Positions 1 through 64,000 of a stretch of 64,000 nt of DNA are shown in pieces (positions within the stretch are counted from its first letter, which is position 1; each line of letters opens with the position of its first letter). The translations under genes and the position numbers were made by a program. Under the pieces are notes generated by a model. The model was given only the letters and a program-made list of their open reading frames with translations, did not search any database and was not told the origin of the DNA. The DNA is from Azospirillum brasilense (GTDB taxonomy: Bacteria > Pseudomonadota > Alphaproteobacteria > Azospirillales > Azospirillaceae), in NCBI RefSeq assembly GCF_001315015.1, contig NZ_CP012914.1, forward strand, positions 1,612,001 through 1,676,000. Reading direction: 5' to 3'.

Positions 1-215
1 TCACCGTGAATTGCGTCGCGCCGGGTTTCATCACCACGGCGATGACCGACGCCCTGAATTCCGAGCAGAAGGACAAGCTGCTCACCGCCATTCCTTCCGG
101 CCGCATGGGCGAGCCGGGGGAAATCGCCGCCGGAGTCGTGTACCTGGCGAGCGATGAGGCCGCCTATGTCACCGGCCAGACGCTGCACATCAACGGCGGC
201 ATGGCCATGATCTGA
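1..215 (+). CDS. fabG: 3-oxoacyl-ACP reductase FabG, C-terminal part
   Basis: This is the 3' end of a short-chain dehydrogenase/reductase gene that begins before the window. The visible frame holds the SDR signature NCVAPGFI, which follows the catalytic Tyr-Lys region, and ends in the typical FabG tail HINGGMAM. FabG reduces 3-oxoacyl-ACP with NADPH in type II fatty-acid synthesis. The catalytic residues and the NADPH-binding Gly motif lie upstream of the window and cannot be checked. The fabG-acpP-fabF order supports FabG over another SDR. The stop codon is at 213-215. Confidence 0.93.
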   Translation, partial: TVNCVAPGFITTAMTDALNSEQKDKLLTAIPSGRMGEPGEIAAGVVYLASDEAAYVTGQTLHINGGMAMI

Positions 216-384
216 GGCGGATTCGCTGCCTGAACCACAGGTTCGGACCGGTTCCCGCGGGCGCTGGTCAAGGCTCTAAAAATGTGTTATCGGACGGGGC
301 TTTTTGTGGCAGGAAGGCACGCAGCCGCGTGTTGAGCCGGCCGAATTCGCCCGAGCGGTCTCAAGGATTGGAAGGTCTTAAAAA

Positions 385-624
385 ATGAGCGATGTCGCCG
401 AGCGCGTTAAGAAGATCGTTGTGGACCACCTCGGGGTCGAGGAGTCGAAGGTGACGGAGAACGCCTCCTTCATCGACGATCTCGGCGCCGACAGCCTCGA
501 CACGGTCGAGCTGGTTATGGCTTTCGAGGAGGAGTTCGGCTGCGAGATTCCGGACGACGCCGCCGAGAAGATTCTGACGGTGAAGGACGCCATCGACTTC
601 ATCAAGGCGAACGCCGCCGCCTGA
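385..624 (+). CDS. acpP: Acyl carrier protein
   Basis: A 79-residue acidic protein with the classic ACP fold. Ser37 in the motif GADSLDT is the site of 4'-phosphopantetheine attachment. The protein carries growing acyl chains in cytoplasmic fatty-acid synthesis. Its length and the helix II motif [10 protein letters not shown] match AcpP closely. It lies 169 bp after fabG and 87 bp before fabF. That fabG gap is AT-richer than the surroundings and probably holds an acpP promoter, as expected for such an abundant protein. A short AAGG element precedes the ATG. Confidence 0.98.
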
Positions 625-711
625 TCAGGCGTGGCGCAAGAAGGCCAGGCAGCTTTTCCAAAGTGGCCTGGCCGTCGCTGAGTTTTCCGAGGAAAGGTCA
701 AGGAATACCCC

Positions 712-1974
712 ATGAGACGTGTCGTCGTTACCGGCCTTGGTCTGGTCACGCCGCTCGGTGTCGGCCACAAGCTCAACTGGGAGCGTCTGACCGCCAGCCA
801 ATCGGGCATTCGCGCCATCACGGGTTTTGACGCCTCCGATCTGGCCTCGAAAGTTGCCGGGCAGGTTCCGCGCGGGGATGGCGACGGGTTGTTCAACCCC
901 GATGCCTTCGTTCCGCCGAAGGACCAGCGGAAGATGGACGATTTCATCATCTTCGCCATCGCCGCCGCCCACGAAGCGATCAAGGATTCCGGCTGGGTTC
1001 CCCAGACCGAGGAGGAGCGCGAACTCACCGGTGTCATGGTGGGCTCGGGCATCGGCGGCCTGCCGGGCATCGCCGATGGTGCGGTCACCCTGGCCGAAAA
1101 GGGGCCGCGCCGCATCTCCCCCTTCTTCATTCCGGCCTGCCTCATCAATCTGGCGTCCGGCCACATCTCCATCCAGCACGGCTTCAAGGGCCCGAACCAC
1201 GCGGTGGTCACGGCCTGCTCGACCGGCGCGCACGCCATCGGCGACGCTTCGCGCCTGATCATGCTGGGTGACGCGGATGTGATGGTCGCCGGCGGCACGG
1301 AAGCGGCGGTCAGCCGCCTGGGCGTCGGCGGTTTCGCCGCCATGCGCGCCCTGTCCACGAATTTCAACGACACGCCGGAGAAGGCGTCGCGTCCCTACGA
1401 CAAGGACCGCGACGGCTTCGTGATCGGCGAGGGTGCCGGTGTCGTCGTCCTCGAAGAGCTGGAGCACGCCAAGAAGCGCGGCGCCCACATCTATGCCGAG
1501 GTGGTCGGCTATGGCATGTCCGGCGATGCCTACCACATCTCCGCCCCGGCGGAGGACGGCAACGGCGGTTTCCGCGCCATGCGCAACGCGCTGAAGCGGG
1601 CCGGAATGGAGCCGTCGGACATCGACTATGTCAACGCGCACGGCACGTCGACGCCGCTGGGCGACGAGATCGAGCTGGGCGCGGTGAAGCGGCTGTTCGG
1701 CGCGGCGATGGACAACGTCGCCATGTCCTCCACCAAGTCGGCCATCGGCCACCTGCTGGGGGCTGCCGGTGCGGTCGAAGCGATCTATTCGATCAAGGCG
1801 ATCAACCACAGCTTGGTTCCGCCGACGCTGAACCTCGAAAATCCTTCGGACAGCTGCCTCGGCGTCAACCTCGTTCCGAAGGTTGCGCAGGAGCGCCGTG
1901 TGCGGGCCGCGCTGTCGAACTCCTTCGGCTTCGGCGGCACCAACGCCTCGCTGATCTTCAAGGATTTCGCCTGA
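712..1974 (+). CDS. fabF: Beta-ketoacyl-ACP synthase II
   Basis: A 420-residue thiolase-fold condensing enzyme that elongates acyl-ACP with malonyl-ACP. The Cys-His-His triad is visible: Cys169 in TACSTGAHAI, His310 in NAHGTSTPLGD and His347 in SAIGHLLGAAG. The C-terminal GFGGTNASLIF motif is also present. The length is normal for FabF. The two-histidine arrangement marks a KAS I/II enzyme rather than FabH, and the position directly after acpP favours FabF over FabB. The mltG gene follows after 26 bp, so the two are probably co-transcribed. Confidence 0.97.
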   Translation: MRRVVVTGLGLVTPLGVGHKLNWERLTASQSGIRAITGFDASDLASKVAGQVPRGDGDGLFNPDAFVPPKDQRKMDDFIIFAIAAAHEAIKDSGWVPQTEEERELTGVMVGSGIGGLPGIADGAVTLAEKGPRRISPFFIPACLINLASGHISIQHGFKGPNHAVVTACSTGAHAIGDASRLIMLGDADVMVAGGTEAAVSRLGVGGFAAMRALSTNFNDTPEKASRPYDKDRDGFVIGEGAGVVVLEELEHAKKRGAHIYAEVVGYGMSGDAYHISAPAEDGNGGFRAMRNALKRAGMEPSDIDYVNAHGTSTPLGDEIELGAVKRLFGAAMDNVAMSSTKSAIGHLLGAAGAVEAIYSIKAINHSLVPPTLNLENPSDSCLGVNLVPKVAQERRVRAALSNSFGFGGTNASLIFKDFA

Positions 1975-2000
1975 ACGGCGAAGCATCGCGGAGACCGCCG

Positions 2001-3002
2001 ATGGGTTGGGGCCTCCGAATCGCGGCGGGGGCGTTGACCGTCCTCACCGCGGGCAGCGGCTTGGCGTTCTGGGGTGCCCTCCGCGTGATGGCCCCCGGAC
2101 CCCTTGAGCATGCCGAGACGGTGGTCGTCCCGCGCGGCAGCGGGCTCGAAGCGATCGCGCTGACCTTGGAGGATGCGGGGGTCGTCGACTCTCCGATCCT
2201 CTTCCTGTTCGCCGCAAAGCTCCGGGGACCATTGAAAGCGGGCGAATACGCCTTCCCGGCGGGGATCAGCGTCGACGGTGTGCTGGAGATGCTGCGCCAG
2301 GGCAAGACCGTGGTTCGCCGCTTCACGGTGCCGGAGGGGCTGACCTCCGCCCAGGTGGTGGCCTTGCTCGACGCCGAACCGGCGCTATCCGGCGAGTTGA
2401 AAACGGTTCCGAAGAACGGAACCGTACTCCCTGAAACCTATCATTATTCTTACGGCGATTCGCGCTCGGCCCTGGTCGAGCGGATGCAGCATGCCATGAC
2501 CCAGGCGCTGAACGACGCCTGGAAGAATCGTGGTCCGGACCTGCCTTACGAGACTCCGGAGCAGGCGCTGACCATGGCGTCCATCGTGGAGAAGGAGACC
2601 GGCGTCGCCGCTGAGCGCGCCAAGGTCGCTGGGGTCTTCGTCAACCGCCTGGAGACCGGCATGAAGCTCCAGTCGGACCCGACCGTGATCTACGCGCTGA
2701 CCGATGGTAGCGGGGAGTTGGGGCGGGCCTTGACCCGGAATGACTGGAAATTCGAGTCGCCCTACAACACCTACGTCGCGGCTGGGCTTCCGCCGGGCCC
2801 GATCGCCAATCCGGGGCGGGCGTCCATCCAGGCGGCTTTGCACCCGGAAAAGCACGACTTCCTGTATTTCGTCGCCGATGGCACCGGCGGGCATGTCTTT
2901 GCGAAGACTTTGCCGGATCACAACCGGAACGTCGCCAAATGGCGCGAAGTGCAGCGCCGGCAGTCGGGTGGTGCGGGCAACGGGGACACGCCGCAGGATT
3001 AG
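2001..3002 (+). CDS. mltG: Endolytic murein transglycosylase MltG
   Basis: A 333-residue YceG/MltG-family protein. One N-terminal membrane helix (about residues 5-25) anchors it in the inner membrane, and a LysM-like segment precedes the catalytic domain. The active-site glutamate lies in the motif ASIVEKET, at about Glu197. The conserved stretches SDPTVIYAL and SPYNTYVAAGLPPGPIANPG are also present. MltG cleaves nascent glycan strands and acts as a chain-length terminator during cell-wall synthesis. The fabF-mltG neighbourhood is common in alphaproteobacteria. A GGAG element lies 6-9 nt before the chosen ATG. Confidence 0.95.
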   Translation: MGWGLRIAAGALTVLTAGSGLAFWGALRVMAPGPLEHAETVVVPRGSGLEAIALTLEDAGVVDSPILFLFAAKLRGPLKAGEYAFPAGISVDGVLEMLRQGKTVVRRFTVPEGLTSAQVVALLDAEPALSGELKTVPKNGTVLPETYHYSYGDSRSALVERMQHAMTQALNDAWKNRGPDLPYETPEQALTMASIVEKETGVAAERAKVAGVFVNRLETGMKLQSDPTVIYALTDGSGELGRALTRNDWKFESPYNTYVAAGLPPGPIANPGRASIQAALHPEKHDFLYFVADGTGGHVFAKTLPDHNRNVAKWREVQRRQSGGAGNGDTPQD

Positions 3003-3051
3003 CGGTCCCCTGTTCCCGAACGGAAGGCCGACCCGAACGCAACGCACTCGG

Positions 3052-3279
3052 TCAGGCGGCGTTCGACGCCACCATTTCGAGGGCGACGACACCGCCCAGG
3101 GCGCCGTAGCTCTTGCGGGCGGCCCGCATCTTCTCCAGCGATTCCATGAGGCTTTCCTCGGCGAAACCAGGGGCGAGTTGCGCCAACTCCTGTTCCGTCA
3201 AGGCGATGAAGGCGTCTAAAAGGCGCGCGTGGATGCGGCACGCCTGGCGGACTTCATCGGCGACCATCGGTGCTGGCAT
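3052..3279 (-). CDS. Small hypothetical protein
   Basis: A 75-residue, mostly helical, acidic protein with no signal peptide, membrane segment or cysteine cluster. I do not recognise a family. The coding case rests on a GGGAG ribosome site 5-9 nt before the ATG, an uninterrupted frame with local codon use, and a clean fit between the convergent mltG and the AT-rich gap to the next gene. The helices carry many Glu, Leu and Ala residues, which suggests a small soluble helical bundle. Function is unknown. Confidence 0.6.
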   Translation of the reverse strand: MPAPMVADEVRQACRIHARLLDAFIALTEQELAQLAPGFAEESLMESLEKMRAARKSYGALGGVVALEMVASNAA

Positions 3280-3500
3280 GGTAGGCTCCCAATCACGGAA
3301 TAAAGAGAAACACGGTCCGTCCGTGCGAGAGAATTCTGTCGGCTTGTGGTTAATAGAGCATTAAATGCAATTCATCTTCCGGATAGGAAGAAGAGTTACC
3401 ACTTCAGACGAAAATGACGAAATTTGGACGATTTCGATTTTGGTATGTGACAGAGATAAGCTGGCTTTTGTGACTTTCGAATATTCGGTTTTGATCGATC

Positions 3501-3537
3501 CGGCGGCCCGTCGTCCGAGATGGGCGAGGGGCCGCCG
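3501..3537 (-). terminator. Stem-loop after the lytic transglycosylase gene
   Basis: A perfect 9-bp GC stem (3501-3509 with 3529-3537) and a 19-nt loop lie just past the stop of the transglycosylase gene. No T-run follows on the minus strand, so it may stabilise the 3' end rather than act as an intrinsic terminator. The AT-rich stretch 3280-3500 beside it holds no gene I can support. Confidence 0.4.
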
Positions 3538-3542
3538 GGAAT

Positions 3543-5507
3543 TCATCGACGGATTTCCTTATCCAGGTTCAGCTCCGCCTTGGCGCCCTGGATGCGGGCG
3601 CGGTAGACCAGCATAGCCTCCATGACCCGCTGGACGTAGTTGCGGGTCTCGTAGATCGGGATCAGCTCCAGCCAGTCCACGGCGTCGACGGCTTCGCCGC
3701 GCGGGTCGCCGTAGGTGTCGATCCATTGACGCACGCGGGTCGGACCGGCGTTGTAGGCGGCGATGGCCATGATGTAGGAGCCGTTGAAGCGGTCGATCAT
3801 GTCCGCCAGATAGGTCGAGCCGAGCCGCACGTTGTAGTCCGGGTCGCTGATCAGCTTGGCGTTGTCATGCTTGACGCCCAGCTTGCCGGCGACCAGCTGC
3901 GCCGTTCCGGGCATGAGCTGCATCAGGCCACGCGCTCCGGCCGACGACACCACGCGGGTGTTGAAGGTGCTTTCCTGCCGGATAATGGCGTGCACCAGGG
4001 CGATCTCCGGAGCGGACGGGCGGCTCTCGATCATCGGGTAGCCGGCTTCCACCAGGAACACGTCGTTCTGGGCGGCGTCCTTCGCGGCGGCGACGGCGAG
4101 GTCGCGGCGCCCGACCTCACGGGCCAGCTTGGCGGCCAGCACGTAATCCGCCGGCTCCTTGGCGTCAAGGCTGATGCGGCGCAGGAAGGCGGTCACCCGC
4201 TCGTCGGTGTTGCCCTCGATCTCGGCCAGCAGCTTGGTCACTCGCACCACCTCCCGCCGCTCGAAGGCGGTGGCGTCGGCGTTGGAGACGCGCGGTTCTG
4301 CGGGCAGGGCAATGCGCCCGTTCCCGGCGTGGCGGGCGGCAAGCTGGCCGTAGAAGGTCGTGCCAAACTGGGCGGCCTTGGCGTACCAGTCCTTGGCCTG
4401 CGCCGTCTGGCCCAGCGCCTCGGCCGCGCGTCCGCACCAGTAGGCGCCGCGCGCCTTGCTGATCGGCGCGCCGACGGAGCGGTAGAGCTTGTGGAAGTGG
4501 TTGAAAGCGCTCGACGGATCATCAAGGAAGCGCAGCGCCAGGAAGCCGGCGAGGAATTCCGCCTCCGCGGCACCGTTGCCCTCGGTCTGCCCGTGCGCCG
4601 TCACCAGACGGTAGGCGAGGTTGTGGTCGCCGTTCACCATGGCGCGGCGGGCCAGGATGTGGCGCTCGGTCCACCAGGCCTGCGGGCGGCCCATGTCCTT
4701 GGGCGCCTGGACGATGATCTCCAGCGCCCCCGCGTCGTCGCCCTTGCGGCGGCGGTAGCGGGCGCGGTCGAACAGCAGGCCCGGATCGTTGCGCAGGGAG
4801 GCGGGAACGCGCGCCAAGGCGGCGTCGGCGTTCCTGGCGTCACTGTCCAGCGCAATCCGCGCCTCGATCAGCAGATCGTAGGCTTCGTCGAAGAAGGGCA
4901 GCATGCGCCGCACCGCGGCTTCCTGACGCTCCCACAGCAGGCGGTCGATGCGCGCCTTATGCTCCTGCGGACGCAGATGGGAGCGGTAGCGGGCGAGGAA
5001 CTGCTCCTCGTCCGCGGAGGTGAAGTTCGCCTCCACCCAGCGGTCGCGCACCATCCGGACCGCCCGCTCGGCGTTGCCGGTCGCCAGCAGCGTGTCGGCG
5101 TGGCGCATGAAGCCTTCGTTGGACAGGGGCGGGTACTGCTTGAACCAAGCCAGCACCCGGTCCTCGTCCAGGTCGATGGGCATCGCCTTTTCCGCCTGAC
5201 GGCGAAGCTGCGCTTGGTTGGGCCAGTCGCCGTTCTCGCGGATGAAGGCGGCAATCTCGTCGAAGCTGCCGCCGCCGGGAGTCGCCAGGGCCATCCAGCG
5301 GATCACCTTGGCCGGCAGCTTGTTTGAGGCCTGGGCGGCGATGCGCAGCGCCTCGTCGTGCCGGTCGTTGTCGGCGGCCTTGAAGGCCTGCCGGTAGACG
5401 GCGAGGTCCTGCGCCGTCAGGCTGGCCGCCCCGGCGGGCTGGGCCAGCACGATCAGCCCCAGCAGGGCGGCGGCAATGGCGGAACGGGTGGCATGTCGGA
5501 TGATCAT
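3543..5507 (-). CDS. Soluble lytic murein transglycosylase (Slt family)
   Basis: About 654 residues starting at MIIRHATR, with a cleavable signal peptide ending near QPAGAA. A long superhelical alpha-repeat region resembling Slt70 follows. The C-terminal lysozyme-like domain holds the catalytic glutamate, Glu512 in IIRQES, with the SLT motifs GARGLMQLMPGTA and AAYNAGP. It cleaves peptidoglycan in the periplasm to 1,6-anhydromuropeptides. The same frame stays open much further upstream across dapA and smpB, but the signal peptide fixes the start here. It is divergent from dapA, with a 78-bp shared gap. Confidence 0.92.
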   Translation of the reverse strand: MIIRHATRSAIAAALLGLIVLAQPAGAASLTAQDLAVYRQAFKAADNDRHDEALRIAAQASNKLPAKVIRWMALATPGGGSFDEIAAFIRENGDWPNQAQLRRQAEKAMPIDLDEDRVLAWFKQYPPLSNEGFMRHADTLLATGNAERAVRMVRDRWVEANFTSADEEQFLARYRSHLRPQEHKARIDRLLWERQEAAVRRMLPFFDEAYDLLIEARIALDSDARNADAALARVPASLRNDPGLLFDRARYRRRKGDDAGALEIIVQAPKDMGRPQAWWTERHILARRAMVNGDHNLAYRLVTAHGQTEGNGAAEAEFLAGFLALRFLDDPSSAFNHFHKLYRSVGAPISKARGAYWCGRAAEALGQTAQAKDWYAKAAQFGTTFYGQLAARHAGNGRIALPAEPRVSNADATAFERREVVRVTKLLAEIEGNTDERVTAFLRRISLDAKEPADYVLAAKLAREVGRRDLAVAAAKDAAQNDVFLVEAGYPMIESRPSAPEIALVHAIIRQESTFNTRVVSSAGARGLMQLMPGTAQLVAGKLGVKHDNAKLISDPDYNVRLGSTYLADMIDRFNGSYIMAIAAYNAGPTRVRQWIDTYGDPRGEAVDAVDWLELIPIYETRNYVQRVMEAMLVYRARIQGAKAELNLDKEIRR

Positions 5508-5585
5508 CCGGGCGCTCTTGCTCGGGGGAACGGGTGCGGCTAAGGTGCGCGACACTTTTCTTGTAGTCCGTCGGAGGTGGCAGGC

Positions 5586-6461
5586 ATGTTGTACGGTTCC
5601 ATCGTCGCTCTTTTGACCCCGTTTAAAAACGGGAAAGTGGACGAGGCCGCCTTCCAGTCCTTCGTCGAGTGGCAGGTTGCGCAGGGCACCCACGGTCTCG
5701 TGCCTTGCGGCACCACGGGCGAGTCGCCCACCCTCTCCCACGAGGAGCACAACCGGGTCGTCGAGCTGTGCATCGAGGCCGCGGGCGGGAAGGTTCCGGT
5801 CGTCGCCGGCACCGGGTCGAACTCCACCGAGGAGGCGATCTCGCTGACCCAGCACGCCAAGAAGGCCGGCGCCACCGCGGCGCTGGTCGTCACGCCCTAT
5901 TACAACAAGCCGACGCAAGAAGGTCTGTACCAGCATTTCAAAGCGATCCATGACGCGGCGGATTTGCCGATCGTTATCTACAACATTCCCGGCCGCAGTG
6001 TCGTGGATATGTCGGTGGCAACGATGGCCCGCCTCGCCAAGCTGCCGAACATCATCGGCGTGAAGGACGCCACGGCCGATCTGGCCCGCCCGGTCCGCCT
6101 GCTGCAGGAGGTCGGTCCCGACTTCATCCAGCTCTCGGGCGAGGACGCGACGGCGCTGGCCTTCAACGCGCAGGGCGGTGTCGGCTGCATCTCGGTGACG
6201 GGGAACATCGCGCCGGCCCAGTGCGCCGCGATGCAGGACGCTTGGCGGAAGGGCGATCTCGCCACCGCCTACAAGTACCGCGACCTGCTGACCCCGCTGC
6301 ACGATTCCATGTTCGTGGAGACGAGTCCGGCCCCGGTGAAATACGCCGCCAGCCTGCTCGGCAAGTCCTCGGACGAGGTCCGCCTGCCGATGGTCGCCGC
6401 GTCGGAGAGCACGCGGACCACGGTCCGCGACGCGATGAAGAAGGCCGGGCTGCTGTCCTAA
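5586..6461 (+). CDS. dapA: 4-hydroxy-tetrahydrodipicolinate synthase
   Basis: A 291-residue class I aldolase-fold enzyme that condenses pyruvate with aspartate semialdehyde, the first committed step to lysine and diaminopimelate. The Schiff-base lysine is Lys160 in IGVKDAT, the catalytic tyrosine is Tyr132 in VIYNIPGRS, and the CGTTGE motif is present. I chose the ATG at 5586 because GGAGG lies 8 nt upstream and the family begins with a [10 protein letters not shown]-like strand. A GTG at 5577 overlaps that ribosome site. Divergent from the lytic transglycosylase, which also serves peptidoglycan. Confidence 0.96.
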
Positions 6462-6497
6462 GGGACGGCAGCACCCCGCCCCAGGGAAGGAGGATAC

Positions 6498-6974
6498 GTG
6501 GCCGCCCGCGAGCCCGAACCAAGGCGCATGGCGGCACAGAACCGCCGCGCACGCTTCGACTATTTCATCGAAGACACCCTGGAGGCCGGTCTGATCCTGA
6601 CCGGCACCGAGGTGAAGTCGTTGCGCGGTGGCCGTGCCAGCATCAACGAGGCGTACGCCGGCCTCAAGAACGGGGAACTGTACCTGTTCAACGCCTACAT
6701 CCCGGAATACGGGCAGGCGGGACGCTGGCTTCAGCACGAGACCAAGCGCCCGCGCAAGATGTTGGTGCACCGCCGCGAGCTGAGCAAGCTCATGGGCGCC
6801 ATCAAGCAAAAGGGGATCACGCTGATCCCGATGACCGTCTACTTCAACGACCGCGGCATCGCCAAGGTCGAGGTCGGCCTCGCCACTGGCAAGAAGAAGC
6901 ATGACAAGCGCGAGTCCGAGAAGGAACGGTCGTGGCAGCGCGACAAGGCGCGCTTGATGCGCGACAAGGGTTGA
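6498..6974 (+). CDS. smpB: SsrA-binding protein SmpB
   Basis: A 158-residue RNA-binding protein that delivers tmRNA to stalled ribosomes for trans-translation. The conserved core is clear: [17 protein letters not shown], the GTEVKSLR motif, and the basic disordered tail (GKKKHDKRE to [11 protein letters not shown]) that enters the mRNA channel. The length is normal. The start is a GTG after GGAGG. The ATG at 6528 is an alternative that would remove ten residues. It lies 36 bp after dapA and 28 bp before the methyltransferase, so the three may form one transcript. Confidence 0.96.
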
Positions 6975-7002
6975 GGAACCAGAGGATAAAGGGAAAGAGC
7001 CT

Positions 7003-8031
7003 GTGAGCCGACTGTCCAACCGCGCGACCGACCGCGATTCCGCCGTGGCCGGCGTCGCCGCGGAGGCCCTGGCCGACCGCCGCCCGCAGGGCCGCATCCT
7101 GGTGGCCGGCGACACCGACGGCGCCATGGAAGAGGCCCTGACCGAGGGCAGGGCGGAGGTCGTCTCCTGGCACCGTCTGGGGGTGGACGGCAAGCCGGCC
7201 ACGCCCTGGCCGGCGGACGGCGCCTTCGACGGCGCGGTCCTGCGCCTGCCGCGCGGCTGGGCCGCCTTCGAAATGGCTCTGCACGCCCTGGCCGCCCGCC
7301 TGCCGGCGGGGGCGCCGCTGTGGATCGCCGGCAGCAACGACGAGGGCATCACCTCCGCGCCGAAGCGCTTCGACGGACTGGCGGAAGGCGTGGAGACGCT
7401 GACCATCAAGCGCCGCGCCCGCCTGCTGGAAACCCGCCGAACCAGCGATGCGGCCAAGGGCAATCTGGAGGATTGGCGGGAGACCGTCGCCCTGCCGCTG
7501 CCAGGGCGCGACGGGGCGCTGGATCTCGTGTCCTACCCCGGCCTGTTCGCCCATGGCCGTCTCGACACCGGCACGGAATGCCTGCTCCAGGTCCTGCCGG
7601 AGATCGCGGCCGGCACGGCCGTCCTGGACTTCGGCTGCGGCGCCGGGGTGATTGCGCGAGCGGTGCGCGAGCGCACGCCGGACGCCCGGTTGACCCTGCT
7701 GGACATCGACGCGGTGGCGCTGCACGCCGCCCGCCAGAACGTGCCGGACGCGGAATGCGTGCTGAGCGACGGCCTGACCGGGCTCGGCACGCGCGAACGC
7801 TTTGGACTGATCGTCTCTAACCCGCCGCTCCACCGCGGCAAGGACGAGGATTTCGGGATGCTGGAGGCGCTGGTCACCGGCACCAAGCAGTATCTGAAGC
7901 TGCGCGGCTCGCTGGTCGCGGTGACCCAGCGGACGGCGGGGGTGGGCAAGCTGTTCAAGACGGCCTTCGGCCATGCCGATCTGCTGCTGGAAACGCCGCA
8001 GTTCCAGGTGTGGAAGGGCACGCCGAAGTAA
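7003..8031 (+). CDS. RsmC-like class I SAM methyltransferase
   Basis: A 342-residue protein with two tandem Rossmann-like halves, as in RsmC and RlmG. The C-terminal half carries the SAM-binding motif VLDFGCGAGVIA and the NPPLH catalytic motif typical of N2-guanine rRNA methyltransferases. The N-terminal half lacks a clear SAM motif, as in RsmC. By family it probably makes m2G on 16S rRNA (position 1207 in E. coli) in the cytoplasm. The exact target is inferred. It starts at GTG and converges on the AraC gene with no gap between stops. Confidence 0.85.
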   Translation: MSRLSNRATDRDSAVAGVAAEALADRRPQGRILVAGDTDGAMEEALTEGRAEVVSWHRLGVDGKPATPWPADGAFDGAVLRLPRGWAAFEMALHALAARLPAGAPLWIAGSNDEGITSAPKRFDGLAEGVETLTIKRRARLLETRRTSDAAKGNLEDWRETVALPLPGRDGALDLVSYPGLFAHGRLDTGTECLLQVLPEIAAGTAVLDFGCGAGVIARAVRERTPDARLTLLDIDAVALHAARQNVPDAECVLSDGLTGLGTRERFGLIVSNPPLHRGKDEDFGMLEALVTGTKQYLKLRGSLVAVTQRTAGVGKLFKTAFGHADLLLETPQFQVWKGTPK

Positions 8032-8967
8032 TCAGCGACGATCGCCACGCAGGTCCGACGGGTTCGCGCCCGTAACGGCCCGAACCCGTCGGGCGAAGTG
8101 GGAGCGGGAGGTGTAGCCAACGGCCTCCGCCGCTTCCTGCACGGACAGCCGGTTCCTTTCCAGCAACCGACGGGCGTGAGCGACACGCTCCTCCGTCAGG
8201 ATGCGCCGTACGGAGGCGTCTTCATCGGCAAGGCGTCGGCGCAAGGTCCCCGTGCTGAGGCCCATCTCGACAGCGACGCTCCTGGCTGTCCAAGGCTGGT
8301 CGGGATAGGCGCGGACCAATTGGCGGACCGCGTCGGCCGTGCCACCGGGCATTCCGTGTCCGAGCCACCACACACAGGCGTCCAGAAGGGCCAGCAGGAC
8401 TTCCATGCAGCGGTGCTCGACGAGGCGTGGGCTGAGTGCGGCACCCGCGGCCAAGCCGGCGGCGGCGTGCTCCACCGCGCTGGCCAGAGCGGGCGTGAGG
8501 GGCACACGGAAGTCGCGCGGATGCTGCCGGGTGCCGACCCGTGCGGTGGGATGGGCGTCGAGAAGCCGCCGGACCATGTCCCCCGGGAATTCCAGGATCA
8601 AGGCGCGGTAATGCCCGGTCGCCACGCTCGGGGCGTTCACCACCGTGCCGATCCAACCGGGCGGCAGAAGCATCGCCGAACCCTTCGGAAACTGGTGGGT
8701 GCCGCGGGTGTCGGTGACCTCCTTGGCACCGTCGATCACCACGATCAAGGCCGTGCGTTCTATGCGGACATCCGTGATGCGTTCGTGGTCGCGGGCCACG
8801 AACGCCCACAGTTCGGGACGGTGCGGGCGATCGCCGGAGCCCGGTCGGAGATCGCGGGCGGCGTAGCGGGACAATGCAGGAAGGAGGTCCGGTCTCATGG
8901 CGGCGTCCAGTCTAGGAGGCGCCGGGACGCGCGGGCAAGGTCCGCAGCGCCCCATCTGCACGCTCAT
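8032..8967 (-). CDS. AraC-family transcriptional regulator
   Basis: A regulator of up to 311 residues with a cupin-like N-terminal sensor region and a C-terminal double helix-turn-helix. The end shows the AraC signature (SVQEAAEAVGYTSRSHFARRVRAVTGANPSDLR). The start is uncertain. The ATG at 8967 forms an ATGA overlap with the stop of the upstream PEBP-like gene, which suggests translational coupling, but the protein resembles the family only from the ATG at 8898 (MRPDLLPAL). The ligand and targets cannot be read from sequence. Confidence 0.85.
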   Translation of the reverse strand: MSVQMGRCGPCPRVPAPPRLDAAMRPDLLPALSRYAARDLRPGSGDRPHRPELWAFVARDHERITDVRIERTALIVVIDGAKEVTDTRGTHQFPKGSAMLLPPGWIGTVVNAPSVATGHYRALILEFPGDMVRRLLDAHPTARVGTRQHPRDFRVPLTPALASAVEHAAAGLAAGAALSPRLVEHRCMEVLLALLDACVWWLGHGMPGGTADAVRQLVRAYPDQPWTARSVAVEMGLSTGTLRRRLADEDASVRRILTEERVAHARRLLERNRLSVQEAAEAVGYTSRSHFARRVRAVTGANPSDLRGDRR

Positions 8968-9515
8968 CGACCGTAACGCGCGGTCAGCGTGGCCTTTTCC
9001 AGGCGGTTGGCGTTCAGTAGAAAGCCGACCATGGCGCCCGACGAGTTCGCGTCGAGCGGAAGGCTGTCCGTCTTCAATGCATGGACGGTGAAGACGTAGC
9101 GGTGCGGTGGGTCGCCGACCGGCGGACAGGCACCGCCGTAGCCCGGCGTACCGAAGTCGGTGCGGCTTTGCAACGCTCCGGCCGGAAGCAATCCGGTGTC
9201 CGGATTTCCAGCCCCGGCCGAGAGCCGCAGGGTGGTGGCGGGAAGGTTAAAAACGATCCAATGCCACCAGCCGCTGCCTGTCGGCGCATCGGGGTCGTAG
9301 GCGGTGACAGCGAAGCTGCGCGTGCCGGCCGGTGCGTCCTTCCAGGCCAACGCTGGCGAGAGATTTTCCCCTGTGCAGCCGAAGCCGGCGAAGACATGCC
9401 GCTCGCCCAGAGGCGCCCCGTCCTTGATGTCAGGGCTGGTCAGCTCGAAAGCGGCGGCCGGGGCGGCGCCCATGGCAAGGATGGCGGCGAGCAGGAGAGC
9501 GGAACGATTGTGCAT
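8964..9515 (-). CDS. Secreted YbhB/YbcL (PEBP-like) protein
   Basis: A 183-residue phosphatidylethanolamine-binding-protein fold of the bacterial YbhB/YbcL group. A signal peptide spans about residues 1-22 and ends in APAAA. The family motifs LSPALAWKDAP, the DPDAP stretch and the GYGGACPP segment are visible. Its role is not established, and the Raf-kinase-inhibitor name is historical. The chosen ATG follows a GGAG element, while the frame extends ten residues further upstream. It sits first in a two-gene unit with the AraC regulator. Confidence 0.9.
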   Translation of the reverse strand: MHNRSALLLAAILAMGAAPAAAFELTSPDIKDGAPLGERHVFAGFGCTGENLSPALAWKDAPAGTRSFAVTAYDPDAPTGSGWWHWIVFNLPATTLRLSAGAGNPDTGLLPAGALQSRTDFGTPGYGGACPPVGDPPHRYVFTVHALKTDSLPLDANSSGAMVGFLLNANRLEKATLTARYGR

Positions 9516-9606
9516 GAGGAAACTCCATCGGTCGGCGATGGCCACATGCTATAAAAGCGTCCGCACACCCGTGCGCCCGAACAGCTCAAAGACGAGCCCG
9601 AACGGC

Positions 9607-10659
<1,053 letters not shown>

Positions 10660-10682
10660 CTACGCCGCAAGGCCGCCGTGAC

Positions 10683-11531
10683 TCAAGCCGCACCGCTCAC
10701 AGGTCTGAATCCCGAGTCCTGCATCTCCATGACCCAGCGATGGCCGTCCTTGCGCCATTGCGAGACGAGGCCGCCGGTGAAGGCCGCCCCTTCCCAGGAC
10801 CGCACCTCGAAGGTGACGCGCGGCGGTTCGATGGCGATGAGGTTGTAGGCGTTGGCCTCGTTGCGCAGCCGCGTGGAGGTTGCGGTGGAGGCCTGGGCGA
10901 CCAGGATGGAGCGGGCCACCTGGGTGTGGTGGGTCATGATGTCGCCGGAATAGGCGCGGTGCAGGTGCCCGGCCAGCAGCAGGTCCACCCCGCAGCTTTC
11001 CAGCGCCGGCAGGGCCAGCTTGTGCCGCCCGACCAGCTTCGTCTTCGGCGCATCGGGCGGCGGCAGGAAGGGGTGGTGGGTAAACAGCACCTTGAAGACG
11101 GTGTCGGGCACCTCGCAGAACACCTCCCGCACGCGCTTGATCTGCGCCTTGTTCATGCGCCCTTCGGAGAAATCCGTGATGACCGAGCGCGCCGTGTTGA
11201 TCCCCAGAACGGCGATTTCCGAATCGATGTGGAAGGGGCTGAGGTCTTTGGTGATGTAGCGCTTGTAGTTTCCGAACGGGTCGAGGAAGCGGCGCACCAC
11301 GTTGTAGACCGGGATGTCATGGTTGCCCGGCACGACCAGATAGGGGAAGGGCAGCTTTTCCAGAAAGGCCCGCGCCTCCAGGAAATGGCGGGCCTTGGCG
11401 CGCTGGACCAGATCGCCGGAGATGACGATCAGGTCGGGCCGCGCCGCCGTCAGGTCGGCCAGCAGGCCGTCGACCACCAGCGGGTCGATCCGCCCGAAAT
11501 GCAGATCCGAGATATGGGCGAGCTTCTTCAC
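10683..11531 (-). CDS. Calcineurin-like metallophosphoesterase
   Basis: A 282-residue cytoplasmic phosphoesterase. All metal-binding blocks are in order: ISDLHFG, SGDLVQRA, PGNHDIP, a central His in LFTHHPFL, and GHLHRAY. The architecture resembles CpdA-like cyclic-nucleotide phosphodiesterases, but the substrate cannot be assigned. It lies 25 bp downstream of the lipid-kinase-like gene on the same strand. The two are probably co-transcribed, and a role in phospholipid or nucleotide turnover is a reasonable inference. Confidence 0.88.
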   Translation of the reverse strand: MKKLAHISDLHFGRIDPLVVDGLLADLTAARPDLIVISGDLVQRAKARHFLEARAFLEKLPFPYLVVPGNHDIPVYNVVRRFLDPFGNYKRYITKDLSPFHIDSEIAVLGINTARSVITDFSEGRMNKAQIKRVREVFCEVPDTVFKVLFTHHPFLPPPDAPKTKLVGRHKLALPALESCGVDLLLAGHLHRAYSGDIMTHHTQVARSILVAQASTATSTRLRNEANAYNLIAIEPPRVTFEVRSWEGAAFTGGLVSQWRKDGHRWVMEMQDSGFRPVSGAA

Positions 11532-11556
11532 GACACCTCCCCGGCAGTCATTCCCG

Positions 11557-12525
11557 TCACGCGTCGTCCCCTTCGGGGGCCGCCTTGGGCAGCAGGATCT
11601 TCAGCGCCTTGTGACGGATGCGGTAGTTCAGCGGCGGCTCCATCTGCAGGATTTCACCATCGTTGACCATCTTCAGCCGCCGCCGCCGGCTGTGCACCGT
11701 CAGTTGCGTGGCCGTCAGCGTTTCCAACTCCTCATCCTGCTGCCAAGTTCCGAGCACGGTGCGCCCCATCAGCCGCAGCAGCCCCCAGGGGTCGCGTTGC
11801 CGCGCCACATAGACGCCGAGCTTGCCGGACGCGAGCGTGTTGCGGCGCAGGAGCATGCTGCCCGCCTCGCCGTCGAAGGGGTTGTTGGAAACCACCAGAA
11901 TCGGAGTGCGCACGCGGCGCGGCCCCTCGCCCCAGTCGATCCGGACGTCGAGCAGGGGCAGGCGGCGGAAAGTGCGGACCATGGCGAGCGCCATTGCCGG
12001 CCATTTCAGCAGCCGGTGCCGCTTGCGCTTCTCCTCGCGCTCCTGAACCACCTGCGGGTAGAAGCCGAGGACGGAGCTGTTCAGGTAGACCTCGCCGTTC
12101 ACCTCCGCCACGTCGATGCTGCTCACCTCCCCGGCGGCCAGGGCCTCGTACGCCTCGTCGAGGTCGAGCGGGGTCTTCAGGTCGCGCGCCAGCAGGTTCA
12201 TGGTGCCGAGTGGCAGGATGCCCAGGATCTTGCCGGTGGGCAGGATCATGTTGACCGCGGTGTGGATGGTCCCGTCGCCGCCGCCCACGATCACCAGTTC
12301 CGCGTCGGAGTCGATGGCCTTGCGGATTTCCGACGCGCAGTCGGCCGGCTCCACCGCGGTCAGCGACACCTCCGCCCCGTGCCGCTCGAAGGCGCTGCGG
12401 ATCGCCGCCACCGTGTCGTCGATCGGCTGGCCGGCCAGCGTTCCCGCGGACCGGTTGAGGATGATGGCCGTCTTGCGGCCCTCTCCCTCCTGACGTGACG
12501 CTTGCGCTGCTGAAGCTGCCATCAT
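11557..12525 (-). CDS. Diacylglycerol kinase-family lipid kinase (YegS/LCB5 type)
   Basis: A 322-residue protein with the DAGK catalytic domain. The nucleotide-binding motif VGGGDGTIHTA and the following LPLGTMNLLARDL block are intact, and the C-terminal beta domain is present. Members phosphorylate diacylglycerol, sphingoid bases or related lipids with ATP at the inner membrane. The true lipid cannot be told. The N-terminal 16 residues are weakly conserved, so the start could be slightly later. It is the first gene of a unit with the metallophosphoesterase. Confidence 0.88.
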   Translation of the reverse strand: MMAASAAQASRQEGEGRKTAIILNRSAGTLAGQPIDDTVAAIRSAFERHGAEVSLTAVEPADCASEIRKAIDSDAELVIVGGGDGTIHTAVNMILPTGKILGILPLGTMNLLARDLKTPLDLDEAYEALAAGEVSSIDVAEVNGEVYLNSSVLGFYPQVVQEREEKRKRHRLLKWPAMALAMVRTFRRLPLLDVRIDWGEGPRRVRTPILVVSNNPFDGEAGSMLLRRNTLASGKLGVYVARQRDPWGLLRLMGRTVLGTWQQDEELETLTATQLTVHSRRRRLKMVNDGEILQMEPPLNYRIRHKALKILLPKAAPEGDDA

Positions 12526-12674
12526 GGAACTGTCCCGCTCATGACTGTGGGTGCGGCAACGGCTGAGGCCGGGGCGGTGTTCCGCGACGCTGCGCTGCGA
12601 AACCGCGGTTTGACACGCCGCCCGCCGCCCGTATCATCGCCCGAAACCGATCAATTCGCCCCACAAACGAACAA

Positions 12675-13784
12675 ATGGAAACGACCGGAACCATGAGCGA
12701 CCCCGCCCAGACCCAGAACGCCCAGACCCAGAACGCCGAGATCCTGTTCGAACGCCGCGGCGCCATTGGGCTGGTGACGCTGAACCGCCCGAAGGCGCTG
12801 AACGCCCTGACGCTGGGCATGATCCGCCTGTTCGATCCGCAACTGCGCGCCTGGATCGCCGATCCCGCGGTCAAGGCCATCGTCGTGCAGGGCGCAGGCG
12901 AGAAGGCCTTCTGCGCCGGCGGCGACGTGGTGAACCTGTACGAGACGGGCAAGGCCGCCAAGGCGGGGCAGGGCGACGGCGCGTCCATCCGCGCCTTCTT
13001 CAGCGAGGAGTATGTCCTCAACCGCCTGATCCACACTTGCCCGAAGCCCTATGTGGCGCTGATCGACGGCATCAGCATGGGCGGCGGCGTCGGGCTGTCG
13101 GTGCACGGGTCGCATCGAATCGTGACGGAACGGACGATGTTCGCCATGCCGGAGACGGGCATCGGGCTCTATCCGGACGTCGGCGGCACCTACTTCCTGC
13201 CGCGCCTGCCCGGGCAGGTCGGCATCTGGCTGGGCCTGACCGGCGACCGTCTAAAGGCGGCCGACATGATCGAGGTCGGCGCTGCCGACGCCTTCATCCC
13301 CAGCGCCAAGCTGGAGTCCCTGATCGCCGAGCTGGCCGACGGCGTGCCGGCCGACGAGGTGGTCGCGCGCCATCGCGAGGAAGCCGGCGAACCGCCGGTC
13401 GCCGCCAACCGCGCGGCCATTGACCGTTGCTACGCCCACAACGCGGTGGAGGCCATCGTCGCCGCTCTTGAAGCAGAGGGCACGGAGTGGGCCACCGGCC
13501 AGCTCGCCACGCTGAAGCGGGTGTCGCCGACCAGCCTGAAGGTGACGCTGGAGGCGCTGCGCCGCGGCGCCAAGCTGGACTTCGACAGCTGCATGATCCA
13601 GGAGCTTCGCCTCAGCCTCGCTTTCCTTGCCCGCCATGATGTCTATGAAGGCATCCGCGCGGCGCTGGTGGACAAGGATCGGAATCCGCGTTGGTCGCCG
13701 GCCTCCCTTGCCGAAGTGACGGCTGAAGAGGTCGATGGTTACTTCGCCGAACCCGTTGGCGGGGATTTGCGCTTTACCGAATGA
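12675..13784 (+). CDS. 3-hydroxyisobutyryl-CoA hydrolase / enoyl-CoA hydratase family
   Basis: A 369-residue crotonase-fold enzyme. The oxyanion-hole motifs AFCAGGDV and ISMGGGVGLSVHG, the ETGIGLYPDVGG block and the extended C-terminus are those of the HIBCH group rather than simple enoyl-CoA hydratases. HIBCH hydrolyses 3-hydroxyisobutyryl-CoA in valine breakdown. Residues 8-20 contain two near-identical QTQNA units at the N-terminus, so the actual start could be downstream. It stands alone, divergent from the lipid kinase gene. No other valine-pathway gene is next to it. Confidence 0.85.
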   Translation: METTGTMSDPAQTQNAQTQNAEILFERRGAIGLVTLNRPKALNALTLGMIRLFDPQLRAWIADPAVKAIVVQGAGEKAFCAGGDVVNLYETGKAAKAGQGDGASIRAFFSEEYVLNRLIHTCPKPYVALIDGISMGGGVGLSVHGSHRIVTERTMFAMPETGIGLYPDVGGTYFLPRLPGQVGIWLGLTGDRLKAADMIEVGAADAFIPSAKLESLIAELADGVPADEVVARHREEAGEPPVAANRAAIDRCYAHNAVEAIVAALEAEGTEWATGQLATLKRVSPTSLKVTLEALRRGAKLDFDSCMIQELRLSLAFLARHDVYEGIRAALVDKDRNPRWSPASLAEVTAEEVDGYFAEPVGGDLRFTE

Positions 13785-14193
13785 AGAGGCGCGCTCCCCT
13801 TTATTGCACTCAGGACGTGCAAGGATGCGGGCACATTCCGTGCGTTTCTGCGTTAGTATCGGGGAAATCCTTGCGGGACTTGTCTCAAACCTGACCGTTG
13901 TTGTGGCCTGACCGTTGTTGTCGGGGGTCGGATGGGACGGGTCGGCTTGCCGCCCGGTTTACCGGGCGGGAATGCCGCCGGGATGCCTGGATTCCAGGCA
14001 TGTCCTGGCCCGCGATGGGGCTTGGCACGGCAGGACGGGGATATTCCGCAGGGCCAGGCTGTTCTACAACCCGGGCTGTGCTTTTGGGGCATTATTGAGG
14101 TGATTGCCGGACAATGATCGGTTAATCTCCCCTTAAGGACCCCGGAAAGGCCACAGGTCGGCCCATGTCCGGTACGAGCCAAAGGAGACCGCG
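13785..14193 (+). repeat. Gene-free stretch with direct repeats and two palindromes
   Basis: No coding region is supported in these 409 bp. A 15-bp direct repeat occurs at 13890-13904 and 13907-13921. Two perfect palindromes follow: 13950-13958 with 13961-13969 (9-bp arms, 2-nt spacer) and 13983-13990 with 13994-14001 (8-bp arms, 3-nt spacer). The MarR gene starts 190 bp after them, so the palindromes could be operators for it. They could equally be members of a dispersed repeat family. Confidence 0.6.
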
Positions 14194-14667
14194 GTGCGCA
14201 AACCCTATTATGAAAGCATCCTCTTGATCGAACGGCTTCACCGCCACTTTCTCGAGGTGCTGAAGACCGAGCTTGACCGGCTCGGTATCCAGGACATCAA
14301 CAACGTTCAGAGCCTGATCCTCTACAACATCGGCGAAGACGAGATGACCGTCGGCGAGTTGACGGCGCGCGGCTACTATCTCGGCTCCAACGTGTCCTAC
14401 AATGTGAAGAAGATGGTCGAGAACGGCTATCTCGGGCAGGAGCGTTCGCCGCACGACCGCCGGTCGGTGCGCGTCCGCCTTTCGGAAAAGGGCCTGGATC
14501 TCCGCGAGAAGATCAGCCGCATGTTCGAGCGCCATCTGACGGCGCTGGAGAAGGCCGGCTTCAGCGACGAGGAGCTGGTCAAGGCGAACGAGACGCTGCG
14601 CAAGCTCGAACGCTTCTGGTCCGCGTCACTCGACTACAGCGGCTTTCCGCTGACCTCGGCGGCCTGA
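14194..14667 (+). CDS. MarR-family winged-helix regulator (LdtR-like)
   Basis: A 157-residue MarR-type DNA-binding protein. The winged helix covers about residues 45-105, with recognition-helix region ARGYYLGSNVSYNVKKMVENGYL and wing motif SPHDRRSVRVRLSEKG. Overall it resembles the LdtR group known from Rhizobiales, which controls an L,D-transpeptidase and responds to small aromatic ligands. No transpeptidase is adjacent here, so the target is open. It starts at GTG preceded by AAAGGAG at a 6-7 nt distance. An intrinsic terminator about 110 bp downstream isolates it from the ABC operon. Confidence 0.85.
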   Translation: MRKPYYESILLIERLHRHFLEVLKTELDRLGIQDINNVQSLILYNIGEDEMTVGELTARGYYLGSNVSYNVKKMVENGYLGQERSPHDRRSVRVRLSEKGLDLREKISRMFERHLTALEKAGFSDEELVKANETLRKLERFWSASLDYSGFPLTSAA

Positions 14668-14773
14668 TCCACGACCGCCTGAGTCGTATCGGTACCGCGG
14701 TTTCCGGCTCCTGCGTCGAAAGAAAAAGGCACGCCTCCGGCCTCGAGTCCTGGGGCGTGCCGCGAGTCGGTGT

Positions 14774-14797
14774 GCGGCCCTGCGTGGCCGCTTTTTT
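14774..14797 (+). terminator. Intrinsic terminator after the MarR gene
   Basis: A 6-bp GC stem (14774-14779 with 14786-14791) is followed at once by six T residues (14792-14797). It closes the MarR transcript. The rest of the 331-bp gap 14668-14998 holds no gene. Its last 120 bp should contain the promoter of the downstream ABC operon. Confidence 0.85.
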
Positions 14798-14998
14798 CAT
14801 GCCCGCGTTCCGGCCCTCCACAGACCTTTTTTGCCGGCGGTTCTGCCGCCCGGCCGTACTTTGTCACGTCTTCGATGCTTCCGGATGGACGGGATTGCGT
14901 TCTTTCCGTAAGCTGTACGTGTGACAGATTGCTGCTAACCTGAACCAAACAACAGGCGGTCTCGTGGAAGGCTGCTGAAAACAGGGAATGGGGAGGAT

Positions 14999-15754
14999 AT
15001 GGCAAGTGACGTCATTCTGGAGACGCGCGGACTGACCAAGGAATTCCGGGGCTTCGTCGCCGTCCGCGACGTCAGCCTGCGGGTGAAACGGGGGTCCATC
15101 CATGCGCTGATCGGTCCCAACGGGGCCGGAAAAACGACCGTTTTCAATCTGCTCACCAAGTTTCTTCAACCCAGCAATGGGAACATCCTGTTCAACGGGC
15201 GCGACATCACCGCGGTGAAGCCGGCGGACGTGGCGCGCCTGGGCATCATCCGCTCCTTCCAGATCTCGGCGGTGTTCCCGCATCTGTCGGTTCTGGAGAA
15301 TGTGCGCGTCGGGCTGCAACGGCCGCTCGGCAATTCCTTCCACTTCTGGAAATCGGAATCGGTGCTCGACCGTCTGAACGGGAGGGCGATGGAGCTGCTG
15401 GAGGATGTCGGGCTCGCCGGCTACGCCCACCGGCCCGCGGCGGAGCTTCCCTATGGCCGCAAGCGGGCGCTGGAGATTGCCACGACGCTGGCCCTGGAGC
15501 CGGAAATGCTGCTGCTGGACGAGCCGATGGCCGGCATGGGGCACGAGGACATCGACCGCATCGCGGCGCTCATCAAGCGGGTCTCGGCCAACCGCACGAT
15601 CCTGATGGTGGAGCACAACCTGTCCGTGGTTTCCAACCTGTCGGACTGGATCACCGTGCTGGCCCGCGGCGAGGTCCTGGCCGAGGGGCCTTACGCCGAG
15701 GTGTCGCGCCACCCGAAGGTCCGGGAAGCCTATATGGGGAGCGGTCATGCCTGA
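14999..15754 (+). CDS. Branched-chain-type ABC transporter ATPase, LivG-like
   Basis: A 251-residue ATP-binding subunit of a HAAT-family importer. Walker A is GPNGAGKTT, Walker B ends in LLDEPMAGM and the switch His is in MVEHNL. The signature motif is degenerate (ELPYGRKRALE), which is normal for LivG proteins. The insertion between Walker A and the signature motif also fits LivG. GGGAGG lies 5-8 nt before the ATG. It overlaps livF by 8 bp, and the whole set runs ATPase, ATPase, binding protein, permease, permease, enzyme. Confidence 0.92.
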   Translation: MASDVILETRGLTKEFRGFVAVRDVSLRVKRGSIHALIGPNGAGKTTVFNLLTKFLQPSNGNILFNGRDITAVKPADVARLGIIRSFQISAVFPHLSVLENVRVGLQRPLGNSFHFWKSESVLDRLNGRAMELLEDVGLAGYAHRPAAELPYGRKRALEIATTLALEPEMLLLDEPMAGMGHEDIDRIAALIKRVSANRTILMVEHNLSVVSNLSDWITVLARGEVLAEGPYAEVSRHPKVREAYMGSGHA

Positions 15755-16469
15755 CGGCGCAACGGTGAGGACGGCGATGCTGGAAGTCGCCGATCTCCAG
15801 GCTTTCTACGGCGAAAGCCACGTGCTGCACGGGGTGAACCTGGAGGTCCGCCAGGGGGAGGTGGTGACCCTGCTGGGCCGCAACGGCGCCGGCAAGACGA
15901 CCACCATGCGCTCCATCATGGGCATCGTCGGCAAGCGCACCGGCGCCATCCGATTCCAGGGGCGGGAGCTGATCGGCATGGCGCCGCACAGGATTCCGCG
16001 CCTCGGCATCGGTTATGTGCCTGAGGAGCGCGGCATCTTCGCCTCGCTCAACGTCGAGGAAAACCTGACGCTGCCGCCCGTCGTGAAGGACGGCGGCATG
16101 ACGGTCCAGCAGATCTACGAGCTGTTTCCCAACCTCCAGGGCCGGGGCTCGACCCAGGGCACCCGCCTGTCGGGCGGGGAACAGCAGATGCTGGCCATCG
16201 CGCGCATCCTGCGCACCGGCGCCACCATGATTCTGCTCGACGAACCGACGGAGGGTCTGGCCCCGGTGATCATCGAGCAGATCGGCGTGGCCGTCCGCAA
16301 GCTGAAGCAGCGCGGCTTCACCGTCCTGCTGGTGGAGCAGAATTTCCGCTTCGCCGCCACCATCGCCGACCGCCATTACATGATGGAGGAAGGTCATGTG
16401 GTGGACATGATCCCGAACAACCAGCTCGCCGCCAACATGGAGAAACTGCACACGTATCTGGGTGTCTGA
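15747..16469 (+). CDS. Branched-chain-type ABC transporter ATPase, LivF-like
   Basis: A 240-residue second ATPase of the same importer. It has Walker A GRNGAGKTT, signature RLSGGEQQMLAIA, Walker B ILLDEPTEGL and the switch His region LVEQNF typical of LivF. It pairs with the LivG-like subunit at the inner membrane to drive uptake. Its start codon lies inside the 3' end of livG, so translation is coupled. About 44 bp separate it from the binding-protein gene. Confidence 0.92.
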   Translation: MPDGATVRTAMLEVADLQAFYGESHVLHGVNLEVRQGEVVTLLGRNGAGKTTTMRSIMGIVGKRTGAIRFQGRELIGMAPHRIPRLGIGYVPEERGIFASLNVEENLTLPPVVKDGGMTVQQIYELFPNLQGRGSTQGTRLSGGEQQMLAIARILRTGATMILLDEPTEGLAPVIIEQIGVAVRKLKQRGFTVLLVEQNFRFAATIADRHYMMEEGHVVDMIPNNQLAANMEKLHTYLGV

Positions 16470-16512
16470 ATCAACAAGCAGAAACGTTCGAATTCGAACC
16501 GGGAGGAATGGA

Positions 16513-17727
16513 ATGATTGCACGTCTGCTTGCCGGAGCGGCGCTTGCCGCGCTGGCTGTCGGTTCCGCGCAGGCCCAGCAGGGCAAGATCTCCGGCGACG
16601 TCGTGAAGATCGGCGTCCTCAACGACCGCTCCGGCCTCTACGCCGACCTCGGCGGCGAGGGCTCGGCGGTCGCCGTCCGCATGGCGGTGGAGGAGGTGGG
16701 CGGCAAGATTCTCGGCAAGCCGATCGAGGTCGTCTCGGCCGACCACCAGAACAAGCCGGACATCGGCTCCAACCTCTCCCGCGAATGGATCGACCGCGAC
16801 GGGGTGGACGTCATCGTCGACGTGCCGAACTCCGGCGTCGCCCTGGCGGTGCAGGAGGTGACGCGCGAGAAGAAGACGATCTTCCTGATGCAGGGACCGG
16901 CGACCTCGCGCCTGACCGGCGACGCCTGTTCGCCCACCGGCTTCCACTGGGCCTACGACACCCGCGCGCTGGCCGTTGGAACCGGGCAGGCCATCGTGAA
17001 GGAGGGCGGCAAGAGCTGGTTCTTCCTGACCGCCGACTACGCCTTCGGCCACCAGCTCGAAACCGACACGGCGGCGCAGGTGAAGAAGGCCGGCGGCACA
17101 GTCGTGGGGGCGGTGCGCGCGCCGCTGAACACGGCGGACTTCTCCTCCTTCCTGCTGCAGGCGCAGTCGTCGGGCGCGCAGGTCATCGGCCTCGCCAACG
17201 CCGGCGGCGACACCATCACCTCGATCAAGCAGGCGTCGGAGTTCGGCCTGACGCAGAGCGGGCAGCAGAAGCTGGCCGGGCTGCTGATCTTCCTGTCGGA
17301 CGTGCACGCGCTGGGGCTCCAGGTCGCCCAGGACCTCGTCCTGACCACCGGCTTCTACTGGGACATGGACGACGAGAAGCGCGCTTGGTCGGAGAAGTAC
17401 AAGGCGAAGACCGGCAAGATGCCGACCATGGTGCAGGCCGGCAGCTACTCCTCGGTGAAGCACTACCTGAAGGCCATCGAGGCGGCGGGGACCGATGACG
17501 GGCCGACCGTCGCCGCCAAGATGAGGGAGATGCCGGTCAACGACATGTTTGCCAAGAACGGCAAGATCCTGCCGAACGGACGCATGGTCCACGACATGTA
17601 TCTGGCCCGCGTGAAGAAGCCCAGCGAGTCCAAGGGGCCGTGGGATTATTACGAGATCATCCGCACCATCCCTGGTGACGAGGCCTTCGCCACCATGGCG
17701 GAAAGCGGCTGCAAGCTGCCGGGCTGA
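16513..17727 (+). CDS. Periplasmic substrate-binding protein of a HAAT ABC importer
   Basis: A 404-residue LivJ/LivK-fold (peripla_BP_6) protein with a signal peptide (residues 1-22, cleavage after AQAQ). The body opens with the family strand VVKIGVLNDRSGLYADLGGEGS. The ligand is not readable from sequence. Similar proteins bind amino acids, amides or urea. The ATG at 16513 follows GGGAGG, and the frame upstream of it overlaps livF and is not used. A very strong hairpin separates it from the permease genes. The linked ATC-hydrolase-like gene hints at a sulfur heterocycle or a related amide. Confidence 0.9.
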   Translation: MIARLLAGAALAALAVGSAQAQQGKISGDVVKIGVLNDRSGLYADLGGEGSAVAVRMAVEEVGGKILGKPIEVVSADHQNKPDIGSNLSREWIDRDGVDVIVDVPNSGVALAVQEVTREKKTIFLMQGPATSRLTGDACSPTGFHWAYDTRALAVGTGQAIVKEGGKSWFFLTADYAFGHQLETDTAAQVKKAGGTVVGAVRAPLNTADFSSFLLQAQSSGAQVIGLANAGGDTITSIKQASEFGLTQSGQQKLAGLLIFLSDVHALGLQVAQDLVLTTGFYWDMDDEKRAWSEKYKAKTGKMPTMVQAGSYSSVKHYLKAIEAAGTDDGPTVAAKMREMPVNDMFAKNGKILPNGRMVHDMYLARVKKPSESKGPWDYYEIIRTIPGDEAFATMAESGCKLPG

Positions 17728-17734
17728 TCCCCGC

Positions 17735-17784
17735 CCGCCCCGGCTCCCGTCCGCCGCCGCGTGCGGGGGCGGGAGCCGGGGCGG
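17735..17784 (+). terminator. 15-bp GC hairpin between binding-protein and permease genes
   Basis: A perfect 15-bp GC-rich stem (17735-17749 with 17770-17784) with a 20-nt loop begins 8 bp after the binding-protein stop. No T-run follows. Such hairpins in ABC operons usually protect the upstream mRNA end or cause partial termination, which raises binding protein over permease. The effect here is inferred. Confidence 0.7.
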
Positions 17785-17831
17785 TCACCCGCCGCCCAAA
17801 ACGGTCGGAAAACGGCCGGAGGCGAACCACC

Positions 17832-18719
17832 ATGTCCACCATCTTCGGCATCCCGCCCCAGGCGCTGTTCGGTCAGCTTCTGCTGGGGCTGATCAACGGA
17901 TCCTTCTACGCGCTGCTCAGCCTCGGGCTGGCGGTCATCTTCGGCATGCTCAACGTCATCAATTTCGCCCACGGCGCGCTCTACATGCTGGGGGCCTTCG
18001 TGGCGTGGCTGCTGCTGACCACGGCGGGGATCGGCTACTGGTGGGCGCTGCTGCTGGCGCCGCTGGTCGTCGGCGCCTTCGGCGTGCTGCTGGAAAAGAC
18101 GCTGCTCAGCCGCCTGTACAAGCTCGACCATCTCTACGGGCTGCTGCTGACCTTCGGCCTCGCGCTGATCGTGGAGGGGGCGTTCCGCCATTTCTACGGC
18201 GTGTCGGGCCAGCCCTATCCCATTCCCGATCTGCTGCGCGGCGGGCAGAATCTGGGCTTCATGTTCCTGCCCAACTACCGCGGCTGGGTCGTCGTCGCCT
18301 CGCTGGTCGTCTGCCTCGCCACTTGGTACGCCATCGAGCGGACGAAGCTCGGTGCCTACCTGCGCGCCGCCACCGAGAATCCAGTTCTGGTCCAGGCCTT
18401 CGGCATCAATGTGCCGCTGATGATCACGGCCACCTACGGGTTCGGCGTCGCTCTGGCCGGGCTGGCCGGCGTTCTCGCCGCGCCGATCTATCAGGTGTCG
18501 CCGCTGATGGGATCCAACCTGATCATTGTCGTCTTCGCCGTCGTGGTGATCGGCGGCATGGGGTCGATTCTGGGGGCAGTGCTGACCGGTTACGGCCTGG
18601 GCCTGTTGGAAGGTCTGACGAAGGTGTTCTATCCGGAGGCGTCCAACATCGTCGTCTTCGTCATCATGGCCGTGGTGCTGCTGATCAAGCCCGCCGGCCT
18701 GTTCGGGCGGGAGAGGTGA
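17832..18719 (+). CDS. Branched-chain-type ABC transporter permease, LivH-like
   Basis: A 295-residue inner-membrane permease with about eight hydrophobic segments. It carries the LivH hallmarks INGSFYALLSLGLAVIFGMLNVINFAHG near the N-terminus and VIGGMGSILGAVLTGYGLGLLEG near the C-terminus, the latter being the ATPase-contact loop. It forms a heterodimer with the next gene product. It follows the hairpin 47 bp upstream and sits 3 bp before livM. Confidence 0.92.
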   Translation: MSTIFGIPPQALFGQLLLGLINGSFYALLSLGLAVIFGMLNVINFAHGALYMLGAFVAWLLLTTAGIGYWWALLLAPLVVGAFGVLLEKTLLSRLYKLDHLYGLLLTFGLALIVEGAFRHFYGVSGQPYPIPDLLRGGQNLGFMFLPNYRGWVVVASLVVCLATWYAIERTKLGAYLRAATENPVLVQAFGINVPLMITATYGFGVALAGLAGVLAAPIYQVSPLMGSNLIIVVFAVVVIGGMGSILGAVLTGYGLGLLEGLTKVFYPEASNIVVFVIMAVVLLIKPAGLFGRER

Positions 18720-18722
18720 CCC

Positions 18723-19706
18723 ATGGCGACCGAGATCCACGCCGCCCGCCGCGAAACCGCGGCCCCAGTGACCGGAAGACCGGCCATGCCGGGCCTGCTG
18801 GCGCTCGCCGTGCTGCTGCTCGTGCTGATCGCCGCGCCCTACGTGCTGTACCCCGTCTTCGTGATGAAGGTGCTGTGCTTCGCGCTGTTCGCCTGCGCCT
18901 TCAACCTGCTGATCGGCTTCGCCGGTCTGCTCAGCTTCGGCCACGCCGCTTTCTTCGGAGGGGCGGCCTACATCACCGCCCACACGGTGAAGGTCTGGGG
19001 GCTTCCGCCGGAACTCGGCATCCTGCTGGGTACCGCCTTTTCCGCGACACTCGGCTTGGCCTTCGGGGCGCTGGCAATCCGGCGGCAGGGCATCTACTTC
19101 GCCATGATCACGCTGGCGCTGTCGCAGATGGTCTTCTTCATGGCGCTCCAGCTCAAGTTCACCGGCGGCGAGGACGGCATCCAGGCGGTGCCGCGCGGCC
19201 ATCTGTTCGGGGTGATCGACCTCAGCCAGTCGATGGCGATGTACTACACGGTGCTGGCGGTCTTCCTGTTCGGCTTCGCGGTGATCTGGCGCACCGTCCA
19301 TTCGCCCTTCGGGCAGGTCCTGAAGGCGATCCGCGAGAATGAGCCGCGCGCCATCTCGCTCGGCTACCGCACCGACCATTACAAGCTGATGGCCTTCGTC
19401 CTGTCCGCCGCGCTGGCCGGTCTGGCGGGGGGCACCAAGGCGATCGTATTCCAGCTCGCCACGCTGACCGACGTGCAGTGGCAGATGTCCGGCGCGGTGG
19501 TGCTGATGACCCTGCTGGGCGGCATCGGAACGCTGTTCGGCCCGGTGGTCGGGGCGGCGCTGGTGGTGACGCTGGAGAATTATCTGGCGGCGAGCAACCT
19601 GCCGGTGCCGGTGGTGATCGGCGTCATCTTCGTCGCCTGCGTGCTGCTGTTCCGCCGCGGCATCGTCGGGGAGATCGCCTCCCGCTTCGGCGGAAAACGC
19701 CCGTGA
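18723..19706 (+). CDS. Branched-chain-type ABC transporter permease, LivM-like
   Basis: A 327-residue inner-membrane permease. The LivM motifs are present: NLLIGFAGLLSFGHAAFFGG after the second helix, the GIYFAMITLALSQM helix, and the conserved cytoplasmic loop around FGQVLKAIRENEPRA. It partners the LivH-like subunit to form the translocation path. The 39-bp gap to the ATC-hydrolase-like gene, with no terminator between, puts that enzyme in the same transcript. Confidence 0.92.
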   Translation: MATEIHAARRETAAPVTGRPAMPGLLALAVLLLVLIAAPYVLYPVFVMKVLCFALFACAFNLLIGFAGLLSFGHAAFFGGAAYITAHTVKVWGLPPELGILLGTAFSATLGLAFGALAIRRQGIYFAMITLALSQMVFFMALQLKFTGGEDGIQAVPRGHLFGVIDLSQSMAMYYTVLAVFLFGFAVIWRTVHSPFGQVLKAIRENEPRAISLGYRTDHYKLMAFVLSAALAGLAGGTKAIVFQLATLTDVQWQMSGAVVLMTLLGGIGTLFGPVVGAALVVTLENYLAASNLPVPVVIGVIFVACVLLFRRGIVGEIASRFGGKRP

Positions 19707-19745
19707 GCCGGCTGAGAATTGCAGTTGTTCATTTGGGAGCACCGA

Positions 19746-20423
19746 ATGGTTGAGACGGTCCATCCATTTTACGAGGATCATCGCGGCGCGATGGAGGCCG
19801 CCATGCGCCAACGCCTTGATCTTGCCGAAGCGATGTTGGGCGAGCACATTCACCCATCCAGCGTTGATGGGATCAAGCGGGAGGTGATGGACGAGTTCGC
19901 CATCGTGCTCACGCAAATGCCCTATGTCGGCGGTGCGGAGAGTCGCATGAGCGACTTCTTCATGCGTCTCCTCGGCTTCATGGCGATCAGCCGGGTGCTC
20001 CAGCGGCACGGCGTGCCGCTGTCCGTGATCGGCGAGATCGAGCGGGACACCTACAAAGCCCAATTGCTCACCGTGCCTGAAGCGGAGCGTCTCGCCTCGG
20101 GGCAACACTTCCTGTCGCCAGAGAATCAGGCGTTTTTGCGTGAGCAGGCGGAGAAAAGCCGTCAGGAGCAGTTTCCCGAGGATTTCGTCTACGACTTCGT
20201 CGAGCCGGGTCCGGGCGATGATTTCGAGTTCGGCATCAACTACAAAGCCTGCGGTTTCTGCAAATTCGCGGCCCGCCATGGCGACAAGGACATTCTGCCG
20301 AACATCTGCGGTCTCGATTTCGACGCCTACGCGACACGCGGCATCCATCTGGAACGAACGCAAACCTTGGCCGGCGGCGCCAGCCACTGCGATTTCCGCT
20401 TCTCGCGGCTCCGATCGGCCTGA
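19746..20423 (+). CDS. L-2-amino-thiazoline-4-carboxylic acid hydrolase-like protein
   Basis: A 225-residue protein that I place in the ATC hydrolase family (PF14196). The family enzyme opens the thiazoline ring of L-ATC to give S- or N-carbamoyl-cysteine on the way to L-cysteine in some Pseudomonas. The C-terminal cysteine-bearing segment YKACGFCKFAARHGD, followed by ICGLDFDAYA, is the most conserved-looking part. I chose the ATG at 19746 because GGGAG lies 7-8 nt upstream, although a TTG at 19719 is in frame. It is the last gene of the ABC operon, which suggests the importer feeds it. Confidence 0.75.
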   Translation: MVETVHPFYEDHRGAMEAAMRQRLDLAEAMLGEHIHPSSVDGIKREVMDEFAIVLTQMPYVGGAESRMSDFFMRLLGFMAISRVLQRHGVPLSVIGEIERDTYKAQLLTVPEAERLASGQHFLSPENQAFLREQAEKSRQEQFPEDFVYDFVEPGPGDDFEFGINYKACGFCKFAARHGDKDILPNICGLDFDAYATRGIHLERTQTLAGGASHCDFRFSRLRSA

Positions 20424-20429
20424 GTGCCG

Positions 20430-20469
20430 GTTCCCGGAGGGGGCGATGGCGTCGCCACCCTCCGGGAAC
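20430..20469 (+). terminator. Hairpin between convergent genes
   Basis: A perfect 12-bp stem (20430-20441 with 20458-20469), extended inside the loop by a further short stem, sits between the ABC operon (plus) and alanine dehydrogenase (minus). No T-run follows on either strand. It probably marks both 3' ends. Confidence 0.6.
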
Positions 20470-20474
20470 GGAAC

Positions 20475-21593
20475 TCAAAGTCGCAGCGCTTCCTCCGCCG
20501 GCTGGTAACCCAGCCCCTGGGCGTCGGCGACCGCCTTGCAGGTGACTGCCCCGGCGTGGATGTTCAGCCCCGCCCGCAGATGCGGGTCGCGCGCCAGCGC
20601 CGCGCGGTACCCGCGGTCGGCGAGCGCCAGCGTGAAGGGCAGGGTGGCGTTGTTCAACGCGAAGGTCGAGGTGCGCGCGACCGCCCCCGGCATGTTGGCG
20701 ACGCAGTAATGGACCACCCCGTCGACCAGATAGGTCGGCTCGGCGTGGGTGGTGGGGTGCGAGGTCTCGAAGCAGCCGCCCTGGTCGATGGCGACGTCCA
20801 CCACCACGGCGCCCCGCCGCATCCGCTCGACCATCGCCTTGGTCACCAGCTTCGGCGCCTCGGCCCCCGGCACGAGGACCGCGCCGATGACGAGATCGGC
20901 GTCGAGCACATGCTCCTCGATCGTGTCGACCGTCGAATAGAGCGTCTGGAGCTTGGCGCCGAATTGCAGGTCCAGTTCCTTCAGGCGGGGCAGGGACTTG
21001 TCGATGACGACCACCTTCGCCTCCAGCCCCATGGCCATGCGGGCGGCGTTGGTCCCGACCACGCCGCCGCCCAGCACCACCACCTTGGCCGCCGGAACGC
21101 CGGGCACGCCACCGAGCAGGACGCCACGCCCGCCCTGCGCCTTCTCCAGGCAATGGGCACCGGCCTGGACCGACATGCGGCCGGCCACCTCGCTCATCGG
21201 CGCCAGGAGCGGCAGGCCGCCACGGGAGTCCGTCACCGTCTCGTATGCGATGGCGACGGCGCCGGAGTCCAGCAACTGCCTGGTCTGCTTCGGGTCGGGG
21301 GCGAGGTGCAGATAGGTGAACAGGATCTGCCCCCGGCGCAGCATCGCGCATTCCCGCGGCTGGGGCTCCTTCACCTTCACCACCATGTCCGCACGAGCGA
21401 AGACGGTTGCGGCGTCCGGTACGATTTCCGCCGCGGCGGCTTCATAATCCCCGTCGTCCAGCCCGATGGCGGCGCCGGCTCCCGCCTGCACCAGCACGCT
21501 GTGCCCGTGATGCGTCAGTTCACGGACCGAGGCCGGGGTCAGCCCGACGCGGTATTCATGGTTTTTGATTTCCGTCGGCACGCCGATGAGCAT
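20475..21593 (-). CDS. ald: Alanine dehydrogenase
   Basis: A 372-residue NAD-dependent enzyme that interconverts L-alanine and pyruvate plus ammonia. The N-terminal block [20 protein letters not shown], the NAD-binding [19 protein letters not shown] motif and VKVKEPQ are those of Ald. The length matches the family (about 371). I set the start at 21593 because GGAGG lies 6 nt upstream. An ATG two codons earlier overlaps it, and the longer open frame has no family similarity. No Lrp-type regulator gene adjoins it. Confidence 0.95.
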
Positions 21594-21958
21594 GGGCATC
21601 CTCCGCGGGTGGGCCGGTGCCGGACCAGGACGGGCAGCGCGCCGGCTCAAGGTTTCTTGCCTCAGAATTTGGGGTGTGCTCCGGCCATCCGCATCACACT
21701 TGCGGTGCCGCTCGATGATTTTCTTTGGATCAATTAAAACACTCCATGAAATTTGATGCAAAACTCTCTGCAATAAATCTTGGTGGATATTCCTCTGTAT
21801 CCGCAAAAAAGTAGGTAAGGTTAGTTTTTAGAGTTGTGGAACTATTCTTCGCCACCATGGTATATGGATGCTTGTGTCGCACTGCACAAAAATCGCGGCA
21901 CTCAAGAAAAATGGGGGGAGCGTCCGATTCGGACGGAACGAAACCAGGAGCAAGGCAG
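21594..21958. other. AT-rich divergent intergenic region between ald and the phasin gene
   Basis: These 365 bp hold no supportable gene. The middle part (about 21700-21880) is clearly AT-richer than the surroundings. It should contain divergent promoters for ald and the phasin gene. A small inverted repeat (21785-21789 with 21798-21802) followed by an A-run is the only structure I see. I found no convincing EcfG or sigma-54 promoter. Confidence 0.6.
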
Positions 21959-22525
21959 ATGGCTTCAGAGAAGGACGCGCAGACCATCGCGCGCGACACC
22001 GCCGCCAAAGGCCGGAATGTTGCCGAGGACACCACCCGCCGCATGGCGGAAACCGCCGCGGAGACGACCCAGCGCGGTGCCGATACGGCCAGCGACATGA
22101 TGGGAAAGGCGACCCAGGTGGCTGGCCAAGTCGCCGGCCAGACCTCCGATCAACTCAACCGCATGATGGGCCTGTCCGCACAAGCCCAAGGCGAGGTCGC
22201 TCAACAGGCCCGCGAAAACATGGACGTCATGACGCAGTGCGGGTCCGTGCTGATGGACGGGATGCAGTCCATCATGCGCGAATGGATGGGCTTCGCCCAG
22301 GAGGCCATGGCCCGCAACGCGGAAGGCATCAACGCGATGATGCGCAGCCGGTCGGTCCAGGACCTCTACGCCGCGCAGAGCAGCATGGTCAAAGACGAGA
22401 TGGAACTTCTGCTGAACCGCAGCGTCAAGGTGTCGGAGCTGTCGGCGAAAACCGCGAACGACGCGGTGCGGCGGCTGAACGCGCGGGCCGAAGGGGCCGC
22501 GCGCCACATACGCCGCAGCGCCTGA
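21959..22525 (+). CDS. Phasin family protein
   Basis: A 188-residue amphipathic all-helical protein with a phasin_2-like region over about residues 75-175. The N-terminal 60 residues are a low-complexity Ala/Thr/Glu-rich helix with repeated T-A-E type units, typical of phasins that coat polyhydroxyalkanoate granules. The stretch EWMGFAQEAMARNAEGINAMMRSRS matches the phasin core. AGGAG precedes the ATG. No PHA synthase gene is near, so granule binding is inferred from family only. A strong terminator follows. Confidence 0.85.
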   Translation: MASEKDAQTIARDTAAKGRNVAEDTTRRMAETAAETTQRGADTASDMMGKATQVAGQVAGQTSDQLNRMMGLSAQAQGEVAQQARENMDVMTQCGSVLMDGMQSIMREWMGFAQEAMARNAEGINAMMRSRSVQDLYAAQSSMVKDEMELLLNRSVKVSELSAKTANDAVRRLNARAEGAARHIRRSA

Positions 22526-22554
22526 CGCTTCACCAAAGATCCATCCTGGCCTTG

Positions 22555-22591
22555 CGCCCCCGGACCGGCCGGTCCAGGGGCGTTCTTTTTT
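22555..22591 (+). terminator. Intrinsic terminator after the phasin gene
   Basis: A 14-bp GC stem with one mismatch (22555-22568 with 22569-22582) is followed by a T-rich tail (22583-22591). It ends the phasin transcript before the convergent nucleotidase gene. Confidence 0.85.
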
Positions 22592-22604
22592 GCGCGTGTT
22601 CCGG

Positions 22605-24140
22605 TCACTTCGCGACGATGCGGCCCTCGACCTTCGGGGCGACCGTTTTCTTCGCCTCCACATAATCCATGACCATCGTCGCCATCAGCACAGCGCCGGA
22701 GGCATCCACCACCGTCCGGCCGCGGGCCAGCGCGGCGTAGCCGTCCCCGCCCTTCAGCATGTAATCGTTGGTCGCCACGCGGTAGGTCCGGGCGGGGTCG
22801 AGCGGCTGGCTGGCCACGGTCACGCCGGTCACGCGGGTGCCGGACGGCAGCTTCGGGTCGTAGGTGAAGGTCAGTCCCGACACCTGCGGAAACCGTCCGG
22901 CCTTGTCCTCCACCTTCGACACGCCATGCTCCAATGCGGCCAGCAGGTCGGCGCCGGACAACAGCGTCAGCACGGCGACGTTGCCGAAGGGCATTTCCGC
23001 GAAGATGTCCTTGCGGGTCAGCGAACTGCCCGCCGGGTGCAGCGTGTCGGCGCGGATGCCGCCGCCGTTGGTGATGGCGACGTCGGCCTTCAGTCCGTCG
23101 CGCAGCGCGTCGGCGATCAGATTGCCCATCGTCGTCTCCTGCGAGCGGACGACGTCCTTGCGGCTGTCCAGGTCGGTTTCCGTCCGCCCGATCACCCCGG
23201 CCAGCGTGGCGTCGAGCTGGTCGGTGTAGCGCTTGACCAACGCCCCGACCTCGGCATCCGGGGCCACCCCGGTGGTGGTGACGAAGCGCCAGCCGGCGGG
23301 AGCGACGGTGGTCACAGGCCCTTTTTCGGTCGCTTTGGTGCTGACCGCCAGATCGATGACGCCGAGATAATGGCCGTCCGCCCCGGCCTTCAGGATCAGG
23401 GTCGAGCCCTCGTAGACGCTGATCGGGTCGTGGTCGTGGCCGCCCAGCAGGAGGTCGATGCCCTTCACCTTGACGGCCAGATCACGGTCCTCCGCGATGG
23501 TCTGGTGGGTCAGCGCCACGACGACGTTCGCCCCCGCGTCGCGCAGCGCCTTCACCGCCAGGGTCGCGGCGGCCTGCACGTTGGTGAAGGTGGCCTCCGC
23601 CCCGCCGCTGGACAGGTGCGCGGTTTCCGGGGTCAGGACACCGAGGAAGCCGACCTTGACGTCGCCGACCGTCTTCGTCCAGGTGGCGACCGAACCGGGA
23701 AACGGTTGGCCGTCCGGTCCGGCGATGTTGGTGCCGACCCAGGGGAACTTCGATTCGGCGATGCGGGCCTTAAGCACCTCCGTGCCGAAGTCGAACTCGT
23801 GATTCCCGAAGCCGACGACGTTCACGCCCATGGCGTTGAACAGGTCGGGCATCTGCGCGCCCCGCGTCGTCCCGGAGAGCAGGGAAGGGGACAGGAAATC
23901 GCCACCCACCGTCGTCAGCGCGCCGGCGCTGCGTTCCCGCTCCGTCTTCAGCACCGTCATCAGGGGGGCAAAGCCGCCGCGGCCCTTCACCGGCGAAATC
24001 TCGTAGATGTCGTTGAAGTGCAGGAAGGTCACCGTGCCGTTCTGCGCGGCGGCGGAGGTCGGAAACAGCAGGGTCGCGGGGAACAGCAGGGTGCCGGCAA
24101 GGGCGACGGCCCCCGCCAGCGTGCGAATCCGGGTCAGCAT
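22605..24140 (-). CDS. Periplasmic 5'-nucleotidase / UshA-like metallophosphatase
   Basis: A 511-residue secreted enzyme with signal peptide (about residues 1-36). The N-terminal calcineurin-like domain has FLHFNDIYEI, GGDFLSPS, FGNHEFDFG and LLGGHDHD, which bind two metals. The C-terminal 5'-nucleotidase domain has the substrate loops TNGGGIRADT and LKGGDGYA. It probably releases nucleosides and phosphate from periplasmic nucleotides. Thiosulfohydrolase SoxB belongs to the same superfamily, but no sox genes are near and the C-domain looks nucleotidase-like. I chose the ATG at 24140 because it starts the signal peptide. Confidence 0.9.
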   Translation of the reverse strand: MLTRIRTLAGAVALAGTLLFPATLLFPTSAAAQNGTVTFLHFNDIYEISPVKGRGGFAPLMTVLKTERERSAGALTTVGGDFLSPSLLSGTTRGAQMPDLFNAMGVNVVGFGNHEFDFGTEVLKARIAESKFPWVGTNIAGPDGQPFPGSVATWTKTVGDVKVGFLGVLTPETAHLSSGGAEATFTNVQAAATLAVKALRDAGANVVVALTHQTIAEDRDLAVKVKGIDLLLGGHDHDPISVYEGSTLILKAGADGHYLGVIDLAVSTKATEKGPVTTVAPAGWRFVTTTGVAPDAEVGALVKRYTDQLDATLAGVIGRTETDLDSRKDVVRSQETTMGNLIADALRDGLKADVAITNGGGIRADTLHPAGSSLTRKDIFAEMPFGNVAVLTLLSGADLLAALEHGVSKVEDKAGRFPQVSGLTFTYDPKLPSGTRVTGVTVASQPLDPARTYRVATNDYMLKGGDGYAALARGRTVVDASGAVLMATMVMDYVEAKKTVAPKVEGRIVAK

Positions 24141-24309
24141 CGATCTCGTCTCCCTGGGGAAGTTGAATGGCTTCCTTCGCGTCATCGCACTCTACGCCGT
24201 CCCGCGGCGTGGCGCATAGCCGCCTTGCACCGCTTGATTTCGCCGCCTCCGCCGTTCATGAACGGGGCATCCGCCCTGCGGACTAAGCTCCAACCGACGT
24301 GGCCCCTCC

Positions 24310-25023
24310 ATGCGCATCCTGGTCGTTCAGAACAACCGAAACGCCCCCGCCGGACTCGTCGGGGACGCGCTGGCCGAGTTCGGGGCGACGCTGGTCACCG
24401 TCGCCGCGGACGAGGGGGAGGCGCTGCCCACCACGCCGGAGGGCTATCACGGGCTGCTGGTGCTGGGCGGACCGCAGGACGCCTGGAACGACGGACAGGG
24501 GCCGCACTTTCCGCAGGTCATGGAGCTGATCCGCGCCTTCGCGGCGGAGGAGCGCCCGGTGATGGGCATCTGCCTGGGGGCGCAGTTGGCCGCCCGCGCC
24601 TTCGGCGCCCGCGTCTATCGTCATTCGGTGGCGGAGATCGGCGTGGGCGCGGTCCGGCTGTTCAACGCCGCCTCGGACGATCCGCTGCTCGGCGGGCTGG
24701 CGCCGGAGCTGCACATGGTGCAGTGGCACTACGACACCTTCGAGTTTCCCGAAGGCGCCGTGCCGCTGGCCTGGAGCGAAGCCTGCATGCGTCAGGCCTT
24801 CCGGCTCGGCCGCAACCTCTACGCCTTCCAGTTCCACCCGGAGGCCGACGCCGCCATCGTCCGCGGCTGGGCGGAGAAGTTCGGCGTCGACTCACGGGAG
24901 CGCAATCGGGCCATCCTCGACGGGCTGGACGCCGCGCTGGAGCGGCACCTGCCCGCCGCCGAAGCGGTCGCCCGGACGATCTCCCGCCGCTGGCTGGATC
25001 TGGTGATCGAACGGGCCGCCTGA
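24310..25023 (+). CDS. Class I glutamine amidotransferase-like protein
   Basis: A 237-residue GATase1 domain protein. The catalytic triad is intact: Cys88 in MGICLGAQL, with His176 and Glu178 in FQFHPEAD. It has no fused synthetase domain, so it belongs to the stand-alone group related to GuaA-type and YfeJ-like proteins or gamma-glutamyl hydrolases. The acceptor is not evident. It converges on the molybdenum cofactor gene with a 3-bp gap and shows no operon partner. Confidence 0.88.
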   Translation: MRILVVQNNRNAPAGLVGDALAEFGATLVTVAADEGEALPTTPEGYHGLLVLGGPQDAWNDGQGPHFPQVMELIRAFAAEERPVMGICLGAQLAARAFGARVYRHSVAEIGVGAVRLFNAASDDPLLGGLAPELHMVQWHYDTFEFPEGAVPLAWSEACMRQAFRLGRNLYAFQFHPEADAAIVRGWAEKFGVDSRERNRAILDGLDAALERHLPAAEAVARTISRRWLDLVIERAA

Positions 25024-25026
25024 ACC

Positions 25027-26637
<1,611 letters not shown>

Positions 26638-26652
26638 GGTGATGAACTCCTG

Positions 26653-27369
26653 TCAGGCCGCGCCGGCCTTGCGCCGTACGGCGGTGATCTGGGCCATGAC
26701 CGACAGGGCGATCTCCGCCGGGGTCACGGCGCCGATGTCCAGCCCGACCGGGGCGTGGATGCGCGCCAGCTCCGCGTCGGTCACGCCCTGCTCCTTCAAC
26801 CGCTCCAGCCGCTTGGCATGGGTGCGCTTGCTGCCGAGCGAGCCGACGTAGAAGGCCGGGGAGCGCAGCGCCACCAGCAGCGCCGGGTCGTCCAGCTTGG
26901 GGTCGTGGGTCAGGGTCACCACGGCGGTGCGGTTATCGATCGTCAGGGCAGACAGCGCCTCGTCCGGCCAGGAATCGTGCAGGGAAACGCCGGGGAAACG
27001 CGATTCCGTGGCGAAGGAGCCGCGCGGGTCGATCACCGTGACGGCGTAGCCGGTCAGCGCGGCGAGGGGAGCCAATGCCTGGGCGATGTGCACGGCGCCG
27101 ACCACCAGCAGGCGCAGCGGCGGGTTGTGGGTCTGGACGAACAGCTGGACGCCGTCCTCCTCCTCCTCCGGATCGCTGACGAGGCCGGAACGATCCTGGC
27201 GCAGCCTTTCCCGCACCTCTTCCAGAAGGTCGTCCTCCAGCCCGAAACCGCCGTGGACGGCGTCCTCGTAGACCAGCGTCTGCAGGCCGGTGCCGAGGTC
27301 GGTGACGAGGGCCACGGGACGCCCGGCCTTGCGGGCGGCCAGCAGCCGTTCGGTGATGTCGCGCTTCAT
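26653..27369 (-). CDS. XdhC-family protein (Rossmann domain part)
   Basis: A 238-residue protein with an XdhC C-terminal Rossmann domain. The nucleotide-binding start LLVVGAVHIAQALAPLA is followed by VTVIDPRGSFA, and the family ending AHAPVGLDIG-type motif appears as HAPVGLDIGAVTPAEIALSVMAQI. XdhC proteins bind and protect sulfurated molybdenum cofactor before insertion into hydroxylases. It overlaps the preceding XdhC_CoxI protein by 4 bp. Together the two carry the domains that XdhC has in one chain, although this protein also has its own N-terminal segment of about 90 residues. Confidence 0.9.
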   Translation of the reverse strand: MKRDITERLLAARKAGRPVALVTDLGTGLQTLVYEDAVHGGFGLEDDLLEEVRERLRQDRSGLVSDPEEEEDGVQLFVQTHNPPLRLLVVGAVHIAQALAPLAALTGYAVTVIDPRGSFATESRFPGVSLHDSWPDEALSALTIDNRTAVVTLTHDPKLDDPALLVALRSPAFYVGSLGSKRTHAKRLERLKEQGVTDAELARIHAPVGLDIGAVTPAEIALSVMAQITAVRRKAGAA

Positions 27370-27680
27370 TCCACGGCCTCGACATAGACCTGCACCCGGC
27401 CGCCGCAGGCCAGACCGACCTCCCAGGCCATCTCGTTGCTGACCCCGAAGGAGATCATCCGGGGCTCGCCGTCCTCCATGGTCTTGCGCGCCTCGTGCAC
27501 CACGGCCCCCTCGATGCAGCCGCCGGAGACGGAGCCGATCATCGAGCCGGCGTCGTCCACCGCCATCTGGCTGCCCACCGGGCGGGGGGAGGACCCCCAG
27601 GTGGCGACCACCGTCGCCAGCGCGACCTTGCGGCCTTCCGCGCGCCAGCCCGCGGCCTGCTCCAGAATATCGTCCTTCAT
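27366..27680 (-). CDS. XdhC_CoxI-domain protein (CoxF/CoxI-like)
   Basis: A 104-residue protein consisting only of the XdhC_CoxI domain: ATVVATWGSSPRPVGSQMAV, the SVSGGCIEGAVV motif and a C-terminal CGGRVQVYVE strand. In standard XdhC and CoxI proteins this domain is fused to the Rossmann domain. Here the Rossmann part is in the next gene, joined by an ATGA overlap. It overlaps the stop of the VWA gene by 4 bp as well. It should act in molybdenum cofactor sulfuration or insertion for the coxSLM enzyme. Confidence 0.9.
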   Translation of the reverse strand: MKDDILEQAAGWRAEGRKVALATVVATWGSSPRPVGSQMAVDDAGSMIGSVSGGCIEGAVVHEARKTMEDGEPRMISFGVSNEMAWEVGLACGGRVQVYVEAVE

Positions 27681-28876
27681 GCGGCCTCCTTCAGCCACTT
27701 GCGCAGGCTTTCGGCCCGTCGCGGCCCGTCGCGGTTCAACGCATCGGCGAGCCCGGCCAGACTGTTCAAGTTGTGGACCGGGCGGAAGTCGTCCACATGC
27801 GGCAACAAGGCCCGGATACCGCTGGATTTTGGTGCGAACCCCTCCCACCGCAAGAGCGGGTTCAGCCAGACCAGTCGGCGGCAGCTCTTGTGCAGCCGTT
27901 CGGCCTCCGCCGCAAGCCCTTCGCCGGCATCCCGGTCCAGCCCGTCGGTGATGAGCAGGACCACCGCGCCCTGGCCGAGGACCCGCCGCGCCCAGGTCCG
28001 GTTGAAGGCGTGCAGCGCCGTGCCAATGCGCGTCCCGCCCGACCAGTCGGCCACCGCCGCCGACACGGCGTCCAGCGCCACGTCCACGTCCTTGTGCCGC
28101 AGATGGCGGGTGATGTTGGTCAGGCGGGTTCCGAAGACGAAGCTGTGCACCCGGTCGCGGTCGTTGCTGAGCGCGTGCATGAAATGCAGCAGCATCCGCG
28201 AATAGCGCGTCATGGAGCCGGAGATGTCGCACAGCACGACCAGCGGCGGCGGCCGCGTGCGGCGGCTGCGCCGCGCCAGATCGGCGAGATCGCCGCCGGA
28301 GCGCAGCATCCGCCGCAGCGTCGCCCGCGGGTCCACGCGCGGCCCCCGCGGGTCGGGGCGGTGGCGGCGGGTCGTCACCTCGGCCACCGGCAGGGCGATG
28401 CGGGCGAGCATGCGCTTGGCCTCCGCCATCTCCGCCGCCGACATTTTCTCGAAGTCCTTCTCCTGCAACCGTTCCTGGGCCGAAACGGTGAAGGAAGCGT
28501 CCACCTCGATCTCCGACTTTTCCGGCCCCTCGGCCTCCGGCGCGGTGCCGCGCAGCGCGTCGGCGACGCGGCGGGACAGCGGGTCCTGGGTGTCCGGCGA
28601 CTCCGTGCGGATGGTCGGCAGCATCATCCCCATCATCCGCTTCAGGATGTCGGGGTTGCGCCAGAAGACGTGGAAGGCCTGATCGAAGACCTCGCGCTGG
28701 TCGCGCCGGTTCACGAAGACGGCGTGCAGCGCCCAGTAGAAATCCGCCCGGTTGCCGATCCCCACCGCCTCCACCGCCTCAACGGCCTGGAGCAGCTTGC
28801 CCGGCCCGACCGGCAGCCCCGCCGCCCGCAGCGCGCGGGCGAAATGCATCAGGTTGATGGCGAGACCGCCTTGCAT
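27677..28876 (-). CDS. coxE: VWA-domain protein, CoxE-like
   Basis: A 399-residue protein whose C-terminal half is a von Willebrand factor A domain with the MIDAS motif DISGSMTRYS. The N-terminal half resembles the DUF58/VWA CoxE family. CoxE pairs with the AAA+ ATPase CoxD to mature the copper- or sulfur-containing active site of CO dehydrogenase in Oligotropha; for form II enzymes the role is less certain. It is 6 bp downstream of the MoxR/CoxD gene and overlaps the XdhC_CoxI gene. Co-occurrence with the ATPase supports the CoxDE pair. Confidence 0.9.
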   Translation of the reverse strand: MQGGLAINLMHFARALRAAGLPVGPGKLLQAVEAVEAVGIGNRADFYWALHAVFVNRRDQREVFDQAFHVFWRNPDILKRMMGMMLPTIRTESPDTQDPLSRRVADALRGTAPEAEGPEKSEIEVDASFTVSAQERLQEKDFEKMSAAEMAEAKRMLARIALPVAEVTTRRHRPDPRGPRVDPRATLRRMLRSGGDLADLARRSRRTRPPPLVVLCDISGSMTRYSRMLLHFMHALSNDRDRVHSFVFGTRLTNITRHLRHKDVDVALDAVSAAVADWSGGTRIGTALHAFNRTWARRVLGQGAVVLLITDGLDRDAGEGLAAEAERLHKSCRRLVWLNPLLRWEGFAPKSSGIRALLPHVDDFRPVHNLNSLAGLADALNRDGPRRAESLRKWLKEAA

Positions 28877-28882
28877 CGTCTT

Positions 28883-29806
28883 TTACCGCGCCGTGCTGGC
28901 GGCGAGTTCCGTCTTGACCTGGGCCAGGATGCGCGCGGCCTCGCTGCCCTGGATGCGGGCGATGTCGTCCTGGTACTTCAGCAGCGTGCCCAGCGTGTCA
29001 TTGATGACCGAGGGTTCCAGCTCCAGCTGGTTCAGTTCCACCAGCGCCTGCGCCCAGTCCAGAGTCTCCGCAACGCCCGGCGCCTTGTAGAGGTCCATTC
29101 CGCGCAGGCTCTGCACCACGCCGACGACCTGGGCGGCCAGCCGCGCGTCGGCGTTCGGCGCCTTCACCGCCAGGATCGCGCGCTCGCGCTCGGCGTTGGG
29201 GTAATCGACCCAGTGGTAGAAGCAGCGCCGCTTCAGCGCGTCGTGAATCTCGCGGGTGCGGTTGGAGGTCAGGATGACGATGGGCGGCTCCGGCGCCGTG
29301 ACCGTGCCGAACTCCGGAATCGAAACCTGGAAATCGGAGAGGATTTCGAGCAGGTAGGCTTCGAACGGCTCGTCGGTGCGGTCCAGCTCGTCGATCAGCA
29401 GGACGGGAGGACCGGCCAAGTCGGGCTCAAGCGCCTGGAGCAGCGGGCGCTTGATGAGGAAGCGTTCGGAAAAAAGGTCGGCTGCGAGCGCATCCCGGTC
29501 GCGGTCGCCCGACGCCTCGGCCAGCCGGATCTCCATCATCTGCCGGGCGTAGTTCCACTCGTAGACCGCCGCGGCGACGTCCAGCCCTTCGTAGCATTGC
29601 AACCGCAGCAGGCGCCGGCCCAGCGTGGCGGACAGCACCTTGGCGATCTCGGTCTTGCCGACCCCGGCCTCGCCCTCCAGGAACAGCGGGCGCCGCAGCT
29701 TCAACGCAAGGTACAGCGCCGTCGCCAGCGAGCGGTCGGCGACGTAGTTCCCCCGCCGCAGCAGGTCCAGCGTGTCATCGACGGAGGCGGGGAGGGTGTT
29801 GGGCAT
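28883..29806 (-). CDS. coxD: MoxR-type AAA+ ATPase, CoxD-like
   Basis: A 307-residue AAA+ protein. Walker A is EGEAGVGKTE, Walker B is VLLIDELDRTD, and sensor 1 is VILTSNRTREI. It is the ATPase partner of VWA proteins in CO dehydrogenase maturation. I start it at MPNTLPAS (29806), because the frame upstream runs into the palindromic repeat region and codes only low-complexity sequence. That repeat region separates it by about 236 bp from coxM, so expression from the upstream promoter must pass through the hairpins. Confidence 0.92.
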   Translation of the reverse strand: MPNTLPASVDDTLDLLRRGNYVADRSLATALYLALKLRRPLFLEGEAGVGKTEIAKVLSATLGRRLLRLQCYEGLDVAAAVYEWNYARQMMEIRLAEASGDRDRDALAADLFSERFLIKRPLLQALEPDLAGPPVLLIDELDRTDEPFEAYLLEILSDFQVSIPEFGTVTAPEPPIVILTSNRTREIHDALKRRCFYHWVDYPNAERERAILAVKAPNADARLAAQVVGVVQSLRGMDLYKAPGVAETLDWAQALVELNQLELEPSVINDTLGTLLKYQDDIARIQGSEAARILAQVKTELAASTAR

Positions 29807-29837
29807 GGTGGAAGGGATGCCTTGCAGGGTGCGGTAG

Positions 29838-30020
29838 CCCTCTCCCGTCTGGGGAGAGGGTGGCCCGGAGGGCCTCTCGCGCTGGCCGAAGGCCAGCGCT
29901 GACGGCGGCAGGCGGATGCCATAGGCATCCGCTGAGAGCCGGTGAGGGGGGTGAACATGGCGGTACGTTCGGCAAAAGCACAACCCCCTCACCCTAACCC
30001 TCTCCCCAGAGGGGAGAGGG
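29838..30020. repeat. Mosaic of palindromic repeats inside the cox operon
   Basis: Five stem-forming pairs lie in 183 bp: 29838-29846/29852-29860, 29879-29887/29891-29899, 29912-29920/29924-29932, a long-range pair around 29939-29949/29984-29993, and 29998-30007/30011-30020. The outer hairpins share CCCTCTCCC-type arms. This looks like a dispersed intergenic repeat family of the kind common in high-GC proteobacteria. It interrupts the gap between coxM and coxD and could act as an mRNA processing or attenuation site. Confidence 0.8.
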
Positions 30021-30042
30021 GACTTTCACAGTGAAGGGACTC

Positions 30043-30837
30043 TCACCCACACGCCTCGACCGCGCGCCGCGCCATCACCCGCACCAGATGGGCGCGGTAG
30101 TCGGCGCTGGCGTGGATGTCGGCGTTCAGCCCGTCCGCCGACACCGACGCGCCGTTCAGGGCGTCGGCGCGGAAGTCCTGGGCCAGCGCAGCCTCCATGT
30201 CGTCGGCCCGGAAGACGGACGGACCGGCGCCGGTCACCGCCACCCGCACCTCGCTGCCGAACACGGCCACGAAGACGCCGACGATGGCGTAGCGGCTGGC
30301 CGGGTTGCGGAACTTGGCGTAGGCGGCCTTGTCGGGCTTCTGGAAATGCACGGCGGTGACGATCTCACCGGGCTCCAGCGCCGTCTCGAACATGCCGGTG
30401 AAGAAGTCGTCGCCCGCGATCTCCCGCCGGTCGGTCCGCACCGTGGCCTTCAGCGCGACGACCGCGGCGGGGTAGTCGGCGGAGGGATCGGCGTTGCAGA
30501 TCGACCCGCCGAGCGTGCCCATGTTGCGCACCTGCCGGTCGCCAATGCCCTCGGTGAGGCTGGCCAGTGCCGGGATGACGCGCTGCACGACGTCGGAATG
30601 GGCGACCTGGGCGTGGCGTGTGAAGGCGCCAACGGTCAGCCCGCCGGCCTCCTCCCGGATGCCCTGAAGCTCCGGAATCTGGCCGAGGTCGATCAGGTCG
30701 CTCGGTCGGGCGAGGCGCTGCTTGAGCGTCGGCAGGAGCGTCTGCCCGCCGCCCAGCAGCTTCGGGTCCTCGAACTGGCCGAGCAGGGTCACGGCGTCGG
30801 CGACGCTCTTGGGGCGGTGATAGGTGAAGGCGTACAT
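30043..30837 (-). CDS. coxM: CO dehydrogenase-like FAD subunit (medium)
   Basis: A 264-residue FAD-binding subunit of a molybdenum hydroxylase. The FAD motifs are LLGGGQTLLPTLKQRL near the N-terminus and GTLGGSICNADPSADYP in the middle, matching the AGGQS and TIGG motifs of CoxM. It takes electrons from the [2Fe-2S] subunit to a quinone or other acceptor. The gene lies 15 bp after coxL. Family length is about 285, so this is slightly short but complete at both ends. Confidence 0.93.
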   Translation of the reverse strand: MYAFTYHRPKSVADAVTLLGQFEDPKLLGGGQTLLPTLKQRLARPSDLIDLGQIPELQGIREEAGGLTVGAFTRHAQVAHSDVVQRVIPALASLTEGIGDRQVRNMGTLGGSICNADPSADYPAAVVALKATVRTDRREIAGDDFFTGMFETALEPGEIVTAVHFQKPDKAAYAKFRNPASRYAIVGVFVAVFGSEVRVAVTGAGPSVFRADDMEAALAQDFRADALNGASVSADGLNADIHASADYRAHLVRVMARRAVEACG

Positions 30838-30852
30838 GATGTCTCCTCCCTC

Positions 30853-33243
<2,391 letters not shown>

Positions 33244-33278
33244 CTTCGTGTTCCTCCCATGAGAGCCTTTGCCCGTTG

Positions 33279-33776
<498 letters not shown>

Positions 33777-34094
33777 CCGCTGTCCTCCCATTGTTGGTGA
33801 CGTTCTGTTGCCCCGACCTTCGCGACGCTTCTTTCGACGGTTCTTCCAGATCTGCGGGATAAAGTGTGGCGCAGGACCAACCGGAACAAGGATAGGGGGG
33901 CGCCGTCCTATCCGGTCAAGACGCCGTTCGGCCTCCTCCGAAGGGAGAGTGCTTGTGCCGAACCGCCGCGTTTCTTTCGGATCCTACGGACTGGCGGACC
34001 CACCGCCCGCAAGTTAGGATACCCAACAATCCGACGCAAACCAACGCGTCTTACGAACGATCCGCTACGGACAGTCTTTCGGGAGGATAGAAGA
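33777..34094. other. Divergent intergenic region, coxS and TAXI receptor
   Basis: These 318 bp separate the divergent cox and TRAP operons and hold no supported gene. A 7-bp inverted repeat (33890-33896 with 33907-33913), with partial extension outwards, is the only operator-like structure I see. The ribosome site GGGAGG for the TAXI gene is at 34081-34086. Confidence 0.6.
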
Positions 34095-35033
34095 ATGAAG
34101 CGTTTCCTGGCCGCGGTCGGCGTTTGCATGCTCACCGCGCTGCCGGCCCAGGCCGAGCAGTTCGTCACCGTCCTGACCGGCGGCACCAGCGGCGTCTATT
34201 ACCCGTTGGGCGTGGCGCTGTCCGGCATCTACGGCAAGGCCATTCCGGGGGCGAAGGTCACCGTCCAGGCAACCAAGGCGTCGGTTGAGAACCTGAATCT
34301 CCTCCAGTCGGAGCGCGGCGAGATTGCCTTCTCGCTCGGCGACTCGCTGAGCGGCGCCTGGAAGGGCGACGAGGAGGCCGGCTTCAAGACCAAGCTGACC
34401 AAGCTGCGCACCGTCGCCGCCATCTACCCCAACTACATCCAGATCGTCGCCAGCAAGGATTCCGGCGTGAAGACGCTGGCCGACCTGAAGGGCAAGCGCG
34501 TGTCGGTGGGTGCGCCGAAGTCGGGGACGGAGCTGAACGCCCGCGCGATCTTCGCCGCCGCCGGATTGGGCTACAAGGACTTCGCCAAGACCGAGTATCT
34601 GCCCTTCGCCGAATCGGTGGACCTGATCAAGAACCGGCAGCTCGATGCGACCCTGATCTCCGCCGGCCTCGGCGTGGCGGCGATCAAGGATCTGGCCACC
34701 TCGCAAGAGATCACCATCGTGTCGATCCCGGCGGACGTGGTCCAGAAGGTGGGCGACTCCGCCTACATCGCGGAAACCATTCCGGCCAACAGCTACAGCG
34801 GACAGAGCGAGCCGGTGCCGACCGCGGCGGTGCGCAACCTGCTGGTCACCCACTCCGGCGTGTCGGACGACGCGGTTTACGCCATGACCAAGGCGATGTT
34901 CGAGAATCTCGACGCCATGGCCGCCGCCCACGCCGCCGCCAAGCAGATCAAGCTGGACGCCGGCGCGACCCAATCCCCGGTGCCGCTGCATCCGGGGGCG
35001 GAGAAGTTCTACAAGGAAAAGGGCCTGATGTAA
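34095..35033 (+). CDS. TAXI-family TRAP transporter solute receptor
   Basis: A 312-residue periplasmic binding protein with a signal peptide (about residues 1-20, ending AQAE). The TAXI hallmark FVTVLTGGTSGVYYPLG opens the mature protein, and the central KGKRVSVGAPKSGTE segment is typical. TAXI receptors bind dicarboxylates, glutamate or related acids and deliver them to a fused TRAP permease, which is the next gene. The start follows GGGAGG. The neighbouring cox operon runs the other way and may share regulation. Confidence 0.93.
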   Translation: MKRFLAAVGVCMLTALPAQAEQFVTVLTGGTSGVYYPLGVALSGIYGKAIPGAKVTVQATKASVENLNLLQSERGEIAFSLGDSLSGAWKGDEEAGFKTKLTKLRTVAAIYPNYIQIVASKDSGVKTLADLKGKRVSVGAPKSGTELNARAIFAAAGLGYKDFAKTEYLPFAESVDLIKNRQLDATLISAGLGVAAIKDLATSQEITIVSIPADVVQKVGDSAYIAETIPANSYSGQSEPVPTAAVRNLLVTHSGVSDDAVYAMTKAMFENLDAMAAAHAAAKQIKLDAGATQSPVPLHPGAEKFYKEKGLM

Positions 35034-35064
35034 GCGCGCCCCGTCGTCCCGGAACCCCCGTGCG

Positions 35065-37161
35065 ATGAGCGCATCCTCCCAAGACGCGGACAACAGGATC
35101 CGCCAGGCCATCGACCGCGAGAATCCCTCGACGGTCGTGGCCTTCGAAGGCGTCGCCGGAAAGGCGGTCTTCGCCATCGCCGTCGCCTTCTCGCTGTTCC
35201 AGATCTGGACGGCGGCCTTCAACCCGCTGTCCAGCATGGTCGTCCGGTCGGTCCATGTCGGCTTCCTGCTGCTGATGACCTTCACCCTGTTCGGCTTCCG
35301 CTCGCACGGGGAACGGCGCAGCGTGCCCTGGTACGATTGGCTGCTGGGCCTGGGCGCCTTCGCGCTCGGCCTCTACCATTACGTGTTCGAGGTCGATCTC
35401 ATCCAGCGGGCGGGCGATCCGAACACCACCGATTTGATCGTCGGCGCGATCACCATCGCGCTGGTGTTCGAGGGCGCCCGGCGGATCATGGGATGGGCGC
35501 TGCCGATCATCTGCGGCGTCTTCATCCCCTACGCGCTGTTCGGGCGGCATCTGCCCTTCGGGCTGGCCCACCGCGGCTACGACATCGATCAGGTCATCGA
35601 CAATCTGTACCTGTCGACCGAGGGCATCTACGGCACGCCGACCTTCGTGTCGGCGACCTTCATCTTCCTGTTCATCCTGTTCGGCGCCTTCCTGGAGCGC
35701 GCCGGCATGATCAAGCTGTTCAACGACGTGTCGCTGGGCCTCGTCGGCCATGCCAAGGGCGGGCCTGCGAAGGTGGCGGTCATCTCCTCCGGCTTCATGG
35801 GGACGATCAACGGCTCGGGCGTGGCGAACGTGCTGACCACCGGCCAGTTCACCATTCCCCTGATGATGCGTTTCGGCTACCGGCCGGCCTTCGCCGGGGC
35901 GGTCGAGGCCACGGCCAGCATGGGCGGCCAGCTCATGCCGCCGGTCATGGGGGCGGCGGCCTTCATCATGGCCGAGACCATCGGCGTCCCCTTCAGCGAC
36001 ATCGCCATCGCCGCGGCGATCCCGGCGATCCTCTATTTCGGCAGCGCCTTCTGGATGGTCCATCTGGAGGCGGGCAAGCGCAACCTCGTCGGGTTGCCGA
36101 AGGACCAGTGCCCCAGCGTGTCGCGCGCGCTGATCGAGGGCTGGTACCTGATCCTGCCGCTGGCGGCGCTGGTCTACCTGCTGTTCTCCGGCTTCACGCC
36201 GCTGTTCGCCGGGGTGATCGGCATCGCGTCGACCATCGCGCTGATCCTCGGCACGAAGATCGTCGGCTCCATCGGGCCGATGGCCCTGCGCGTCGCCTTC
36301 TGGGTCGTGCTGGGCCTCGTCGCGGCGGCGCTGTGGCGGATGGGCTGGCGGACGGAGCATCTGGCCTTCGCCATCGTCGGACTGCTGATCATTCCCTGCC
36401 TGATCATCAAAGGCGGGCGTGAGACGCTGGCCATGCTGGTGAACAGCCTCGCCGACGGCGCCAAGAACGCGGTCGGGGTGGGCGTGGCCTGTGCGCTGGT
36501 CGGCGTGCTGATCGGGATCCTGACGCTGACCGGACTGGCCTCCAGCTTCGCCGGAACGATCGTCCAGCTTGCCGGCGGCAACCTGCTGGTCGCGCTGATC
36601 CTCACGATGCTGGCCTGCATCCTGCTGGGCACCGGACTGCCGACGACGGCCAATTACATCGTCACCGCGGCCATCGCGGCGCCGGCCTTGCTGCAGATGG
36701 GCGTTCCGCTGATCGTCTCGCACATGTTCGTCTTCTATTTCGGCATCATGGCCGACCTGACTCCGCCGGTGGCGCTGGCGGCGCTGGCCGCCTCGTCGAT
36801 CTGCCGGGCCGGGCACATGGAGGTCGGCTGGATCGCCACGCGAATCGCCATGGCCGGCTATGTCGTGCCCTTCATGGCGGTCTATTCGCCCGCTCTGATG
36901 CTTCAGACCACGGAGCCGCTGGCGGTGGTGTACGTCCTGTTCAAGGCGCTGATCGCCATCGGCCTGTGGGGAGCGGCGACGATAGGATTTTTCTGGACGC
37001 CGCTGAAGGTGGTGGAGCGGGTGTTCGCGGCGGCGGCGGCCTTCCTGTTCGTCCTGGCGCTTCCGGTGACCGACGAGGCCGGGTTCGTTATGACGGCCGC
37101 CTTCCTGCTGTGGCAGCGCCACCGGCTGCGCCGTCTCGGGCGGAGCGGCGCACCAGCATGA
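35065..37161 (+). CDS. TRAP transporter fused permease (DctQM), TAXI type
   Basis: A 698-residue inner-membrane protein. The N-terminal third is a DctQ-like small subunit, and the rest is the DctM-like 12-helix sodium symporter. The motifs GAFLERAGMIKLFND, SSGFMGTINGSGVANVLTTG and GTGLPTTANYIVTAA are those of the TAXI fused permease. It works with the upstream receptor and needs no ATP. The start lies 31 bp after the receptor stop. The DUF1850 gene follows after 10 bp. Confidence 0.93.
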   Translation: MSASSQDADNRIRQAIDRENPSTVVAFEGVAGKAVFAIAVAFSLFQIWTAAFNPLSSMVVRSVHVGFLLLMTFTLFGFRSHGERRSVPWYDWLLGLGAFALGLYHYVFEVDLIQRAGDPNTTDLIVGAITIALVFEGARRIMGWALPIICGVFIPYALFGRHLPFGLAHRGYDIDQVIDNLYLSTEGIYGTPTFVSATFIFLFILFGAFLERAGMIKLFNDVSLGLVGHAKGGPAKVAVISSGFMGTINGSGVANVLTTGQFTIPLMMRFGYRPAFAGAVEATASMGGQLMPPVMGAAAFIMAETIGVPFSDIAIAAAIPAILYFGSAFWMVHLEAGKRNLVGLPKDQCPSVSRALIEGWYLILPLAALVYLLFSGFTPLFAGVIGIASTIALILGTKIVGSIGPMALRVAFWVVLGLVAAALWRMGWRTEHLAFAIVGLLIIPCLIIKGGRETLAMLVNSLADGAKNAVGVGVACALVGVLIGILTLTGLASSFAGTIVQLAGGNLLVALILTMLACILLGTGLPTTANYIVTAAIAAPALLQMGVPLIVSHMFVFYFGIMADLTPPVALAALAASSICRAGHMEVGWIATRIAMAGYVVPFMAVYSPALMLQTTEPLAVVYVLFKALIAIGLWGAATIGFFWTPLKVVERVFAAAAAFLFVLALPVTDEAGFVMTAAFLLWQRHRLRRLGRSGAPA

Positions 37162-37171
37162 TGGCGGCGGC

Positions 37172-37552
37172 ATGAGTGTGGCGTTGTGCCTGTCGGCGCT
37201 CGGCGGGGCGGTTCTGGCCGCCCTGCCGGGTTCCGCCTTCTCCCTGTCCTGGACCCATTCGGTCGAGAAAACCGAATGGCGGGAGGAGTGGCGCATCGAG
37301 AACGGGCGCCTCGCCCTCACCGAAGCCCGCGTGAAGGGCAGCGGCGCCGGGATGGAATCGCCGGCGGGTGCCCGCTTGGCCGATGGCTGGTGGGTCTGGA
37401 CACCGGCGGTGCCGCCGCTGGAAAGGGTGATTCTGGCCGCCTCGTCCTTTACGCCTGACCACACGCTGTGCGTGGGCGGAGTGTGCCACCCCCTTCACGG
37501 CTGGATCGGTGGGCCGGTCCCGAGTCCCCTCGAACTCAAGCCCTGCCGTTAG
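37172..37552 (+). CDS. DUF1850 protein linked to the TAXI-TRAP system
   Basis: A 126-residue protein of the DUF1850 family. It has a short hydrophobic N-terminus (about residues 3-22) and the family core SLSWTHSVEKTEWREEWRI and GSGAGMESPAGARLADGWW. The family is regularly found beside TAXI-TRAP permeases, as here, 10 bp after the permease. Function is unknown. The likely location is the periplasmic face of the membrane. The C-terminus has a Cys pair (CVGGVC) and a terminal Cys that could form a disulfide. Confidence 0.85.
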   Translation: MSVALCLSALGGAVLAALPGSAFSLSWTHSVEKTEWREEWRIENGRLALTEARVKGSGAGMESPAGARLADGWWVWTPAVPPLERVILAASSFTPDHTLCVGGVCHPLHGWIGGPVPSPLELKPCR

Positions 37553-37657
37553 AGAAACGTTATTCACGCACGGCCGATAAGGGATTTCCGAAGCGGCGTT
37601 CCGGCTTGGCTTAGCCCTTTCGGAGACGCATACTTCAGTAACTGATATTACAGATGA

Positions 37658-39139
37658 ATGCGTGTTATGACCGACGCCCAACCCACCCGACATCGCCTCT
37701 CCCGTTCACTTGCCGCTCCCCTGGCCGCTCTGGCGGGCCTCGCCGCCGCTGGACTGCCAGGGCTGGCCCTGGCGGCGGAAGCGGCGGGGGCTCCGCATCT
37801 CGACGGGCGCGACCTGAACGTCTTCTGGGTGATTCCCTTCGTCGGGATTTTGCTGTCCATCGCCCTGATGCCGCTGCTGGCGCCGTCCTTCTGGCATCAT
37901 CATTTCGGCAAGGTCGCCGCCGGCTGGGCCATCGCCTTTCTGCTGCCCTTCGCGCTGACCTTCGGGGCCGGCCTCGCCACCTACGAGCTGCTGCACACGC
38001 TGCTTCTCGAATACATCCCCTTCATCGTTCTGCTGACCGCCCTGTTCACGGTGGCGGGCGGCGTGCGGATCTGCGGTACTCTGGTGGGAACGCCACTGGC
38101 GAACACATTGGGGCTGGGGCTGGGCACGCTGCTGGCGAGCCTGATGGGGACGACCGGCGCCTCGATGCTGCTGATCCGCCCGCTGATCCGCGCCAACGAG
38201 CATCGGCGGCACAAGGTGCACACCGTCGTCTTCTTCATCTTCCTGGTGTCGAACGTCGGCGGCTCCCTGACGCCGCTGGGCGATCCGCCGCTGTTCCTGG
38301 GCTTCCTGAAGGGGGTCAGCTTCTTCTGGCCGACCCTGCACCTGTTCTGGCCGATGATGCTGGTGTCCGGCTGCCTGCTGGCGATCTACTTCGTGGTCGA
38401 CCTCTATCTGCACACCAAGGACCCCGGCAAGCACCCGCTGATCGAGGGCGTGCATGAGCGGGAGCCGGTGCGGGTCGAAGGGGCCGTCAACCTGCTCCTC
38501 CTCGTCGCCATCGTCGGCGCGGTGCTGCTGAGCGGTGTCTGGCATCCGGGGGTGGGGGTGGAGATCTACCACATCCAGGTGCCGCTGGAGACGATCGTCA
38601 GCAACCTGCTGCTTCTCGGCATCACCGGCCTGTCGCTGAAGCTGACCAGTGCGCGCAGCCGCCGTCTGAATGCCTTCACCTGGGGCCCGATCCTGGAGGT
38701 GGCGAAGCTGTTCGCTGCGATCTTCCTGACCATCATCCCGGCCATCGCCATCCTGCGGGCGGGCACGGACGGGGCGCTGGGCGCCATCATTGCAGCGGTG
38801 AACCAGGACGGCCAGCCGGTGCCGGCGGCCTATTTCTGGGCGGCGGGCCTGCTGTCCAGCTTCCTCGACAACGCGCCGACCTATCTGATCTTCTTCAACA
38901 CCGCCGGCGGCGACGCGCAGGTGTTGATGACCGACCTCGCCGTGACCCTGGCGGCCATTTCGGCGGGTGCGGTGTTCATGGGCGCCAACACCTACATCGG
39001 CAACGCACCGAACTTCATGGTCAAGGCCATCGCCGAGGAGCGCGGTGTGGCCATGCCGAGCTTCTTCGGCTACATGCTGTGGTCCTTCGGCATCCTGGTG
39101 CCGCTGTTCATCCTGGTGACCTGGGTGTTCTTCCTGTAG
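37658..39139 (+). CDS. CitMHS-like sodium:proton antiporter family protein
   Basis: A 493-residue polytopic membrane protein with about twelve hydrophobic segments and a probable N-terminal signal or first helix. The pattern resembles the ArsB/NhaD and CitMHS_2 ion-transporter superfamily, with TTGASMLLIRPL, GGSLTPLGDPPLFLGFLKG and LLSSFLDNAPTYL. It may exchange Na+ for H+ or carry a carboxylate. The ion is not determined. It lies 105 bp after the DUF1850 gene, which could be the same transcript. An in-frame ATG at 37667 is an alternative start. Confidence 0.86.
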   Translation: MRVMTDAQPTRHRLSRSLAAPLAALAGLAAAGLPGLALAAEAAGAPHLDGRDLNVFWVIPFVGILLSIALMPLLAPSFWHHHFGKVAAGWAIAFLLPFALTFGAGLATYELLHTLLLEYIPFIVLLTALFTVAGGVRICGTLVGTPLANTLGLGLGTLLASLMGTTGASMLLIRPLIRANEHRRHKVHTVVFFIFLVSNVGGSLTPLGDPPLFLGFLKGVSFFWPTLHLFWPMMLVSGCLLAIYFVVDLYLHTKDPGKHPLIEGVHEREPVRVEGAVNLLLLVAIVGAVLLSGVWHPGVGVEIYHIQVPLETIVSNLLLLGITGLSLKLTSARSRRLNAFTWGPILEVAKLFAAIFLTIIPAIAILRAGTDGALGAIIAAVNQDGQPVPAAYFWAAGLLSSFLDNAPTYLIFFNTAGGDAQVLMTDLAVTLAAISAGAVFMGANTYIGNAPNFMVKAIAEERGVAMPSFFGYMLWSFGILVPLFILVTWVFFL

Positions 39140-39196
39140 GTCTCCTTGCAACGCTGGCGGGCCGTGCCGAAGCACCGCCCGCCGGCATGCCCGGTC

Positions 39197-40021
39197 TCAA
39201 TGGGACATCAGGACCGGGGTGGTGAGGCTCGACAACACCGTGCGCGTCGCCCCGCCCAGCACCATCTCGCGCAGACGGGAATGGCCGTAGGCCCCCATCA
39301 CCAGCAGATCGCCGCCCAGGCTGCGATGACTGTCCAGAATGATCTCCCCGACATCGCCGCCCTGGAAAATGCTGGCTTGGTGCCGGCTGCGAACACCGTG
39401 GCGCTCCAGCCAGATCATCAGATCGCGGCCGCCGTCCAACGCATGGCCCGGCGGGTCGATGGTAACCACTGTGACCTGTTCCGCAGCCGTGAGGAAGGGC
39501 AGGGCGTTGCGCACGGCGCGCCCGGCTTCCCGCGTGTTCTTCCAGGCCACCACCACATGGCGGCCGATCTCCGTCCTGGGCGGGAAGTTGAAGGGAAGCA
39601 CCAGGGTCGGGCAGGAGCTGGTCAACGGAAGGCGGTCCGGCACCTGGAGCATCACCCGATCACCGAGGTCGTCGCCGTGGCTCTGGCTCACGATGGCGAG
39701 GTCGGCATAGGCCGCACGGGCGGCCAGCAGCTCCACATGGTCCCCTTCGTCGACCGTCCAGGAATAGGAGCAGTCCTTCAGCGCCGACCGGACTTCCTGT
39801 TCGATCTGTCCGGCCTTCTCGTGGGCGATGGCCGTGGCCTCGGCGATGTAGGCGTAGGAGGCGGCGCGTCCGGTCACCGCTGGGGGCATCGACACCGGCG
39901 TGGCCACGAACAGCACCTCGACAAAAGCGGAGAAGCGCTTTGCGAGACCGACCGCGACCTCAAGCCGCTGGGTGTGGCGGTCGTCGTTCGACATGTGCAG
40001 CAGGATCGTCTTGATCGGCAT
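39197..40021 (-). CDS. Universal stress protein with two Usp domains
   Basis: A 274-residue tandem UspA-type protein. The first domain begins at TILLHMSNDD. The second begins at HVVVAWKNTREAGRAV and ends in the ATP-binding motif MGAYGHSRLREMVLGGATRTVL (G-2X-G-9X-G-S/T form). Such proteins bind ATP or ADP and support survival under stress or growth arrest. I chose the ATG at 40021 (MPIKTILL), where the family begins. The frame runs 21 residues further. It is convergent with the antiporter gene. Confidence 0.9.
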   Translation of the reverse strand: MPIKTILLHMSNDDRHTQRLEVAVGLAKRFSAFVEVLFVATPVSMPPAVTGRAASYAYIAEATAIAHEKAGQIEQEVRSALKDCSYSWTVDEGDHVELLAARAAYADLAIVSQSHGDDLGDRVMLQVPDRLPLTSSCPTLVLPFNFPPRTEIGRHVVVAWKNTREAGRAVRNALPFLTAAEQVTVVTIDPPGHALDGGRDLMIWLERHGVRSRHQASIFQGGDVGEIILDSHRSLGGDLLVMGAYGHSRLREMVLGGATRTVLSSLTTPVLMSH

Positions 40022-40100
40022 GGTCTCGCTCGCAGGTTTCGAACCGGATAACCGGCCCTCCATAGGTAATGTTTGTTGAGCCAATCTGGCAACGCTCCGA

Positions 40101-40859
40101 CTAACGGCTGGCGAGGCCGGTGCGCCCGCCCGTGCCGTGATCGGGAGTGAGGCCGGAGATTTCCAGAAGCAGCTTGCTCAGGATGGCGTCTGCGAAGGCT
40201 TCGAAGCTGACCGCGGGCACCAGGAAGGCGCCGGGGCCGCCGATCACATGCTCCTCGTAATAGCCATCAAGGTTCGTCGGCGCCGCCCCGCCCCAGGGAT
40301 TGGGACGGTCGTTGAGGATCGGCAGGCCGTTGATGGTGATCCCGGCGGCCACCGCCTCGTCGCGCGCCCATTGCACGGGGCGGCCGCGGTTGTTGACCCC
40401 GTCGCCCGACACATCGATCACCCGCCGCGTCCCCTCGAAGCCGTTGTCGTTGAACAGACGGGCGCTGAAGTCGATGGCCGCGCTGATTGAGGTCCACTGC
40501 GCGCTGAGGGCCGGCGATTCGGCCACGGACGAGGCGAAGGCCTCGACGCTGCCCGGGTCGCTCAGCAGGGTCCAAGGTACGGTGATGCGCTGAAAGCTGT
40601 CGCCGGCCCATTCCACGTAGGTGACGGCGATGCGCCCGTAGGGACCGCCGCGGATCGCCGCCTGGATCTTCGGGTCGGTGAGGGCGGCGACATAACCTTC
40701 GCGCTGGAGGCGGCCTTCCTCCGCGTCCACGCTGCCGGACACGTCCACGGCCAGCACCAGTTCCAGATCGACCGGCGTATCGGCCAGGGCCCGCGCCTCC
40801 ATTCCACCGGCCACGAGAACCGCGACGGCCACCCCCGCCAGACGCCACGCACCGTCCAT
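40101..40859 (-). CDS. DUF1194 VWA-domain secreted protein
   Basis: A 252-residue protein with a signal peptide (about residues 1-26) and a von Willebrand A fold. The MIDAS motif DVSGSVDAEEG is intact. The conserved blocks YVEWAGDSFQ, VIDVSGDGVNNRG and the terminal FLVPAVSFEAFADAILSKL belong to DUF1194. Function is unknown. VWA proteins usually bind metal and a protein partner. It is divergent from the deacetylase gene, with a 125-bp shared promoter gap. Confidence 0.88.
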   Translation of the reverse strand: MDGAWRLAGVAVAVLVAGGMEARALADTPVDLELVLAVDVSGSVDAEEGRLQREGYVAALTDPKIQAAIRGGPYGRIAVTYVEWAGDSFQRITVPWTLLSDPGSVEAFASSVAESPALSAQWTSISAAIDFSARLFNDNGFEGTRRVIDVSGDGVNNRGRPVQWARDEAVAAGITINGLPILNDRPNPWGGAAPTNLDGYYEEHVIGGPGAFLVPAVSFEAFADAILSKLLLEISGLTPDHGTGGRTGLASR

Positions 40860-40984
40860 GCCGTGCCTCCCCCGCGGATGTTTTCGCCGACCCCTCAAGA
40901 AAAGAGATCGCCGCGCGGCCACGACAAGGGGCCTTGTGCGTGAGACGTTGACGGACGGGCGTCGCCGCTCCACCTCTCCCCCCC

Positions 40985-42148
40985 ATGCCGATCGATTTTC
41001 CGAACGAACTTCCGCCAGCGTTTCCCGCCCGCCCGCTGTTTCTCGGCAGCGAGATCTACCGGGGCTCCAGCTACGGCGCGAAGCACCCGCTGGCCATCCC
41101 GCGGGTGTCCACCGCCATCGACCTCAGCCGTGCCATGGGTTGGCTGCCCGATGCGGTCTACCGCGACAGCCCGCTGGCGACACCGGAGGAGCTTGCCCGC
41201 TTCCACGCCCCGGACTACATCGCCGCCCTGCACCGGGCCGAGTCCGACCAGCGCGTGGATGCCGCGACGGGAGAGCGCTTCAACCTCGGCCGGCTGGAAA
41301 ATCCCGTCTTTCCGGAGATGTACCGCCGCCCCGCCATCAGCACCGGTGCCGCCATCCTGGCCGGGCGCCTGCTGGCGGAGGTGCCCGCCGGCATCGTCTA
41401 CAGCCCGGCGAGCGGCACCCACCACGCCCGCGCGGGACGGGCCAGCGGTTTCTGCTACCTCAACGCCCCGGTGCTGGGCATCCTGGCCCTGCTCGATTCC
41501 GGGATCGAACGGGTGCTCTACGTGGACCTCGACGCCCACCATGGTGACGGGGTAGAGGACGCCTTTGCCGACGACGACCGTGTGCTGACGCTGTCGGTCC
41601 ATGAGGATGGACGTTGGCCCTTCACCGGCAAAGCGGGGGATCGGCCCGGCGCGCTGGCCGTCAACCTGCCGGTCCCGCCGGAGTTCAACGACACGGAGAT
41701 GGACTACCTTCTGGAGACGGTGATCCTGCCTGTGGGCCGGGCGTTCCGTCCCCAGGCGCTGGTCATCCAGACCGGGGCCGACGCGCTCGCCGAAGACCCG
41801 CTGAGCCGGTTGGAGCTGTCGAACGGCGTGCTGTGGCGGGCGGTGGGGGCGTTGATGGGGCTGGCGCCGCGCCTGATGGTGGTCGGAGGCGGCGGCTACA
41901 ACCCCTGGTCCGTCGGGCGCTGCTGGGCCGGGATCTGGGCGGTGCTGAACGGCATTGACCCGGCGGTGCCGCCGACGCCGCAGGCGGAGAGCGTGCTGCG
42001 TGCGCTGTCCTGGTCGCGCGCAGCCGGACGCAACCCGCCGGAGCATTGGTTCACCACTCTTGCCGACGCGTCGCGTCCCGGCCCGCTGCGCGACGAGGTG
42101 CGTCGCGTTGCCGCTGCGGCAATCACGAAGATGGTCCGCACTGGATAA
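40985..42148 (+). CDS. Histone deacetylase-family amidohydrolase
   Basis: A 387-residue class I/II-like arginase-fold deacetylase of the AcuC group. The active site shows the twin histidines in GTHHARAGRASGFCYLN, the metal ligands Asp and His in YVDLDAHHGDG, and GADALAEDPLSRL. The GGGGYN motif holds the transition-state Tyr. The bacterial substrates are acetylated proteins, polyamines or acetylated small molecules. The target is unknown. It has no acetoin or propionate genes beside it, so the AcuC name is not transferred. Confidence 0.9.
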   Translation: MPIDFPNELPPAFPARPLFLGSEIYRGSSYGAKHPLAIPRVSTAIDLSRAMGWLPDAVYRDSPLATPEELARFHAPDYIAALHRAESDQRVDAATGERFNLGRLENPVFPEMYRRPAISTGAAILAGRLLAEVPAGIVYSPASGTHHARAGRASGFCYLNAPVLGILALLDSGIERVLYVDLDAHHGDGVEDAFADDDRVLTLSVHEDGRWPFTGKAGDRPGALAVNLPVPPEFNDTEMDYLLETVILPVGRAFRPQALVIQTGADALAEDPLSRLELSNGVLWRAVGALMGLAPRLMVVGGGGYNPWSVGRCWAGIWAVLNGIDPAVPPTPQAESVLRALSWSRAAGRNPPEHWFTTLADASRPGPLRDEVRRVAAAAITKMVRTG

Positions 42149-42298
42149 TCTTTGGAAAGTTTTTCATTCGCGTAAGTCACGCAGTTGACGTATTGGGACG
42201 AATCGGAGAGCCTGTTTCGCGCGACCCGCGCTTTCCGCAGGCCATTCCGATGATTCACGCCATGCCGGAAGCCGGAGAGGGAGAGGGGCAGGCCGCCG

Positions 42299-42856
42299 AT
42301 GTCCAACACCACCTTGCTCCTGCTGACCATCGCCGCGATGATGCTGGCCGCAGTGCCGGTCGCAATGATGCTGAAGCGTTTCCTGCCCGACTTTCTTCAT
42401 CGTTCCGCAGGCATCGACCAGCTTGAGAACCGCATCTACGTCCTGCATTCGGAGATTCACGAGCTTCAGGACCGGCTGAACGGCAAGGTGCAGCGGCGCA
42501 ACCAAACGTCCGCCGAGAAGCACCGCGCCGAAACCGAAAACCGCAAGATGGAGCGGGCAATCGCGGAAATCGCCCTCCAACCGCCCGTGTTCGTGCACGA
42601 GGTGGGCGATCCCCAGGCCGGCCTGTCGAAGTTCCTGGTGAATGTCGCCCAGGAGAAGGCCTCTTCCGGTGGCGACAAGTCCCAGGTCAACCCGATCTGG
42701 CGCTGTGCCAACGTGGCGGAGGTTTGGGCGTCCAACGCGGAGGAGGCCAAGCAGCTCGTCGAGGTGGCGTTCCCCTTCAAGATGGGCTTCACCAAGGCGT
42801 TCCAGAAGACGCAAGGTCGACTCATCCCCGCCCGAATCAAGGCGCCGGCATCATGA
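42299..42856 (+). CDS. Membrane-anchored coiled-coil protein, unknown
   Basis: A 185-residue protein that I do not recognise. Residues 4-24 form one transmembrane helix, residues about 38-90 are a charged coiled coil (Glu/Arg/Gln-rich), and the remaining segment is globular and Ala/Val-rich. The stretch PIWRCANVAEVWASNAEEAKQ looks conserved in character. It overlaps the next gene by 4 bp (ATGA), and that gene has the same layout, so the two probably form a complex. The 150-bp upstream gap likely holds their promoter. Confidence 0.75.
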   Translation: MSNTTLLLLTIAAMMLAAVPVAMMLKRFLPDFLHRSAGIDQLENRIYVLHSEIHELQDRLNGKVQRRNQTSAEKHRAETENRKMERAIAEIALQPPVFVHEVGDPQAGLSKFLVNVAQEKASSGGDKSQVNPIWRCANVAEVWASNAEEAKQLVEVAFPFKMGFTKAFQKTQGRLIPARIKAPAS

Positions 42857-43407
42857 TGATCAACTTTCTCATCATTCTGGGGATCATCGCCATCGGGGCG
42901 TGGCTGGGCAATGTGCTGCTCGCGGTCGATTCGCAGGTCGCGCAGAGCCGCAGCCGGATGCGCGCCGCCAAGGACACCATCGGTAAGCTGGAAGCAACGA
43001 TCCGGCGGCTTCAGCACGAGGAGGAGCACGTCGTCAAGGAGATCGAGGAATGCATGGCCGACACGGTCGAGGCGCGCCGCAAGCAGTCGGACATCCAGCG
43101 GCGTCTGTCCGAGGCGCAGACCAAACAGCGGCCCCAACTCCTGATTCTGACCGACCGGCGCAATCCGAACGACAAGGAATGGCTGGTGACGGTCGTCAAC
43201 ACCCAGATCGGCGAGATCGATGCCCTGCACCCGCTGGCCGTCGAATGGGCGCGCGGGCGCGACTATCTGGTCTGGGCCGAGAGCGACCGGGAAGCCGGGG
43301 AGCGCGCCATCCGCCGCTTCAGCGCCCGCCCCGGCTACCAGATCAAGCAGGTCAAACCCTTGACCAAGGACATCTACACCACCGCCACCGACCGGACGGC
43401 GGCGTAA
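42853..43407 (+). CDS. Membrane-anchored coiled-coil protein, unknown partner
   Basis: A 184-residue protein with an N-terminal membrane helix (about residues 3-22), a coiled coil (about 30-95) and a soluble C-terminal domain with LLILTDRRNPNDKEWLVTVV. I do not recognise a family. Its order of helix, coil and globular domain mirrors the upstream gene, and translation is coupled through an ATGA overlap. The topology suggests a short membrane anchor with a cytoplasmic or periplasmic rod, but the side of the membrane cannot be told. Confidence 0.75.
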   Translation: MMINFLIILGIIAIGAWLGNVLLAVDSQVAQSRSRMRAAKDTIGKLEATIRRLQHEEEHVVKEIEECMADTVEARRKQSDIQRRLSEAQTKQRPQLLILTDRRNPNDKEWLVTVVNTQIGEIDALHPLAVEWARGRDYLVWAESDREAGERAIRRFSARPGYQIKQVKPLTKDIYTTATDRTAA

Positions 43408-43506
43408 CGCCGCCGAGGGAATGGGTCTGGAGAGACGCCGCTGGACAGGCGCCCGCCGCAGCGGCATCGTCCAAGCTCTTGAACGTCAAGGGATGGGTTG
43501 GTCGCG

Positions 43507-43989
43507 ATGATCGGACGGGCTGTGCGTGGCCTCATGGGTGCGCTTCTGATGGGGGCCGCGATTCTGCTGTCGGCCCTGCCGGCGACGGCGCTGGAGAGCT
43601 TCGCGCGCTCCTCCCTGACCGTCGAGACGGCGAGCGGCGGCAAATACCGCTTCGATGTGGAACTGGCGGAAACCCCGGCGCAGCAGGCGCAGGGGCTGAT
43701 GTTCCGTGAGACGATGGCCGCCGACGCCGGCATGCTGTTTACCTACGACCGCCCGCAGCCGGCCAGCTTCTGGATGAAGAACACGCTGATCCCGCTCGAC
43801 ATGATCTTCATCGGTGCCGACGGCCGCATCGTGAACATCCACGCCAACGCCGTGCCGCGGTCGCTGGACGCGGTGAACTCCGCCGGTCCGGTGAAGGGCA
43901 TTTTGGAAATCAACGGCGGCATGAGTGCCCGTCTGGGCATCCGTCCGGGCGACCGCGTGGTGCATTCGGCCTTCGGCACCGCGAAGTGA
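43507..43989 (+). CDS. Secreted DUF192-family protein
   Basis: A 160-residue protein with a signal peptide (about residues 1-28, ending ATALE). The body is the DUF192 fold, with QQAQGLMFRETMAADAGMLF, SFWMKNTLIPLDMIFIG and LEINGGMSARLGIRPGD. The family is small, secreted and of unknown function. One characterised archaeal member has a beta-barrel with a conserved pocket. An in-frame TTG at 43498 would add three residues. The preceding ATG is weakly supported by a ribosome site. Confidence 0.88.
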   Translation: MIGRAVRGLMGALLMGAAILLSALPATALESFARSSLTVETASGGKYRFDVELAETPAQQAQGLMFRETMAADAGMLFTYDRPQPASFWMKNTLIPLDMIFIGADGRIVNIHANAVPRSLDAVNSAGPVKGILEINGGMSARLGIRPGDRVVHSAFGTAK

Positions 43990-44002
43990 CGGCGCCGCGG
44001 CG

Positions 44003-44500
44003 CTAACGGGCCTCGTCGGGCAGCCCGAAGGCGCCCAGGACGAGCCGGGCGGCCTCCTCGGGCGGCGTGGTGCCGCCGCTCACCACGATGCAGGCACGCG
44101 GATGCAGCCATGCCCGCAAGGCACGCCGCACCCCGCCGTCGGGCGGCGGCTGGTCCTCCAGCACCGCCGCGGGCGTGCCCTGCCGCGCCAGCCGGACGGC
44201 GCCAAGGGCGACGAGTCCGGCGTCCCCTCCCACCCCGATGAGCCCGGCTGGCCGCCGCTCCGCAACGATCCGCGCAAGAGCGAGGACGGAAGTGCCGGTG
44301 TGGCGCTTGGCAAGGTCGATCTGGCCGATGCCGGGGTGCAGCGCCGCCCGCAACGGTCCACCTCCCATGGGGGCTATGACGTCGAGCCCATACCCTCGCC
44401 GCCGCAAGGCATCGGCCAGAGCCACGGCGGCGCCTCCGGCTGGGGTATCGTCCAGCCCGGACACGAAGACGGCGAGACGGGGCGGGGAGGAGATGATCAC
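44003..44500 (-). CDS. Orphan glycosyltransferase-like protein
   Basis: About 165 residues from a GTG at 44500 (IISSPPRLAVFVSGLDD). The alternating Ala/Leu-rich strands and helices with GGAAVALADALRRRGYGLDVIAP resemble the N-terminal Rossmann half of GT4-type glycosyltransferases. The nucleotide-sugar-binding C-terminal half is missing, so it is either a shortened remnant or a stand-alone domain. The longer open frame upstream overlaps the tRNA-Pro gene and cannot all be real. No other glycan gene is near. I cannot name a function. Confidence 0.5.
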   Translation of the reverse strand: MIISSPPRLAVFVSGLDDTPAGGAAVALADALRRRGYGLDVIAPMGGGPLRAALHPGIGQIDLAKRHTGTSVLALARIVAERRPAGLIGVGGDAGLVALGAVRLARQGTPAAVLEDQPPPDGGVRRALRAWLHPRACIVVSGGTTPPEEAARLVLGAFGLPDEAR

Positions 44501-44617
44501 GGACGGGAGGCCGACGCGGTCGAAAGGGGCGGCATCATACGGAAGGTCCACCCTGCGGGATAGATGCGGCAGCGTCTTGCCGTCCGCGCAGGGTTCGTGT
44601 ATTCCACTGCGCGACGT

Positions 44618-44695
44618 CGGGGCGTAGCGCAGTCTGGTCAGCGCGCCAGTTTTGGGTACTGGAGGCCCCCGGTTCGAATCCGGGCGCCCCGACCA
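44618..44695 (+). tRNA. tRNA-Pro (anticodon TGG)
   Basis: A full cloverleaf of about 78 nt. The acceptor stem pairs 44618-44624 with 44685-44691, the anticodon loop reads TTTGGGT with TGG as anticodon, and the T-arm holds GGTTCGAATCC. The CCA end is encoded (44693-44695). It sits just before the complex I subunit gene on the same strand. Confidence 0.97.
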
Positions 44696-44744
44696 ACGAA
44701 ATTCGAACGATGCACCACGCACGTATCAGAGGAGATGCCGCGTC

Positions 44745-45041
44745 ATGAAGGTCCGGATCTACCAGCCGAGCAAAGCGGCCACTCAGTCCGGGCGTGCCAA
44801 GACGCATCGTTGGTTGCTCGAGTACGAAATCGAAACCCCGCGCCGTCCGGAGCCGCTGATGGGCTGGATCAGCTCCGGCGACACGCTAAACCAGGTGCGC
44901 ATCGGTTTCGAGACGTCGGAGGAGGCGGTTGCCTTCGCCCAGCGCAAGGGCTGGGACTACACGGTCCAGGACGCGCCGGTGCGCCGCGTCCGTCCGCGCA
45001 ACTACGCCGACAACTTCCGTATGGACCGTCCGCGATTCTGA
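44745..45041 (+). CDS. ETC complex I subunit, NDUFS4-like
   Basis: A 98-residue protein of the ETC_C1_NDUFS4 family, the alphaproteobacterial form of the mitochondrial 18-kDa accessory subunit of NADH:ubiquinone oxidoreductase. Family features seen are the start MKVRIYQPSK, WLLEYE, GWISSGDT and the C-terminal NYADNFRMDRPRF. It binds at the base of the peripheral arm near NuoG/NuoE. It is separate from any nuo operon in this window and lies between two tRNA genes. Confidence 0.93.
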   Translation: MKVRIYQPSKAATQSGRAKTHRWLLEYEIETPRRPEPLMGWISSGDTLNQVRIGFETSEEAVAFAQRKGWDYTVQDAPVRRVRPRNYADNFRMDRPRF

Positions 45042-45051
45042 TCCGGACCGG

Positions 45052-45128
45052 GGCCCCATAGCTCAGTTGGATAGAGCAATCGCCTTCTAAGCGATAGGTC
45101 GCAGGTTCGAATCCTGCTGGGGTCGCCA
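45052..45128 (+). tRNA. tRNA-Arg (anticodon TCT)
   Basis: A 77-nt cloverleaf. The acceptor stem pairs 45052-45058 with 45118-45124. The anticodon stem ATCGC/GCGAT encloses the loop CTTCTAA with TCT as anticodon. The T-arm contains GGTTCGAATCC, and the CCA end is encoded at 45126-45128. It begins 10 bp after the complex I subunit stop. Confidence 0.97.
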
Positions 45129-45570
45129 CCTTCCTTTGAAACACCATATCGTCCTGATCGAAGCGCGCCGCCTGCGGTTTCCCGCCAGTGGATGGGCCTC
45201 CGATTCCCAAACGGTCAACACAGTTATCCCCATATCCTTTTTGCCGTAGGCAAAGGGATTGCGAAGCCTTTGGTTGCGGTACGACACTGACGATTTGCAG
45301 TGTATCCAATGGTTTCGCCTTGCGATGACCATGCCCAATTTGGGGGCATGACGGCAAGCTGTCGCCACTCCAACAGGCTTGAGGACTCATCCACAAAGTT
45401 ATCCACAGAAAATGGGGATAACCCGAAAGCGTCTGCGTGAGGCTGGGCTAAGGCGTTCTCATGCGCCACCGCCGTAACCATCTACCGCAAGGAACGGTCT
45501 CCGTGCCGGTGGCGTTTTACGGGGCGCTTGATCAATCCCACGCCGTTCGGCGTCAGTACGAGGTGATGTC
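45129..45570. other. Gene-free 442 bp with DnaA-box cluster
   Basis: No gene is supported. Three DnaA-box-like 9-mers cluster at 45387-45395 (TCATCCACA), 45399-45407 (a perfect TTATCCACA) and 45413-45421 (TTATCCCCA on the minus strand). A fourth, TTATCCCCA, is at 45224-45232. A short stem around the GCCGTAGGC motif near 45244 is also present. The stretch is AT-richer than its flanks. Confidence 0.6.
45387..45421. promoter_or_regulatory. Cluster of three DnaA-box-like sites
   Basis: One perfect TTATCCACA flanked by two one-mismatch 9-mers, at 12- and 14-bp centre spacing, the last in opposite orientation. DnaA boxes occur in replication origins and in DnaA titration or reactivation sites. Which applies here is unknown. 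Confidence 0.55.
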
Positions 45571-45816
45571 TTGGTGGGTTGGGTCGTCAGAACGCTTCTG
45601 CTGTGCTTCGTGGTCGGATTGGTTCTGTCCTTTCTGGACATCAATCCGGCCAGCATCCTGACCAACAGCTGGGCCACCATCCAGGACATCGCCCGGCTCG
45701 CCGCGGACATGTTCCATTGGGCGCTGCCCTATATCCTGATCGGAGCGGTGATCGTCGTTCCGCTGTCCGTCATCGGAGCGGTCATGCGCTGGACCCGCAC
45801 GCGGCACCGCCCGTAA
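45571..45816 (+). CDS. Small membrane protein (DUF6460-like)
   Basis: An 81-residue protein with two hydrophobic segments (about residues 4-24 and 50-72) around a short polar loop with FLDINPASILTNSW. It resembles the alphaproteobacterial DUF6460 family of unknown function, as I recall it. The start is TTG with an AGGTGA element 5-10 nt upstream. A GTG one codon later is possible. It is followed by the tandem small-RNA region on the opposite strand. Confidence 0.75.
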   Translation: MVGWVVRTLLLCFVVGLVLSFLDINPASILTNSWATIQDIARLAADMFHWALPYILIGAVIVVPLSVIGAVMRWTRTRHRP

Positions 45817-45841
45817 CGCAATTCCAATCTCCCCCACCCGC

Positions 45842-45877
45842 AAAAGAAAAAACCGGAGATCCAGTGGATCTCCGGTT
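45842..45877 (-). terminator. Intrinsic terminator of sRNA copy 1
   Basis: On the minus strand a 12-bp perfect stem (45866-45877 with 45851-45862, 3-nt loop) runs directly into a T-rich tract (45842-45852, broken by one C). Confidence 0.85.
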
Positions 45878-45906
45878 AAGTGAATACAGGGAGGGTTAGA
45901 GACAAG
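45842..45906 (-). ncRNA. Candidate Fnr/FixK-controlled small RNA, copy 1
   Basis: A predicted transcript of about 65 nt on the minus strand. Its first 25 nt (45882-45906) are identical to those of copy 2 and contain a CCCUCCC anti-Shine-Dalgarno motif. A perfect 12-bp stem with a 3-nt loop (45851-45877) and a T-rich run form the 3' terminator. A -10-like TTAAAC lies about 7 nt upstream of the start, and an Fnr/FixK box is centred about 41 nt upstream. No open frame explains these features. Transcription is inferred. Confidence 0.6.
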
Positions 45907-45937
45907 GACTGTTTAACTGTTCAGACGCCCTGCTTCG

Positions 45938-45951
45938 TTGATCTGTATCAA
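45938..45951 (-). promoter_or_regulatory. Fnr/FixK box upstream of sRNA copy 1
   Basis: TTGATACAGATCAA on the minus strand, a perfect match to the TTGAT-N4-ATCAA Fnr/FixK/Anr consensus. TTAAAC begins exactly 21 nt past the box, which places the start about 41.5 nt from the box centre, as in class II Fnr promoters. Confidence 0.75.
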
Positions 45952-46003
45952 TCTGCGATAATTTTATCGATCCGCTGCAACCGGACCAGCTTTGACTTTG
46001 GAC

Positions 46004-46039
46004 AAAAAAATAGCCGAGGGTTCCATTGGAACCCCCGGC
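46004..46039 (-). terminator. Intrinsic terminator of sRNA copy 2
   Basis: On the minus strand a 12-bp stem with one mismatch (46028-46039 with 46013-46024) is followed by TA and a run of seven T residues. It may also catch read-through from hisI. Confidence 0.85.
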
Positions 46040-46070
46040 ATAGGCGAATACAGGGAGGGTTAGAGACAAG
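46004..46070 (-). ncRNA. Candidate Fnr/FixK-controlled small RNA, copy 2
   Basis: A predicted transcript of about 67 nt on the minus strand. It begins with the same 25 nt as copy 1 (46046-46070) and ends in a stem (46013-46039, 12-bp arms with one mismatch, 3-nt loop) plus seven T residues (46004-46010). Upstream lie a TAGAAA -10-like element and an Fnr-like box centred about 40 nt from the start. The hairpin sequence differs from copy 1, so the repeat is confined to the 5' segment. Transcription is inferred. Confidence 0.6.
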
Positions 46071-46101
46071 AGCTTTCTACCTCTTCCCGCCCCGGGCTAC
46101 G

Positions 46102-46115
46102 TTGACATAGATCAA
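46102..46115 (-). promoter_or_regulatory. Fnr/FixK-like box upstream of sRNA copy 2
   Basis: TTGATCTATGTCAA on the minus strand, one mismatch from TTGAT-N4-ATCAA. It lies just after the hisI stop and about 40 nt from the predicted start of copy 2. Confidence 0.7.
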
Positions 46116-46148
46116 ACACTTTTCGCATTGCAGCGAAGGTTTAGCGTC

Positions 46149-46583
46149 TTACTTATGCGTGTGTCCATAGAGAACCGAAGGATCGGTTTCAACGTCTTGA
46201 ATGATGGCGAGCTTCCCATCACGCAGCGCGCGGTAGAAGCAGCTGCGCCGTCCGGTGTGGCAGGCCACGCCGTCCTGTTCCACGATCACCAGCAGGGTGT
46301 CGCCGTCGCAATCGACGCGGAAATCCTTCAGCCGCTGCATCTGGCCGGAGGTTTCGCCCTTGCGCCACAACCCCTTGCGGGACCGCGACCAATAGCAGAC
46401 GCGCCCCGTGCGCAGCGTTTCCAGCACGGCCTCGCGGTTCATCCAGGCCATCATCAGGATCTCGCCGCTTCCTTCCGCCTGGGCGATGGCCGGGACCAGC
46501 CCGTCGGCGTTGAAGGCGATGGCGGCGATCACGTCATCGAACGAGGGCTCGATCGAGGCCCCGGGCGCGGTGGCGTCCGTCAT
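46149..46583 (-). CDS. hisI: Phosphoribosyl-AMP cyclohydrolase
   Basis: A 144-residue HisI that opens the purine ring of phosphoribosyl-AMP in the third step of histidine synthesis. The metal motif CDGDTLLV-region Asp residues, VACHTGRRSCF with the cysteine and histidine ligands, and the start GLVPAIAQ are all present. It has no HisE domain, so PR-ATP pyrophosphatase must be encoded elsewhere. No other his gene is adjacent. A HisC-like gene lies 6 kb away. Small-RNA terminators lie downstream. Confidence 0.96.
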   Translation of the reverse strand: MTDATAPGASIEPSFDDVIAAIAFNADGLVPAIAQAEGSGEILMMAWMNREAVLETLRTGRVCYWSRSRKGLWRKGETSGQMQRLKDFRVDCDGDTLLVIVEQDGVACHTGRRSCFYRALRDGKLAIIQDVETDPSVLYGHTHK

Positions 46584-46625
46584 GATGTTCCATCCTCGTG
46601 TGTGTGCGCTCTTCGGGACCCGGCG

Positions 46626-47804
46626 TTACAGGGCGGCCCTCAGGCGGGTGAAGGCTCCATCCAGGTCGCGGATGAGATCGTCCACATCCTCCAGACCGGC
46701 GTGCAGGCGCAGCATGGTGCCGGGATCGGTCCAGCGGGTCGCCGTGCGAATGGCGGCGGGGCGCGCCGGCAGGATCAGGCTCTCGAACCCGCCCCAGCTG
46801 TAACCCAGCCCAAACAGCTCCAGGGAATTCAGCATGGCCGACAGGGCCGGCTTCGGCACCGCGTTCATGACGACGGAGAACAGGCCGGATGAGCGACCAA
46901 TGTCGCGCTTCCACAGCTCGTGGCCCGGGCACTCCGGGAAGGCCGGATGCAGGATGCGCGTGACCTCGGGTTGCTTCGACAGCCACTCGGCCAGGGCGAG
47001 CGCGCTTGCCTCGTGCTGCTTCAAACGGACGGACAAGGTGCGCAGGCCGCGCAGCCCCAGATAGATGTCGTCCGGGCCGGCGCAGGTGCCCGTCCGCGTG
47101 GCGGCCTTTTTCACGGCCAGCCATTGCGCCTCGTTGGCGCAGGAGATCACGCCCAGCATCGCGTCGGCGTGGCCGACGATGTACTTGGTGGCCGAGTGGA
47201 TCGACACGTCCACCCCATGCCGCAGCGGCTGGAAGAAGAGGGGGGTGGCCCAGGTGTTGTCGATCATCACCGTGGCGCCCACTGTCTTGGCCGCGGCGGC
47301 AATGGCCGGAACGTCCTGTACCTCGAAGGTCAGGGAGCCCGGCGATTCGAGGAACACCACGCTGGTGTTCGGCTTCAGCAACGCTGTGATGCCCGTGCCG
47401 ATGGTGGGATCGAAATACTCGACCTCCACGCCGTAGGGGACCAGCGTGTCGTTGGCGAATCGGCGGGTCGGACCGTAGGCGCTGTCGGTGATCAGGACAT
47501 GGTCGCCCGTCTTGGTGAAGGCGAAGAACGCCGTTGCGATGGCGTTCAGGCCCGAGCCGGTGTTGACCGCACGATAGGCGCCCTCAAGCTCCGCCACCGC
47601 CTGCTCGAAGGCCATCGTGGTCGGAGTCCCGACGCGCCCGTAGTTGATGCTGTCGAAGGGGGTGCGGTCGCTCGCCTCCAGTTCCTCCAGCGTCGGGAAG
47701 AGCACCGTCGAGCAATGGTAGACCGGCGGATTCACGATTCCGTGATTCTCGCGCGGGCTGCGCCCGGCGTGTCCGAGGATCGTATCTTTTCGTGCGTCTT
47801 TCAT
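46626..47804 (-). CDS. metC: Cystathionine beta-lyase (MetC-like)
   Basis: A 392-residue PLP-dependent Cys/Met metabolism enzyme. The PLP lysine is Lys207 in SIHSATKYIVGHADAM, and the family blocks SINYGRVGTPT and VNTGSGLNAIATAFFAF are intact. The closest match in character is MetC cystathionine beta-lyase, which makes homocysteine from cystathionine. Gamma-lyases and synthases are close relatives, so the exact reaction is inferred. The ATG at 47804 (MKDARKDT) fits the family start. It lies 42 bp upstream of hisI on the same strand. Confidence 0.88.
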   Translation of the reverse strand: MKDARKDTILGHAGRSPRENHGIVNPPVYHCSTVLFPTLEELEASDRTPFDSINYGRVGTPTTMAFEQAVAELEGAYRAVNTGSGLNAIATAFFAFTKTGDHVLITDSAYGPTRRFANDTLVPYGVEVEYFDPTIGTGITALLKPNTSVVFLESPGSLTFEVQDVPAIAAAAKTVGATVMIDNTWATPLFFQPLRHGVDVSIHSATKYIVGHADAMLGVISCANEAQWLAVKKAATRTGTCAGPDDIYLGLRGLRTLSVRLKQHEASALALAEWLSKQPEVTRILHPAFPECPGHELWKRDIGRSSGLFSVVMNAVPKPALSAMLNSLELFGLGYSWGGFESLILPARPAAIRTATRWTDPGTMLRLHAGLEDVDDLIRDLDGAFTRLRAAL

Positions 47805-48044
47805 GGGTCTTCCCGCAACAACAGTGATGGCGGTCGTATCCCGACATTCCAGGATGGACCCGGCCGCCAAAGATTCTTTTCCCTAAGCCTCTGTAAGGGA
47901 TAACCAAGCCAAATGCACGGCTTAAGGATGATTCGACAAGCCGGATGCTGTTGGTGCACTCTTGTCACACGCGCGTGTCCGCCATGCGGGACGCGCAATG
48001 CATGAACCTAAGCGTAAAAACGCAAGAACAGGGTGGAGCTTAAT

Positions 48045-49067
48045 ATGAAATCGGGAATCCTCGCCGCTGCTGCCGCGGCCGTGGTGTTCGGCGCCGTCAC
48101 CGGCGCCCAGGCCGGTCCGACGCTGGACGCCGTCAAGGGCCGCGGCTTCGTCCAGTGCGGCGTGAACGCCGGCCTTCCAGGCTTCGGCAACCCCGACAGC
48201 TCGGGCAACTGGACCGGTCTCGATGTCGATTATTGCCGCGCGGTCGCGGTTGCGCTGTTCAACGACCCGAACAAGGTCAAGTTCACCCCGCTGTCGGCCC
48301 AGCAGCGCTTCCCCGCCATCCAGTCGGGCGAGGTCGATCTGCTGTCGCGCAACACCACCGTCACGCTGACCCGCGACACCTCGGTCGGCCTGAACTTCGC
48401 CCCGGTCACCTATTATGACGGCCAGGGCTTCATGGTGAACAAGAAGCTCGGCGTGAAGAGCGCCAAGGAGCTGAACGGTGCCACCGTCTGCGTCCAGGCC
48501 GGCACCACCACCGAATTGAACCTCGCGGACTATTTCCGCACCAACAACATGTCCTACAACCCGGTCGTCATCGAGTCGAACGACGAGGTGAACGCTGCCT
48601 ACTTCGCCGGCCGCTGCGACGTGCTGACGACGGACGCCTCCGGCCTGGCCGGCACCCGCGCCGGCGTGGCCCCGGTTCCGGACGACCACATCATCCTCCC
48701 GGAGATCATCTCCAAAGAGCCGCTGGCCCCCGCCGTCCGCCACGGTGACGACCAGTGGTTCGATGTGGTGAAGTGGACCGTCTACGCCACCATCCAGGCC
48801 GAAGAGATGGGCATCACGTCCAAGAACGTCGACGAGTTCGTGAACAGCAAGAACCCGGAGATCCAGCGCATCCTCGGCACCTCGCCGGGCATGGGCAAGG
48901 CGCTGGGGCTGGACGAGAAGTGGGCCTACAACATCATCAAGACCATGGGCAACTATGGTGAGATCTTCGAGCGCAACGTCGGCATGAAGACCCCGCTGAA
49001 GCTGGAGCGCGGCCTGAACGCGCTGTGGACCAACGGCGGTCTGCAGTACGCGATGCCGATCCGCTAA
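48045..49067 (+). CDS. aapJ: General L-amino-acid ABC transporter, binding protein AapJ
   Basis: A 340-residue periplasmic binding protein with a signal peptide (about residues 1-23, ending AQA). The family block GPTLDAVKGRGFVQCGVNAG and FDVVKWTVYATIQAEEMGI match AapJ of Rhizobium, which binds a broad range of L-amino acids. A GGAG ribosome site lies 6 nt before the ATG. It is the first gene of aapJQMP, and a terminator-like hairpin follows it. The gap upstream (240 bp) should hold the promoter, but no clear sigma-54 site is visible. Confidence 0.95.
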   Translation: MKSGILAAAAAAVVFGAVTGAQAGPTLDAVKGRGFVQCGVNAGLPGFGNPDSSGNWTGLDVDYCRAVAVALFNDPNKVKFTPLSAQQRFPAIQSGEVDLLSRNTTVTLTRDTSVGLNFAPVTYYDGQGFMVNKKLGVKSAKELNGATVCVQAGTTTELNLADYFRTNNMSYNPVVIESNDEVNAAYFAGRCDVLTTDASGLAGTRAGVAPVPDDHIILPEIISKEPLAPAVRHGDDQWFDVVKWTVYATIQAEEMGITSKNVDEFVNSKNPEIQRILGTSPGMGKALGLDEKWAYNIIKTMGNYGEIFERNVGMKTPLKLERGLNALWTNGGLQYAMPIR

Positions 49068-49079
49068 GGACGCAAAGGG

Positions 49080-49120
49080 GGACCGCGGACCACAGGGAGG
49101 CCCGCGGTCCTTCCTTTTTT
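49080..49120 (+). terminator. Attenuator-type terminator after aapJ
   Basis: A 9-bp GC stem (49080-49088 with 49102-49110) and the T-rich tail 49111-49120 form a full intrinsic terminator between aapJ and aapQ. Partial read-through would give more binding protein than permease. Confidence 0.85.
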
Positions 49121-49266
49121 GACGACGGGCGGGGCGGTTGCAGGGCGACAAGAATCAATGCCCGTGCCGCAGGCCCGTTTGGGAGACGATATACGTGGCG
49201 CAGGTTGCGGCGGACGTTCGGGAGGCGGCCGGCGCGCTTCTGCCATGCTGGTGAGGGGAGAGAACC

Positions 49267-50466
49267 GTGGCCAGCGAGACCCGGGACACCGCGCGCCCAA
49301 GCGCGCCTGGCGGTGTTTCATTTTCCCTCAGCGACCCGACGGTCCGTGCCGTGTTCTACCAGGTTCTGGTGGTCGGCATCGTCATCGCGGTCGGCTGGTT
49401 CCTTATCCACAACACGCTCGACAACCTGTCGAAGCGGTCCATCGCGACGGGATTCGGATTCCTGGACCGCGAGGCCTCCTTCGGCATCGGTGAGAGCCTG
49501 ATCGACTACCACCCGCGGGACAGCTACGGCCGGGCCTTCCTGGTCGGCGTGCTGAACACGCTGAAGGTGTCGATCATCGGCGTCGTCCTGGCGACCGTGC
49601 TGGGCACGCTGATCGGCGTCGCCCGCCTGTCGAGCAATTGGCTGATCGCCAAGCTGGCCTCCACCTACGTGGAGATCGTCCGCAACATTCCGCCGCTGCT
49701 CCAGCTCTTCTTCTGGTACGCGCTGGTCTCGGAAAGCATGCCGCCGGTGCGGCAGGCGCTGAACCCGATACCCGGCGTGTTCCTGTCGCAGCGCGGCCTG
49801 TTCGTGCCGGTGCCCTCCGCCGACCCGGTGTGGGGCACGATGGGCTTCGCGCTCGCCATCGCGGTGATCGGCGTGATCTTCCTGCGGCGCTGGGCCAAGG
49901 CCCGGCAGGAGCGGACGGGCCAGCCCTTCCCGATCGGAACGGCGAGCCTCGGTCTGCTGATCGGCTTGCCGCTGATCGCCTACATCGCCGGCGGTGCGCC
50001 GACGGCGCTGGACGTGCCGAAGCTGCAGGGCTTCAACTTCGTCGGCGGCGTGGTCCTTACTCCGGAGTTCTTCGCGATTCTGGTCGGTCTGGTCGTCTAC
50101 ACAGCGGCCTTCATCGCCGAGGTGGTGCGCAGCGGCATCCTGGCGGTCAATTGGGGCCAGACGGAAGCCGCAAGGGCGCTCGGCATCGACAGCGGCAAGA
50201 CGCTCCGGCTCGTCGTGCTGCCGCAGGCGCTGCGGGTGATCGTGCCGCCGCTGACCAGCCAGTATCTGAACCTGACCAAGAACAGCTCCCTGGCGCTCGC
50301 CATCGGCTACCCGGATCTGGTGTCGATCGCCAACACGACGCTGAACCAGACCGGTCAGGCGATCGAGGGCGTGGCGATGATCATGGGCACCTATCTGGTC
50401 ATCAGCCTGGGCATCTCGATCTTCATGAACTGGTACAACAAGCGCATCGCGCTGGTGGAGCGCTGA
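49267..50466 (+). CDS. aapQ: General L-amino-acid ABC transporter permease AapQ
   Basis: A 399-residue inner-membrane permease with about eight helices. It has the HisMQ-type ATPase-contact loop EAARALGIDSGKTLRLVVLPQALRVIVPPLTSQYLNLTKNSSLA, the ISPI-like hydrophobic blocks, and a long insert (about residues 165-240) that is typical of AapQ. It forms a heterodimer with AapM. The start is a GTG at 49267 after a GGGGAG element. Confidence 0.94.
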   Translation: MASETRDTARPSAPGGVSFSLSDPTVRAVFYQVLVVGIVIAVGWFLIHNTLDNLSKRSIATGFGFLDREASFGIGESLIDYHPRDSYGRAFLVGVLNTLKVSIIGVVLATVLGTLIGVARLSSNWLIAKLASTYVEIVRNIPPLLQLFFWYALVSESMPPVRQALNPIPGVFLSQRGLFVPVPSADPVWGTMGFALAIAVIGVIFLRRWAKARQERTGQPFPIGTASLGLLIGLPLIAYIAGGAPTALDVPKLQGFNFVGGVVLTPEFFAILVGLVVYTAAFIAEVVRSGILAVNWGQTEAARALGIDSGKTLRLVVLPQALRVIVPPLTSQYLNLTKNSSLALAIGYPDLVSIANTTLNQTGQAIEGVAMIMGTYLVISLGISIFMNWYNKRIALVER

Positions 50467-50471
50467 CGGCC

Positions 50472-51590
50472 ATGACAGACAACGTCCATACCGCCAACGC
50501 CCCCACCGGTAGCATTCCCGACGAGCGTCCGCCGGCCAACACCGTCGGCCCCGTGGCGTGGCTGCGCAACAACCTGTTCAACACTTGGTACAACGCGCTC
50601 CTGACGATCCTGATCGCCTGGCTGCTGTTCAAGGCGATCCCGCCGCTTCTCGACTGGCTGATCTTCAGCGCCAACAGCTTCGGCACGCCGCCCCAGGTGT
50701 GCCGGCAGGAGGGTGGCGCTTGCTGGACCTTCGTCAGCGAGAAGCTGCGCTTCGTCATGTTCGGCACCTTTCCGTATGACGAGCAGTGGCGGCCGCTGAT
50801 CACCATCGTGATTATCATCGCGCTGGTGCTGGCGAGCTGCGACCGCCGTTTCTGGAAGCCCTGGCTGGCCCTCGTCTGGATCGCCGGCCTGATCGCGGTG
50901 GGCGTGCTGATGTGGGGCGGCGTGCTTGGCCTGACCTACGTCGAGAACACGCTGTGGGGCGGCCTGCCGCTGACCCTGATGCTGTCGGTGGTCGGCCTGT
51001 CCGTGGCCTTCCCGGCGTCGGTCCTGCTGGCGCTGGGGCGGCGGTCGCAGCTTCCGGCCATCCGCGTCATCTCGGTGACCTACATCGAGCTGATCCGCGG
51101 CGTGCCGCTGATCAGCCTGCTGTTCATGGCGTCGGTGATGTTCCCGCTGTTCCTGCCGACCGGCGTGAACTTCGACAAGCTGCTGCGCGCCCAGATCGCC
51201 TTCATCATGTTCGCCGCCGCCTACATGGCGGAAGCGATCCGCGGCGGTCTCCAGGCCATCCCGAAGGGCCAGTACGAGGCGGCGGACGCGCTCGGCCTGA
51301 ACTACTGGCAGGCGATGGGCAAGATCATCCTGCCGCAGGCGCTCGCCATCTCCATCCCACCGCTGGTGAACACCTTCATCAGCTTCTTCAAGGACACGTC
51401 GCTGGTCATCATCATCGGCCTCTACGACCTGCTGGGCACGGCCAAGGCGGCGTTGTCCGACCCGGCCTGGCGCGGCTTCTACCGCGAGGCCTATCTGTTC
51501 ATCGGCGTGATCTACTGGGTGTTCTGCTTCTCGATGTCCAAATACAGCCAAAAGCTCGAACGCGACCTGCGTCGCGGTCACCGTCGCTGA
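50472..51590 (+). CDS. aapM: General L-amino-acid ABC transporter permease AapM
   Basis: A 372-residue inner-membrane permease. The C-terminal transport domain has the EAA loop [46 protein letters not shown], and the N-terminal part carries the long AapM loop with the [22 protein letters not shown] segment. It is the partner of AapQ. It begins 5 bp after aapQ and ends 16 bp before aapP. The gene order and lengths match Rhizobium aapQM. Confidence 0.94.
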
Positions 51591-51606
51591 GGGAGAGGGA
51601 AAAGAG

Positions 51607-52389
51607 ATGACCATGACCCAAACCGCCGGCGCCGCGCGCAGCTTCCCCCAGGGGGAGCCGATCATCCAGTGCCAGGGCGTGCACAAGTGGTACGGCGAGT
51701 TCCACGTCCTGAAGAACATCGACCTGTCGGTCGCCAAGGGGGAGCGGATCGTCATCTGCGGCCCGTCGGGATCCGGCAAGTCGACCATGATTCGTTGCCT
51801 GAACCGGCTGGAGGAGCACCAGAAGGGCTCCATCGTCGTTGACGGCATCGAGCTGACCGGCAACCTGAAGAACATCGAGCTGGTCCGCCGCGAAGTCGGC
51901 ATGGTGTTCCAGCACTTCAACCTGTTCCCGCACCTGACCGTGCTGGAGAACTGCACGCTCGCCCCCATCTGGGTCCGCAAGAAGCCGAAGGCCGAGGCGG
52001 AGGAGATGGCGATGCGCTACCTGAAGCGGGTGCGCATTGCCGAGCAGGCGTACAAGTATCCCGGCCAGCTCTCCGGCGGCCAGCAGCAGCGCGTGGCGAT
52101 CGCCCGCTCGCTGTGCATGAGCCCGAAGGTCATGCTGTTCGACGAGCCGACCTCCGCGCTGGACCCCGAGATGGTCAAGGAGGTGCTGGACGTCATGATC
52201 GGTCTGGCCGAGGACGGCATGACCATGCTCTGCGTCACGCACGAGATGGGCTTCGCCAAGTCGGTCGCCGACCGCGTCATCTTCATGGACCGCGGTGAGA
52301 TCGTTGAGCAGAACACGCCCAACGAGTTCTTCAACCACCCGCAGTCGGACCGGACGAAGCTGTTCCTCAGCCAGATCCTGAACCACTGA
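51607..52389 (+). CDS. aapP: General L-amino-acid ABC transporter ATPase AapP
   Basis: A 260-residue ATPase with Walker [10 protein letters not shown], signature [16 protein letters not shown], Walker [14 protein letters not shown] and the switch His in VTHEMGF. It powers the AapQM permease at the inner membrane. The strong polar amino-acid ATPase signature distinguishes it from the LivFG pair elsewhere in the window. A perfect 12-bp hairpin follows at 52399-52427. Confidence 0.96.
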
Positions 52390-52398
52390 TGCTCACAA

Positions 52399-52427
52399 CC
52401 GCGCCGGAACGGCTTGTTCCGGCGCGG
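52399..52427 (+). terminator. Hairpin after aapP
   Basis: A perfect 12-bp GC stem (52399-52410 with 52416-52427) with a 5-nt loop sits 9 bp after the aapP stop. There is no T-run, so a Rho-assisted end or mRNA stabiliser is more likely than a full intrinsic terminator. Confidence 0.55.
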
Positions 52428-52531
52428 TAAACCGGCGCAACCCGCAAGGAACCGCTGGCGGGTTGCCCCGGTTTCGGGTTGAATGCAGTCCGTTCGTGCT
52501 GTTTGCCGCTGTGCACAACGGAGCCTGCCTG

Positions 52532-53617
52532 ATGGAGCTGCTGAGTCCCCGTCCCGGAATTGGCCAGATCAAGCCCTACCGTCCCGCAAGACCACCGGAG
52601 GACGGCGCCGCATGGGTCGATCTGTCGCTGACGGTCAATCCGCTGGGACCCGGCAAGAAGGCGCTCACCGCCTACCGCCACATGGCGGCGCAGATCCACC
52701 GCTATCCCGACTGGTCGCAGGACCGCCTGCGCCACGCCATCGCCCGGCGTTACGATCTGGACGCCGGCCACATCACCTGCGCCAACGGCTCCGACGAGAT
52801 GATCCACCTCGTGACCCAGGCCTTCGCCGGGCCGGGAGACGAGGTGCTGTGCCACGAGCACGGGTACCGCGGCTTCATGAAGGCGATCCGCGCCGCCGGC
52901 GCGACTCCGGTCATCGCCGCGGAACGCGATCTGGTCGTCGATGTCGAGGCGATGATCGACCGGGCGAACGAGAGGACGAAGCTCTGCTTCCTCGCCAACC
53001 CGAACAACCCCACCGGCACCTACATCCCGTCGGAGATGGTCCTGCGGCTGCGCGCCGGCCTGCCATCGCACACGCTGCTGGTGCTCGATTCGGCCTACGC
53101 CGACTATTGCCGCCGCGACAACTACAGCGACGGGACGGCGATCGTCGAGAACTCCGACAACGTGCTGATGGTGCGCACCTTCTCCAAGCTGCACGGGCTG
53201 GCCGGGCTGCGTGTCGGCTGGGCCTACGGCCCGGCGGGGGTGATCGAGGCGGTCAATCAGACGCGCGGCCCCTTCAACGTCGGGATTGCCGCCCAGGCCG
53301 CGGCGGAGGCCGCCGTCGGCGACACCGAGCATGAGGAGGCGACTTTCGCCCACAACAGTGCGTGGCTGCCCTGGCTGAGCCACGAGCTGGAGCAGCTCGG
53401 CGTGCGCGTCTATCCCAGCGTCTGCAACTTCATCCTGGCGCGCATCCCGACCGACCCGTCGCTCGGCGTCCAGGCGGTGCTCGACCATCTAGCGCGCCGC
53501 GGCATCCTGGTGAAGCCCACCCTGGATTACGGTCTGGCCGACTGCCTGCGCATCACGGTCGGGCGGGAGGACGAAAACCGGGCTCTGGTCGCGGCTCTGG
53601 GAGAGATACTGAGCTGA
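52532..53617 (+). CDS. HisC-like aminotransferase
   Basis: A 361-residue fold-type I PLP enzyme. The Schiff-base lysine is Lys219 in TFSKLHGLAGLRVGW, and the motifs GSDEMIHLVTQAF, NPNNPTGTYI and the C-terminal LRITVGREDENRAL fit HisC (histidinol-phosphate aminotransferase) or a close aromatic-aminotransferase. HisC enzymes are often duplicated, and this copy follows an amino-acid transporter operon instead of a his operon, so a role in aromatic amino-acid transamination is also possible. A GGAG element precedes the ATG. Confidence 0.85.
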   Translation: MELLSPRPGIGQIKPYRPARPPEDGAAWVDLSLTVNPLGPGKKALTAYRHMAAQIHRYPDWSQDRLRHAIARRYDLDAGHITCANGSDEMIHLVTQAFAGPGDEVLCHEHGYRGFMKAIRAAGATPVIAAERDLVVDVEAMIDRANERTKLCFLANPNNPTGTYIPSEMVLRLRAGLPSHTLLVLDSAYADYCRRDNYSDGTAIVENSDNVLMVRTFSKLHGLAGLRVGWAYGPAGVIEAVNQTRGPFNVGIAAQAAAEAAVGDTEHEEATFAHNSAWLPWLSHELEQLGVRVYPSVCNFILARIPTDPSLGVQAVLDHLARRGILVKPTLDYGLADCLRITVGREDENRALVAALGEILS

Positions 53618-54506
53618 CCGCCGGCTCCGCATCTGGAACCGGTTCGGGGATAGGGTCCGGATGCCGGGCGTGCTCGCGGGCGAAGATGAACAACCCGGAG
53701 CCGACGACGATCACGATGCCGACCAGCGACAGCAGGTCCGGCCACTCGTCGAAGAAGATCGCCCCGATGGCCAGCGCCCACAGGATCTGGCTGTATTGGG
53801 CCGCCCCCACCCGGTCGGCCGGGGCAAAGGCGGCGGCCAGGGTGAACAGGGCCTGGGCGGCGAAGGTCGTGGTGGCGAAGCCCACCGTCAGAATCCATTG
53901 CTCGCGCGTCGGCCACTCGAATCCGGGGATCATCAGCAGGCCGGACGCGACGGCGGTCGACAGGAACACCGTCCCGATCAGGGTAAAGCGCTTCTCGGAA
54001 TGCCCGATCATCCGCCCGGTGATGACCACCACGGCGGAGCTGAAGGCGCAGCCCAGCGCCGCGAAATGGCCGGGCAGCAGCTCTCGGAAGCCGGGGCGGG
54101 CGACGATCAGCACGCCGATGAAGGCCGCCCCGATGGCCAGCCGCCGGCGCCAGCGCACCGGCTCCTTCAGCACAACGATCGACAGCAGCGTCACCAAACT
54201 GGGCATCAGGAAGATCATCGCGAAGGCTTCCGCGAAGGGAAGGCTGCGGAACGACATGACGCTGAGCGGGGTGGAGGCCGCCACGAAGACCAGCCGCACC
54301 GTCATCAGCCAGGGCCTGTTCCAGCGCAGCAGGTCGCGGACCCGGTCGCCTTTGGTCATGAAGACCGGGGAGAGCAGCAACGGCAGGATGTAGGCGAAGA
54401 AGGTGACCTCGAAGGGGTCCAGCCCATGCCCGATCGCCTTCACCAGCGCATCGCCCCAGGCGAAGAAGGCGAAGGCCAGGAACGCGAACAGAATGCCCTT
54501 CGTCAT
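53553..54506 (-). CDS. EamA-family (DMT) transporter
   Basis: A 317-residue membrane protein with ten hydrophobic segments in two EamA repeats, the drug/metabolite transporter fold. The first repeat starts at ILFAFLAFAFFAWGDALVKAIG, and the second near ALGCAFSSAVVVITGRMIG. The C-terminal tail (about 45 residues) is Pro/Glu/Arg-rich and hydrophilic. Its last 65 bp overlap the 3' end of the HisC-like gene in convergent orientation. The substrate is unknown, probably an amino acid or metabolite exported. Confidence 0.88.
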   Translation of the reverse strand: MTKGILFAFLAFAFFAWGDALVKAIGHGLDPFEVTFFAYILPLLLSPVFMTKGDRVRDLLRWNRPWLMTVRLVFVAASTPLSVMSFRSLPFAEAFAMIFLMPSLVTLLSIVVLKEPVRWRRRLAIGAAFIGVLIVARPGFRELLPGHFAALGCAFSSAVVVITGRMIGHSEKRFTLIGTVFLSTAVASGLLMIPGFEWPTREQWILTVGFATTTFAAQALFTLAAAFAPADRVGAAQYSQILWALAIGAIFFDEWPDLLSLVGIVIVVGSGLFIFAREHARHPDPIPEPVPDAEPAVSSVSLPEPRPEPGFRPPARP

Positions 54507-54558
54507 GGCGTCGGTGTCCTGGCGTTCGGAGCGGCGGAGAGCGGGCCGGGTCGGCCCG

Positions 54559-55200
54559 TCACTCGTTGATCGGAATGTGCGGGGCCGAGGTCCGCGGCAG
54601 CCAGCCGAGGAGGCGCGGATCGCGGATCTCGCGGGTCACATGCCGGATGGGAATGAACCCCATCGATTGGTAAAGCGGCAGCGCCTTCGGATGGTCGAAG
54701 GTGCAGGTGTTGACGAGAAGCCTCTTCGTCCCGCCCTGCCAGGCCAGCCGGATCGCCGTGTCGAGCAGCCAGGGGCCGAGCTTCAGGCCGATGAAGTCGG
54801 GGATCAGCCCGAAATAGGCCAGATCGGTGTCCTCCTCCCGCCGGTCGATCTCGGCGTAGCCGGCGGGCGTGCCGTTCACGTAGAGGACCCAGATCTCGAC
54901 CCGCGGGTCGGTGACGACGCGTCCCAACTCCGGCATCGGCATGCGCCGCCGCTCGTGCCACAGCCAGGGCTCGCCCACCGTGTCGTAGAGATAGCGGTAG
55001 TAGGAGGCGGTCGGCGGGTTGGCCCGCACCAGCGCCACGTCACCCGCCGGGCGGGGCAGGGGCGCGTGGGCCGGCGGCGCCGTCATCTCCAGATAGGTGA
55101 CGATGACGGACAGACAGCCGGGCGGCACCGGCGCTGCGATCTGGGAATAGGGCAGGGACGTCCGGGGAGGAGGCGTCAGGGAGAATCGGTCTTCAGCCAT
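54559..55200 (-). CDS. GNAT-family N-acetyltransferase
   Basis: A 213-residue acetyltransferase. The N-terminal part has a VTYLEM strand, and the C-terminal GNAT fold carries a degenerate acetyl-CoA loop (LGPWLLDTAIRLAW) and the ending ALPLYQSMGFIPIRHV. The substrate is unknown. The start at 55200 lies 25 bp inside the preceding gene, so an internal start cannot be excluded. It closes a minus-strand group with YpeA-like, SseA, AlaX and CysK genes. Confidence 0.82.
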   Translation of the reverse strand: MAEDRFSLTPPPRTSLPYSQIAAPVPPGCLSVIVTYLEMTAPPAHAPLPRPAGDVALVRANPPTASYYRYLYDTVGEPWLWHERRRMPMPELGRVVTDPRVEIWVLYVNGTPAGYAEIDRREEDTDLAYFGLIPDFIGLKLGPWLLDTAIRLAWQGGTKRLLVNTCTFDHPKALPLYQSMGFIPIRHVTREIRDPRLLGWLPRTSAPHIPINE

Positions 55201-55610
55201 TTCTGCATCACGGTAACGGGACCGGTGGCATAGCCCAGCCGCTCATAGAACGCCACCACGGCGTGGTTCGTCGCGCGCACCATGAGTTGCGCCTTGGGCA
55301 TGCCTGCCTCCACAAGCCAGCCCTCCGCCGCCCGGACCATTGCCCGACCGTGCCCGTGCCCGCGGCACTCTGGATCGACCGCCAGATAGTAGAACCAGCC
55401 GCGGTGACCGTCATGCCCCACCATGACGGACGCCACGGTCCGGTCACCCGTCCGGCCGATCAGGATCGTGGCGTTCGGCTTCGACACGGCGAGCGCGATG
55501 TCGGCCACCGGGTCGTTCCACGGCACCACGAGGTTGCAGGCGGTCCACAGCGCCACCACGGCGTCGCGGTCCGCCGCCTCGTAATGGCGGATGCTCAGCG
55601 CGTCGCTCAC
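55176..55610 (-). CDS. GNAT-family acetyltransferase, YpeA-like
   Basis: A 144-residue single-domain GNAT. The acetyl-CoA binding motif VDPECRGHGHGRAMV is intact, and the order of strands (RHYEAADRDAVVALW start, VAFYERLGY end) matches the YpeA group. The GTG at 55610 overlaps the upstream sulfurtransferase stop (GTGA), so translation is coupled. The substrate is unknown. Confidence 0.86.
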   Translation of the reverse strand: MSDALSIRHYEAADRDAVVALWTACNLVVPWNDPVADIALAVSKPNATILIGRTGDRTVASVMVGHDGHRGWFYYLAVDPECRGHGHGRAMVRAAEGWLVEAGMPKAQLMVRATNHAVVAFYERLGYATGPVTVMQKWLKTDSP

Positions 55611-56509
55611 CGTGTCACCGGCTTGTTCTCCAGGGGGCCGGTTTCCAGCGGAAGGTCGCTGCGCAGCCCCCATTCCGCCCAGGACCCGTCATAGACGGCC
55701 ACGTCCTCCTTCCCGGCCGCGGCCAGCCCGAGCGCCAGAACGCAGGCGGTCACGCCGCTGCCGCAGGAGGCGACGATGGGACGCTCCAGATCGAGACCGG
55801 CGCCCTTCGCCCGCTCCGCGATGGCTTCGGGCGGCAGCAGGGTCTTGCTGTCCGCGTCGATCAACTCGTTGAAGGGCAGGTTGAGGCTGCCGGGGATGCG
55901 CCCGCTGCGGCGGCCCGGCCAGGGTTCGGTGACGGCGCCCTCGTAGCGGTTGGCGGCGCGGGCGTCCACCACCTGATCCACCCGCGAGTCGATGTTGGCG
56001 AGAACCTCGTCGGCCCGACGCAGCAGGCCGGGTCGCAGCGCCGCCGTGAACGCCGCCGGGGCCGGGTTGGCCGGTCCGGATTCCAGGGAACGGCCTTCGG
56101 CGATCCATTTCGGCAGGCCGCCGTCCAGCACGGCGACGCGGCCATGCCCGAACAGGCGGAACATCCACCAGACGCGCGCGGCGGCGGTGGCCATGCCGGC
56201 GCTGTCATAGACGATCACCGTGTCGCCGCCGCCGACGCCGAGCGCCCCGACCTTGGCCGCGAAGGTCGCCTCATCCGGCACCATGTGCGGCAGAGGATGG
56301 GTGTCCGGCTGCGCCACATCGTCGATGTCGATGCGCACGGCACCGGGGATGTGCCGCTCCAGGAACTCGGCACCCGGGTCGCGACCGGAGCCGGGCATGA
56401 ACCAGGAGGAGTCGAGGACGCGCAGGCCCGGCTGGCCCAGCCGTTCGGCCAGCCAACCCGTCGGAACGATCGGGCCGGGGAGGGTGAGCGTGGTGTGCGA
56501 ATCGGTCAT
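55607..56509 (-). CDS. sseA: 3-mercaptopyruvate sulfurtransferase
   Basis: A 300-residue protein with two rhodanese domains. The active-site loop CGSGVTA starts with Cys249, and this Gly/Thr-rich form marks mercaptopyruvate sulfurtransferase rather than thiosulfate sulfurtransferase (usually CRKGVTA). The N-terminal rhodanese domain is catalytically inactive, as in SseA. It moves sulfane sulfur from 3-mercaptopyruvate to acceptors in cysteine breakdown. It is 15 bp after AlaX and overlaps the YpeA-like gene. Confidence 0.93.
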   Translation of the reverse strand: MTDSHTTLTLPGPIVPTGWLAERLGQPGLRVLDSSWFMPGSGRDPGAEFLERHIPGAVRIDIDDVAQPDTHPLPHMVPDEATFAAKVGALGVGGGDTVIVYDSAGMATAAARVWWMFRLFGHGRVAVLDGGLPKWIAEGRSLESGPANPAPAAFTAALRPGLLRRADEVLANIDSRVDQVVDARAANRYEGAVTEPWPGRRSGRIPGSLNLPFNELIDADSKTLLPPEAIAERAKGAGLDLERPIVASCGSGVTACVLALGLAAAGKEDVAVYDGSWAEWGLRSDLPLETGPLENKPVTR

Positions 56510-56524
56510 AGGATGTCTCCCCGG

Positions 56525-57232
56525 TCAATCACGCAGCGCGACGACCACGCGCCGGTTCTGCTTGCCCTTGTTCTCGATCTTCACGACGTCGAGCCCGCCG
56601 ATCTCGCCCAACCGCTTCACATGGGTACCGCCGCAGGGCTGGCGGTCAACCCCGGCGATGTCCACCAGCCGGACGCGGCCGTGGCCGCGCGGCGGCTTGA
56701 CCGTCAGGGTGCGGATCAGCTCGGGGTTGGCGTCCAGCTCCGCGTCGGTGATCCACAGCGAGCCGACCGGCGTGTCCGCTTCGACCAGCCGGTTCAGCGC
56801 CGCCGCGATGGCCTCCTTGTCGAGCCCCTCGGTCGGCACGTTGAAATCGACCCGGCTGCGCTCCGCCCCGACCTGGGCGCCGGTGATCGACGCGCCGGGC
56901 AGGACCGCGCAGACGAGGTGCAGCGCCGTGTGCATCCGCATGTGGCGGTGCCGGCGGTCCCAGTCGATCTCGGCTTCCACCGAGGTGCCGGGGGCGGGCA
57001 GGGCCGCGCCGGGCTCGGGCACATGGATCACGTCGTCCGGCCCGTCGCCCTTCACCGTGTCGACGATGCGCAGCGTGGCGCCGGCGACGCGCAGCAGCCC
57101 GGTGTCGCCGGGCTGGCCACCGCCGTTGGGGTAGAAGACCGTGCGGTCCAACCGGATGCCCCGCTCGTCCGCGGAGGTCACGGTGGCGGTGCAGGAGGTG
57201 GCGTAGGCGTCCTCGCGGAAGATCAGTTCCAT
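56525..57232 (-). CDS. AlaX-family trans-editing alanyl-tRNA deacylase
   Basis: A 235-residue protein related to the editing domain of alanyl-tRNA synthetase. The zinc motif is HTALH at residues 101-105 plus CGGTH at residues 200-204. Such free-standing AlaX proteins hydrolyse mischarged Ser- or Gly-tRNA(Ala). There is no fused AlaRS domain. It starts 16 bp after the cysK stop. A link to the sulfur genes is positional only. Confidence 0.92.
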   Translation of the reverse strand: MELIFREDAYATSCTATVTSADERGIRLDRTVFYPNGGGQPGDTGLLRVAGATLRIVDTVKGDGPDDVIHVPEPGAALPAPGTSVEAEIDWDRRHRHMRMHTALHLVCAVLPGASITGAQVGAERSRVDFNVPTEGLDKEAIAAALNRLVEADTPVGSLWITDAELDANPELIRTLTVKPPRGHGRVRLVDIAGVDRQPCGGTHVKRLGEIGGLDVVKIENKGKQNRRVVVALRD

Positions 57233-57248
57233 GGAACCTCGGGTGCGT

Positions 57249-58253
57249 TTACGAATCCAGCCAATCGGGCACAGGCAGATTCTTCTCACGCAGGAAGGCC
57301 GGATTGAAGAGTTTCGATTGGTAGCGCTGCCCTCCGTCGCAGAGAATCGTCACGATGGTGTGGCCCGGCCCCATCTCCCTGGCGATGCGGATGGCCGCTG
57401 CCACGTTGATGCCCGACGAGCCGCCCAGCACCAGACCCTGCGACTTGATCAGGTCGAAGATGACCGGCAGGGCCTCCTCGTCGGTAATCTGCAAAGCCTG
57501 ATCGACCGGAGCGCCTTCCAGGTTGGCGGTGATTCGGCCCTGGCCAATCCCTTCGGTGATCGAGCTGCCCTCGGCCTTCAGCGTGCCATGGGCGTAGTGG
57601 TGGTAGAGGGAGGCGCCCATCGGGTCGGCCAGCACGATCCGTACGTCCGGGTTGCGCTCCTTCAAAGCCAGCCCGACGCCGGCCAGCGTGCCGCCGCTGC
57701 CCACCGCGCAGGTGAAGGCGTCGATCCGCCCCTCGGTCTGGGTCCAGATTTCCGGCCCGGTGGTCAGGCGGTGACCCTCGCGATTCGCCACATTGTCGAA
57801 CTGGTTGGCCCAGACGGCGCCGTTCGGCTCGGTTTTCGCCAATTCCTCGGCCAGCCGACCCGAATAGCGGACGTAATTGTCGGGGTTGGAATAGGGCACC
57901 GCCGGCACCAGGCGAAGGTCGGCGCCGATCAGGCGCAGCATGTCCTTCTTCTCCTGGCTCTGCGTCTCCGGCATCACGATGACGGTGCGGTAGCCGAGCG
58001 CGTTGCCGACCAGCGCCAGCCCGATGCCGGTGTTGCCCGCCGTGCCTTCCACGATGGTGCCGCCGGGGCGCAGCAGGCCCCGGCGCTCGGCATCGCGGAC
58101 AATGGCCAGGGCCGCGCGGTCCTTCACCGAGCCGCCGGGGTTGAGGAACTCCGCCTTGCCCAGGATCTCGCATCCCGTGGCCTTCGACGGCCCTTCCAGC
58201 CGAATCAGCGGCGTGTTGCCGATGGAGCCGATGAAGCCGGTGCGGATGTCCAC
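57249..58253 (-). CDS. cysK: Cysteine synthase A
   Basis: A 334-residue PLP enzyme that makes L-cysteine from O-acetylserine and sulfide. The PLP lysine is Lys44 in NPGGSVKDRAAL. The substrate loop TAGNTGIG and phosphate-binding GSGGTLAG are standard, and the N-terminus DIRTGFIGSIGNTPLIRL is CysK-like. It heads a minus-strand group with AlaX, SseA and GNAT genes. A terminator-free gap of about 110 bp separates it from the Nudix gene. Confidence 0.95.
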   Translation of the reverse strand: MDIRTGFIGSIGNTPLIRLEGPSKATGCEILGKAEFLNPGGSVKDRAALAIVRDAERRGLLRPGGTIVEGTAGNTGIGLALVGNALGYRTVIVMPETQSQEKKDMLRLIGADLRLVPAVPYSNPDNYVRYSGRLAEELAKTEPNGAVWANQFDNVANREGHRLTTGPEIWTQTEGRIDAFTCAVGSGGTLAGVGLALKERNPDVRIVLADPMGASLYHHYAHGTLKAEGSSITEGIGQGRITANLEGAPVDQALQITDEEALPVIFDLIKSQGLVLGGSSGINVAAAIRIAREMGPGHTIVTILCDGGQRYQSKLFNPAFLREKNLPVPDWLDS

Positions 58254-58364
58254 GGACTGTCTCCCGAATCGAATGATGAGCCGGGCAACACTATCGGATT
58301 GCGCACCAGGGAATTCAAGGTCGGCTTGTGAAATGCAGCATTGAACGAAATCAAATCGTTCTTT

Positions 58365-59003
58365 CTATTTCCCAATCCACTGGCCGCGCAGCCGGTCACG
58401 ATTCCGCGCGAACCAGCCGAGCGCGATGATGGCGATGGAGTTGTTGAGCCGGTTCTCGTCGAGCAGCCGGATCGCCTCGTCCGCCGGGACGACCATGATG
58501 CGGATGTCCTCGTGCTCGTCGGCGCAGCCGCCCGTCGCGGCAAGGCCCCGGCTGTCCACCCGTCCGCAGAAGACGGTGACATGCTCGTCATAGGCGCCCG
58601 GGCTGGGGTAGTAGTCGCCGATCATCTCGATGTCCTGGAGGGTGCAGCCGGCCTCCTCCATGGACTCGCGCCGCGCCACCTCCTCGGGCGTCTCGCCTTC
58701 GTCCAGAAGGCCGGCGACGATCTCCGTCAGCCACGCCCGCCCGCCCGCCGAGGCCGAGCCGACCCGGAACTGCTCGATCAGAACGACGCTGTCGCGGTCC
58801 GGATCGTAGAGCAGGACGCCCACGGCCTGACCGCGCACGCAGACTTCGCGCGGCGGCAGGACACCGGTCCAGGAGCCGTCGAACTTCTTGTGGCGTAGGC
58901 GGTAGACGTCGATCTTCAGGTAGCCGTTGTAGGCTCTCTTCTTTTCTTGGATCTCGATGTCCGGGTGATCCACGGGCGGGGACTCCTTGGCTTGGGAGAG
59001 CAC
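58365..59003 (-). CDS. Nudix hydrolase, ADP-ribose pyrophosphatase type
   Basis: A 212-residue protein with the Nudix box at residues 98-120 (G98, E104, R112-E113, E116-E117, G119), and RVGSAS and EIVAGLLDEGE just before it as in ADP-ribose pyrophosphatase. It hydrolyses ADP-ribose or related nucleotide sugars to AMP and ribose 5-phosphate. The substrate is inferred from the family. It sits between cysK and the PDZ protein, all on the minus strand, with a short gap of 54 bp to the latter. Confidence 0.92.
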   Translation of the reverse strand: MLSQAKESPPVDHPDIEIQEKKRAYNGYLKIDVYRLRHKKFDGSWTGVLPPREVCVRGQAVGVLLYDPDRDSVVLIEQFRVGSASAGGRAWLTEIVAGLLDEGETPEEVARRESMEEAGCTLQDIEMIGDYYPSPGAYDEHVTVFCGRVDSRGLAATGGCADEHEDIRIMVVPADEAIRLLDENRLNNSIAIIALGWFARNRDRLRGQWIGK

Positions 59004-59057
59004 GATCCAAGGATGTAGCGCATCCGCCGGTCCGGGGCGAGGTGGCCGAATTGTCTT

Positions 59058-60080
59058 TCAGAAGCTCGGATTCAGCTTCAGCGTGCTGTAGCGGTCGGCG
59101 GAGGGAACGGCGACCGGCTCCAGCTTGGGGCCGCGCAGGAGTTCCAGGGGCACGGTCACGCCGGCCGGCCCGAGTCCCCAAACCTTGCGGTAGAAATCCG
59201 CCAGCCCCTTCGGCCTCTGTCCGGCAACCCCGACGATCATGTCGCCGGGCTGGATTCCCACGGTCGCGGCGGGGCTCTGCGGAGTGACGCGTTCGACCAT
59301 CAGGCGGCCCTGCTCCTCGCGCAGCGTGACGCCCAGCCAGGGGCGAGCCGGCTCCTGCCTCCGCCCGAAGGCCAGAAGGTCGGCCAGGATCGGCTTCAGC
59401 GCGGAGACCGGAACGAACATGTTGCCGGGTATGCCGCCATGGGCCGGCACCGCGTCGCGAACGATCAGTGAACCGATCCCGACCAGTTCGCCCTTGCGGT
59501 CGATCAGGGCGGCGCCGTTGAAGCCCATGATCGGTGGGGTGGTGAAGATCGCCTCGTCCAGCAGATACTCCCAATATCCGGCGAACTCGCGTTTCGCGGC
59601 GATCAGCACCGGCTGCACCCCGTTGGACCCCTGGCGGGTAAGCACCATGGCGCGCTCCCCCTCCTTGATCGCGTCGGAGTCGCCGAGACGCACGGGCGCG
59701 GCGCTGAAGCCCATGCCGGCGCGCAGCAGCCCGAATCCGCTGGCCTGATCGTAGGCCACGAACTCCGCGGGATAGCCGCGCCCCTCGCCTGTGGTCACCT
59801 GGAGCTGCGACGCCTCCAGAATCGTGTAACCGATGGTCAGGATCAGTCCTGACCCATCGATGACGACGCCGGTCCCCTCGCGCTCCGTGCCGAGCGAGCG
59901 GGCGCTCTGGCTGTCGGGAAGGATGGTGGCGGAGATGCGGACCAGGGCGCCCGCCAGCTTCGCCGCGTCGAGCTGGTCCGCCCGCGCCATGGTGACGGGA
60001 AGAAGCGCCGCGAAGACGGCGGCAAGGACGCTTACAGGGAAGGCGATGGTCCAGGGGATGCGGCGCCAGCGACCCGTCAT
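59058..60080 (-). CDS. Secreted trypsin-like/PDZ protein lacking the catalytic triad
   Basis: A 340-residue DegP/HtrA-like protein with a signal peptide (about residues 1-34, ending ARA), a trypsin-like domain and a C-terminal PDZ domain (about 235-330). The usual His of the TNxHV motif is replaced in LTIGYTI (81-87), the Asp loop reads SGFGLL (114-119), and the Ser loop GNSGG is replaced by GFNGAAL (186-192). All three catalytic residues therefore seem absent. It is probably a pseudoprotease that binds proteins. GGGAGG precedes the ATG. Confidence 0.85.
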   Translation of the reverse strand: MTGRWRRIPWTIAFPVSVLAAVFAALLPVTMARADQLDAAKLAGALVRISATILPDSQSARSLGTEREGTGVVIDGSGLILTIGYTILEASQLQVTTGEGRGYPAEFVAYDQASGFGLLRAGMGFSAAPVRLGDSDAIKEGERAMVLTRQGSNGVQPVLIAAKREFAGYWEYLLDEAIFTTPPIMGFNGAALIDRKGELVGIGSLIVRDAVPAHGGIPGNMFVPVSALKPILADLLAFGRRQEPARPWLGVTLREEQGRLMVERVTPQSPAATVGIQPGDMIVGVAGQRPKGLADFYRKVWGLGPAGVTVPLELLRGPKLEPVAVPSADRYSTLKLNPSF

Positions 60081-60269
60081 GCTTCCCTCCCGTGCCGGAG
60101 TCGAGTCGGGCGGAACGCCGGATTGCTCGAACCCCGGATTAAACATGAGCGCCAGCGCGCGTCCATCAAGGGGTTCCCTGATTCGACGGGGGTGGACGTG
60201 TCCGGGTCATGAAACCTCCGCCCGCCGGCAACGTTACCCGCATCAACGACACGACGAAGGACGGGACCG

Positions 60270-60446
60270 ATGCCGATCAACAGCGAACGCGAACTCGAAC
60301 AGGCGGTGGCGGAGTTCCAGCGTCTCGCCGACGAACCCGCCGGTTCGTCCGGCGAACGCCGGAAGCTCGAACTGGATGCAGACATCAAGGCCTTCTACGC
60401 CCAGCACGCCGACGACATGCGTAAGGGCAAGCCGCGCCACGAGTGA
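60270..60446 (+). CDS. Small hypothetical protein
   Basis: A 58-residue charged protein, starting MPINSERELEQ, that I do not recognise. It has no membrane segment. The N-terminal two-thirds form a predicted acidic helix and the end is Lys/Arg-rich (MRKGKPRHE). An ACGGGA element upstream is only a weak ribosome site. It is short enough that a chance open frame must be considered, but the codon pattern is normal for this genome and the next gene is also small. Confidence 0.55.
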   Translation: MPINSERELEQAVAEFQRLADEPAGSSGERRKLELDADIKAFYAQHADDMRKGKPRHE

Positions 60447-60575
60447 CGCTCCCTCTCCCCGGAGCGCGCATTTCTTCATCGACGCGGAGGGGGCGGCTGA
60501 CCGACACTGCCGCCGCTCCCGGACCGGGTCGTCGGACCGGGACGCAGCCGTTGAAGGAAGGAGCGCGTCCCCACG

Positions 60576-60815
60576 ATGAAGCGAATCGACAATTGCTACA
60601 CCTGCCTGTTCTGGGAAGGGCAGGGCATCCGCCAGAGGGGACCGAAGGGCCTGTGCCGCCGCTTTCCGCCGCAGGTGACCCCGCGCGACACGGAAGGGCG
60701 CTTTCCGCTCACCCTCTCCACCGACTGGTGCGGCGAATGGAAACGCGACATTGGCGACCCCGCCGGTGAGGCCGCGGACAACCGTCTGATCTACGACGAC
60801 CCACAACCCCGATAG
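60576..60815 (+). CDS. Small cysteine-rich hypothetical protein
   Basis: A 79-residue soluble protein with four cysteines at C7, C10, C27 and C52. The spacing CYTC, then CRRF and a later WCGEW, suggests a zinc or other metal site. The C-terminus is acidic. I do not recognise a family. GGAG lies about 14 nt before the ATG. It is likely a real small gene because of the cysteine pattern and the good codon bias. Confidence 0.65.
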   Translation: MKRIDNCYTCLFWEGQGIRQRGPKGLCRRFPPQVTPRDTEGRFPLTLSTDWCGEWKRDIGDPAGEAADNRLIYDDPQPR

Positions 60816-60865
60816 ATGAATAGGACGGGGTTGCGTTGACATCGGCTGCACCGCTGCGCTTCGGT

Positions 60866-61096
60866 TCAGCGGCGCATGGGCGTAACCACCATTGACCGCT
60901 GGTTTTCCGGAAGCACCGCCTCGCCACGGAACAGCATCCGGTGCCAATCGACTCCCAGCAAGGCGACGGCCACCGCCATAGATAGGGCGATGATCGCCAC
61001 CGCGCCGACCCAGCCACCGCCGCCCTGCCGGCCATCGGACTGTGACGTTCCGTCCTTCGGCGCGAGGGGATGAAAGTTGAGTGGAAAAATGGTCAT
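60866..61096 (-). CDS. Small single-pass membrane protein, hypothetical
   Basis: A 76-residue protein. Residues about 28-48 (GWVGAVAIIALSMAVAVALLG) form one membrane helix, with a Gly/Gln-rich N-terminal half and a basic C-terminal end. I do not recognise a family. The start follows no strong ribosome site, so the call is moderate. It is convergent with the small cysteine-rich gene. Confidence 0.5.
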   Translation of the reverse strand: MTIFPLNFHPLAPKDGTSQSDGRQGGGGWVGAVAIIALSMAVAVALLGVDWHRMLFRGEAVLPENQRSMVVTPMRR

Positions 61097-61250
61097 GGGC
61101 CGCCTCCACCGCTGAACAGGCGCAATCCCGACTCGAAGGGCATCCGATCAAAGTGTAACGCCGGGAGGCATGCGGCGGCATCAGGCCTTCGGTCGGAACG
61201 CTCGTTCCTTCGGATGATGCCGAAAGCGGTGGAAAGAAGTTCCGTTATGA

Positions 61251-61284
61251 GAAAAGGCCGAGCCCACAGGGACTCGGCCTTTTC
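61251..61284 (-). terminator. Bidirectional terminator next to tRNA-Asn
   Basis: A perfect 12-bp stem (61251-61262 with 61273-61284) whose ends are A- and T-rich on both strands. It lies 8 bp from the CCA end of tRNA-Asn on the minus strand and can terminate in either direction. Confidence 0.85.
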
Positions 61285-61291
61285 ATCGAAG

Positions 61292-61367
61292 TGGCTCCCG
61301 GTGCTGGACTCGAACCAGCGACACGCGGATTAACAGTCCGCTGCTCTACCGACTGAGCTAACCGGGA
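61292..61367 (-). tRNA. tRNA-Asn (anticodon GTT)
   Basis: A 76-nt cloverleaf on the minus strand. The acceptor stem TCCCGGT pairs with ACCGGGA. The anticodon loop CTGTTAA gives GTT, and the T-arm holds GGTTCGAGTCC. The CCA end is encoded. A terminator lies directly downstream. Confidence 0.98.
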
Positions 61368-61588
61368 TCAGTCTGGCCGGCCTTTGCGACGCGCAACGTC
61401 CGGCGTGGGCGGCTATATAGCGGACCCTCCGACGCTTGCCAAGTCTTTTGATCGCAAAAAAAAGACCGATGGAGCAGGGCAGGGGGCTAAGTCCACAGGA
61501 CGCGAAAACGCGGAAAAGCACCGGGCCGTTCAGGCACGATGCTTTGTCAAAGGCTTTGATTTCGCTGATGTCACAACCGGATCAAGGA

Positions 61589-61662
61589 TGGAGGCACGGG
61601 CGGGAATCGAACCCACGTACACGGATTTGCAGTCCGCTGCATCACCACTCTGCCACCGCGCC
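61589..61662 (-). tRNA. tRNA-Cys (anticodon GCA)
   Basis: A 74-nt cloverleaf on the minus strand. The acceptor stem GGCGCGG pairs with CCGTGCC with one G-T pair. The anticodon loop CTGCAAA gives GCA, and the T-arm holds GGTTCGATTCC. The CCA end is encoded. The tRNA-Asn gene lies about 220 bp downstream on the same strand, and the two could be co-transcribed. Confidence 0.98.
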
Positions 61663-61880
61663 ATCCTTGCGTCCGGCACCCCCTAGCGGGAGCGCCGCGG
61701 CGTGGGAGCGGACGTATACTGCGGTTCACAGGGGTGGTCAAGCGCCTTCGTGGCGTTTTCTCGATGACCCGGTGCGGCGTTGTGTTCGTGAGACTTTGAA
61801 GATATATACGCGACAAGGCAGCGAGGCCGCGCACTACGGCTTGGCGCCGCGCTCCGTCCACCAGATTGTAAGCGACCGCC

Positions 61881-62537
61881 ATGTCCGAATACGCCGCCGC
61901 CCGTCTCAACATGGTCGAAGGGCAGATCCGACCGAACAAGGTGACCGACCAGCGCCTGGTCGATGCCATGCTCGACATTCCCCGTGAACAGTTCGTTCCA
62001 AAGGCCGCGCGCGGCATCGCCTATGTGGACGAGGATCTCGCCATTGGCAAAGGCCGCTACCTGATGGAGCCGATGGTCTTCGCCCGCATGCTCCAGGAGG
62101 TGGGCATCGACGAGACCGACGTGGCGCTCGATATCGGAAGCGGTTCCGGCTACTCGACCGCCGTTCTGGCCCGCCTCGCGGCCACCGTGGTCGGCATCGA
62201 GTCCGACGCCGAGTTGGCCCGACAGGCGACGGAATCGCTGAGCGCGGTCGGCGTTGACAACGCCGTCGTTATCACCGCTCCGCTGACCGAAGGCTACCCG
62301 CAGCAGGCTCCTTACGACGTGATCGTCATTGAGGGTCTGGTGTCGGAGGTGCCGGACGGCATCCTGGCCCAACTGGGCGAAGGCGGGCGGCTGGTCGCCG
62401 CCGTTCTCGGTGACCGCGGGGTCGGCGAAGTGAAGCTGTATCAGCGCAGCGGCGGAGTCACCTCGGCCCGCACGCTGTTCGAGGCGCACACGCACCCGTT
62501 GCCCGGTTTCGAAGCCAAGCCGAAATTCGTATTCTGA
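61881..62537 (+). CDS. pcm: Protein-L-isoaspartate O-methyltransferase
   Basis: A 218-residue SAM-dependent methyltransferase that repairs isoaspartyl residues. The SAM motif is ALDIGSGSGYSTAVLARLA and the acceptor region around YDVIVIEGLV fits PCMT. The alphaproteobacterial form often also maintains proteins near the outer membrane. The pcm-rhodanese-TolC order is a known alphaproteobacterial arrangement. Start: ATG at 61881. Confidence 0.94.
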   Translation: MSEYAAARLNMVEGQIRPNKVTDQRLVDAMLDIPREQFVPKAARGIAYVDEDLAIGKGRYLMEPMVFARMLQEVGIDETDVALDIGSGSGYSTAVLARLAATVVGIESDAELARQATESLSAVGVDNAVVITAPLTEGYPQQAPYDVIVIEGLVSEVPDGILAQLGEGGRLVAAVLGDRGVGEVKLYQRSGGVTSARTLFEAHTHPLPGFEAKPKFVF

Positions 62538-62648
62538 CATTCAGAGTGAGTGATCCCGGGGGCTTCGGCCCTTTTCGACCCGTCCCCCAGCCTGTCACCT
62601 TGCCTTTCACCGGCCGCGGTCCTGCGGCCTGCAGCGGAGAATCAAGGC

Positions 62649-62975
62649 ATGCCGGCGCCGTTTGACATGGAAGTCGAGGACCTGAACCGCATCCGCACAT
62701 CGGGTGACGATCCGCTGGTGCTCGACGTACGGGAACCGGGGGAGGTGGCCATCTGCGCTCTTCCCGACAGCCTCCACATTCCGATGGGGGCACTGCCTGC
62801 CCGCGTCGGGGAGTTGCCGCGGGACCGCGACATCGTGGTCGTCTGCCATCACGGCGGACGCAGCGCGCAGGTGACCATGTGGTTGCGTTCCCAGGGATTT
62901 TCCCGCGCCACCAACCTGAATGGCGGGGTGGATGCCTGGGCACGCCGAATCGACCCGAACATGAAGGTCTATTGA
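62649..62975 (+). CDS. Single-domain rhodanese-like protein
   Basis: A 108-residue rhodanese domain. The active-site cysteine is Cys66 in the loop CHHGGRS, and the DVREPGE and GGVDAWARRID motifs are intact. It probably handles sulfane sulfur in the cytoplasm. I chose the ATG at 62649 where the domain begins, since the frame upstream is not conserved in character. It lies 2 bp before the TolC-family gene, so both are likely in one transcript with pcm. Confidence 0.92.
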   Translation: MPAPFDMEVEDLNRIRTSGDDPLVLDVREPGEVAICALPDSLHIPMGALPARVGELPRDRDIVVVCHHGGRSAQVTMWLRSQGFSRATNLNGGVDAWARRIDPNMKVY

Positions 62976-62977
62976 AC

Positions 62978-64000
62978 ATGACTGTGCGAAGCCGTTTCGC
63001 GCGCCATTTGATGGCGACCGCCCTCACGCTGGGGGTTGCCTTCGTCGGGGGCATCGACACCGCGTCGGCCCAATCCCTCGAAGACGCGCTAGCGCAGGCC
63101 TATTCCAACAATCCGGCGCTCGCCGCCCAGCGGGCCCGCCAGCGCGCCGTGGACGAAAGCGTTCCGCAGGCCCTGTCCGGCTACCGTCCGACCGTGCGAG
63201 CGACGGCGGGCATCACCCGCAACGCCACCAACAGCACCTTTCAGGGCGGCGAAACCGGTTCCGAGAACAACGCCAAGAGCGTCGGCGTCACCGCCACCCA
63301 GCCGCTCTACGACGCGACCGTAGGCCCGGCCGTCCGCCGCGCCGAGCGCACCGTCGAAGCGCAGCGCGCGACCGTGCTCGCCAACGAGCAGCAGATCCTG
63401 CTGAACGCCGCGGCCGCCTATCTGGACGTCGTGCAGAACCAGGCGGTTTTGGAGCTTCAGGCGAACAACGAGCAGGTCCTGCGCCGACAGCTCGACGCCG
63501 CCCGCGACCGCTTCCGCGTCGGCGAATACACCCGCACCGACGTCAGCCAGTCCGAATCGCGTCTGGCCGCCTCCATCGCCGCCCGCATCTCCGCCGAAGG
63601 CACGCTCCAGGCGTCGCGCGCGACCTACGAGCGCGTCGTCGGCTCGATGCCCGGCAAGCTGAAAGCCCCGAAGCCGAAGTTCAAACTGCCGGGGACGCTC
63701 GACGAGGTTGTCGAGATGGCGCGCTCGAACAACCCGTCGGTGCTGTCGGCCACCTACACTGAGGCGGCGCAGCGCGAGGCGGTTGACCAGCAGTTCGGCC
63801 GCCTGCTTCCGTCGGCCAACCTGTCGGCGCAGGCGAACCGCACCATCGACGCCGGTCGTTCGTCGGGCATCGACATCAAGCGGCAGGACGGCGCTCAGCT
63901 CACCGCCCAGATCACCATCCCGCTCTATCAGGCCGGCCTGCCGGAAGCGCTGACCCGCGAGGCGAAGCACACGGCGAATCAGGCCCGCCTGCAGATCGAC
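62978..64000 (+). CDS. TolC-family outer-membrane efflux protein, N-terminal part
   Basis: At least 341 residues, continuing past the window. A signal peptide spans residues 1 to about 32, ending ASAQ. The mature protein has the OEP repeat pattern: LEDALAQAYSNNPALAAQRARQRAVDE, then YLDVVQNQAVLELQANNEQVLRRQLDAARDRFRVGEYTRTDVSQSESRLA, and the start of a second repeat at LDEVVEMARSNNPSV. TolC forms the outer-membrane channel of type I secretion and RND efflux. The inner partners are not in the window. Confidence 0.92.
   Translation, partial: MTVRSRFARHLMATALTLGVAFVGGIDTASAQSLEDALAQAYSNNPALAAQRARQRAVDESVPQALSGYRPTVRATAGITRNATNSTFQGGETGSENNAKSVGVTATQPLYDATVGPAVRRAERTVEAQRATVLANEQQILLNAAAAYLDVVQNQAVLELQANNEQVLRRQLDAARDRFRVGEYTRTDVSQSESRLAASIAARISAEGTLQASRATYERVVGSMPGKLKAPKPKFKLPGTLDEVVEMARSNNPSVLSATYTEAAQREAVDQQFGRLLPSANLSAQANRTIDAGRSSGIDIKRQDGAQLTAQITIPLYQAGLPEALTREAKHTANQARLQID

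Follow-up and report, generated by a model that had tools for sequence, protein, structure and literature searches.

Organization of the locus

The DNA analysed here is a 64-kb stretch of the Azospirillum brasilense genome (the window), and it carries two candidate small RNA (sRNA) units on the minus strand, at about 46067-46006 and 45903-45845, between hisI and a convergent DUF6460 gene. The upstream neighbour hisI (phosphoribosyl-AMP cyclohydrolase, Pfam PF01502; 46149..46583, minus strand) often lies beside the RNA in relatives too, as judged by synteny. The DUF6460 gene (Pfam PF20061; 45571..45816, plus strand) is transcribed towards the units. Both units follow the same order, that is, an Fnr-type palindrome, 34 nt, GTCTCTAACCCTCCCTGTATTC and an intrinsic terminator. 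Searching the whole window against Rfam at the gathering score retrieved four tRNAs and nothing else, and the locus itself (45500-46500) gave no match at E values up to 5.

The convergent downstream gene and the terminators that the units own, together with a 5′ segment and promoter that are conserved where, judged by eye, a reading frame is not, amount to the anatomy of a trans-acting sRNA. A 5′ segment followed by a hairpin does look like a leader, and the units might accordingly be attenuators of a gene behind them, or else small coding RNAs. We regard both as highly improbable, since the next gene downstream points the other way, every unit has a terminator of its own, and no start codon common to the aligned units could be seen by eye.

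Promoter architecture and start site

The two boxes, TTGATCTATGTCAA in unit 1 (46102..46115, minus strand) and TTGATACAGATCAA in unit 2 (45938..45951, minus strand), were located by pattern scan and by reading the sequence, exactly where the original prediction had put them. They are the sole occurrences of TTGATN4RTCAA in the 64-kb window. The box scan returned 3 rows (the palindromic one being counted on both strands) against a shuffle mean of 0.03, and none of 100 shuffles reached 3, which places the boxes beyond chance. Reading the sequence also bears out the predicted -10-like hexamers, TAGAAA in unit 1 (46074..46079, minus strand) and TAAACA in unit 2 (45910..45915, minus strand), both of which begin 22 nt past the box.

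We placed the starts at a conserved G, at 46067 and 45903, because strong conservation in relatives begins there; among 60 related units, the base before it is T (-1) in 52 and the base at -3 is C in 44. The distance from box to G is 34 nt in both units, giving a box centre of -41.5 if G is +1. The sequence thus suggests that transcription starts at 46067 and 45903 from a box in the class II position. The class II logic of the original prediction is retained, while its starts at 46070 and 45906, from which the box would be centred at about -38.5, are moved by 3 nt.

The same arrangement recurs in relatives. The 60 distinct units, derived from 63 loci among the matches listed, had been found without using the box, and all 60 have a box with at least 8 of 10 matches, its centre lying 41-43 nt upstream of the core; among base-shuffled upstream sequences, 90 of 12000 score as high. 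The -10-like hexamer is looser than the box, with at least 4 of 6 matches in 34 of the 60 units against 15% in shuffles. As the core served as the search key for these 60 units, its near-invariance among them is partly built in. Adding named records brought the set to 103 units; all have a box, though the box was part of that search pattern. The named hosts are, among others, Azospirillum brasilense, A. lipoferum, A. oryzae, A. cavernae, A. halopraeferens and two Skermanella species.

Structure of the RNA units

The two units share an identical 25-nt segment, CTTGTCTCTAACCCTCCCTGTATTC, and each ends in an intrinsic terminator of 12 pairs, both as predicted. With the start G set by conservation, and with folding, predicted RNA 1 is about 62 nt long (46006..46067, minus strand) and predicted RNA 2 about 59 nt (45845..45903, minus strand); the expectation of a short RNA therefore holds, with its figure of about 65 nt corrected to about 59-62 nt. 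The conserved 5′ seed delimited by pattern searches and alignment, GUCUCUAACCCUCCCUGU, occupies 46050..46067 of RNA 1, and an identical seed occupies 45886..45903 of RNA 2 (both minus strand). The terminator hairpins, at 46013..46039 and 45851..45877 (minus strand), are each followed by a U run, and are recognized by terminator scan, covariation and folding alike. The scan of the window gave 3 terminator sites, one nested inside another, whereas shuffled sequence averages 0.6. Folding leaves 26-28 unpaired nucleotides at the 5′ end followed by one hairpin, with z scores of -4.16 and -5.04. In an alignment of 49 units, compensatory changes occur at all 9 predicted terminator pairs; the number of cells broken or gapped reaches 14 of 49 at one of them.

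Allowing up to 3 mismatches in 24, a search of this genome found no copies besides these two. The description of the RNAs as twins is accurate for the pair seen here, but the pair is not a special case, as members of the family occur in one to four copies per genome.

Distribution of the family

Conservation of box, seed and terminator in related genomes had been proposed as a check of the original prediction, and pattern searches, a covariance model and the 49-unit alignment show that all three are kept. A 24-nt pattern allowing up to 3 mismatches matches 51 of the 82 host-family genomes. The 18-nt core with at most 1 mismatch is found in 53 of the 82, against 3 matches in 82 genomes for the reversed-pattern control, and in 3 of 385 genomes of a class-wide sample, all three from the host family.

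A first covariance model, built from the 49 units, found the family in 59 of 82 host-family genomes and in 11 of the 13 genera of that family. With E limited to 0.001 per genome, its matches in the class sample comprise 10 of 385 genomes: 3 belong to the host family and the other 7 to three further families. Three of these 7 have E values of 4.6e-4 to 9.5e-4, and because values of 5e-4 to 1e-3 apply to one genome while 385 were searched, the weakest of the 7 could include chance matches. Chance is less plausible for two of the three weak matches (L154 and L155), which lie directly behind hisI. A second model, to which divergent members were added, matched 7 of 17 genomes of one order, 4 of the 7 not used in building it, and 3 of 4 genomes of another order, all 3 used in building it. 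The first model gave no match in 23 of the 82 host-family genomes, and the second found nothing in these 23 either (0/23). G040 is among the first-model negatives; genus g10 has a match in 0 of 7 genomes and genus g11 in 2 of 11, and one negative belongs to the host's own genus.

Cores vary in some relatives (for example, GTCTCATACCCTTCCC and GTCTCCAAACCC), and the divergent members retain the box, GTCTC, a C-rich stretch and the terminator. The alignment of 49 units, 15 of which were found by the model and not by the core, is invariant at the box letters TTGA and TCA, at the 5′ TCTC, and at C, T, C and C of CCCTCCC. Judged from these sequences, an Fnr-type-controlled sRNA family almost certainly exists.

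The genomic neighbourhood is also shared. Of the 103 units, 73 have hisI on their own strand no more than 1.2 kb upstream, and among the 15 model-found loci that were fetched, 11 follow hisI directly. In a neighbour survey of 27 loci (25 distinct), hisI was directly upstream in 12, metC in 3 and neither in 10, three of the last group (L217, L219 and L222) having just about 1.5 kb of flank. This synteny, together with the kept features, makes shared descent a better account than chance similarity. The frequent position behind hisI could also be taken to mean that the units are tandem Fnr-regulated terminators or decoys, which tune read-through from hisI or titrate Fnr while the RNA itself is inert. 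We consider that very unlikely, since such elements have no need for a conserved 5′ segment beginning at the predicted start, and four loci (L067, L068, L070 and L071) keep the segment with no match to hisI, metC, aapJ, aapQ or DUF6460 in the stretch.

Two further arrangements were seen in the survey. In two Azospirillum genomes, G020 (L064, 5847-13860) and G045 (L066, 3861-13488), RNA copies in opposite orientation stand at both ends of a hisI-metC-aap-hisC block, which looks inverted relative to the window; recombination between the RNA copies may have flipped it. In a metagenome-assembled genome, a second copy (L070, 2404-2517) lies amid hydrogenase maturation-like genes (hypB, hypC and hypF by eye), another low-oxygen function.

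Pairing preference of the seed

The CCCUCCC of the shared segment had been proposed to act as an anti-Shine-Dalgarno (anti-SD) element. We analysed 375 heuristically picked open reading frames (ORFs) from the window and from 20 further 20-kb stretches of this genome, together about 7% of it. The mean pairing energy of the core is -11.24 kcal/mol with start regions versus -7.89 kcal/mol with gene interiors. None of 60 shuffled cores equalled the difference of -3.35, their mean being -2.02 with an sd of 0.53; a 16S rRNA tail gives -2.14 in the same comparison. The differences obtained with the shuffled cores and with the 16S tail indicate that part of the start-region preference is generic SD pairing. 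Still, it is quite likely, from sequence, that the seed pairs at ribosome sites.

How broadly it would do so is a separate question. A real Fnr-controlled sRNA could act widely as an anti-SD element on ABC-transporter and metabolic mRNAs, like NfeR1 or alphaR8, with the oxidase operon described below being nothing special. CCCUCCC suits many SD sequences (GGAG occurs in 161 and GGGAGG in 30 of the 375 start regions), and some of the transporter genes in the window likewise give good scores. However, the 5′ TCTC is invariant even in the 15 model-found units, which a general anti-SD element would not need, and a nearby ABC-transporter gene, aapJ, failed its control. Broad action thus appears unlikely, and the anti-SD proposal is retained in a narrower form: the core does prefer start regions, but the seed fits the aa3 oxidase operon better than general anti-SD action requires.

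The aapJ gene was rejected as a target. ACAGGG is present in 17 of 19 distinct aapJ upstream sequences near the RNA, but the control revealed no link to the sRNA: the motif is found upstream of aapJ in 12 of 23 sRNA-negative versus 6 of 19 sRNA-positive genomes, in 1 of 7 class controls (the eighth yielded no start) and in 1 of 10 second copies. The SD region of aapJ (48025-48044 in the window, and in orthologues) is nevertheless unusual and conserved, reading ACAGGG(TGGAG), whether the RNA is present or not.

The aa3 cytochrome c oxidase operon as predicted target

The best single site in the scanned sequence is the start of ctaD, which encodes subunit I of the aa3 cytochrome c oxidase (Pfam COX1). 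Here, GAGGGTTAGAGAC stands directly before the ATG and would form 13 perfect pairs with the first 13 nt of the RNA. Within 464 kb of this genome, that 13-mer occurs at ctaD and antisense to the two RNAs, and nowhere else. The ctaD energy alone (-25.5) is unexceptional: of 200 shuffled cores, 40 find a site at least as good somewhere. Among 380 ORFs, a set obtained with slightly looser gene picking than the 375, ctaD ranks 1, cox11 6, coxB 14, cox3 18 and ctaB 160. The real core places 4 operon genes in the top 20, while 200 shuffled cores place 0, 1 or 2 (110, 79 and 11 times, respectively). The operon was noticed as a target during the scan of about 7% of the genome and had not been predicted beforehand.

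A replicate was obtained in A. cavernae (G011), where the operon was located by synteny and carries AAAGGGTAGAGAC-ATG at ctaD and GGGGTTGAGAGACG-ATG at cox3. With the two cores of that species and 340 ORFs, ctaB ranks 2, ctaD 20, coxB 25 and cox3 28; cox11 is outside the 340-ORF list, its start not having been picked. Hypergeometric probabilities are 1.7e-5 (cut-off 18) for the window's genome and 3.7e-5 (cut-off 28) for A. cavernae, with both cut-offs chosen after the ranks were known. A cut-off-free rank test was therefore run, giving one-sided p values of 0.0010 and, for A. cavernae, 0.00096; shuffled cores were as extreme in 1 of 100 cases here and in 0 of 100 in A. cavernae. In A. cavernae, ctaB (heme o synthase; L291, 10868-10897) has a strong GGGGAGGG site, with a rank of 2 of 340, which is missing from the window's genome, where ctaB ranks 160; target sites within one operon have possibly turned over.

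Sites in ctaD were read in sRNA-positive relatives and in plasmid copies. By synteny, ctaD was found in G004, G008 and G011, and was not found in G010, G015, eight further genomes and another four. In the close relatives G004 and G008, it ranks 1 of 79 and 4 of 85, with cox11, coxB and cox3 also within the top 6; a T insertion breaks the ctaD match in G008. Seven plasmid ctaD genes of other alphaproteobacteria, taken without regard to whether their hosts carry the RNA, gave -5.3 to -14.3. For S. meliloti, taken on the same terms, the values are coxB -12.1, ctaB -9.5, ctaG -9.5 and cox3 -17.2, the last of which suggests that part of the cox3 match may predate the RNA. Plasmid copies in two Skermanella species gave ctaD -15.4 and coxB -9.8. 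Altogether, the complementarity makes the aa3 operon a probable main target.

Candidate regulators

There are 14 Crp/Fnr-type matches in the genome. Among those that were read, a subset obtained by crude recovery, one protein combines a CxxCx7C motif with an ETLSR recognition helix, as is expected of an iron-sulphur Fnr. Three others (L225, L235 and L236) have an ETVSR or ESLSR helix without the cysteine motif. The box consensus is shared by Fnr, FixK and DNR types and does not tell them apart, which, like the three proteins with an E-x-x-S-R helix, would allow a different member of the Crp/Fnr group to be in control, either a DNR-type protein that senses nitric oxide or one in a FixK cascade, in place of an iron-sulphur Fnr that responds to oxygen directly. 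We consider this less likely than not. We found no point against it; it is compatible with the main explanation, since targeting of the oxidase suits either signal.

Proposed mechanism

The conserved genes, the promoter architecture, the covarying terminator, the start-preferring seed and the operon-level complementarity in two species were computed here. In the mechanism that we propose, low oxygen would lead an Fnr-type activator, sitting in the class II position at -41.5, to start transcription from the conserved G. The product of either gene would be an RNA of about 60 nt with a single-stranded 5′ seed, followed by the terminator hairpin; the seed would pair with ribosome-binding sites and block translation. 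The best-supported target being the aa3 operon (coxB, ctaD, cox11 and cox3), low-affinity respiration would be turned off as oxygen falls. Production of the RNA, its induction by low oxygen and the repression of translation by pairing are steps that we infer. Taken as a whole, an Fnr-driven sRNA pair with a translation-blocking seed and the aa3 operon as its best target is an explanation we hold to be reasonably probable. The reading most likely from sequence is a low-oxygen sRNA repressing the aa3 oxidase, FnrS-like in action and without an Rfam match to FnrS.

Azospirillum fixes nitrogen at low oxygen, where it relies on a high-affinity oxidase. If the proposal is true, repression of the aerobic oxidase by a conserved RNA would give the low-oxygen switch a further, post-transcriptional level of control, and the sequence before ctaD is a named site for the proposed pairing. 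One seed matching several cistrons of a single operon would be an unusual targeting design. More tentatively, and with somewhat less confidence than doubt, the multi-copy family, spread over at least four alphaproteobacterial families, may be a dedicated respiratory oxygen switch, in which an Fnr-made RNA silences aa3 cistron by cistron while Fnr/FixK activates high-affinity respiration. The consulted part of an A. brasilense transcriptome paper reports increased cbb3 oxidase in cysts, where its authors presume oxygen to be scarce (PMC6159551). That rise fits a switch away from aa3 and is silent on this RNA.

Comparison with known systems

Among the matches listed, which were open-licence PMC papers, we recognized no prior description of this RNA. 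The main text of a study of A. brasilense Sp245 sRNAs contains neither 'hisI' nor 'oxygen', and its supplementary lists may hold the RNA as an unnamed entry (PMC7685610). The consulted part of a Magnetospirillum transcriptome paper has nothing on it (PMC9549626).

By sequence, the units have what is generally expected of a trans-acting sRNA, namely a promoter and a terminator of their own and a conserved unpaired seed. The CcsR/cuckoo RNAs of Rhodobacter, which are controlled by RpoH sigma factors, are multi-copy sRNAs with C-rich loops, and going by this description alone they resemble the family in both respects. Anti-SD seeds that act redundantly and silence mRNAs at the ribosome site are also a feature of the rhizobial alphar14/NfeR1 RNAs, which, in the portion of the source consulted, have three hairpins, each with CCUCCUCCC, are controlled by LsrB/NtrC and respond to nitrogen stress, not oxygen (PMC10746234). 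Membership in that group was rejected, as the RNA described here has one hairpin and one CCCUCCC.

The alphaR8 RNAs of Caulobacter (SisA-D) are likewise sibling sRNAs with a single-stranded, CCUCCCU-containing anti-SD core and a Rho-independent terminator. According to the consulted sections of their description, the core, UUUCCUCCCU, is internal and lies behind a weak hairpin, the family is mostly linked to FGase, and the promoters of the Caulobacter siblings are unrelated (PMC12559287). In contrast, the core here, UAACCCUCCCU, is 5′-terminal, at an unpaired end with no hairpin upstream, and all units examined have the same Fnr-type promoter. The immediate neighbours in the window, hisI and DUF6460, with hisI common in relatives, give no sign of an FGase linkage either; the RNA was therefore not assigned to alphaR8.

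FnrS has an Rfam family, to which the locus gave no match at E up to 5, so that homology is not indicated. As in FnrS, the sequence places an Fnr box at an activating position before an orphan short unit. The enterobacterial RNA is described, in the part of the source consulted, as anaerobic and as acting negatively on aerobic metabolism, and the likeness would extend from Fnr-type activation and predicted low-oxygen induction to the repression of aerobic metabolism by base pairing (PMC10993149). Unlike FnrS, the present RNA has one hairpin, about 60 nt, a seed at its extreme 5′ end, often at least two tandem copies, and the aa3 operon as its predicted target. By analogy, FnrS is the closest known system in logic.
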